A DNA stretch of 33,971 nucleotides, taken from the NCBI GenBank assembly GCA_018816525.1, contig JAHIVV010000032.1:1-33971 (forward strand). Direction: 5' to 3'. Numbering within the stretch: the first letter of the stretch is position 1; the number at the start of each line of letters is the position of its first letter. The notes under the pieces are model-generated. The model was not told where the DNA came from, did no database searches, and was given only the letters and a program-made list of their open reading frames with translations. Position numbers and translations under genes: made by a program. This document shows, in pieces, positions 1-33,971 of the stretch. This stretch comes from Elusimicrobiota bacterium (GTDB taxonomy: Bacteria; Elusimicrobiota; Endomicrobiia; CG1-02-37-114; XYA2-FULL-39-19).

Positions 1-202
1 CCTCTCCCGTAAATATTTTATAAATCGGTATTCTTTTTTCTTTGTTATCCAGCTGAAGGGCAAATTCGGCTTATCTTACTCATAATACCACGCCATATCC
101 ATTCTTTTATACTCACTTCTGCCAGAAGCATATGGTAATAAAATTTATTCGTAACTTTTTATTAAATTCAACACAAAAACAGTTATTTTCGCTTTCACCC
201 AT
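1..202 (-). pseudogene. Decayed small gene with intact expression signals
   Basis: An ATG at 200-202 has a strong AGGAGG site (209-214) six bases upstream and a consensus promoter (237-265). The frame opened by that ATG closes after 29 codons at 113-115 and looks unremarkable (begins MGESENNC). Past about position 140 the neighbouring frame becomes much more protein-like, with the stretches SEYKRMDMAWYYE and SWITKKKEYRFIKYLRER running to the window edge. That frame is interrupted by stops. I read this as a gene broken by at least one frameshift and a stop. A genuine 29-residue peptide is the alternative. I do not recognise the family. Confidence 0.35.
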
Positions 203-236
203 TGGATACCTCCTCTTTCCGTCGGTTATTGACTAT

Positions 237-265
237 ATTATAGACGATAAAAAGGGTTTTGTCAA
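237..265 (-). promoter_or_regulatory. Consensus sigma70 promoter
   Basis: On the minus strand TTGACA (260-265) and TATAAT (237-242) are separated by exactly 17 bases, a perfect match to the housekeeping consensus. It points at the small broken gene starting at 202. Its -35 hexamer lies next to the 3' end of the DUF6933-type gene. Confidence 0.75.
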
Positions 266-672
266 AATAAATATTCGGTTCCATTTGGAGAATACGGGTT
301 TAAATTAAGCGTATGATTTACCATAATCCCGGTTGCCCCGCGGTCTGAAGTATAAGAATATTTTATTTCCTGGCAATCGCTAAGTAAACGCTGGATGATT
401 ACATCATCAATTTTCTCGTCTTTTAATGTTTTCTCAAGCCATTTTCTGAATGTATCAGGGAGATTTCTAATTTCAGTAATCTTAACTTCATGGCAAATGA
501 GAGTAAAGAATGTGGTTTTATTCGTAAATATCAGGCATTTATGTCTGCCTATTTTGAATAAGTTGGCATACCACGCGCCCAGCAGAGAATTGTCATCAGT
601 TTCCCGAACAATCTGGTCCCTGGATATCCCCATTTCTTTCAAGAGTTTTTTTGTGCAGCAAAGATAGGTCAT
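262..672 (-). CDS. DUF6933-type hypothetical protein
   Basis: This 136-residue soluble protein starts LCCTKKLLKEMGI and has LGAWYANLFKIGRHKCLIF near residues 31-49, followed by a stretch ending in TTFFTLI. That pattern (RCT-K-LL at the N-terminus, then LGDWYANL and a basic/hydrophobic strand) is what I associate with DUF6933, a family of unknown function usually found as single small genes in accessory regions. There is no signal peptide or membrane segment. No good ribosome site precedes the ATG at 670-672. Its neighbours are a toxin-antitoxin pair and a decayed gene. The family assignment is from memory of motifs. No function is proposed. Confidence 0.6.
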   Translation of the reverse strand: MTYLCCTKKLLKEMGISRDQIVRETDDNSLLGAWYANLFKIGRHKCLIFTNKTTFFTLICHEVKITEIRNLPDTFRKWLEKTLKDEKIDDVIIQRLLSDCQEIKYSYTSDRGATGIMVNHTLNLNPYSPNGTEYLF

Positions 673-736
673 AATATTTTTAGTTTACAATTTTAGCAGA
701 AATAAGTAAAGCGGATTTGAGACGAGCAGGGGGATG

Positions 737-1156
737 TTATTTACTTAATAAATCAATTTCTTTTAAAAATTCACTTGCGTTTAGTATCTTGCAATTTTTA
801 ATTGTTTTAAGTTCAAGTAGATGTTTATCACCGCTGATAATAAATTGAGCTCCGCCTTCAATCGCGCAATCAACGAATTTTTCATCATCTGGGTCATTTT
901 TTAGTGTCTGATGTTTTACTTTTGGCTTAATAACGATGGCTTTTTCAGAATTAGAAAATAGTATCGTAATGTCTTCAATATCTTCTTCTGAAAGAGAAAA
1001 CCTGTTAAGTACTTCAAAGTATTCGTTAAGAATGTCCTGACTCACGACTAAAACAATATCGCCCTTGTCCCATAAGTCAATAATTTGGCGAGGTTTTCCA
1101 CCCCAAAGGCTTGATATTAAAATATTTGTATCGATGACAACCCTGATAGTTTTCAT
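737..1156 (-). CDS. PIN-domain toxin of a type II toxin-antitoxin pair
   Basis: This 139-residue PIN-fold ribonuclease resembles the COG1569 group of putative toxin components. Metal-binding acidic residues are visible: Asp9 in VVIDTNILIS, an acidic cluster in SEEDIEDI, and the C-terminal DPDDEKFVDCAIEGG and GDKHLL motifs. By family it would cleave RNA in the cytoplasm unless bound by its antitoxin. Its ATG (1154-1156) shares one base with the antitoxin stop codon (TAATG), so translation is probably coupled. No independent ribosome site is obvious. Length is normal and all key acidic residues are present, so the toxin looks intact. Confidence 0.88.
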   Translation of the reverse strand: MKTIRVVIDTNILISSLWGGKPRQIIDLWDKGDIVLVVSQDILNEYFEVLNRFSLSEEDIEDITILFSNSEKAIVIKPKVKHQTLKNDPDDEKFVDCAIEGGAQFIISGDKHLLELKTIKNCKILNASEFLKEIDLLSK

Positions 1157-1404
1157 TATTTCTTTAAGCGAACATCCTTAATCAGTTTATCAACATCTTG
1201 TAGGCCATATCCTGCCCGTTTTGCAGCTTCCCGGGTACGAGCCCATAAAGAGTTTATATTAACCGAAAATGCATCTTCGCTTAGTGTCCTAAGCAATGCA
1301 ATTGGGTGTCCTTTGCGCGTAATCACTACTGGGCCAAATTTATCACTGAGTTTTAAAACCCTATTAGTTTCTAGTTTGAGTTCACGGATGTTTGCAAATC
1401 TCAT
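1156..1404 (-). CDS. Phd/YefM-family antitoxin
   Basis: This 82-residue protein begins MRFANIRELK and contains FGPVVITRKGHPIALL, the typical Phd/YefM N-terminal DNA-binding and dimerisation fold. The C-terminal half (WARTREAAKRAGYGLQDVDKL) would be the toxin-binding tail. The ATG at 1402-1404 is preferred over a TTG twelve bases upstream because that TTG overlaps the GGAGG ribosome site (1411-1415). It is the first gene of a two-gene operon with the PIN toxin. It should neutralise the toxin and repress its own promoter through the palindrome at 1421-1442. Confidence 0.87.
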   Translation of the reverse strand: MRFANIRELKLETNRVLKLSDKFGPVVITRKGHPIALLRTLSEDAFSVNINSLWARTREAAKRAGYGLQDVDKLIKDVRLKK

Positions 1405-1420
1405 ATAATCCTCCAATTAG

Positions 1421-1442
1421 TTGTAACACATTTGTGTTACAA
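1421..1442 (-). promoter_or_regulatory. Palindromic operator of the toxin-antitoxin operon
   Basis: Perfect inverted repeat with ten-base arms TTGTAACACA and TGTGTTACAA around TT. It covers the predicted transcription start and ends four bases from the -10 box (1447-1452), so a bound antitoxin would block RNA polymerase. Antitoxin binding is inferred from the way Phd-family operons are autoregulated. Confidence 0.8.
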
Positions 1443-1446
1443 TAGT

Positions 1447-1475
1447 ATTATACTTGGATTCTATTGTTTTGTCAA
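1447..1475 (-). promoter_or_regulatory. Consensus sigma70 promoter of the toxin-antitoxin operon
   Basis: TTGACA (1470-1475) and TATAAT (1447-1452), both perfect matches, stand 17 bases apart on the minus strand. Transcription should start near 1440, inside the operator palindrome, leaving a short leader that carries the GGAGG site of the antitoxin. Confidence 0.82.
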
Positions 1476-1982
1476 GGGGAAATATTAGGAAGGTGGGGTG
1501 TTTACTTCATCTTTTTACAGATAAACAGGCCGACTTGCCAACTAGAGTCCTTACTCTTTGGGTCAATACCGTGATTTTTGGTTATTTGTTTTCTTCTTTT
1601 CTTTCTTTTTTGAAATAAACTGAACCGTCTCCCAACGGGAACCCCTGGGCTTCCGGGGCCCGTTAATTGTACGCAACGATCACGCTCTTGAAAATAGTAA
1701 ACAAAATAAAGATGTATTAGAAAAGAAAATGGAAGATACTACAAAGTAGGGTAAAATTAAACATTTAGGGTAAAATCCCCATGGGTTTTGCTGAAATTTA
1801 GACAAAAAATAGGTAAAACCACGCAATTGTGGGGAAAATACCGCGACCTGGGTTAGTGAGCAAGGACGAACTTGTGGATAATACTTGAAACAAGGGTTCT
1901 ACCAGGAATGATGAAATTTAAGGGTGGGCTAGAATTTTTAATACTAATGTTTACTTTGAATCAGGTATCGTGTCCCGGAAAT
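1476..1982. other. Intergenic stretch without a recognised gene
   Basis: About 500 bases lie between the toxin-antitoxin promoter and the 3' end of the barrel fragment. I see a GC-rich hairpin (1634-1664) and two copies of TAGGGTAAAAT (1747-1757 and 1766-1776). A short plus-strand frame runs from about 1624 to 1749 and ends with a charged, protein-like stretch (NDHALENSKQNKDVLEKK), possibly the tail of a lost gene. Nothing here can be assigned a function. Confidence 0.5.
1634..1664. repeat. GC-rich imperfect hairpin
   Basis: Arms AACGGG...CCCC and GGGG...CCCGTT pair over ten positions with a two-base AA bulge and a nine-base loop. No T-run follows on either side, so it is not a standard intrinsic terminator. 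The GC content is clearly above its surroundings. Confidence 0.5.
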
Positions 1983-2558
1983 CTAAAATTTTAAAGCGAT
2001 ACCTGCTTTCGCGCCGCCACCGATTCCGCCAAAACCGACACCTTCTTTGATGTTAATCTTATGCCTTGAAACACCGTCAGGATAATATCCCCGGGTCTGT
2101 TCGCTTACCACAAAATCAGTGTTTCCTAATACTGTTATATTTAAACCGAAAAACCAAGACATGGAATCAGATAAATTATTTTTAATATCAGTTGTTATTT
2201 CAACCGCAGGCACAACGGTAGCAAGGGCAAGACTACTGCTATAATTCAATATCGTATCTCCCGTCTTGTCAGTACCCGAATCTCTCAGGTATGTGTCTGT
2301 TGAAGATGTTTTCCTGGATATATTTAACAAGTACGCGCCAAGCCCAAGCCCGAAACTAATTCCTGACTCGTTTTGATAATTAAACCTTCCAAGTACAGGT
2401 ACGGCAAGCACTGATATTTCTTCTTTATCCTGTCGTGTGACATCTGCGCTTAAATAGAAATAAGAACTGTCCCATATAATCCTGCCCGGGGGTGTCGGGC
2501 TTGAAGACGGAAGATTCCATTCTTTGGTAAAAGTTTCATAAGGCATTCCCATTCCCAC
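1983..2558 (-). pseudogene. 3' fragment of an outer-membrane beta-barrel protein gene
   Basis: The 191 visible residues alternate polar and hydrophobic residues with glycine-rich turns (SGISFGLGLGAYLLNI, GVGFGGIGGGAKAGIALKF) and end in a terminal phenylalanine, as barrel proteins recognised by BamA do. No signal peptide or true start exists. The frame simply runs upstream to a stop at 2595-2597, and the DNA changes character near 2559, where GC-rich sequence in the opposite coding sense begins. The gene therefore seems cut at its 5' end by a rearrangement or an assembly join. The barrel class is unknown, and the fold assignment rests on sequence texture only. Confidence 0.6.
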
Positions 2559-2830
2559 TACGATATCGGCAACAATTACTCCAAATACAGCGGCTCAACG
2601 TATATCACGTGGGCGCTGCCGGGAATTGTCAACGACTCCGTGTGGCTTAGGATGAAAGCCCGCGACTCGATGGGTCTCATAAGCAGTTACACGATTACAG
2701 GCCCGGTCGCGGTTTCGGAGCAGTTCTTCAGTTCCGCCCCGGTCCTGGTCATTAACAGCATCCAGGGCTCCTCCGGCACCGTGAGGGTCTATTACACCGC
2801 TTACGACGCAGACGGCGATTCCGTCAGTGG
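2559..2830 (+). pseudogene. GC-rich fragment of a large extracellular repeat-domain protein
   Basis: A plus-strand frame open through about 2559-2868 encodes a beta-sandwich-like segment: STYITWALPG, VNDSVWLRMKARDS, then APVLVINSIQGSSGTVRVYY and TAYDADGDSVSG. This resembles Fn3/PKD-like repeats of big secreted proteins, especially the strand pattern SGTVxVxYxxYDADGD. The DNA is far richer in G and C (roughly 60% by eye) than either flank. There is no start codon or ribosome site, and coherence is lost after about 2830, where another frame (TPR) takes over. It is an orphan piece of a gene that belongs elsewhere. Confidence 0.55.
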
Positions 2831-3210
2831 GACTGGGAGACTGCTATTACAATTTAAGAATGACCGGTAATGCTGTTAAAAATTATACAAAAAGCCTAGA
2901 GCTGAATCCGGATAATAAAAAGCTGAAAAAGTGGCTGGAACAGTTATTACAATCTGAAAAAGAAGAATCTCAGCCGAATATTGACACGGCTATACAGTTA
3001 ATGAATTTAAAAAAATACGATGAAGCAATATTAGAACTTAAAAAAGTGCTCAAAAACAATTCGAATAATGCAAGGGTTTATGAAGAATTGGGCAATTGCT
3101 ATTACAATCTGGATAAGAATAAAGAAGCTTTAGGATACTATAAAAAGAGTTTGGAGATTGACGGAAATAATAACAGGCTAAAAACGTGGCTGGAAAAGAT
3201 TGAAAAATAG
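2827..3210 (+). pseudogene. TPR protein, 5'-truncated
   Basis: About 125 residues contain tetratricopeptide units: GDCYYNLRMTGNAVKNYTKS with LELNPDN, then a second repeat with LKKYDEAILELKKVL and ELGNCYYNLDKNKEALGYYK. Both repeats end in a similar LKxWLExL segment. No start or ribosome site is seen. The apparent GTG at 2827 lies within the junction with the GC-rich fragment, so the first part of the gene is missing. TPRs bind other proteins, but the partner is unknown. The FKBP gene begins 86 bases downstream with its own ribosome site. Confidence 0.65.
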
Positions 3211-3221
3211 AATGTGTTGGA

Positions 3222-3250
3222 TTGAAAATTCTTTTACAATTTGATAGAGT
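3222..3250 (+). promoter_or_regulatory. Possible promoter of the FKBP gene
   Basis: TTGAAA (3222-3227) and TAGAGT (3245-3250) are separated by 17 bases. The -10 box matches only four of six consensus positions. The position, 46 bases before the ATG at 3297, is reasonable. Confidence 0.35.
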
Positions 3251-3296
3251 AATTGGCAACAAGAGTTTAAAAAAATTAGGCTGGAGGAGCAAAAAT

Positions 3297-4151
3297 ATGT
3301 TTAATAAATTAGTTGTTGTAACCACGTCGGTTTTATTGATGGGGCTGGGTACTTTGAATGCAGCTGATGCGAAAAAGAAAACACCTGAGGCTGTTACCGC
3401 TACAGCTTCACCAGCCGCCAATGACCTTCTTGAAACCCCAAAAGACAAAATCAGCTATACCATCGGCTGGGACATAGGAAATACCTTAAAAAAACAATAT
3501 ATAGATGTTGACACAAACATTCTCATAATGGGCATTGAAGGAGCAATTAATAATTACAAAAAACTGCTTTCTGATGAAGAGATGCAGCAGGTTATCGCAG
3601 GTTTGAGGGAAGAAATACAAACTAAGAGAGAGGAAGCTATGTCCAAGCAGAGTGAAATTAATAAAAAAGAGGGCGCAGCATTTCTCGCTAAAAATAAGTT
3701 GGATAAAGGAGTCAAAGTCCTGCCCAGCGGCTTACAATATAAAGTAATCGAAAATGGAAAAGGGCCGAAACCCAAATCCATAGATACAGTCAAGGTAAAC
3801 TATAGCGGAAAATTAATTGATGGAACAGAATTCGACAGTTCCTATAAACGCGGGGTTCCTGCAACCTTTCCTGTGACCGGCGTAATTCCCGGCTGGACCG
3901 AAGTCTTGCAACTGATGAAAGCCGGTTCTAAATGGCAGGTATTTATCCCGTCCAATCTTGCTTACGGTGAACGCGGAGCCGGTGAAACTATCGGGCCAGA
4001 TGCAACTCTGATTTTCACGGTAGAGCTTCTTGAAATACAAAAACCGGAAGATAAATCCGCTATACCTGGTGTGACCAGCGCGCCTTCGGCGCCTGCCAGC
4101 CCAAAAGTTATTCCGGCCCCCAAACCAGCTCCCCAAACTGAGAAAAAATAA
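3297..4151 (+). CDS. Exported FKBP-type peptidyl-prolyl cis-trans isomerase
   Basis: This 284-residue protein should speed proline isomerisation in the cell envelope, helping secreted or outer-membrane proteins fold. A signal peptide (MFNKLVVVTTSVLLMGLG, then LNAADA) is followed by an FKBP N-terminal helical dimerisation domain (SYTIGWDIGN onwards). The FKBP catalytic domain carries VNYSGKLIDGTEFDSS, FPVTGVIPGWTE and LAYGERGAG. The C-terminus is a proline/alanine/lysine tail. The layout is that of Mip/FkpA. The ATG at 3297 is chosen because GGAGG (3283-3287) precedes it and the signal peptide starts there. An upstream in-frame TTG at 3222 would spoil the signal peptide. The MFS gene follows ten bases later. 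Confidence 0.9.
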   Translation: MFNKLVVVTTSVLLMGLGTLNAADAKKKTPEAVTATASPAANDLLETPKDKISYTIGWDIGNTLKKQYIDVDTNILIMGIEGAINNYKKLLSDEEMQQVIAGLREEIQTKREEAMSKQSEINKKEGAAFLAKNKLDKGVKVLPSGLQYKVIENGKGPKPKSIDTVKVNYSGKLIDGTEFDSSYKRGVPATFPVTGVIPGWTEVLQLMKAGSKWQVFIPSNLAYGERGAGETIGPDATLIFTVELLEIQKPEDKSAIPGVTSAPSAPASPKVIPAPKPAPQTEKK

Positions 4152-4161
4152 GGAATAAATT

Positions 4162-5289
4162 TTGCAGGTTTATTTAGCAGTAGCGCTAACCGATTTAATA
4201 ATATTTTTTATTACTTTTTTCGTAATGTACCGCGCCGGCGAGAGCAATCTCAGCAACGGCCTGTGTGCTTTGTTGGGTATATCAGGCAGTATCGGTTATG
4301 TTATGTCCAGCATGGTGTCAGGTAAAGTAGTAAACCAAAAAAATTGTAAAAGTTTATTATTAGTAAGCTCGCTCACTGGAACAATCCTTTGCCTGATAAT
4401 GCTTTTCTCAACGAACTATCTTTTCAATCTGCTTTTATTATTTGTCTTTAGCGCGGCTAACGGATTATTTTTCAATGCTTTTCAATCTTTCATGCGCAAT
4501 AGTTCTTCCAGAGGAAAGCTAATGAAAATAATTTGCATGTACACAATTGCATGGAGCGGCGGTATATCTTTGGGGTATCTTGCTTCCGGAAGCCTTTATA
4601 AACTGGGCCCCTATGCGCTTTCAATAATTGTTATTCTTTCTGGCGCCTGGGTATTATGGATTTTCCGCAAAGATAGCAGTATTGAAGCCAATAAGGAAAC
4701 GGAAGATTATGCATTCAGCAAAAATGTAATGTTCGTTTGGATAGGCTGGATAATAATAGCTGTTGTAACTTTTGTGGAAAGGTCTATACTGGTTTTTTTC
4801 CCCGTGTTTTGTGCTCAGAAAAATATCGGCCCTTTTTATGCAAGTTTACCGTTGTTTCTTATGATGTTCGGCCAGGGTGTTTTTAGCATTTATTTTATTA
4901 AAAATACAAGATTGTTTTATAATAAAAACGTAATTATTTTAGCCAATATTGCAGCGGCTATAGTTATGTTATCAGTATGGCTGTTTCCAAGTTATCTGGT
5001 TTATATTATTGGTTTTATATTATTGGGTTTATATGGGTCTTTTACTTATTTTTCAGCCGTTTTTTATGCGAATAACCATTTTGAAAACCGTTCCTTAAAT
5101 GTTGGAATTAATGAAACAATTGTCGGAATGAGCTCGATTACAGGAGTAGCTATTTCATATATTTGGATGAAAGCCCTGCCCGGCCCGGATTCTATATATC
5201 TGGGATGCGCGCTGCTTTTGATTATTTTAGTATTTGTCATTTTGTTCTTTCCTGTAAAATCCCGGGTAAATATCCGGAAAGTTTGTTGA
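4162..5289 (+). CDS. Major facilitator superfamily transporter
   Basis: This 375-residue integral membrane protein has about eleven or twelve hydrophobic helices in two halves, with a hydrophilic central segment (FRKDSSIEANKETEDYAFSK) near residues 169-188, the usual MFS hinge. Cytoplasmic loops carry short basic patches (GKVVNQKNCKS, RGKLMK). The substrate cannot be read from sequence. The start is a TTG at 4162-4164 preceded by AAGGA (4150-4154). No better start is in frame, and the first helix begins at once. It lies ten bases after the FKBP gene, so the two are probably co-transcribed. Its stop codon lies in the -35 box of the next promoter. Confidence 0.8.
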   Translation: MQVYLAVALTDLIIFFITFFVMYRAGESNLSNGLCALLGISGSIGYVMSSMVSGKVVNQKNCKSLLLVSSLTGTILCLIMLFSTNYLFNLLLLFVFSAANGLFFNAFQSFMRNSSSRGKLMKIICMYTIAWSGGISLGYLASGSLYKLGPYALSIIVILSGAWVLWIFRKDSSIEANKETEDYAFSKNVMFVWIGWIIIAVVTFVERSILVFFPVFCAQKNIGPFYASLPLFLMMFGQGVFSIYFIKNTRLFYNKNVIILANIAAAIVMLSVWLFPSYLVYIIGFILLGLYGSFTYFSAVFYANNHFENRSLNVGINETIVGMSSITGVAISYIWMKALPGPDSIYLGCALLLIILVFVILFFPVKSRVNIRKVC

Positions 5290-5314
5290 CAATAAAGCTG
5301 ATATATTATATCAT
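5286..5314 (+). promoter_or_regulatory. Promoter of the malic enzyme/fumarase operon
   Basis: TTGACA (5286-5291) and TATCAT (5309-5314) are 17 bases apart, matching 11 of 12 consensus positions. The predicted start near 5321 gives a leader of about 25 bases with AAGGAG at 5334-5339, six bases before the GTG start. Confidence 0.7.
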
Positions 5315-5345
5315 TTGCTTTAATTAACCAAATAAGGAGCATTTT

Positions 5346-6677
5346 GTGCCAACCAAAGAAGAATTACTTGAAAAAGCAAAAAAACCGGCTCAGGAAGCCA
5401 TGAAGCTTCACCCTTTCTATCAGGGGAAAATAGAAATTGTTCCAAAGTGCTGTATAAGGAGCATGGATGACTTTTCTATCTGGTACAGCCCAGGGGTTGC
5501 AGAGCCCTGTAAAGCAATAAATAAAAACAGAGACCTTTCTTTTGATTACACTAACAGAGCCAATTTGATAGCAATAATTACCGACGGCACAAGAGTGCTC
5601 GGGCTGGGCAATATTGGGCCTGAAGCCGCCATGCCGGTTATGGAAGGCAAGGCGATGATTTTTAAATATCTCGGTGGAGTTGACGCCGTGCCGCTATGCC
5701 TCAATACCACAGATCCGAAAAAATTCATAGAAACAGTAAAACTTCTTGAACCGTCGTTTGGCGGAATAAATCTTGAAGATATTGAAATGCCTAAGTGTTT
5801 TGAAATACTGGACACGTTAAGAAAAGAAATGAATATTCCTGTCTGGCATGATGACCAGCAGGGAACCGCTCTTGTTACGGTAGCAGGTTTTATCAATGCG
5901 TTAAAAGTCGTAGGGAAAAAAATAAATCAGGTAAAAATCGCCATGGTAGGAGCCGGTTCGGCAAATATCTGCACGGCGCGCCTGCTGATTAAAGCCGGCG
6001 TAAATCCGGAAAACATTATCATGACAGATACAAAAGGCACATTGCATGAAGGAAGAACGGAACTCAAAGAAAAGTATAAAGAAAAATGGGAAATATGCCA
6101 GAAGACTAATAAAAACAATATTTTGGGCGGTATAGCCGAAGCCATGAAGGGAGCAGACGCAGTAATTGCGCTTTCTACTCCGGGGCCTGATATTATAAAA
6201 AAGGAATGGATAAAAGCAATGGCAAAAGACTCTATTGTTTTTGTCTGCGCGAATCCTATCCCTGAAATCTGGCCATGGGAAGCAAAGGAAGCTGGGGCAA
6301 AAATAGTGGCAACGGGCCGTTCGGATTTTTCTAACCAGGTTAATAACTCGCTGGGTTTTCCGGGAGTTTTCCGCGGAGCTTTGGATGTAAGGGCAAAAAC
6401 TATTACAGATGAAATGTGTATCGCTGCGGCCAACGAGATAGCAAAAGTCCAGGAAGATAAAGGCCTGGATGAAGAACATATCGTCCCCACTATGGATAAT
6501 TGGGAAGTTTATATAAGGGAAGCAGTTGCTGTAGGTTTAAAAGCGATAGAACAGGGCGTGGCAAGAAAAATACTCACAAAAGAAGAATTATGGAGACAGG
6601 CAGAAACCGTTATCAAAAGATCCAGGGACGAAGTAAAAATACTTATGGATAGCGGAATCATTAAAAAATATGCATAA
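5346..6677 (+). CDS. Malic enzyme (oxaloacetate-decarboxylating malate dehydrogenase)
   Basis: Converts malate to pyruvate and CO2 with reduction of NAD(P). The N-terminal malic domain shows WYSPGVAEPCKAI, TDGTRVLGLGNIGPEAAMP and the catalytic-region lysine in EGKAMIFKYLGGVDAVPLC. Metal-binding acidic residues lie in GGINLEDIEMP and VWHDDQQGTA. The C-terminal Rossmann domain has VGAGSANICTARLL. At 443 residues it fits the short bacterial/archaeal malic enzymes without a phosphotransacetylase domain. The GTG start is fixed by AAGGAG at 5334-5339. The final eight bases overlap the fumarase alpha frame, so malate and fumarate conversion are encoded together. Cofactor preference (NAD or NADP) cannot be told here. 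Confidence 0.93.
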   Translation: MPTKEELLEKAKKPAQEAMKLHPFYQGKIEIVPKCCIRSMDDFSIWYSPGVAEPCKAINKNRDLSFDYTNRANLIAIITDGTRVLGLGNIGPEAAMPVMEGKAMIFKYLGGVDAVPLCLNTTDPKKFIETVKLLEPSFGGINLEDIEMPKCFEILDTLRKEMNIPVWHDDQQGTALVTVAGFINALKVVGKKINQVKIAMVGAGSANICTARLLIKAGVNPENIIMTDTKGTLHEGRTELKEKYKEKWEICQKTNKNNILGGIAEAMKGADAVIALSTPGPDIIKKEWIKAMAKDSIVFVCANPIPEIWPWEAKEAGAKIVATGRSDFSNQVNNSLGFPGVFRGALDVRAKTITDEMCIAAANEIAKVQEDKGLDEEHIVPTMDNWEVYIREAVAVGLKAIEQGVARKILTKEELWRQAETVIKRSRDEVKILMDSGIIKKYA

Positions 6678-7509
6678 AGTAGACATGAAAAATGTTATCC
6701 AGGAAGTTAAAAAGGCCTGTATTGATACAAACTGTATCATAAGGAAAGATATTGCGTCTGCTTTAAAAAAGGCGGTAAAAAATGAAACCGGCCTGGCAAA
6801 AGAAATTTTAAACGAGCTTATTTTAAACAGCAAAATAGCAAAAAAAGAAATGATGCCGATTTGCCAGGATACCGGAATAACATGTGTTTTTATTGAAATC
6901 GGTGATAACGTTCAAATTGTCGGCGGTAACCTTTATGATGCCATAAATGAGGGTGTCAGGCGCGCCTACCAGGATGGTTTCTTAAGGAAATCTGTTGTTG
7001 AAGACCCTATTTTCAGGAAAAACACCAGGGATAATACGCCAGCGGTAATCCATACGGATATTGTAAGAGGCGAAGAACTTAAGATAAAAATTATGCCAAA
7101 AGGCGGCGGTGCAGAAAACATGGGCAGGTATATGAACTTCAGCCCGAATGCAACTGTTGCTTCAATAGAAGATTTTGTTATAGAAACAGTAAAAATTGCC
7201 GGCGCCAATGCCTGCCCGCCTGTTATTGTCGGCGTAGGTATCGGAGGAACTATGGATTATTCCTGTGTTCTTGCAAAGAAAGCGCTTTTCAGGCCGATAA
7301 ACCATAGAAACGAAAACCCTTTTTACGCAAAATTAGAAAAATCCCTGCTTGATAAGCTTAATGAAACCTGCATCGGCCCCCAGGGGCTTGGCGGAAAAAC
7401 CACAGCTTTAGCCGTGCATATAGAAACCTATCCATGCCATATAGCTTCATTGCCTGTTGCCGTAAATTTGAACTGTCATGCAACCAGGACAAAAGAAATA
7501 ATTCTATGA
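6670..7509 (+). CDS. Class I fumarate hydratase, alpha subunit
   Basis: This 279-residue N-terminal half of the two-subunit Fe-S hydro-lyase interconverts fumarate and malate in the cytoplasm. Cysteines that could hold the [4Fe-4S] cluster sit in the family motifs MPICQDTGITCVF, ANACPPVIVGVGIGG and ETCIGPQGLGGKTTALAV. The sequence GGGAENMGRY is also typical. The tartrate dehydratase alpha subunit is the close alternative, but the malic enzyme upstream favours fumarase. The first ATG overlaps the malic enzyme stop by eight bases. A second ATG at 6685 is possible, and neither has a strong ribosome site. The last four bases overlap the beta-subunit start. Confidence 0.9.
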   Translation: MHKVDMKNVIQEVKKACIDTNCIIRKDIASALKKAVKNETGLAKEILNELILNSKIAKKEMMPICQDTGITCVFIEIGDNVQIVGGNLYDAINEGVRRAYQDGFLRKSVVEDPIFRKNTRDNTPAVIHTDIVRGEELKIKIMPKGGGAENMGRYMNFSPNATVASIEDFVIETVKIAGANACPPVIVGVGIGGTMDYSCVLAKKALFRPINHRNENPFYAKLEKSLLDKLNETCIGPQGLGGKTTALAVHIETYPCHIASLPVAVNLNCHATRTKEIIL

Positions 7510-8057
7510 AAAAAATAACAACACCCCTCACTTATAAAACAATCAGGTCCTTAAAAGCCGGTGAATTGGTTTCAATAACCGGAATAATTTATACCGCCAG
7601 GGACGCAGCTCATAAAAAACTTGATGAAATTATTTTTAAAGGCATGCCTTTGCCTTTTGAATTAAAGGGGTCAGTAATATATTACGTCGGCCCTGCTCCG
7701 GCAAAACCGGGTCGCCCGATTGGTTCTGCCGGCCCTACCACAAGCAGCAGGATGGATCCTTTAACACCTGTGTTGCTGGAAAATGGGCTCAAGGGAATGA
7801 TAGGAAAAGGGCGCAGGTCAAAAGAAGTTATTGATTCGATAAAGAAAAACAAAGCCGTATATTTTGCCGCTACAGGCGGGGCAGGCGCCCTGCTGGCAAA
7901 AAAAATAAAAGAATGCGATTTAATAGCATTTTTTGAATTAGGCACTGAAGCAATTTATAAACTTAAAGTAAAAGATTTTCCCGTTATCGTAATCAATGAC
8001 ATGTACGGCCGTGATTTATACGAAAAAAGACAGGAGGTTTGTCCTACGAAGTTATAG
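7506..8057 (+). CDS. Class I fumarate hydratase, beta subunit
   Basis: This 183-residue partner of the alpha subunit supplies the C-terminal swivelling domain that completes the active site. Family motifs are SITGIIYTARDAAHKK, YYVGPAPAKPGRPIGSAGPT with TSSRMD, GKGRRSKEV and YFAATGGAGALLAKKI. The ATG at 7506 sits in an ATGA overlap with the alpha stop codon, and the frame upstream of it is not family-like, so this start is firm. A tartrate dehydratase beta subunit is the alternative. The C-terminus runs a few residues past the last conserved motif to the stop at 8055-8057. Confidence 0.9.
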   Translation: MKKITTPLTYKTIRSLKAGELVSITGIIYTARDAAHKKLDEIIFKGMPLPFELKGSVIYYVGPAPAKPGRPIGSAGPTTSSRMDPLTPVLLENGLKGMIGKGRRSKEVIDSIKKNKAVYFAATGGAGALLAKKIKECDLIAFFELGTEAIYKLKVKDFPVIVINDMYGRDLYEKRQEVCPTKL

Positions 8058-8119
8058 TTTTAATATGGCGAATAGCCAGGACTATTAAAAGTATGTTAAC
8101 GCAGGAGGATGGGAAATAT

Positions 8120-8467
8120 ATGCTAAGGTTAATGTGTAAAAGCAAAATCCAGAGGTTAACAGTAACTGAAAAAAATATAAATTACTCAGGAAGCATTAAA
8201 ATAGACGAAACTTTACTTCAAAAAGCGGATATCCTTCCCTATGAAGTGGTCCTGGTAGTAAATGTAAATACAGGAGCAAGGTTCGAAACTTACACTATCC
8301 CGGCAAAGAAGAATTCCGGGGTTATCGGCTTGCAGGGCGGCGCTGCCCGCCTTGGCGAAGTAGGCGACAAACTGATAATAATTTCTTCAGCATATTTGGA
8401 AACAGAACAAGCAAAAATTTTAAAACCAAAAATGGTTTTGGTTAATGAAAAAAATAAGGCTGTTTAA
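8120..8467 (+). CDS. panD: Aspartate 1-decarboxylase precursor
   Basis: This 115-residue pyruvoyl enzyme makes beta-alanine from aspartate for pantothenate and coenzyme A. Self-cleavage should occur between Gly24 and Ser25 in NYSGSIKID, turning Ser25 into the pyruvoyl group. Other family landmarks are the basic N-terminus (MLRLMCKSKIQR), NVNTGARFETYTI and the GLQGGAARLGEVGD loop. The ATG at 8120 is chosen because it aligns with the family start and follows AGGAGG; earlier in-frame starts add 27 unrelated residues. It stands 62 bases after fumB and before a hairpin (8512-8564), so it may end this transcription unit. Confidence 0.93.
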   Translation: MLRLMCKSKIQRLTVTEKNINYSGSIKIDETLLQKADILPYEVVLVVNVNTGARFETYTIPAKKNSGVIGLQGGAARLGEVGDKLIIISSAYLETEQAKILKPKMVLVNEKNKAV

Positions 8468-8511
8468 TTTATGATTGAGTGGAATGTGAGTTATGGTGAT
8501 TAATATTGGTC

Positions 8512-8564
8512 AAGGACGTCCATAAATTTTCGAAGAATTGAATATTTATGAACGTCCTTTTTCT
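8512..8564 (+). terminator. Stem-loop with T-tract after panD
   Basis: Arms at 8512-8527 (AAGGACGTCCATAAAT) and 8544-8559 pair over 16 positions with one mismatch around a 16-base loop. A T-rich tail (8558-8564) follows. The stem is long and rather AT-rich. It separates the malate/fumarate/panD block from the glutamate synthase genes, whose true start (8595) lies beyond it, so it may be a terminator or an attenuator for them. Confidence 0.6.
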
Positions 8565-8594
8565 TATTTAAAAGGCTTTGTTGAGGTAAAAAAG

Positions 8595-9698
8595 ATGAAC
8601 GAATATGATCCGGTTTGCGCTGGCCCGGTAGCTGACAGAGATTACAGGATTTCCTCTGCCTGCGGCGTTATAGGAATGATGAATGAACAGGGTGGCCGCG
8701 TATCCGGAAGAGATGTAATTCAGTCAATAGCGCTTATGCATGAACGTTCCAACGGGCTTGGCGGCGGTTTTGCCGCGTACGGCATTTACCCCGAATACAA
8801 GAATTTTTATGCGTTCCATATGATGTACGAAAATGAAGAAGCTAAAAAAACAGCAGAAAACTATCTTGAACAGAATTACGAAATAAAAAGAAGCGAACCC
8901 ATTCCTATAAAAGAAATCAAAATTATAAAGAGCTGGCCGATAATATGGAGATATTTCCTAAAGCCCTTTGCCGTAAAAGGAAATGAAACAGAACAGGATT
9001 TTGTAGTAAGAACTGTAATGTTCATCAACCAGAACATAAAAAATGCTTTTGTTGCGTCATCAGGAAAAAATATGGGCATTTTTAAAGGCGTGGGTTATCC
9101 GGAAGATATCGGGGAATTTTTCAGGCTTGAAGAATACAAAGCCTATACCTGGACCGCCCACGGAAGATTCCCTACAAACAGCGTCGCCTGGTGGGGCGGA
9201 TCACACCCGTTTGGAATATTGGACTGGTCTATAGTGCATAACGGTGAAATATCATCTTACGGAATAAATAAACGTTATCTTGAAAATTACGGCTATAAAT
9301 GCAGTTTCTTCACGGATACGGAAGTGATAACTTATTTGTTTGATTTGCTTTCAAGAAAACACGAACTTTCATTCGAAATACTGGCAAAAGTTCTTTCAGC
9401 GCCTTTCTGGAAACAGATTGACAGGATGCCGCAGGAAGAAAAAGAATTTTATAAAAATTTAAGAATTGTTTATTCAAGCGCGCTGGTAAACGGGCCGTTT
9501 GCCGTAATAGCCGCAAATAATACTTCGATGGTAGGCCTTAATGACAGAATAAAACTAAGGCCCCTGGTTGCCGCAAGAAAAGGCGATATTGTTTATGTGT
9601 CCAGTGAAGAATCAGCGATAAGGGAAATATGCGCAGAGCCGGACCAGGTATGGTCTCCCAAAGCAGGGGAACCGGTAATAGCGAGATTAAAGAGTTGA
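8595..9698 (+). CDS. gltB1: Glutamate synthase, glutamine amidotransferase subunit
   Basis: This 367-residue class II glutaminase domain, a separate gene here, releases ammonia from glutamine for the synthase subunit. The expected nucleophile is Cys23 in SSACGVIGM, so a 22-residue leader must be removed to expose it. Other family motifs are [29 protein letters not shown], the [12 protein letters not shown] segment and [12 protein letters not shown]. The ATG at 8595 follows GAGG (8583-8586). A TTG at 8538 falls inside the upstream hairpin. It leads a run of four plus-strand genes that together form a split, archaeal-type glutamate synthase. Confidence 0.9.
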
Positions 9699-9739
9699 GG
9701 GGTGCACCCCATACCCTTCCAAGCGGGTAGAATGGGGTG
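9699..9739 (+). promoter_or_regulatory. Competing hairpins between gltB1 and gltB2
   Basis: Right after the gltB1 stop the palindrome GGGGTGCACCCC (9699-9710) is followed by a second copy of GGGGTG at 9734-9739. The central CACCCC can pair with either copy (the second pairing extends to CACCCCAT with ATGGGGTG). The two folds exclude each other. No T-run follows. It could set the relative expression of the two genes or mark an RNA processing site; both uses are guesses. Confidence 0.45.
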
Positions 9740-9753
9740 TTAAGAAGGTATAA

Positions 9754-11277
9754 ATGGTTAAGAGAACATCAACATCGGAATTTGTAATAGAACGAGACAA
9801 AGAAAAATGCATCCAATGCCAGGTGTGCTGCAGGATGTGTTCTAATGACGTCCATACATTTGATGCCTCCGCAAACGAAGTTGTTTCGGATTATTCAAAA
9901 TGCGTAGGATGCCATTTCTGTGAAACTCTCTGCCCTACAAATTCGCTTATAATAAAACATAACCCTTCAGAAATTAAAACAAATGCAAACTGGACAGGCA
10001 ATGTCCTTACAGGGATAACCAAACAGGCGGAAACCGGCGGTGTACTTTTAACAGGCATGGGGTGCGACAAACCATACCCGGTTTATTGGGACCATGTTTT
10101 GATAAATGCTTCGCAGGTTACAAATCCGTCTATAGATCCATTAAGAGAACCGATGGAGTTAAGGACTTTCATCGGCAAAAAACCGGACAGAATTGAATTC
10201 CCTGAAAAAAAGATTTCAGAAGTAAAACCAAAAAGTAAATTTTTAGAACAGCTTCAGATTGATGTGCCGGTTCTTTTTTCCGCCATGTCATACGGTTCAA
10301 TAAGTTTGAATGCTTGTAAATCATTGGCAAAAGCTGCACAGGAATCCGGAACTTTTTATAATACAGGCGAAGGCGGGCTTCATAAAGACCTTTATCAATA
10401 TGGAAAAAACACTATAGTGCAGGTTGCCTCAGGAAGGTTCGGCGTGCATAAAGAATATCTTGAAGCAGGCGCTGCTATAGAAATTAAAATAGGCCAGGGC
10501 GCAAAGCCCGGCATTGGCGGCCATCTCCCGGGAGAAAAAGTTTCCGAGGATATTTCCCAGACAAGAATGATTCCTGTCGGAGCAGATGCGATTTCGCCTG
10601 CCCCGCACCACGATATATATTCCATCGAGGATTTAAAACAATTAATATTCGCTTTAAAGGAAGCTACCCGCTATAAAAAACCTATAGGCGTAAAAGTCGC
10701 GGCTGTGCATAATGTTGCACCGATAGTTTCCGGAATTGTAAGAGCCGGTGCGGATTATGTCGCAATTGACGGTATCAGAGGCGGCACCGGGGCCGCGCCT
10801 ACGGTAATAAGAGACAATGTGGGCATTCCGATAGAATTTGCAATAGCGGCGGTTGATGCCCGATTGCGTTCAGAAGGCATCCGCACCCAGGTTTCTGTGA
10901 TAGCCGCGGGTGGTTTTCGTTCAAGCGGAGATGTTATTAAAGCCATTGCTTTAGGCGCAGATGCTGTTTACATTGGTACTGCGGCATTAGTTGCTATGGG
11001 CTGTCATTTATGCCAGAAATGTTATACCGGAAAATGTAATTGGGGGATAGCTACCCAGGATCCATATTTGACTAAAAGATTGAATCCGGATATTGGGGCT
11101 CTGCGTTTGGCCAATCTCCTGCGGGGCTGGTCCATGGAAATAAAAGAAATGTTAGGCGGCATGGGAATCAATGCTCTCGAGAGCCTGCGGGGTAACCGCG
11201 AGCAATTGAGAGGCATAGCGCTTTCTGATACGGATTTAAAATTATTGGGAATTAAACCTGCTGGCGAGGCTTGGTAA
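9754..11277 (+). CDS. gltB2: Glutamate synthase, FMN/Fe-S synthase subunit
   Basis: This 507-residue core subunit condenses 2-oxoglutarate with ammonia to form glutamate. An N-terminal two-cluster ferredoxin (CIQCQVCCRMC, CVGCHFCETLC) at about residues 18-60 replaces part of the small subunit of the classical enzyme. The FMN-binding barrel shows FSAMSYGSISLNA, NTGEGGLHKDL, IKIGQGAKPGIGGHLPG, SPAPHHDIYSIEDL and GGTGAAP. The [3Fe-4S] cysteines are in CHLCQKCYTGKCNWGIAT. GAAGG at 9744-9748 precedes the ATG. The glutaminase and GXGXG domains, fused in proteobacterial GltB, are separate neighbours here. Confidence 0.92.
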   Translation: MVKRTSTSEFVIERDKEKCIQCQVCCRMCSNDVHTFDASANEVVSDYSKCVGCHFCETLCPTNSLIIKHNPSEIKTNANWTGNVLTGITKQAETGGVLLTGMGCDKPYPVYWDHVLINASQVTNPSIDPLREPMELRTFIGKKPDRIEFPEKKISEVKPKSKFLEQLQIDVPVLFSAMSYGSISLNACKSLAKAAQESGTFYNTGEGGLHKDLYQYGKNTIVQVASGRFGVHKEYLEAGAAIEIKIGQGAKPGIGGHLPGEKVSEDISQTRMIPVGADAISPAPHHDIYSIEDLKQLIFALKEATRYKKPIGVKVAAVHNVAPIVSGIVRAGADYVAIDGIRGGTGAAPTVIRDNVGIPIEFAIAAVDARLRSEGIRTQVSVIAAGGFRSSGDVIKAIALGADAVYIGTAALVAMGCHLCQKCYTGKCNWGIATQDPYLTKRLNPDIGALRLANLLRGWSMEIKEMLGGMGINALESLRGNREQLRGIALSDTDLKLLGIKPAGEAW

Positions 11278-11286
11278 GGGATTAAT

Positions 11287-13131
11287 ATGAAGAGGATAAT
11301 TATAAAAGAAGAATATTGTATCGGGTGCAGGCTATGTGAAATACACTGCCTGGTACAGCATTCAAAATCGAAAGAAATTATAAAAGCATATAAAGGCGAA
11401 TACCCAAAACCACTGCCCAGAATTCTTGTTGAAGAAAAAAGCCACCTTTCATTTGCCCTGCAATGCAGGCATTGTGAAGACGCGCCCTGCCTGGAAGCTT
11501 GTATGTCCGGCGCCATGCACAGGGACAAAGACACAAAAGCGGTTTTGTGCGACGAAGATAAATGTATCGGCTGTTGGATGTGCCTGATGGTCTGCCCGTT
11601 CGGGGTGATTAAGCGCGACGCAACCGGAAAGAAAATTGCTTCAAAATGCGATTTGTGTTTTGGCGCAGAAAAGCCTGTCTGTGTGGTAAATTGCCCGAAT
11701 GAAGCTATAGTTTTTGAAGAAGTAAAAGAACCATTACCAAGCGCCGAAGCAGTGAAACCAAAATTGTTGACTGACAAACTTTTAAAAATCAAAGATAAAT
11801 CCGAATATTTAATAATCGGCAACTCGGCTGCGGCTGTAAGAGCCGTAGAAGCTATCAGAGAAAATGATAAAAATGGAAGTATATTGCTGGTTTCGGATGA
11901 AACCCATCACGCTTATTCCAGGCCCATGATTTCTTACCTGCTTGGAGGCAAAGTAAAAGACAGCCAGATGTATTACAGGACTAAAGGATCTCCAAATGAT
12001 TTCTATGAAACAAACAGTGTTGAAACAATTTTAGGCCGTAAGGTTATTAAGATAGATACACAAAACAAGAATGTTGTTTTAGAAGATAAACAAAAAATAC
12101 AATTTGAAAAGCTCTTGATTACAACAGGATGCAAGCCCATCGTCCCGGAAATAAAAGGTAAAGGCTTACATGGTATTTTTACGGTTACCGCCTGGGATGA
12201 CGCTGTAAAAATCAAGAAATATATCGACGAAAACAAAGTGAAGAAAGCTGTAATCATTGGCGGGGGCTTAATTGGCCTGAAGGCAACCGAGTCTCTGCTT
12301 GCTCTTAATGAAAAAGGACAAGATATAAAAATAACAATAATCGAGCTGGCAGACAGGATTTTATCCGCGACCTTTGATAAAAAAGCGTCGGGAATTATTG
12401 AAGATGCGCTCCGGAAGAACGGCTGTGCCATATTAACTAAAAGCACTGTCGAAAAAATCGCAGGTACAAAAGCTATAAAAGAAGTTGTTTTAAAAACGAA
12501 GAAAAAAATTCAGGCAGATATGCTTATTTTCGCAATAGGCGTAAGCCCGGACATCAGCCTGGCAAAAGAAGCCATCGGGATAAAAACAAACAGGGGTATC
12601 GTTGTTGATGATCATATGCAGACAAGCATTCCCGGTATTTATTCCGCGGGAGATTGCTGTGAGGCGAAGGATATGCTCTTAAACATAAGCAGGCCTATCG
12701 CTATCTGGCCGAATGCGACGAAGCAGGGTGAACTTGCCGGAAGCAATATGTCGGGCGTTGAAAAAAGCTACAAGGGAAGCTTTGCAATGAATTCCGTAGA
12801 ATTATGCGGAATCCCTACAGTTTCCGCAGGCATAACGGACCCGCCGAAAGAAAAGGGTTACGAAATAATGGAGTTTGAGCCTCCAGAGACAGAAGATAAA
12901 GCGGAGCATAAACCGGTAATATATAAGAAACTTGTATTGAAAAACAACGTAATTATCGGCATGATTTTTGTAGGCGATATAGCCCGCGCCGGTATTTATA
13001 CAGGATTAATCAGAGACAAGGTAAATGTTGCGGATATTAAGGAAAACTTGCTGAAAGAAGATTTTGGTTTGATCTCATTGCCCAAAGAATACCGTAAACA
13101 TATGGTTTCAGGATCGGGTATTGAGGTATAG
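11287..13131 (+). CDS. Polyferredoxin-FAD oxidoreductase fusion, probable electron donor to glutamate synthase
   Basis: This 614-residue fusion has a CooF/HycB-like ferredoxin (about residues 1-150), with cysteine sets CIGCRLCEIHC, CRHCEDAPCLEAC, CIGCWMCLMVC and CDLCFGAEKPVC. A pyridine-nucleotide-dependent flavoprotein follows: IIGNSAAAVRAVEAI for FAD (GNSAA instead of GxGxxG), VIIGGGLIGLKATESLL for NAD(P)H, and SIPGIYSAGDCCE. The second half resembles the NADH-dependent nitrite reductase/rubredoxin reductase group. Lying between gltB2 and gltB3, it probably passes electrons from NAD(P)H or ferredoxin to the FMN/Fe-S subunit, the role GltD plays elsewhere. The electron direction and partner are inferred from position. 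Confidence 0.85.
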   Translation: MKRIIIKEEYCIGCRLCEIHCLVQHSKSKEIIKAYKGEYPKPLPRILVEEKSHLSFALQCRHCEDAPCLEACMSGAMHRDKDTKAVLCDEDKCIGCWMCLMVCPFGVIKRDATGKKIASKCDLCFGAEKPVCVVNCPNEAIVFEEVKEPLPSAEAVKPKLLTDKLLKIKDKSEYLIIGNSAAAVRAVEAIRENDKNGSILLVSDETHHAYSRPMISYLLGGKVKDSQMYYRTKGSPNDFYETNSVETILGRKVIKIDTQNKNVVLEDKQKIQFEKLLITTGCKPIVPEIKGKGLHGIFTVTAWDDAVKIKKYIDENKVKKAVIIGGGLIGLKATESLLALNEKGQDIKITIIELADRILSATFDKKASGIIEDALRKNGCAILTKSTVEKIAGTKAIKEVVLKTKKKIQADMLIFAIGVSPDISLAKEAIGIKTNRGIVVDDHMQTSIPGIYSAGDCCEAKDMLLNISRPIAIWPNATKQGELAGSNMSGVEKSYKGSFAMNSVELCGIPTVSAGITDPPKEKGYEIMEFEPPETEDKAEHKPVIYKKLVLKNNVIIGMIFVGDIARAGIYTGLIRDKVNVADIKENLLKEDFGLISLPKEYRKHMVSGSGIEV

Positions 13132-13157
13132 TATCATCGGGGATTAAATAGGATAAA

Positions 13158-13895
13158 ATGAACATTGACGCAAAAGGCATTCATTACAGGGAATTAAACG
13201 AAAAAATTCATCAGCTTGTTGACAGCGGGGAAAAAGATATTGTCCTGGATAATATAAACGGGCAGAGATATATCGGTGACGGCCTTAGAGGCCCGGATGT
13301 AAAAATAACAATAAACGGCGTCCCTGGAAATGATTTAGCCGCATTTATGGACGGACCCACGATTATTGTAAATGCAAACGCTCAGGATGGCGTTGCAAAT
13401 ACAATGAATTCCGGAAAAGTTATTATCAGAGGCAATGCCGGAGACATAGTAGGGCATTCGATGAGAGGCGGAAAAATATTTATCCAGGAGGATGTGGGCT
13501 ATAGGGTCGGCATTCATATGAAAGCTTATAAAGAACTTTATCCTATAATTATAGTCGGAGGAACAGCGCAGGATTTTTTTGGTGAATATATGTCAGGCGG
13601 GCTGATGGTGGTTTTAGGCCTGAACAAGAAACCGGATCAGCCGATAGTCGGCAATTATGTGGGCACCGGAATGCATGCCGGAATTATGTATATCCGCGGG
13701 AAAGTTGAGGATTATCAGCTTGGAAAAGAAATAAAAAAGTTTGCAATGGATGAAGAAGATAAAGCCCGTTTGAAGGTTTATCTTGAAGAATATAACAAGT
13801 ATTTTGATATTGATTTGGAAAGTATATTAAAAGACGAATTTGTTAAGTTGATTCCTTACGTCCACCGGCCCTATGGTAAACTGTATACATATTGA
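13158..13895 (+). CDS. gltB3: Glutamate synthase, GXGXG (C-terminal) subunit
   Basis: This 245-residue protein corresponds to the C-terminal right-handed beta-helix domain of GltB, which links the glutaminase and synthase sites structurally. Repeated glycine pairs mark the helix turns: INGQRYIGDGLRGPD, NSGKVIIRGNAGDIVGHSMR, GGKIFIQEDVGYRVGIHMK and SGGLMVVLGLN. It is the last gene of the glutamate synthase cluster, 26 bases after the oxidoreductase. AGGA lies before the ATG. The 58 bases before the convergent glycosyltransferase gene contain no clear terminator. Related domains occur in formylmethanofuran dehydrogenase subunit C, but the context settles the role. Confidence 0.92.
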   Translation: MNIDAKGIHYRELNEKIHQLVDSGEKDIVLDNINGQRYIGDGLRGPDVKITINGVPGNDLAAFMDGPTIIVNANAQDGVANTMNSGKVIIRGNAGDIVGHSMRGGKIFIQEDVGYRVGIHMKAYKELYPIIIVGGTAQDFFGEYMSGGLMVVLGLNKKPDQPIVGNYVGTGMHAGIMYIRGKVEDYQLGKEIKKFAMDEEDKARLKVYLEEYNKYFDIDLESILKDEFVKLIPYVHRPYGKLYTY

Positions 13896-13953
13896 TATAT
13901 GTTATAAAAGACGCAGCAGCTACAAAGAAAGGTAAAATAGTGCTCAAATGAAG

Positions 13954-15486
13954 CTAATAGCCAACAGACTGGGTAAGTTTGTCTGTGCCGAGGAAGTCCT
14001 TACAAAGAATAACATTCACGGTGCGGATTACTGTGTTTCTTCTGAATGTTTCAATCTTTTTGTAAGGCTGGATTGATTTGAAAGCTTTTGTTATAAATGG
14101 CATTATTTCTTCGCCTGCCGGAGTATAATAAATATACAGCCCGTTTCTGCCTTTCAGATTCTCCCAGCCTCCCCAAATATCGTATTGGTTATGCCTGCGC
14201 CAATTACTTGGAAAACAGTAAGTCTGGGGGCGCCCCTTCATGTAGAACCTCAATATACCGGGCATCTGGTAGTTGTGGCTGAAAACGAAAGTTCCTTTTG
14301 GCTGAACTTTTAGAATTTCGCTTAATTCATTGCCAAGAAAGTCCCAACCGTAAACCTCATTGGACCGGTCATCCTGCGGTTTGACTTGTACTCCCGCGGT
14401 TTCAATCAGCGAGGGGTACAGGATGAATATTGAAGGTATGATTGCTAATAAAAGCCCGAAGGTTAAGACAATAATTTTTGTTAATTTTTTCCATTTCACA
14501 GTATCCAGGTAATAAAACACCATTATGAGGGCTGTCGGATAGGCGATGTTGGTCCAGTTAGCTTCTGTTTTAGAGCGCATGCTCATGAAGAAGAAAATAA
14601 GTAAAATAGGGGCTGTGAAAGACACTAACAACAGATTTTGGTCGGTCTGCTCTTTTCTCTTTGTGACTAAAAAATAAACAATAGCCATCACAATTAAAAC
14701 AAATATTACCGGCGATGTGAATATCATCTGTCCTGCAAGGAAATCAAAAAATGAACTGCTTGAATAACAGGCTACGCCGTTAGTGCCCAATCCAAAAACA
14801 TGCTGGTAATTTGAAAAATTATGATGCAGGTTCCATATTAAATGCGGGGATAAGACGACCAGGTACAATAACAAGCTTAAGTAGGAATGTTTATTAAAAA
14901 ACCACTTTCTGTTTTCTTTGGATAATACCAGAAAAATAAATACGCAGAAAAGCATCAAGTAACTGCTTAATTTGCCGTACACGCTTAAAGCAGAACTTAT
15001 TGCCCAAAGATAAAGCCAAAAGGTTTTTTGAGTAAAAATAAATTTTGAGAAAAATAAGATTGCAAGCATCCAAAATAATATGGTTACGCTGTCATGCATC
15101 ATTAAAATGGATCCCGCTGTGCCTAATGGCGTTATATGCAGGGTGGATGTTGTTAAAAAAGCAATTTTAGAACTTTTTGTGAGATTTTTAGCCAGGAAAA
15201 ACAATACTATACTTGTAAGGAAGGAAGAAACAACAGCTCCCAGGCGGACAGAAAATTCGCTACTGCCAAGAATTGATGTGAAAAACCTTATCCACCAGCC
15301 GACCATGCCGGGCTGGGAATAGTAATTGACGGACAGTCTCTGGGCCCATTCCCAGTTATAGGCCTCATCAAAGCATAAATTAAGAGTACCGATATAAACC
15401 AGCCGGAAAATGGTAATAGAAATTAAAAACAAAGCAAACAATAATGAGTACATTTTTTCTGTTTGTTTGTTATTAATATTTTCCAT
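13954..15486 (-). CDS. GT39/ArnT-like membrane glycosyltransferase
   Basis: This 510-residue multi-pass membrane protein belongs to the PMT_2 group, which moves a sugar from a polyprenyl-phosphate carrier onto lipid or protein on the outer face of the inner membrane. The first periplasmic loop has the acidic catalytic motif CFDEAYNWEWAQRLS followed by YYSQPGMVGWWIR, as in ArnT-type enzymes. About ten to twelve helices follow, and a soluble C-terminal domain begins near residue 360. The ATG at 15484-15486 is preferred over an upstream TTG. It lies only six bases past a -10 box, so the mRNA may be leaderless. Donor and acceptor are unknown. It stands alone between the glutamate synthase and nuclease operons. 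Confidence 0.85.
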   Translation of the reverse strand: MENINNKQTEKMYSLLFALFLISITIFRLVYIGTLNLCFDEAYNWEWAQRLSVNYYSQPGMVGWWIRFFTSILGSSEFSVRLGAVVSSFLTSIVLFFLAKNLTKSSKIAFLTTSTLHITPLGTAGSILMMHDSVTILFWMLAILFFSKFIFTQKTFWLYLWAISSALSVYGKLSSYLMLFCVFIFLVLSKENRKWFFNKHSYLSLLLYLVVLSPHLIWNLHHNFSNYQHVFGLGTNGVACYSSSSFFDFLAGQMIFTSPVIFVLIVMAIVYFLVTKRKEQTDQNLLLVSFTAPILLIFFFMSMRSKTEANWTNIAYPTALIMVFYYLDTVKWKKLTKIIVLTFGLLLAIIPSIFILYPSLIETAGVQVKPQDDRSNEVYGWDFLGNELSEILKVQPKGTFVFSHNYQMPGILRFYMKGRPQTYCFPSNWRRHNQYDIWGGWENLKGRNGLYIYYTPAGEEIMPFITKAFKSIQPYKKIETFRRNTVIRTVNVILCKDFLGTDKLTQSVGY

Positions 15487-15492
15487 ATTTCC

Positions 15493-15522
15493 ATTATAGC
15501 ATAAATTCTTTTTGGATTTCAA
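15493..15522 (-). promoter_or_regulatory. Promoter of the glycosyltransferase gene
   Basis: On the minus strand TTGAAA (15517-15522) and TATAAT (15493-15498) are 18 bases apart. The predicted start of transcription falls at or next to the ATG at 15486, leaving no room for a ribosome site. Confidence 0.55.
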
Positions 15523-15543
15523 TTTGATTAAATATCTTTAAAA

Positions 15544-15572
15544 TTGACTCAGTATCCAATATTTTGTATAGT
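15544..15572 (+). promoter_or_regulatory. Promoter of the nuclease/EndoQ/fmt operon
   Basis: TTGACT (15544-15549) and TATAGT (15567-15572) are 17 bases apart, 10 of 12 matches to consensus. Transcription should begin near 15579, 26 bases before the first ATG. It is arranged back to back with the glycosyltransferase promoter. Confidence 0.65.
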
Positions 15573-15604
15573 TTAACAAAATCGGAAAAAGTACGGACGG
15601 GTTC

Positions 15605-16384
15605 ATGTGGATTAGTTATTCACAACTGAAATTATTCGAACAATGTCCCAAAGCCTATAAATACCGCTATATAGAAAAAGCCCCTCCAAAAATAAAACCA
15701 ATCCTTATAATGGCAAACAGCGTCCATGCGGCTTTAAAAGATTTCTTTCTTATTCCTGATACAGCACAACGCACTAAACAAGCGCTTGAAGAACTTTTAC
15801 GCAAGGCCTGGCGCATAAATCCTGACAGGAAAAAGGCCTTCACAACTACGCAGGAAGAAAAGACCTGGGGAGAAAAAGCGCTCTCCATGCTGGGTAATTT
15901 TTATAATAAACAAGATATTAAAGCAAACCCTCTGGCTGTAGAGGAATTATATAAAGCCCAGTTTGATTCAGGCATCATTCTTTGCGGCAAAGTGGACCGC
16001 ATCGATACTGACCAGGACGGTTCGTTGAAAATAATAGATTATAAAACAGGCAAGTCTCCTAAAGATGGGGATAAATTCTTAACGAGCGACTACCAATTGG
16101 GGATGTACGGCATATTGGTCAGAAAAAAAATGTTTGCCAAAATTGAAAAAATTATGTATATATTTTTGGAAGACAATACAGAATTATCTGTTACGCCTAC
16201 AGTTGAATATCTTGACGGCATTTTAGAAAAGATTCTAGAAATGGCAAAAACTGTTACCCGGGAAAAAGTTTACCCGCCAAACCCGGGCAGTTTCTGCAGG
16301 ATTTGTGATTATTTTGAACAATGCGATTCAGCGTTAAAAGCAGTTATTCCGGCAGTTGCCCAACAGGAAGAAGTTCCATTTTAA
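15605..16384 (+). CDS. PD-(D/E)XK nuclease with Cas4/AddB-like Fe-S cysteines
   Basis: This 259-residue RecB-family nuclease shows the N-terminal motif SYSQLKLFEQCPKAYKYRY and the catalytic core GKVDRID...LKIIDYKTGK with the Asp and Lys of the PD-(D/E)XK fold; Q in DYQLGMYGIL is the usual QxxxY element. Cys14 plus C-terminal Cys231, Cys234 and Cys240 (FCRICDYFEQC) form the four-cysteine arrangement that holds a [4Fe-4S] cluster in Cas4 and AddB. No helicase or CRISPR gene is nearby. It heads the operon with endonuclease Q 15 bases downstream, which suggests a DNA-repair role. The tail ends QEEVPF, faintly like a clamp-binding end. Substrate polarity is unknown. Confidence 0.85.
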   Translation: MWISYSQLKLFEQCPKAYKYRYIEKAPPKIKPILIMANSVHAALKDFFLIPDTAQRTKQALEELLRKAWRINPDRKKAFTTTQEEKTWGEKALSMLGNFYNKQDIKANPLAVEELYKAQFDSGIILCGKVDRIDTDQDGSLKIIDYKTGKSPKDGDKFLTSDYQLGMYGILVRKKMFAKIEKIMYIFLEDNTELSVTPTVEYLDGILEKILEMAKTVTREKVYPPNPGSFCRICDYFEQCDSALKAVIPAVAQQEEVPF

Positions 16385-16399
16385 AATGAGGATTAAACT

Positions 16400-17653
16400 A
16401 TGAGAATCATTGCAGATTTTCACATCCATTCGAAATATTCCCGTGCTACCAGCCGTGATATGGACTTGCCTACCATTAACCAATGGGCAAAATACAAAGG
16501 CATTAAACTAATGGGTACCGGGGATTTTACCCACCCGTTCTGGCTGCAGGAATTAAAGAGACACCTAAGCCCTGCGGGAGATGGTTTTTACGAATATGAC
16601 GGCACATACTATTTTTTAACTTCAGAATTAAACTGTATTTACCATAAAAACGGCAAGCCCCGCAGAGTTCATAACCTGGTTGTTGCTCCGTCATTTGAAA
16701 TCGTAGAAAAAATAAACCACCGGCTTTCAACCTACGGCAACCTTCTGGTTGACGGCCGTCCGATACTGAATCTTGACTGTGAAGACCTTGTAAAAATGAT
16801 AACTGATATTTCGGATAGATGCATGATTATTCCGGCCCATGCCTGGACTCCGCATTTCAGCGTTTTCGGTTCAAATTCAGGGTTTAACAGGCTTATTGAC
16901 TGTTTTGGCAGCCAGATAAAAAATGTTCATGCGATAGAAACCGGTTTATCAAGCGACCCTTCAATGAATTGGAGGCTTTCTTTTTTAGATACTATTGCGC
17001 TTCTCTCTAATTCTGATGCTCATTCTCCGTCAAATATAGGAAGAGAAGCCAATGTGTTTGATGTTAAAGATTATACCGGGCTATATAATGAAATAACGGA
17101 AATTATTAAATCTAAGGATGATGCACACTTTCTTTATACGATAGAGTTTTTCCCCGAAGAAGGCAAATATCATTTTGACGGCCATAAGAATTGTGAAGTA
17201 AACTTACACCCCCAGGTATCAATTGAAGGTAGAAATTTGTGCCCGGTCTGCAATAAACCTCTTACAATAGGCGTCCTGCATCGTGTGGAAGAATTGTCAG
17301 ACAAGCAGGAAGGGTACCAGCTGCCAAATGCAGTGCCCTGCAGAAAAATTATTCCTTTGGAAGAAATTATTGCTGAAGCGCTCAATCTTAATAAAGGCGC
17401 CTCCCAGGTCAGAAAGGAATATTTGGGTTTAGTAGGAATGTTCGGTTCGGAATTCAAAATTCTTCTCGACCTGAACGAGCAGGAATTGTCCAGGATTCAA
17501 AATATGAAAATAGCGAGAAATATAATAAAAATGAGAACCGGCGCTGTTGCTATAGTGCCGGGTTATGACGGAGTATACGGTACAATTATTATAAATAATT
17601 CTGAAACCGCAAATGACCCTCTGGCGAAACTGGAACAGTTGAGTTTCTTTTAA
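16400..17653 (+). CDS. Endonuclease Q-type PHP-domain DNA repair nuclease
   Basis: This 417-residue protein matches the EndoQ family, which cuts DNA 5' of deaminated bases (uracil, hypoxanthine, xanthine) and abasic sites. PHP metal motifs are DFHIHSKYSRAT at residues 5-16, GTGDFTHPFW, IIPAHAWTPHFSVFG and LLSNSDAHSPSNIGRE. A later cysteine pair (RNLCPVCNKPLTIGVLHR) is the expected zinc site. The protein ends EQLSFF. QLSFF closely resembles the bacterial sliding-clamp peptide QL(S/D)LF and sits where archaeal EndoQ carries a PCNA-binding motif. GAGG precedes the ATG. The upstream Fe-S nuclease and downstream nuclease-family gene point to a repair operon. Confidence 0.87.
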   Translation: MRIIADFHIHSKYSRATSRDMDLPTINQWAKYKGIKLMGTGDFTHPFWLQELKRHLSPAGDGFYEYDGTYYFLTSELNCIYHKNGKPRRVHNLVVAPSFEIVEKINHRLSTYGNLLVDGRPILNLDCEDLVKMITDISDRCMIIPAHAWTPHFSVFGSNSGFNRLIDCFGSQIKNVHAIETGLSSDPSMNWRLSFLDTIALLSNSDAHSPSNIGREANVFDVKDYTGLYNEITEIIKSKDDAHFLYTIEFFPEEGKYHFDGHKNCEVNLHPQVSIEGRNLCPVCNKPLTIGVLHRVEELSDKQEGYQLPNAVPCRKIIPLEEIIAEALNLNKGASQVRKEYLGLVGMFGSEFKILLDLNEQELSRIQNMKIARNIIKMRTGAVAIVPGYDGVYGTIIINNSETANDPLAKLEQLSFF

Positions 17654-17655
17654 TT

Positions 17656-18142
17656 ATGATTACCTGTAAAGTCGAAGCAGTGACCTTTGACGAAATATCC
17701 CAGATGGGAATAGTTTTACTTACGGAGCAGGAGGGCAAGCGTGTATTGCCTGTCTGGGTGGGTATTTTTGAAGCGCAGCCAAATATTGTTCCGGCTGCAA
17801 AACGCTTACTTCCCGCGGCCCCTTACGCATGATTTGTTTAAAAATACTATAGAACAACTGGGCGCTAAGGTCGATTTTATTTATCTGAATAAAATCGAAC
17901 AGAACACATATTACGCCCAGGTCCACCTGACCCAGAAAGATAATGAAATTGTTATAGATGCCAGGCCCTCTGACGCTATTGCCATTGCATTGCGCTGTGA
18001 AGCAGCTATTTACATTGATGAAAAAGTTATGGAATCAAACGCGGTTGACAGGGAAGAGTTTTTAAAAGAGCAAAAAGAAAAGTCTTATAAAACATATCTT
18101 GAATCGCTTGAAGAAGAAGACCTGGGGAAACTGAAGCATTGA
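17656..18142 (+). pseudogene. Bifunctional nuclease family (DUF151) gene with an apparent +1 frameshift
   Basis: The ATG at 17656, two bases after EndoQ, opens a frame encoding MITCKVEAVTFDEIS...VLPVWVGIFEAQ, the normal start of the family. That frame stops at 17830-17832 after 58 codons. The rest of the family (FPRPLTHDLFKNTIEQLGAK, IDARPSDAIAIALR) continues in the next frame to 18142. Spacing to family members fits one surplus base. Dropping one C of the CC pair at 17779-17780 gives GIFEAQQILFRLQNAYFPRP and a 161-residue protein, the usual length. Members are reported as DNases/RNases. Error in the sequence, true decay or programmed shifting are all possible. The end overlaps the next gene by four bases. 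Confidence 0.8.
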
Positions 18143-18474
18143 TAGATTTTATTATTAACTGGCTGGAAAAAATTAGGCTGACTTATAACGTAAATCCACG
18201 GCTATTTGCTGTGGTTTATGCAATATGTGTTCCGCCTTTCTGGTTTGCTGTATATAAAGTTGTCGCCGGTTTAAGAGTCGGGAAAACGGACAAATTGCCG
18301 AAATGGTTTCTTGTGCTTGGTTTTACCCTTACAGCTCCATTTCTTTATATCGCTTTTTTTGGAAAAAACCTGCCGGGCTGGTTTTGGATTGCTGTATTAG
18401 TTTTTGTTTGCCTGTCCATACTTTCTCTAATTAAGACCATTCGCGGTAAAGTACAAATGAAAATTAAAGCATGA
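18139..18474 (+). CDS. Small membrane protein of unknown function
   Basis: This 111-residue protein has three hydrophobic helices (about residues 22-44, 56-74 and 80-99) and short basic loops (GLRVGKTDKLPK, KTIRGKVQMKIKA). I do not recognise a family. The TTG start at 18139 overlaps the preceding stop (TTGA), and its own stop overlaps the fmt start (ATGA), so it is translationally chained between the nuclease-family gene and fmt. No catalytic motif is visible. Confidence 0.7.
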   Translation: MIDFIINWLEKIRLTYNVNPRLFAVVYAICVPPFWFAVYKVVAGLRVGKTDKLPKWFLVLGFTLTAPFLYIAFFGKNLPGWFWIAVLVFVCLSILSLIKTIRGKVQMKIKA

Positions 18475-19418
18475 ATATTGTATTCTACGGATCCAATGAA
18501 AGTTCTGTTAAGTTTCTTGAACATTTATCAAAAAAGGATACGATTACTGCAGTTATCACCCGCCAGGATAAACCTTCAGGCCGCGGTTTGGAAATTCATT
18601 CATCGCCGGTAAAAATGTTCGCCCAACAAAACAATTTAAGATTAACCGAAATTGATAATTTGCTTTCTTCCGGCATAAAAGCTGATTTAGGCGTGGCTGT
18701 CGCCTATGGCAAAATTTTAAAAAAAGAGGTATTTTTTTTTCCAAAAAACGGGACTATTAATGTCCATTTCTCTCTTCTTCCAAAATACCGCGGCGCAGCG
18801 CCCATGCAATGGGCTTTAATAAACGGCGAAAAAAGTACAGGTGTCACAATATTTTTTATAGATGAAGGCCTGGATACCGGGAAAATACTGTTTCAAAAAG
18901 AGATTCCGATTGAACTGGAAGATGATTTTGCGTCGCTGGAAAATAAACTGGTAGAAGAAGGCATGAAATTGTTAGGCGAGTCAATAAAGTTGATAAGTAA
19001 TAAGGACTTCACAGCCAGAGAACAGGCTGGCGAGCCCTCATTTGCACCGCCTTTAAAAAAAAGCGACGGTATTATAAATTGGTCAGCAAAATCCTCAATA
19101 GAAATCTGCAGCCTTATAAGAGGGGTAAATCCCTGGCCCGGGGCCTATACGGAAACTGGGATTGAAGAACACGGGTTACTTAAAATATTAAAAGCCAAAC
19201 CCATAGAGCCAAGTAAGGAAGAATCTGATTTGTGGATTAAAAACCGGGTACCGGGAGAAATAGCTGCTCTTATTAGAGGAAAAGGTTTTGTTGTAAAATG
19301 TAAAGAAGGGTTTCTTTTAGTAGAATTTGTTCAAAGGCAAAATGGGAAATTCATAAATGCGTGGGCCTTCTGGCAGGGAGCCCGTTTAGAGATTGGGAAA
19401 AAGTTTATAAAGCAATGA
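18471..19418 (+). CDS. fmt: Methionyl-tRNA formyltransferase
   Basis: This 315-residue enzyme formylates initiator Met-tRNA using 10-formyltetrahydrofolate, allowing bacterial translation initiation. The N-terminal hydrolase domain carries TRQDKPSGRGLEIHSSPVK, the catalytic-site stretch INVHFSLLPKYRGAAPMQWA and IDEGLDTGKIL. The C-terminal OB-like domain follows IRGVNPWPGAYT. Length is normal. Start and stop both lie in ATGA overlaps (18471-18474 and 19415-19418). No peptide deformylase gene is adjacent, unlike in many genomes. As an essential-type gene locked inside this chain, it argues that the upstream frameshift is not strongly polar or is a sequence error. Confidence 0.94.
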   Translation: MNIVFYGSNESSVKFLEHLSKKDTITAVITRQDKPSGRGLEIHSSPVKMFAQQNNLRLTEIDNLLSSGIKADLGVAVAYGKILKKEVFFFPKNGTINVHFSLLPKYRGAAPMQWALINGEKSTGVTIFFIDEGLDTGKILFQKEIPIELEDDFASLENKLVEEGMKLLGESIKLISNKDFTAREQAGEPSFAPPLKKSDGIINWSAKSSIEICSLIRGVNPWPGAYTETGIEEHGLLKILKAKPIEPSKEESDLWIKNRVPGEIAALIRGKGFVVKCKEGFLLVEFVQRQNGKFINAWAFWQGARLEIGKKFIKQ

Positions 19419-19942
19419 AAAGGCGATTACTAATACATTTAGGTTTTCCGGCAATAACTATTTTAGGAAAAATACTCCCGGAAAGGTTTTCAAATAAATT
19501 TGAGCAATGGAAAATTGACTTTAATAATAGACTGATAAAATCAAAAATAGTAAAAAAACCCAAGTCCCTTCTTTTATTACTGGCGCATTGCCTGCAGCTT
19601 GAAGAATGCAGCCACAGGCTTACTAAAGACGTGTTTAACTGTGCAGGATGCGGTAAATGCAATATTGCCGATTTGGTGAAAATAAGTGAAAAATTTGGTA
19701 TAATTGCAAAAGTAGCCGCAGGCGGAAGGCTCGCAAAAAGATTAGTTAAAGAACTACGGCCTGATTTGATTCTGGCAGTAGCCTGCGAAAGAGAATTGAC
19801 TGAAGGAATTTCTGCAGTTTATCCTTATAAGGTTATCGGCGTAACAAATTCGCGGCCTTGCGGGCCTTGTGTAAATACTCTAGTTGACGTCAAAAAAATT
19901 GAAAGGGTTTTACAGGACGTTTTAGAAAAAACAATTCCATGA
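19415..19942 (+). CDS. DUF116-family cysteine-rich protein
   Basis: This 175-residue protein matches DUF116: a basic N-terminus with one hydrophobic segment, then the cysteine-rich block [15 protein letters not shown]...[14 protein letters not shown], then [12 protein letters not shown] and [14 protein letters not shown]. The clustered cysteines suggest metal or Fe-S binding. The biochemical role is not established to my knowledge. The ATG at 19415 lies in the ATGA overlap with fmt and removes 18 non-family residues of a longer frame. It is joined to htpX by another ATGA overlap (19939-19942). A link to translation initiation or membrane quality control is only suggested by position. Confidence 0.85.
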
Positions 19943-20787
19943 ATTCAGTTAAAACTTTTATTTTAATGTTTGTACTGCTTCTCCTTTTTGTCTGGGTTGG
20001 GCGCATAATCGGCGGCCAGTCAGGAATGCTGCTGGCGTTTTTTCTTGCCTGTGTTATGAACTTTTTTTCCTACTGGTTCAGCGATAAGATTGTTTTGATG
20101 ATGTATGGTGCAAAAGAAATTCCCCAAAACCAGGCGAATAACCTGTACTCTATAGTTGCCAATGCAGCCCAGTCAGCGAACCTTCCTATGCCAAAAATAT
20201 ATATGATCCAATCAATAGCCCCTAACGCTTTTGCTACAGGTAGGAATCCTTCTCATGCAGCTATTGCGGTTACCCGCGGTATTCTTGATTTATTGAACGA
20301 CAAAGAACTCTCAGGTGTTATTGCACATGAATTATCTCATATAAAAAACCGTGATACGCTTATTTCGATGGTTGCAGCAACTGTTGCAGGCGCAATATTC
20401 ATGCTGGCGCGCATGGCTCAGTTTGCAATGATTTTTGGCGGCCGGGACAGCCGGGAAGACAGAGGCGGCGGAATAGCAATGCTTGCTGTGATGATTGTAG
20501 GCCCGATTGCTGCGATGGTAATTCAACTTGCTATTTCCAGGGCCCGCGAATATGACGCAGATGAATCCGCGGCTATGATCAGCGGGGATCCGCTTGCTCT
20601 TGCAAGCGCGCTTAGGAAACTTTCTGCTGGTTCGAAAAGAATGCCGTTAGCTTCAAATCCAGCTACGGCCCATTTGTTTATTGTAAACCCTTTAAAGAGC
20701 GAGAAAATACTTTCTTTGTTTTCAACACATCCGCCTGTGGAAGAAAGAATCAAACGGCTTGAAAATATCGCAGGAATGAAATTATAA
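19939..20787 (+). CDS. htpX: M48 family zinc metalloprotease HtpX
   Basis: This 282-residue inner-membrane protease degrades misfolded membrane proteins from the cytoplasmic side. Two N-terminal helices (about residues 5-21 and 29-46) precede the zinc motif HELSH (His130, Glu131, His134). Two more helices follow (around [16 protein letters not shown] and [18 protein letters not shown]), then [13 protein letters not shown], which supplies the third ligand Glu. The C-terminal [12 protein letters not shown] is also characteristic. It closes the ATGA-coupled chain that starts near 17656. A 90-base gap with its own ribosome site separates it from the receiver-domain gene. Confidence 0.94.
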
Positions 20788-20877
20788 TAAATGGTATTAT
20801 AAACCGCATTGAAAAATAAAATTCATTGTAGATAAACGAAAATACGAACAAAAGCAGCAATAGCCTGGAGGCAGAGA

Positions 20878-21939
20878 ATGGCAAAAAAAATCCTGATAGC
20901 AGAAAATGAATGGGAATTACGAAACCTCTTAAAGTTAATTATTGAAAAATATGATTTTGACGTTATGGAAGCCGAAGATGACAGGCAGGCTGTAAACCTG
21001 GTTTCATCTTTCAAACCTGACCTTCTTATGCTGGATCTTTCAATGAAAGGTTTTGAAATTGTGCATAAGTTGAGAAATAATTACGAAACACAAAGCCTGC
21101 CGGTTGTAATGCTTATAGATAAAAAAGCCATCCAGGATTCACCTATAAAAGATTATGTACAGGACTTTTTACTCAAACCATTTGAAGAAGAAAGTGTTCT
21201 TCAGGTAATTAAAAAGATATTCGGTGATGTCCAAAAAAAGACAGCAGCATCCAAAAGGCCTTTTGATTCATTTTTCACGCCGGATTCAGAAAAAACTGTT
21301 GTTTTGTCGCCTAGTGAATTGCCGGCAGAAGCCTCTATGGGAGAAAAAACTTTAGTGCTTTCTCCTGAAGAAATAATGGCTATTACAAAGCAATCTGTGA
21401 AGCCCGTAATTCCTGAAACGTTTTCACCAGAATTGACCATTCAGGTGAATCCTCTACCAGAAGTAGAGGTACCGGAACCCATTGCGCAGGAACCAGTACA
21501 GGAAGAGCAAATTCCGGAACCTGCTCCTGAAATTCCCGGAGCATCTGTGCCGGAATTTATGCCTGAAGCGACAATTCAGGGAACAGATTTTGAAAAATTA
21601 TTTGGTAAATCGCAGGAAGAAAAGGTACCGGAACCTATAGTTGTTGAAACAAAGTTCTACAGTATCTTAAATGTTACGTTGAAAGATTTACTATTGGCGG
21701 TATACTGTTCAGTAAGACTTTCAGGTAACAAAGATATCTCCGATAAGCCGATATTGGTCGTTACTAACGGCTCAGATGTTGATTCTAAGGAATTTGGCAC
21801 AATTATGGATGTTTTTGGTTCAGGAACAAACGTTGTAGCTATTGACGCCGGTAAATTTAATGATAAAATTCAGGAATTAACTGCGGCAGGAGTTATTATT
21901 TTTGAGGTAGATCCTTCCGGGTTTAAAAAAATACGCTAG
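20878..21939 (+). CDS. Receiver-domain protein with atypical acidic pocket and unknown C-terminal domain
   Basis: This 353-residue protein has a CheY-like receiver at residues 1-118. The phospho-acceptor Asp53 (LLMLDLSMKG) and Lys100 (DFLLKPF) are present. The acidic pair is Glu9-Asn10 rather than Asp-Asp, and the Thr/Ser switch position is replaced (VVMLIDKK), so phosphorylation may be weak or absent. A proline/glutamate-rich linker (about 120-255) contains two near-copies of EKTVVLSPSE. A C-terminal alpha/beta segment (from about 258, KPILVVTNGSD, VVAIDAG) matches nothing I know and does not look like a DNA-binding domain. GGAGG (20867-20871) fixes the start. No histidine kinase is nearby. 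Confidence 0.75.
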   Translation: MAKKILIAENEWELRNLLKLIIEKYDFDVMEAEDDRQAVNLVSSFKPDLLMLDLSMKGFEIVHKLRNNYETQSLPVVMLIDKKAIQDSPIKDYVQDFLLKPFEEESVLQVIKKIFGDVQKKTAASKRPFDSFFTPDSEKTVVLSPSELPAEASMGEKTLVLSPEEIMAITKQSVKPVIPETFSPELTIQVNPLPEVEVPEPIAQEPVQEEQIPEPAPEIPGASVPEFMPEATIQGTDFEKLFGKSQEEKVPEPIVVETKFYSILNVTLKDLLLAVYCSVRLSGNKDISDKPILVVTNGSDVDSKEFGTIMDVFGSGTNVVAIDAGKFNDKIQELTAAGVIIFEVDPSGFKKIR

Positions 21940-22175
21940 ATAGGATTTTAACATTCGACACGGTCGTTTTGTTGACGGACATAGGAGCGCTCATATTTGG
22001 CTAATTCTTGGTGTTTTTAAGCTGCCTGGTAAGCTATATTATTGATAGTTTGCCAACTTTTTGTGTTAGTAAAGCCTTTCGACAGTCCTATTAAGCCTTA
22101 ACCCGGTTTTATGAAAGGCCAGTTTTGCCAACCTTAACAGATACCTGCCTTATAATGGTTTTTCCAGATCCCTTA

Positions 22176-22196
22176 TTTTGCCAAAAGTTGGCAAAA
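22176..22196. repeat. Perfect palindrome built from the TTTGCCAA motif
   Basis: Nine-base arms TTTTGCCAA and TTGGCAAAA flank AAG. As RNA it folds into a tight hairpin followed on the plus strand by a pyrimidine-rich stretch, so it may act as a terminator for the receiver-domain gene. As DNA it has the form of a dimeric repressor site. Confidence 0.6.
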
Positions 22197-22236
22197 CTCT
22201 TTCCTTTAAAATTTCTATTTTTGCCAGATTGATTTT

Positions 22237-22268
22237 ATCCCAATTTTTTCTTTTAAAATAATTGGGAT
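22237..22268. repeat. Inverted repeat with ATCCCAATT arms
   Basis: Arms ATCCCAATT (22237-22245) and AATTGGGAT (22260-22268) are exact complements around a 14-base AT-only-but-one loop. It could be part of a bidirectional terminator between the convergent genes. Confidence 0.5.
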
Positions 22269-22541
22269 GGTTGCCCGGCAAAATTTGCCAAATCTTTGAA
22301 ATATTTGAAATAATTGATTTGCTTAGACTGCCAGTATAGAATAGTTAAAGTAAAGTATTAGAACCCATCCATAAATACATATAAAACCCATGCGTCTGGT
22401 ATTTAATATAAGGGGATACATTAACTAAGCTTGAGGCGTCTTTGTGTATGGTTTGATTAACATAATATATCTTATCGGAACCAGTGCATATATGTGGAAG
22501 CTAAATCATTTGTAGTGTTTTAAGTCAGGAATTGGACGCTT

Positions 22542-23201
22542 TTAGCCTAAAATAATCTTGAGTTGTTTCAAGCTTAATTGGTTGGCAACTACAGGAGTAT
22601 TGATATAACCGTAAGTTAAATATGAGCCAAGAATAGGGCATATGACCCTGCCTAACTGGCTTAAATGTCCCATAGGAATGATGGCAATATTTGATAATTT
22701 TGAGTGTATTTTACAGAAATTAAGCAATTGAAGGAAGTCATTATCATTGGCTACAAACATAGCTATCTTTGTAAGGAACGGTTTATGGGCTTGAGAAGCC
22801 TTTAGAAAGCTTAAAAGTTGGCTGTATTTTAATGTTTTTTTAAAGTTATGGTAAGATAATATGAGCTTTTTATCAAATTTTTTAGTTAAATTGATTATAT
22901 TCCCAAGATTATTGGCAGATGAAAGTTCTAAATCAACAAAATCTGAAAGCGGGATGAAGCGATTAAAAAGACTTGAACGCTCTTTTTCATTACCGGAAAA
23001 GCTTCCCCCCTCGCTTTTTTTACGAATTGTCAGAATAATAGGAAGTTTAAGTTGTTTTTTTATTTTTTGAAACAGTTGGGGGGCAGTTTTAAGTTGATTC
23101 TTGCTAAAAAGGTCCAGCCTTATTTCAACTATATCAGCGCCTTGAAATTTTGCAGTTTGAGCTTCCTTAAGGTTAGTTATGATACCGGCAATTTTAGGCA
23201 T
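22542..23201 (-). CDS. aroD: Type I 3-dehydroquinate dehydratase
   Basis: This 219-residue enzyme performs the third step of the shikimate pathway through a Schiff base. Expected residues are visible: Glu26 and Arg28 in VEIRLD, Arg60 in TIRKKSEGG, His118 in LSYHNF, the Schiff-base Lys145 in LTKIAMF, and Arg185 in SQLGRVICPILGSYLTYGY. Length is typical for the monofunctional enzyme. It starts three bases after the GH57 gene stop and is the last gene of the operon. No other shikimate gene is in the window. The pairing with a glycoside hydrolase operon looks like simple co-transcription. Confidence 0.93.
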   Translation of the reverse strand: MPKIAGIITNLKEAQTAKFQGADIVEIRLDLFSKNQLKTAPQLFQKIKKQLKLPIILTIRKKSEGGSFSGNEKERSSLFNRFIPLSDFVDLELSSANNLGNIINLTKKFDKKLILSYHNFKKTLKYSQLLSFLKASQAHKPFLTKIAMFVANDNDFLQLLNFCKIHSKLSNIAIIPMGHLSQLGRVICPILGSYLTYGYINTPVVANQLSLKQLKIILG

Positions 23202-23204
23202 ACA

Positions 23205-25463
23205 TTAGGACCAATGGTGCATTGAGAAATCTTCCGCAGGCCTTATGAATTTAACTGTTTCCTGGTAGGGCCACCGCTCAATCTCGGAGAATTTAACTGA
23301 ATCCTGATCAGGCAGGATTTTACTCGCCAAAACAACAAATTCTATCTGGTTTTTATGGTCAGTATTAAGCAGGCTGAAAGGCATTGAAAGTTCAATTATC
23401 TTTTGAAAAGCTATTGTATCAAGTTTTTGCGCTCCGTTTTCATCTTCAAATGAATAATCAACGCTATTGTCAGTTTTGTTTATTTTAATTGAGAGCTTTT
23501 TGTTTAGCGGGCTGAGGAATAAAACCTGGAATACTATTTTATCGAATTCAGTCTCAGTTTGCGCAGCCCTGAGGTCTATTCTTAAAAAGAAATTTTCCAT
23601 GTCAAAGCCGTAATAAAATTTTGATATTATGGATTCAACCTGGTGCATGGTTCCGCCGGAATGGCCGACGTAATAAAATCCGGCTGAAAGCCATTCAAAA
23701 TAGTTGGTTATCTTTCCGTCAATTTTCGGGCTGACAATATCTTTCGGGGCGTAAAATACTTCCTTTTTAAGAAATTTGCCTTTTATTGTTATATAAAATT
23801 CATCGGGTACAGGCTGGCCGAGCAAATCATAAACATTCATTAAATGTTTCCGGAAGAGATAGTCAAACATTTCATCCTGTCCTGATGAGTGGTCATCTCC
23901 GTACCACCAGTTCCAGTCGCTGCCCTCGGCTATATATAATTCCTCAAAAGCGCATTTTACTTCGGTCGAATCCTTTTTTTCGGGATTGTTTTTTATATAG
24001 TCATCAAGCATATTTCTTGTTTTTAGGACAAATTCCCAGGCCAGATTATCTTCCTGATGTCCTATCCAGACGCCGAAATTAGCGTTAATCCAGGAACCCG
24101 GGAATAAATGCTTCAGTGTGATTTTAGAAGGATGTTCTTTAAGAAAATCGGATATTGTAACGGTTTCTATTTCAGGGTCACTTGACAACTTTGAATAGAG
24201 CGCCCTTAAAAAGTCCCAGCCGTCATTGCGGTAAAATTCCCAGCAGTTTTCCCCATCCAGGATTACAGGAATAAAAAAAGTTGAATTCTTGTCTTTCCAC
24301 AGGCTTTCTTTCAGCCTGTGAATTTTTGTTATAAAATCGTTGGCTGCATCATTCGGGTCCCAATGGCTGTACACGAATCCTATAGAATCAGACAGGACTC
24401 TGTCCCTGAAAATGATATTGAGCGATTTTACACCTTCCGGCGTGTTTTTTTCAACCAGGTAGGGCTGATAGAACAGTTCCCTGGGGCTTTTTGATACGAC
24501 TCCGCTTTGTTGCATTGCTATGGTATTATAAAGAATTTGTTCATCGGTAGCTATCCAGTTAATGCCTGCATCTGCAATCGGCCCGATAATGTCCTCGGAA
24601 ACGCTTCCTTCAGAGGGCCACATCCCGCGCGGTTTTACGCCGAATATTTTCTCATAATATCCAACTGCTTTTCTTATCTGAGCCTGCGCGTCTTCGGGCC
24701 TGGAAAATTTTTTCGGCAGGAACACTCCCGGCATGCCGAATTTTGCGATATCAGTATTGCATAATAAAGGAAGTATCGGGTGATAAAAAGGGGTCACGGA
24801 CACTTCTATCTGTCCTTTTTCCTGCATCTCCTTGTATTTAGATACAACCTTGCCGCAGATTTCCTTTTGTTTAGCCATGAGGTCGAGTTTTTCTTCTTCA
24901 GTATAATTCTTGCCTTTTTCAAATAGTTTTTTTATTAATGGGTCGTTCCATTTCCAATAAGGATCCATCCAGGAAAGGTTAAACCAGACCTGCAGGTCCC
25001 TGTAGTCCTGTTCTTTCATGTATTTCTGGATCCTGTTGATTTCGCTCAAAGGAACATACTTTCCGCGCTTATTGAGTAATTCATAATATCTGGGATAGGG
25101 CTGTACCATTGTTTCCCAATTAGACATGAAAAAGTTATAAAGGACATAAATTTTATCTTCGTCGGTAAGTTCATTAGCCGGTTTTAAAGTTAGTAATAAG
25201 AGTTTATCGTAGGCGACTCCCCTGGCATATTCGTCAAGCTGGATCATAAGCGAAGGCACGAGGTTAAAATTCAATTTTATCGAAGGGAATTCGTCCAAAA
25301 TAGCAACCATGTCAAAATAGTCTTTCGTTGCATGCAGCCTCACCCAGGGCATGGAATAAGAAACGCTGTAGGGTTCTGTTGCCTGTTGACCGGAAACAGG
25401 AGTTTCCCTGTAAACAGGCTGGTGCTGGTGCCATAAGAAAGCTAAATGAATCTTCTGGGTCAT
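23205..25463 (-). CDS. Glycoside hydrolase family 57 protein
   Basis: This 752-residue protein of the COG1449 type is probably an alpha-glucan-acting enzyme (amylase, glucanotransferase or branching-like). The family start motif LAFLWHQHQPVY lies at residues 8-19. The likely nucleophile is Glu285 in MWPSEGSVSED, and the likely acid/base is Asp403 in VILDGENCWEF. The segment after about residue 590 is beta-rich and may be an accessory domain. There is no signal peptide, so the enzyme should work in the cytoplasm, presumably on stored glucan. Its ATG shares one base with the upstream barrel gene's stop (TAATG). Exact specificity cannot be read from sequence. Confidence 0.88.
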   Translation of the reverse strand: MTQKIHLAFLWHQHQPVYRETPVSGQQATEPYSVSYSMPWVRLHATKDYFDMVAILDEFPSIKLNFNLVPSLMIQLDEYARGVAYDKLLLLTLKPANELTDEDKIYVLYNFFMSNWETMVQPYPRYYELLNKRGKYVPLSEINRIQKYMKEQDYRDLQVWFNLSWMDPYWKWNDPLIKKLFEKGKNYTEEEKLDLMAKQKEICGKVVSKYKEMQEKGQIEVSVTPFYHPILPLLCNTDIAKFGMPGVFLPKKFSRPEDAQAQIRKAVGYYEKIFGVKPRGMWPSEGSVSEDIIGPIADAGINWIATDEQILYNTIAMQQSGVVSKSPRELFYQPYLVEKNTPEGVKSLNIIFRDRVLSDSIGFVYSHWDPNDAANDFITKIHRLKESLWKDKNSTFFIPVILDGENCWEFYRNDGWDFLRALYSKLSSDPEIETVTISDFLKEHPSKITLKHLFPGSWINANFGVWIGHQEDNLAWEFVLKTRNMLDDYIKNNPEKKDSTEVKCAFEELYIAEGSDWNWWYGDDHSSGQDEMFDYLFRKHLMNVYDLLGQPVPDEFYITIKGKFLKKEVFYAPKDIVSPKIDGKITNYFEWLSAGFYYVGHSGGTMHQVESIISKFYYGFDMENFFLRIDLRAAQTETEFDKIVFQVLFLSPLNKKLSIKINKTDNSVDYSFEDENGAQKLDTIAFQKIIELSMPFSLLNTDHKNQIEFVVLASKILPDQDSVKFSEIERWPYQETVKFIRPAEDFSMHHWS

Positions 25464-26998
25464 TAGAACCTGCAGGTAGTTTCGAAAATGAACATTTCTG
25501 TTGTTAGAGTTTTTGGCCAGACAAATACATTATTCGGCGGGGTAAATCTGGAAAAACCGAATTTGAATTCTAAATATTTGGAATAAACATACGTGGCGGA
25601 CAAATCGAGTTCGCCTCCCAGACTGTATTTCCTTGAATTGATATCTCCTGTAAGAAAAACGCCGGATAAATATTCTAATCCCGCTCCTCCAGTTCCGCCT
25701 CCCTGGCCCATAGATGAAACACCGGACGGGTTGTATATTTCGGAAGCAGAGTAGGCATATTGTGCAACGCCAAAGGTCCACCCATACATCGGCGAGAAAT
25801 CCAATCCTATGCAGAATGCTCCCAAGCCGCTGTAATAGGGAGCTCCATAACTTGAATCATTAACAAGGCTTCTTGGCACGTCCCAAAGAGAATCATTCAA
25901 GCTTCCGGCAAAATATTCCCCCCAGCCTGATTTTCTTAGACCGTTATATTTTCTTGAAAAATCAGGAGTGAAGGATTCATCTTTGTCAAAACTTTCTAAG
26001 GCTGTATTTGTTTTGTTCCCCGATCCGGTTGAACTTGAGTCCGAATCGCCGGTTGAGCCTGAAAGAAGCGCATAGGCCTGTACTTTTCCGAGCCTCGTTT
26101 TGTCATTTATCAGCCTTCCCTGGGCAACAAACGCTTTTCCGTCAAGCTCTACCAGGTTGCCGTTGCTGTCAGATTGGTTATTCAAAAGCATTATATTGCC
26201 TTTTTGCATTGCATATTCAAATGAATAAAAACCCCAATTGCCTTTTTTAGAAACTATAAAGTCATAGAATGTTTTGCTTATGTTAGATGTCGCTTCTGAT
26301 TTTCTGCCTTGTACGTAAGGAGTTCCGGACATATCTTTTTCTTCAAAATACCCTAATTCAAGATCGCTGTTTTTGAGCGGGTATTTAAAAATTAATCCCT
26401 GAAGGTCGAAGTCTTTGGCCTGGGTGAAATTCTCAGCAATTTTTGCCGTGAAGAATTCGCTATGGAGTTTGGCCGGGTAATCAAAAGCAAACCTTAACGC
26501 ATTCATGCCCGCATTATTGTCGGATATTATAAGGCCGTTGCCGTATTCAATAGGCTGGCGCCCTATGGTCAGCTCAAGAGGCAAGCCGCTGAAATTTGCA
26601 GCTTTTATATATGCGTTTTCAATAAAAGGGTTAAAGTTTATATTAGGATAAGGATATTTTTTTTGCCAATCAAATTGCTGGAAATAAACGGTAGTATTTG
26701 TTGTGCTGGCGTTCTGCTGATAGGGTATGGTGCTTCCCACAACCCCGATAGCCTGAAGCCTTGCGACTATTTCAATATCGGGTGAAAATTTTCCCGAGAG
26801 TGTAATTCTTAAGCGTTGCGTGTAATAAGCGCGGGAATCAGTTGAAGTACTTGTATCAAAATCCAGGTTTGGATAAGAAACGCCGGTCAATTTATAATCT
26901 GTGTCCAGATTAAGCGAAGAAGCATTTAACGCTATTGCACAGCATTGAATGCAAAATATTGCAGATGAAAAAAACCTTAATTTAAATCGTCTATTCAC
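25463..26998 (-). CDS. Outer-membrane beta-barrel protein
   Basis: This protein of about 511 residues has a signal peptide (RRFKLRFFSSAIFCIQCC, then AIALNA) and many amphipathic strands separated by glycine/asparagine/serine turns. It contains LELTIGRQPIEYGNGLIISD, like alginate-export/porin-type barrels, and a C-terminal strand ending TCRF. The GTG at 26996-26998 is preferred because it begins the signal peptide, with GAGG upstream. An ATG at 27052 would prepend a highly charged stretch before the signal. It overlaps the FecR gene end by eight bases and touches the GH57 gene by one. The transported substrate is unknown, and the operon mate GH57 hints at carbohydrate. Confidence 0.75.
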   Translation of the reverse strand: MNRRFKLRFFSSAIFCIQCCAIALNASSLNLDTDYKLTGVSYPNLDFDTSTSTDSRAYYTQRLRITLSGKFSPDIEIVARLQAIGVVGSTIPYQQNASTTNTTVYFQQFDWQKKYPYPNINFNPFIENAYIKAANFSGLPLELTIGRQPIEYGNGLIISDNNAGMNALRFAFDYPAKLHSEFFTAKIAENFTQAKDFDLQGLIFKYPLKNSDLELGYFEEKDMSGTPYVQGRKSEATSNISKTFYDFIVSKKGNWGFYSFEYAMQKGNIMLLNNQSDSNGNLVELDGKAFVAQGRLINDKTRLGKVQAYALLSGSTGDSDSSSTGSGNKTNTALESFDKDESFTPDFSRKYNGLRKSGWGEYFAGSLNDSLWDVPRSLVNDSSYGAPYYSGLGAFCIGLDFSPMYGWTFGVAQYAYSASEIYNPSGVSSMGQGGGTGGAGLEYLSGVFLTGDINSRKYSLGGELDLSATYVYSKYLEFKFGFSRFTPPNNVFVWPKTLTTEMFIFETTCRF

Positions 26999-27782
26999 TT
27001 TTATCAATAACCTCTTTTCTAACTTTTGTTCTTTCTGTTTTTCTTTGCGCATAATTTGCTTTTACCCAGCTTTTTTGTGTTTCCTCTGAATGGGCTTTCA
27101 ATTGTTTAAACTCTTCTTTTTTTGCAAGCAGTTCCCCGCTCGTAATCTTCTGGGGTTTGTTTATCCCTTTTTTTGTAATTGTAGTTACCTGGTCGGGTTT
27201 TACGGATATTTCGTGTAAAAAAGCCAGCATAAGTTCGTTATCATCTTTTGGTAAACCCGCTTCCTCAACAAAATCTTTGACTACTACCTTTCCTTCGAAA
27301 ACAGCAACGCTTGCAGTATTCTCATCAAGTACGTCTACCGAAAGCCCGGTACCTCTGACTGATACCGTTGCTACAGGGGTTTTAATGCCCATTTTAGTGA
27401 CTTTCATTTTACTCACATAGGAAAGCAGAGAACCTTTTTTATTCATTGCTACCTGTATTTCGCTGGTATTTTTTGAAAGGTTAATTAATAGTTTTTCCAG
27501 TTCCAAAACAGAATTTTGTGTTATTCTGAAAATTGTGCCGCCTTCCAGTAAGATTGTTACTTTAGAATTATCTCCAGTTTTTATCGAGTCGCCTTTTTTC
27601 AGGCCTAATCCTATTTTTGTCTTAAGCCATTTTGCAGTGTTTTCAGGTTTAAATGAAACACCGCCTTCAATTTTTGTTATAACTGCATATAGTTCGTCAT
27701 TATCGTTTTCGGCTATAAGCGCCGCAGGCAGAAAAGAAAATGACAGGAACAGGAAAATAAAAAAGAAAAGGTTCTTTTTCAC
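26991..27782 (-). CDS. Exported FecR-domain protein
   Basis: This 263-residue protein has a signal peptide (KKNLFFFIFLFLSFSFLPAA) and a FecR fold at about residues 30-180: LKKGDSIKTGDNSKVTILLE, GGTIFRITQNSVLEL and the signature TPVATVSVRGTGLSVDV, then SVAVFEGKVVVKD. The basic, helical C-terminus is not membrane-anchored. Without an adjacent FecI-type sigma factor or TonB receptor, it more likely acts as a periplasmic structural or binding domain than as a classical FecR anti-sigma protein. The GTG start follows GGAGG (27790-27794). It lies 12 bases after the TPR gene. Confidence 0.85.
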   Translation of the reverse strand: MKKNLFFFIFLFLSFSFLPAALIAENDNDELYAVITKIEGGVSFKPENTAKWLKTKIGLGLKKGDSIKTGDNSKVTILLEGGTIFRITQNSVLELEKLLINLSKNTSEIQVAMNKKGSLLSYVSKMKVTKMGIKTPVATVSVRGTGLSVDVLDENTASVAVFEGKVVVKDFVEEAGLPKDDNELMLAFLHEISVKPDQVTTITKKGINKPQKITSGELLAKKEEFKQLKAHSEETQKSWVKANYAQRKTERTKVRKEVIDKSE

Positions 27783-27794
27783 AATTAACCTCCG

Positions 27795-28460
27795 TTATTT
27801 TGTTTGCGGTTGCGCCCCAAAATTTTTCTGTACTTCCGCTGACCAATAGGTCCCTGGGAAAAGTGTCATAAGTTTTTCATAGGTTTCTTTTGCCAGTTGG
27901 GAAGATCCGCTTATAAGGTATACGCGTGCCAGGGAATCATAAATTCTTGCGGCAAGGTAATGGTTAGGATATTTTTCTAAAAATCCTTTATAGGACGCTA
28001 TGGCGCCCTGATAATCCCCCATATTTTCTTTAGAATACCCGAGGCCTGAATATGCAAAAAGGATGATGTCCTTGGATTTATTGTTGTTAATCATTTCCTG
28101 ATAAAGGCCTGCGGCCACGTTATAGTTTTTTGCCCTGAAAGAAATGTCTGCTTTTGCAAATTTAGCGTACTGGCCCACGTCTGAATTAGAGTATTTGCTT
28201 ATAACATCGTCCAAAATTTGCATCGCTTGTGCTGTCATGCCCTGGGAGGCATAACCTTGCGCATAGGAAATTTTTTCCCAGCTGAGTTTCTTCGTAGTAT
28301 TGTAATTGGAAATAAAATAGATCCCTAATGCGCCAAAAACAATAATTATTCCTGCCGCGCTTGCAGCGGACTGCCAGCGTTCTTTAAGCCAGAGAATAGA
28401 GTCTGCAGCCATTTTCTGAATTTCAACCTGACTAAAACTTTTTGTTTCAAATTTGTTCAT
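27795..28460 (-). CDS. Membrane-anchored TPR protein (YfgM/YbgF-like)
   Basis: This 221-residue protein has a short cytoplasmic N-terminus, one transmembrane helix (about residues 33-52, SAASAAGIIIVFGALGIYF) and a periplasmic TPR domain. Repeat units include AQGYASQGMTAQAMQILDDV, AKADISFRAKNYNVAAGLYQ and SLARVYLISGSSQLAKETYE. The layout matches YfgM-like proteins, which help proteins leaving the Sec translocon. The ATG has AAAGGAA upstream and lies only 16 bases from the 3' end of tRNA-Arg. It opens a run of five tightly spaced minus-strand genes (TPR, FecR, barrel, GH57, aroD). Confidence 0.82.
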   Translation of the reverse strand: MNKFETKSFSQVEIQKMAADSILWLKERWQSAASAAGIIIVFGALGIYFISNYNTTKKLSWEKISYAQGYASQGMTAQAMQILDDVISKYSNSDVGQYAKFAKADISFRAKNYNVAAGLYQEMINNNKSKDIILFAYSGLGYSKENMGDYQGAIASYKGFLEKYPNHYLAARIYDSLARVYLISGSSQLAKETYEKLMTLFPGTYWSAEVQKNFGAQPQTK

Positions 28461-28476
28461 GATATTCCTTTATCTT

Positions 28477-28550
28477 TGCCCCTGGCCTGAGTTGAACAGG
28501 CAACCTTCTCCTTAGGACGGAGCCGCTCTATCCAATTGAGCTACAGGGGC
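28477..28550 (-). tRNA. tRNA-Arg (anticodon CCT)
   Basis: The minus-strand sequence folds into a full cloverleaf: acceptor GCCCCTG/CAGGGGC, D-arm GCTC/GAGC, anticodon loop GTCCTAA giving CCT, and T-arm GCCTG/CAGGC with loop TTCAACT. The first anticodon-stem pair is a G-A mismatch. The discriminator is A. CCA is not encoded. It lies seven bases after apt and 16 before the TPR gene, so it is probably processed from a mixed transcript. Confidence 0.93.
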
Positions 28551-28557
28551 TTTTATT

Positions 28558-29070
28558 TTAATAGGTGAGCAAAGAGAAGATTTCCCTGCCTTCCAGTTTT
28601 TTTCTTGGGTTTAAAAATGAGAGTTCAATCAAAAAACAAAGCCCTGTTACTTTTGCGCCAAGGCCCTCAATCATTTTCGTAACTGCCTGCGCTGTCCCGC
28701 CGGTGGCTAATACATCGTCAACTATTAAAACATTTTCTCCAGGAGCACAGGCATCTTTGTGCATTTCAAGAGTATCTGTTCCATATTCAAGGTCGTAAGT
28801 AACGCTTACCGTCTGCCAGGGAAGCTTATTTTTTTTGCGTACAGGCACAAATCCGCATCCCAGCGTGTAAGCGAGAGCCGAGCCGAGAATAAAACCTCTC
28901 GATTCCATGCTTACAATTTTGTCAATTTTTTTGTTTTTGTAGGCCGCTGTAAGTTTGTCGATACATTCTTTTAAAGCGTCCTTGTCCTTTAAAAGCGGTG
29001 TTATGTCTTTAAAAATAATGCCTTTTTTTGGAAAATCAGGAACATCTCTTATAATTTTTTTTAGATCCGT
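28558..29070 (-). CDS. apt: Adenine phosphoribosyltransferase (apparent ACG start)
   Basis: Salvages adenine to AMP with PRPP. The family motifs DVPDFPKKGIIFKDITPLLK, VSMESRGFILGSALAY and the PRPP loop VLIVDDVLATGGTA are all in one frame. The first in-frame ATG (28906-28908) would delete the conserved N-terminal third. A 170-residue protein, the usual length, results if translation begins at ACG (29068-29070), placed five bases after GGAGG (29076-29080) and followed by DLKKIIRDVP, exactly where ATG is expected. No ATG, GTG or TTG exists in frame upstream before a stop. This is either a rare ACG start, a single-base mutation of ATG, or a sequence error. The sigma gene ends 14 bases upstream. 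Confidence 0.88.
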   Translation of the reverse strand, partial: TDLKKIIRDVPDFPKKGIIFKDITPLLKDKDALKECIDKLTAAYKNKKIDKIVSMESRGFILGSALAYTLGCGFVPVRKKNKLPWQTVSVTYDLEYGTDTLEMHKDACAPGENVLIVDDVLATGGTAQAVTKMIEGLGAKVTGLCFLIELSFLNPRKKLEGREIFSLLTY

Positions 29071-29075
29071 AAATT

Positions 29076-29080
29076 CCTCC
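29076..29080 (-). promoter_or_regulatory. Ribosome binding site deciding the apt start
   Basis: GGAGG stands five bases before the ACG at 29068-29070. No other in-frame start codon is within reach, so this site marks the intended initiation point. Confidence 0.75.
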
Positions 29081-29084
29081 CGCG

Positions 29085-29915
29085 TTAAACTAGATTCATT
29101 TTATGGGCAATCCACTTTAATTGATAAAGGGCCCTTTTTTCGAGCTGTCTTACGCGTTCTTTAGATATTTTAAGTTTTTTCCCTATTTCTTCTAGAGTAA
29201 AGCTCTGCCTGTCCATAAGGCCGTAACGCATATTCAAAATAGACCTTTCTCTTGCATTAAGTTTATTCAACGCTTTTAACATATCGTCGTGCAGTTTGGA
29301 GGAAGTTATCACAGAGTCCGGTGTTTTTAATGATTTGTCGGTAATTACGTCTTTTACAAACAATTCACCATTCTCGTCGATTGGGGTTTCCAGGGATTTT
29401 ATGCTATGGAACATTTCTATAGTTTCAATTATATTTTGTATCTGTTTTGCGGAAAGGTTCAGTTTATGGGTCATTTCAGTGACAGTAGGGTATCTACCGA
29501 ACTGGGCGTGCAGAGACTCCCATTGTTTAATCCACTTTCTCAGGTTTTCCCAGATGTAAGTGGGTATCCTGATATCTTTTGAATTTTCTTCAACGGCTTT
29601 GCGTATAAATTGTTTTATCCAATAAACGGCATAAGTCGAAAATTTAGTATTTCTTCTTGGATTGAATTTTTTTATGGCATGAATCAGCCCGAGGTTTCCC
29701 TCTTCAATCAGGTCCGATAATTCAATTCCGTATTTTTGATATTTTTTAGCTATAGGGAAGACAAGCCTTAAATTGTTTTCAATTAAAGCTATTTCAGCTT
29801 TTTTATTGCCTTTTCTTGCTTTTTCCCAAAGCTCTTTTGGGTTAAATACCTGATTTCTTGCTGCCAGATCGCCTACTTCTTTAAAATACTGGCCGGCAGA
29901 GCTTCCTAGTTTCAT
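29085..29915 (-). CDS. Sigma70-family RNA polymerase sigma factor
   Basis: This 276-residue sigma factor has regions 1.2 to 4.2 and no region 1.1. Region 1.2 is GQYFKEVGDLAAR. Regions 2.1-2.4 run from ALIENNLRLVFPIAKKY through DLIEEGNLGLIHAIKKF to TKFSTYAVYWIKQFIRKAV. Region 3 has IRIPTYIWENLRKW. Region 4 has LNARERSILNMRYGL and the helix-turn-helix TLEEIGKKLKISKERVRQLE. Size and motifs fit an RpoD-related primary-like or RpoS-like factor rather than an ECF factor. The ATG at 29913-29915 is preferred, because the GTG three codons upstream directly abuts the GAGGG site. Whether it is the housekeeping factor cannot be told here. Confidence 0.9.
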   Translation of the reverse strand: MKLGSSAGQYFKEVGDLAARNQVFNPKELWEKARKGNKKAEIALIENNLRLVFPIAKKYQKYGIELSDLIEEGNLGLIHAIKKFNPRRNTKFSTYAVYWIKQFIRKAVEENSKDIRIPTYIWENLRKWIKQWESLHAQFGRYPTVTEMTHKLNLSAKQIQNIIETIEMFHSIKSLETPIDENGELFVKDVITDKSLKTPDSVITSSKLHDDMLKALNKLNARERSILNMRYGLMDRQSFTLEEIGKKLKISKERVRQLEKRALYQLKWIAHKMNLV

Positions 29916-29934
29916 AAGATTCACCCTCTGGTAT

Positions 29935-29963
29935 ATTATACATTATTGCAAAAATTTCAGCAA
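29935..29963 (-). promoter_or_regulatory. Possible promoter of the sigma factor gene
   Basis: TATAAT (29935-29940) with TTGCTG (29958-29963) 17 bases upstream on the minus strand. The -10 box is perfect and the -35 box matches three of six positions. It would give a leader of about 13 bases containing GAGGG. Confidence 0.5.
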
Positions 29964-29980
29964 CACTAACTCGTCAGCGT

Positions 29981-30658
29981 CTAACTCGTAAGAGTTAGCC
30001 CAAACATGAAGTTTTCAAAAGCGTTATTAAGCTGTTGAAGGTTTATCAAAAATAAATCAAGTTTTACATCAGGAGACAATAAAACTCTCCAGCCCAGGTT
30101 TGACTGGCCGGTATAAGATTTATAATCAAAAATAAAGTTGGAATATTTTGTTGCTTTAGAAAAAGATACAAAGTATCCCAGTTTTTTTTCTTCAGAAAAA
30201 TACACATCTACGCCCGACTGTATATTAAGATTAAAAAAATCGGCAAATTGCTTACCCAGGACAAAATATAATGTTTTCCTGTATAAACCTACAGACAAAT
30301 CAAGAGGCTGATCTTGTGTGTATTGTTTAACTAAATTGTATTTTGCATGCAAAGCTACCGAGGTAGACCTGATTTGTTCGTAAGACCCGCTCGTGTAAGG
30401 AGAAATATCATTAAGGTTTAAATATATTCCGCCTTCGAGAGAGGTGTTTATTCCATAGGCTACTCCGATATTGAATTTATGAAGGCCAAAACTGAATTTA
30501 TTTGTGTCGGTTATATAGGGCGATGCAGTAATAATATTACCGGTATAACCGGCGAGGTTTTGGGCATTTGCAAGATATTGGAAGTTTTCTTTTTGGGCAA
30601 AAGAGAAGGACGACAGGAGAAAAATCGGAGATAGAGTAATTAAAATTAATTTATTCAT
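29981..30658 (-). CDS. Exported protein of unknown function, barrel-like
   Basis: This 225-residue protein has a signal peptide (NKLILITLSPIFLLSSFSFA) and beta-rich, aromatic-containing strands (FGLHKFNIGVAYGINTSLEG, SVALHAKYNLVK, GLYRKTLYFVLGK, GYFVSFSKATKY). The final NFMFGLTLTS lacks a terminal aromatic residue. A small outer-membrane barrel is likely, but I do not recognise the family. The ATG lies 13 bases from the 3' end of tRNA-Pro(CGG) with no clear ribosome site, so it is probably read from the tRNA transcript. The sigma-factor gene follows downstream with its own promoter. Confidence 0.65.
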   Translation of the reverse strand: MNKLILITLSPIFLLSSFSFAQKENFQYLANAQNLAGYTGNIITASPYITDTNKFSFGLHKFNIGVAYGINTSLEGGIYLNLNDISPYTSGSYEQIRSTSVALHAKYNLVKQYTQDQPLDLSVGLYRKTLYFVLGKQFADFFNLNIQSGVDVYFSEEKKLGYFVSFSKATKYSNFIFDYKSYTGQSNLGWRVLLSPDVKLDLFLINLQQLNNAFENFMFGLTLTS

Positions 30659-30671
30659 TAATTAAGAAAAG

Positions 30672-30745
30672 TCGGGGCGAGTGGATTTGAACCACCGATC
30701 TCATGGTCCCGAACCATGCACCCTAAGCCACTGGGCCACGCCCCG
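30672..30745 (-). tRNA. tRNA-Pro (anticodon CGG)
   Basis: The cloverleaf has acceptor CGGGGCG/CGCCCCG, anticodon stem CATGG/CCATG with loop TTCGGGA (anticodon CGG), and T-loop TTCAAAT with a five-pair stem that includes one G-T. The discriminator is A and CCA is not encoded. It reads codon CCG. It lies 30 bases downstream of a second proline tRNA. Confidence 0.93.
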
Positions 30746-30775
30746 AAAATATATATAAGGAATTTGTTGTTTTTA

Positions 30776-30847
30776 TCGGGGCGGTGGGACTTGAACCCAC
30801 GGCTCCTCCCACCCCAAAGGAGTGCCCTACCCCTGGGCCACGCCCCG
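30776..30847 (-). tRNA. tRNA-Pro (anticodon GGG)
   Basis: The cloverleaf has acceptor CGGGGCG/CGCCCCG, D-stem GCCC/GGGC with a short seven-base loop, anticodon loop TTGGGGT (anticodon GGG), and T-arm GTGGG/CCCAC with loop TTCAAGT. The discriminator is A and CCA is not encoded. It reads CCC/CCT. The 5' end is four bases from the merR-type gene stop, so it is part of that transcript. Confidence 0.93.
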
Positions 30848-30851
30848 ATAT

Positions 30852-31208
30852 TTATTTCAGAATTTTCAAAACTTCCTGCAGGGTTTTTTTCGTTTCTTTC
30901 AATAAGCCGATAGCTATTGAGGATTCACCCAATTCAAACTGTAACTGCTGTGTTTTGTCTTTCTTTTGGGAAGCCAGGTGCTTCTTGGCTCCTGCAATTG
31001 TAAACTTTTTCGTATAAAGCAGTTCTTTTATTTCATTTATGAGAGTTATATCTTTTTTTGTAAATTTTCTGTGGCCGGAATCCCTTCTCTGGGGTTTTAA
31101 AATGGCAAACTCGCTCTCCCAGTATCTTAGGACATACTGGGGCAAATTCGTAATTTTTGAAACATCGCCTATCGAAAAATATTCTTTGTCTGGAAGAATA
31201 ATATCCAC
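30852..31208 (-). CDS. MerR-family transcriptional regulator
   Basis: This 118-residue protein has an N-terminal winged helix-turn-helix typical of MerR: YFSIGDVSKITNLPQYVLRY, then WESEF, LKPQRRDSGHRKFTKKDI and LLYTKKFTIAGAKKHL. The C-terminal part is a short coiled coil without ligand-binding cysteines. Similar stand-alone regulators often sit next to HU/IHF and tRNA genes. The GTG start (31206-31208) lacks a good ribosome site and lies 13 bases after the T-tract of a hairpin that ends hup. Target genes are unknown. Confidence 0.87.
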   Translation of the reverse strand: MDIILPDKEYFSIGDVSKITNLPQYVLRYWESEFAILKPQRRDSGHRKFTKKDITLINEIKELLYTKKFTIAGAKKHLASQKKDKTQQLQFELGESSIAIGLLKETKKTLQEVLKILK

Positions 31209-31220
31209 GGTTAAATTAAA

Positions 31221-31260
31221 GCAAAAAAAACCTAATTGGTCAAATCAGAAGGTTTTTTGC
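31221..31260 (-). terminator. Stem-loop at the end of hup
   Basis: On the minus strand GCAAAAAACC (31251-31260) pairs with GGTTTTTTTTGC (31221-31232) around the hup stop codon (31240-31242). The 3' arm is itself a run of eight T. It may partly stop transcription before the MerR gene. The stem is weak in G and C. Confidence 0.45.
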
Positions 31261-31500
31261 CGGTTTGAATTTTACTTTTTTCTTTGGATTTATAAGCATT
31301 ACTTTTCTAGTCTTTGGATTAAGCATTTTTTTTGCGCGGACAAGTTTTATATTAAAGCTTCCGAATCCGGATACGATGACTTTTTCGCCTGATTTTAAAG
31401 CGTTTTGCATAGTGGAAAAAATCTTTTCTGTAGCGTTTTTTGCCTCAGTCTTTGTGCTTAAAACACTTGTTAAAGCTTCGATAAGGCCTTTTTTGTTCAT
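31240..31500 (-). CDS. hup: HU/IHF-family DNA-binding protein
   Basis: This 86-residue nucleoid protein bends and compacts DNA as a dimer. It has the helical N-terminus (MNKKGLIEALTSVL), the saddle motif VIVSGFGSFNIK, and the DNA-contacting arm LNPKTRKVMLINPKKKVKFK with the intercalating proline. Arm composition is a little unusual (KTRKVMLI rather than RTGEEI/VTIP). It overlaps gpsA by four bases (ATGA), so it is translated from the phospholipid operon. A stem-loop spans its last codons. Confidence 0.92.
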   Translation of the reverse strand: MNKKGLIEALTSVLSTKTEAKNATEKIFSTMQNALKSGEKVIVSGFGSFNIKLVRAKKMLNPKTRKVMLINPKKKVKFKPAKNLLI

Positions 31501-32513
31501 TCTATCTCCGCCTTTGCCCTTCTGGTCATAAGGTCATAAACTGCTTTTTTGGGGTTTTTATGCCTGTAAAGTACCCGATAAACTTCATTGATTATCGGCA
31601 GTTCAAACTTTAATTTTTTCCCCAGCAGGTAGGCTGATTTTGCAGTTCTGTAACCTTCAGTAGTAATCATTTTTTCGTTTAACGCTTTTTTCAAGGAAAC
31701 CCTACTCCCGATCTTTTCGCCAAAACCTCTGTTGCGCGAGTGTTTTGAAAAGCAGGTTGTTATTAAATCTCCCAGGCCTGACAGCCCCATAAAGGTGTTG
31801 GTTTCACCGCCAAGCTTGCGGCCAAGTTTAATCATCTCCCGCAGTCCTCTGGTAACGATTGCCGATTTGGTATTGTCTCCAAGGCCCAGGCTGTCGCTTA
31901 TTCCGCAGGCAATGGCTATGACATTTTTCAGCGAACCGCCTATTTCAACTCCCGTAACATCATGATGGGTATAAACCCTGAATTGCCTGTTCATAAAAAG
32001 TTTCTGGATTGTTTGTGCAGTCTCTATGTATTTTGAAGCTGCGACAACTGCCGTGGGAAGCCCTCTGGCTACCTCGACAGCAAAACTGGGGCCTGATAAT
32101 ACACAAATATTTTTGTCGGGAACTGAAAGTTCTTCTTTAAGTATTTCTGTCATCGTTTTCAGTGAATCGGTTTTAATTCCTTTTACGACACTCAAGAAAA
32201 TACAATTACTTTTTTCGATGTTAAGGTTTTTAATCAGTTTTATAGTGTTTTGAAAAAAGTGAGACGGAACAGCAAGGAGTATAATATTTTTCCCGGATAA
32301 TATTTTTTCGATGTCATTGCTTATGACAATATTTTTCGGAATTTTAAATTCGAATGATTCTAAATGGAGAATTCTTTTTTTATCGAGTTCCCGGCTTTTC
32401 TTTGAATCAAATTCCCATAGGCTGACAGGATAACCGTTTTTTGAAAGTAATGTCCCTAATGTTGTGCCCCAGGCGCCGCCCCCCAGTACCGCTATATCCG
32501 GATTTTTTATCAT
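31497..32513 (-). CDS. gpsA: Glycerol-3-phosphate dehydrogenase (NAD(P)+)
   Basis: This 338-residue cytoplasmic enzyme makes sn-glycerol-3-phosphate from dihydroxyacetone phosphate for phospholipids. Nucleotide binding is VLGGGAWGTTLGTLL. Other motifs are LLAVPSHFFQ, LSGPSFAVEVARGLPTA, the catalytic-lysine region GGSLKNVIAIACGISDSL, and GLSGLGDLITTCFSKHSRNR. Length is normal. It shares ATGA overlaps with plsY (32510-32513) and hup (31497-31500). Together with plsY and pgsA it forms a contiguous phospholipid-synthesis unit. Confidence 0.95.
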   Translation of the reverse strand: MIKNPDIAVLGGGAWGTTLGTLLSKNGYPVSLWEFDSKKSRELDKKRILHLESFEFKIPKNIVISNDIEKILSGKNIILLAVPSHFFQNTIKLIKNLNIEKSNCIFLSVVKGIKTDSLKTMTEILKEELSVPDKNICVLSGPSFAVEVARGLPTAVVAASKYIETAQTIQKLFMNRQFRVYTHHDVTGVEIGGSLKNVIAIACGISDSLGLGDNTKSAIVTRGLREMIKLGRKLGGETNTFMGLSGLGDLITTCFSKHSRNRGFGEKIGSRVSLKKALNEKMITTEGYRTAKSAYLLGKKLKFELPIINEVYRVLYRHKNPKKAVYDLMTRRAKAEIE

Positions 32514-33106
32514 AATTTTATTTTAGGTTCTTCCCCTTTGGCTAATCTTACCAGGTTGTTTTTATGTCTTAGAATAATCACGGCGCAAAGCAGAGTTATA
32601 ACAATTTTTATCAATAACGGGTTATTTCCCGGATAAAACCAGCTTACAATTGCTACCACTGCAGTGGAGAATATTGACGATAGCGAAACGTATTTTGTTA
32701 AAAATAGCGATACAAAAAAAACTGCAACCCCTGCAGTTGCTGAAATTGGCAATAAAGCAAACACTACTCCGGCGCCGGTTGCTACTCCTTTGCCGCCTTT
32801 AAATGACAGCCAGACGGTCCAGTTATGCCCGCCTATTGCGGCAATCCCGGAAAGTAAAGAATAATTTATGTCAGCGTTAAAAAATCTTGAAACCAGGTAA
32901 ACGGCGAGAAAGCCTTTCAGCATATCGATAATGAAAACAATAACTCCGGCTGTTTTTCCGACTGTCCTGAAAACATTTGTTGCGCCCGGGTTGCCGGAAC
33001 CATGTTTTCTAATGTCGATACCTTTGAGAATTTTCGCGAACAGGTAAGCGGTAGGGATACTGCCCACTAAATACGACATTATGGTGATTAGAAGTATTTT
33101 TTGCAT
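32510..33106 (-). CDS. plsY: Glycerol-3-phosphate acyltransferase
   Basis: This 198-residue multi-pass membrane enzyme uses acyl-phosphate to acylate position 1 of glycerol-3-phosphate. The three conserved loops are visible: YLVGSIPTAYLFAKILKG, IRKHGSGNPGATNVFR and GGHNWTVWLSFKGGKGVATG. Five or so transmembrane helices fit the length. It sits four bases after pgsA and overlaps gpsA, which supplies its substrate. The acyl-phosphate supplier PlsX is not in the window. Confidence 0.95.
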   Translation of the reverse strand: MQKILLITIMSYLVGSIPTAYLFAKILKGIDIRKHGSGNPGATNVFRTVGKTAGVIVFIIDMLKGFLAVYLVSRFFNADINYSLLSGIAAIGGHNWTVWLSFKGGKGVATGAGVVFALLPISATAGVAVFFVSLFLTKYVSLSSIFSTAVVAIVSWFYPGNNPLLIKIVITLLCAVIILRHKNNLVRLAKGEEPKIKL

Positions 33107-33110
33107 TTTT

Positions 33111-33623
33111 TTAGCTAGCCAGAAGTTTTGAACCTTTTAAATAGTAATCAAGGGTTGTTAAAAGCGTAGTAAGCCCGGTTGCAAAGAATAATATCTGAAG
33201 ATTTGGCAAGCCCAGTAATACAAGAAAAATAGTCAACACTTGCATTGTGGTATTAAGTTTACCTATAAATTGAACTGAAATTCTATATTTATGCGTTATA
33301 GTGAAGATAAATATCAATCCTGAGACAATAATGATGTCTTTGCCTATGACCAGCAGGAATAGCCACATGGGTATTTTGCCAAGCGCGCAAAAGATATAAT
33401 ATGAGGATATAATCAATACTTTGTCGGCAATCGGGTCAAGAGTACTTCCAATTTGGGTCTGCATTTTTAATGTTCTTGCCAAAAAACCGTCAAGCAGGTC
33501 AGTTAATACGCATATAGAAAAAATAATCAAGGGTATGCTGTTGTTATTACCTAACTTAAGGTAATAAATAAAGACAGGGACTAATAGTATTCTTATTAGG
33601 GTAATCAGATTTGCGATGTTCAT
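33111..33623 (-). CDS. pgsA: CDP-diacylglycerol-glycerol-3-phosphate 3-phosphatidyltransferase
   Basis: This 170-residue membrane enzyme of the CDP-alcohol phosphatidyltransferase family makes phosphatidylglycerophosphate. The signature D-x2-D-G-x2-A-R-x8-G-x3-D-x3-D is complete in TDLLDGFLAR...IGSTLDPIADK (about residues 41-68). The N-terminal NIANLITLIRILLVPVF is typical. Four or five helices follow. The ATG overlaps the hflX stop by four bases, and plsY begins four bases after its stop. Confidence 0.93.
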   Translation of the reverse strand: MNIANLITLIRILLVPVFIYYLKLGNNNSIPLIIFSICVLTDLLDGFLARTLKMQTQIGSTLDPIADKVLIISSYYIFCALGKIPMWLFLLVIGKDIIIVSGLIFIFTITHKYRISVQFIGKLNTTMQVLTIFLVLLGLPNLQILFFATGLTTLLTTLDYYLKGSKLLAS

Positions 33624-33971
33624 TTATTTTTTAATTGTTTTTGAATTTTATTCCAGGTCAATTCATCGGTTTGAATTTTCAATTTCATTTCCGCGCCGTG
33701 GTACGATTTTTCAAGTATTTTGGTATTAGAAAACACAAAATCAACCAGTTTTGGCTGGTTATAGTTTATCGATACAGTTCCTGTCGTTTTTTGAGTATAT
33801 AGAACTTTATCGATTTTGTCAAGTAGTTCATCAAAACCCGCCCCGTTTTTTGCTGAAATAAACAACGAATTTTTATCATTTTTTAACGCGTCAACGCAAT
33901 TTGGGTGTATAAGGTCGATTTTATTATAAACTTTTATCATTGGAATTTCACCTGCTCCCAGTTCTTTTAAA
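33620..33971 (-). CDS. hflX: GTPase HflX, C-terminal part (cut by window edge)
   Basis: About 116 residues are visible, reading in from the right edge. LKELGAGEIPMIKVYNKIDL contains the G4 motif NKID. FISAKNGAGFDELL is the G5 region. A C-terminal domain with YHGAEMKLKIQTDE follows, as in HflX, a GTPase that splits or binds ribosomes under stress. The G1-G3 motifs lie outside the window. The stop overlaps pgsA by four bases (ATGA), linking it to the phospholipid genes. Confidence 0.85.
   Translation of the reverse strand, partial: LKELGAGEIPMIKVYNKIDLIHPNCVDALKNDKNSLFISAKNGAGFDELLDKIDKVLYTQKTTGTVSINYNQPKLVDFVFSNTKILEKSYHGAEMKLKIQTDELTWNKIQKQLKNK

Follow-up and report, generated by a model that had tools for sequence, protein, structure and literature searches.

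A slice of about 275 bases (~2559-2834), foreign to its host by composition, lies between two partial genes in the genome of this Elusimicrobiota bacterium, and we give an even chance to the explanation that we consider best, a laboratory or assembly chimera (made in the library or by the assembly). The window (the whole stretch of DNA analysed) is the entire contig C32 of genome G000, 33,971 bases long, from a 1.6 Mb assembly of 93 contigs that is 98.55% complete. Three partial ORFs meet at the site, in three different frames or strands: an orphan ORF on the minus strand that ends at 1983 and has no evident beginning, the slice, whose frame is open on the plus strand (frame 2571, mod 3 = 0) and reaches a stop at 2868, and a TPR ORF in a different frame of the plus strand (2827, mod 3 = 1), which starts in the middle of a repeat and ends at 3210. 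The initial annotation had placed three partial ORFs here, with a G+C-rich slice in its own frame between two half-genes, and this description of the site is accurate. The features concerned are as follows.

1-293, minus strand: IS1380-family remnant with which the contig begins, some 1.17 kb having been lost from inside the element (matches to both ends of an element on contig C26 of G002, a genome of the same family)
262-672, minus strand: gene for a DUF6933 protein, lineage-own (PF22016, E 4.6e-32; 74% DNA identity over 302-672 to contig C1 of G002)
737-1156, minus strand: gene for a PIN-family toxin (TIGR00305, E 2.1e-18; PF13470, E 8.7e-23)
1156-1416, minus strand: gene for a Phd/YefM-like antitoxin (PF02604, E 0.0017, below its cut-off)
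1983-2558, minus strand: 3' part of an orphan gene with host-like codon use, its 5' end probably missing (found in one of 340 genomes, its own; codon score)
2547-2559, no strand: left arm of a 13-bp inverted repeat (12/13), at the left junction (sequence comparison of the arms)
2559-2834, plus strand: foreign slice of an extracellular repeat-protein gene (composition; similarity to a G037 protein)
2826-2838, no strand: right arm of the inverted repeat, at the right junction and overlapping the end of the slice (sequence comparison of the arms)
2833-3210, plus strand: 3' part of a TPR gene that has lost its 5' end and holds an internal duplication (relative in G001, Pfam, self-comparison)
3222-4151, plus strand: gene for an FKBP-type isomerase, the first of an FKBP, MFS and malic enzyme cluster (common to G001 and G002, not G003)

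The slice is foreign to the host in its composition, as had been proposed initially. Its G+C content is 0.566, as against 0.391 in the sampled assembly, and of 17,776 overlapping windows as long as the slice, drawn from 20 assembly stretches and the rest of the window, none has a value as high (the maximum, 0.555, is near). GC3 separates the slice from the host better than G+C: it is 0.75 in the slice, whereas 2105 coding windows with half overlap, from 24 assembly stretches and the window, average 0.386 and go no higher than 0.648. Only two of these 2105 windows have a codon score as poor as that of the slice, and one of 1420 chunks lies as far from the mean in tetranucleotide composition. 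These comparisons thus had as their background the rest of the window and 20 to 24 stretches that make up 21-23% of the assembly. The orphan, DUF6933, PIN toxin, antitoxin, FKBP and MFS genes have a codon composition ordinary for the host (938 of the 2105 windows score as low as the orphan or lower). A native, G+C-rich type of gene was considered as the source of the slice and rejected, as the homologous gene in G037 is not G+C-rich (G+C 0.39, GC3 0.36). There is no decay in the slice or in either stub, and the stubs are open to their own stops. A GC3 above the sampled host maximum, together with the undecayed state of all three pieces, favours a chimera. The lack of decay or amelioration in the slice counts against the main alternative, a real and recent illegitimate recombination in which two sites of short homology took up a short piece of foreign DNA and the 5' parts of the host genes were deleted at the same time, leaving a non-functional scar; this reading is quite possible, if somewhat short of probable.

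The slice encodes YDIGNNYSKYSG...YTAYDADGDSVSGT on the plus strand; neither neighbour shares its frame, and it yields no product. Of 5000 shuffles with the same composition, 161 leave the frame open by chance, so its openness is in itself modest evidence of coding; that the slice is probably coding is supported by its similarity to the repeats of a 1459-aa protein of G037, a genome from another family of the class. A search of 340 genomes of the phylum (E ≤ 0.01) gave four matches: the slice itself, the G037 protein, which is a clear homologue (E 4.3e-9), and weak matches in G202 (E 0.004) and G215 (E 0.007). The origin from a large extracellular repeat protein, suggested in the initial annotation, is thereby borne out. 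In a protein search of the nearest relatives, the matches in G002 (E 0.024) and G003 (E 0.39) were weak at most, and with E allowed up to 1 there was no match in G001, in G004 or elsewhere in G000. A clear homologue in one genome of another family, with no relative in the rest of G000, speaks for a chimera. The G037 protein has Kelch blocks, other beta-type repeats and an FlgD-like C-terminus just under the Pfam cut-off, and local alignment with the slice gives 30-52% identity in the best five matches; its gene is A+T-rich, however, and the slice has no start or natural end. Aligned with the G037 repeats, whose boundaries were judged by eye, the slice begins about half-way in one repeat and ends a third into the next, and it therefore appears to be an interior piece rather than a domain with natural ends.

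The search for a donor covered several collections and did not find it. Two members of the phylum with contig G+C contents of 0.56 and 0.55 carry long repeat proteins weakly similar to the slice, and a profile search of 83 genomes of the order of G037 found G037 only. Pattern searches returned 105 and 55 stretches in genome_contigs and 19 and 46 in viral_contigs, none of which was confirmed, and one exact 24-base pattern had no occurrence in viral_contigs. The slice protein had no match among phages and plasmids; in the PDB it gave one chance-level match by sequence (E 2) and none by profile, and its best match in Pfam, NCBIfam and PHROGs was to a Hoc-like phage family (E 0.087). Its structure model is poor (mean pLDDT 48.5), and neither this model nor that of the orphan is given any weight.

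In G037 (L056 2876-7255, L060 1964-4585), the gene after that of the giant repeat protein encodes a UPF0164-type barrel with a CsgG-like domain fused to it, and the two proteins are possibly a secretion pair. An internal deletion within a single native operon, through which a repeat-protein gene and a barrel-TPR gene collapsed together, would match the G037 arrangement, as the repeat gene there precedes, on the same strand, a UPF0164/CsgG-type protein that looks TPR-like by eye after its barrel, and this order and strand equal those of slice and TPR gene here. Such a deletion is nevertheless highly improbable, given a GC3 of 0.75 in the slice but of 0.355 in the TPR stub and 0.36 in the G037 repeat gene, and given that Pfam finds no TPR in the UPF0164/CsgG-type protein of G037 (E up to 0.01).

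To judge by sequence matches, both arms of the site carry sequence of the host lineage. On the left, 1-140 (86%) and 139-293 (96%) match the two ends of one element on contig C26 of G002, the ORF of which is an IS1380 transposase (E 5.3e-113); both ends are kept in the window, an interior of about 1.17 kb is gone, and the join lies at a 2-bp overlap. This remnant, with both ends and no interior, is MITE-like, and a shorter remnant matching 183-304 (82%) is present on contig C100 of G003 (L066). The tetranucleotide composition of the left arm is ordinary, 17 of 138 chunks being equally far from the mean. An origin of the left arm in another organism was considered and rejected on the basis of its lineage-own sequence (302-672 and 139-293) and its ordinary composition. 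Just upstream of the genes for the Phd-like antitoxin and PIN toxin, 1421-1442 is a near-perfect palindrome with 10-base arms and a 2-base centre, likely a putative autoregulatory operator. The interval 1440-1900 has no ORF of 80 aa or more and matches, in scraps of 26-68 bp, unrelated places in G000-G002; one of these patch matches lies beside what appears by eye to be the tail of an hsdM-type gene in G001 (L073). The bin contains one other match to 1-2560 (35 bases at 1741-1775) and, in a DNA search at E up to 0.001, no stretch other than the site itself that shares the junction region. The presence, within the same 3 kb, of an internally deleted IS1380 remnant and of small scraps of other loci favours a real recombination.

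On the right, the order FKBP, MFS, malic enzyme is the same in the window, in G002 and in G001, and G003 has a different gene after FKBP. The FKBP gene itself is found at E up to 0.001 in four of 39 genomes (this genome and relatives), its own included. The ORF listing starts this gene at a TTG (3222); an ATG at 3297, preceded by GGAGG and followed by a signal-peptide-like start, seems the likelier initiation site. In G002, tyrS and FKBP are adjacent and divergent, with about 140 bases between them. The tyrS gene of G000 is found on contig C56, in a G002-like order (PMM, tyrS), and about 320 bases upstream of this gene the contig runs out in tandem repeats. Because tyrS is on C56 and this contig ends only about 320 bases beyond it, the DNA upstream of FKBP in G000 differs from that of G002 by an insertion or rearrangement. 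The tandem repeats at the C56 end (L095 4490-4627) are copies of a 'gccaccctatccggt'-like unit, a possible cause of the contig break, which we take to resemble the ends of IS21-type elements.

The site is, therefore, a synteny break relative to G002 with IS remnants, whatever the status of the slice, and this raises the chance of a real join and weighs against a chimera. The G002 order is not necessarily ancestral, however, since tyrS and FKBP are on different contigs in G003, and in G001 (79% complete) tyrS was not found and another ORF precedes FKBP. This uncertainty weakens the case for real recombination, as does the absence of the join in all three relatives bearing the FKBP gene (G001-G003). 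Besides the synteny break and the differing interval upstream of FKBP, that reading is favoured by arms that carry sequence of the host lineage, by the absence of further copies or overlapping stretches from the bin, and by the two joins that a chimera would need.

The initial annotation held that both flanking genes lack their 5' ends, and this stands for the TPR gene. Its TPR stretch contains one unit twice, at a spacing of 255 bp (85 aa), and its best relative among the five genomes searched is a 355-aa protein of the sister genome G001, with 42% and 58% identity over the two units. As TPR is confined to the C-terminus of this relative, the TPR gene of the window is beheaded, its 5' end lost. 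With the last 308 residues of the G001 barrel-plus-TPR protein as a query, nine matches were obtained in G000, all inside the TPR part, so that the search did not recover the missing 5' part, though a barrel that changes fast could go unnoticed in this way. For the minus-strand gene, loss of the 5' end is likely: no signal-peptide-like start is seen by eye, and the orphan matches only itself in 340 phylum genomes (E up to 0.01), which leaves no relative for comparison. It had been called a barrel, which the present searches do not confirm, with no match in Pfam, NCBIfam, PHROGs or PDB and an all-beta structure model of low confidence (mean pLDDT 39.3); it is perhaps a putative outer-membrane barrel.

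Each join carries one arm of an inverted repeat, TCCCATTCCCACT (2547-2559) and AGTGGGACTGGGA (2826-2838), complementary at 12 of 13 positions. GTGGGANTGGGA occurs four times in the 1.6 Mb assembly, two of these occurrences being the arms and the other two exact copies lying one each on contigs C4 and C5; the same pattern read backwards has no occurrence in the assembly. Equally good pairs numbered 36 in 19.8 million position-and-gap tests of a sample, which corresponds to 0.0007 expected around the joins, although these odds are perhaps ten times weaker because junction features were sought after the sequence had been seen. A 12-base test gave equally good results at 5 of 3000 places chosen at random and, when the junction segments were shuffled 3000 times, in 3 cases. 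The result is weaker when one mismatch is allowed, 5 of 100 shuffles of the window then holding the motif at least twice. A 12/13 inverted repeat at both junctions fits a real recombination, and it is an unexplained detail compatible with short-homology joining of either kind.

The position and rarity of the repeat also speak for a small cassette, mobile or invertible, with 13-bp inverted repeats at its ends, but the repeat was noticed post hoc, its arms can be read as ordinary Gly-rich coding sequence of both flanks, and the other exact copies of the motif are on two different contigs. There is no target-site duplication, as read from the sequence, the outer five bases (2542-2546 and 2839-2843) being different. 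If the IS remnant where the contig begins is set aside, Pfam finds no transposase or integrase in the eight proteins of the first 5.3 kb, and no further copies of an element were found, the slice being single-copy in the bin and the motif recurring only once each on C4 and C5. We consider such a cassette very unlikely. An in-frame invertible cassette was rejected, as inversion of the segment gives no in-frame fusion with either neighbour. A domain-shuffling element for bacterial surface proteins, namely a cassette devoid of its own transposase that would move a surface-protein repeat from one species to another and leave it between genes for outer-membrane proteins, would be more improbable still. 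The absence of target duplication and of transposase or integrase in the vicinity speaks for a chimera.

If the join is a chimera, a piece of the giant surface-protein gene of a co-occurring, G+C-richer organism would have ended up between two pieces of host DNA, where insertion sequences had already disrupted the site, and the true DNA between these pieces (the 5' parts of two divergently read genes) would have been left unassembled; the join would then be absent from the living chromosome. Inter-genome translocations are described as the commonest assembly error in the CAMI sets in a part of the metaMIC paper (PMC9661791), which also reports that MAGs are contaminated by chimeric assemblies. 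The site resembles such errors in having a piece of foreign composition beside host pieces, with genes cut at the joins, but differs from them in having two joins around one short piece and, to its left and right, sequence of the host lineage. By reasoning, a chimera with two junctions separated by about 275 bp would have had to pass coverage filters, and a second copy of the slice was not found in the bin (E up to 0.001 for DNA and up to 1 for protein), nor were the junction sequences found in any other stretch of it; these points count against a chimera. The classical repeat-bridged misjoin does not apply, since the slice is not a repeat of the bin, and the 'repeat-derived read' that had been proposed as a bridge is weakened accordingly, the bin search for multiple matches having returned the slice alone.

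A real event would be comparable to the double illegitimate recombination of natural transformation, in which heterologous DNA is integrated without long homology, as the slice may have been; the event itself is unobserved here. Loss of recipient DNA would fit such a process. The capture of foreign filler with deletion is generally regarded as rare, which counts against a real event. Double illegitimate recombination is presented as homology-independent integration in a section of PMC4437187, citing Hulter and Wackernagel 2008. The initial interpretation, with its choice between a chimera and a real recombination, is thus partly supported, and both alternatives remain live.

The gene calls for the orphan, the slice and the TPR stub should not, pending the reads, be relied on in arguing for a gene content, a fusion or horizontal transfer, and the site is mainly a quality note of little wider interest. 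If the join were real, the DNA upstream of the FKBP cluster would be a variable site at which IS remnants, a toxin-antitoxin pair and foreign scraps have gathered in this lineage.
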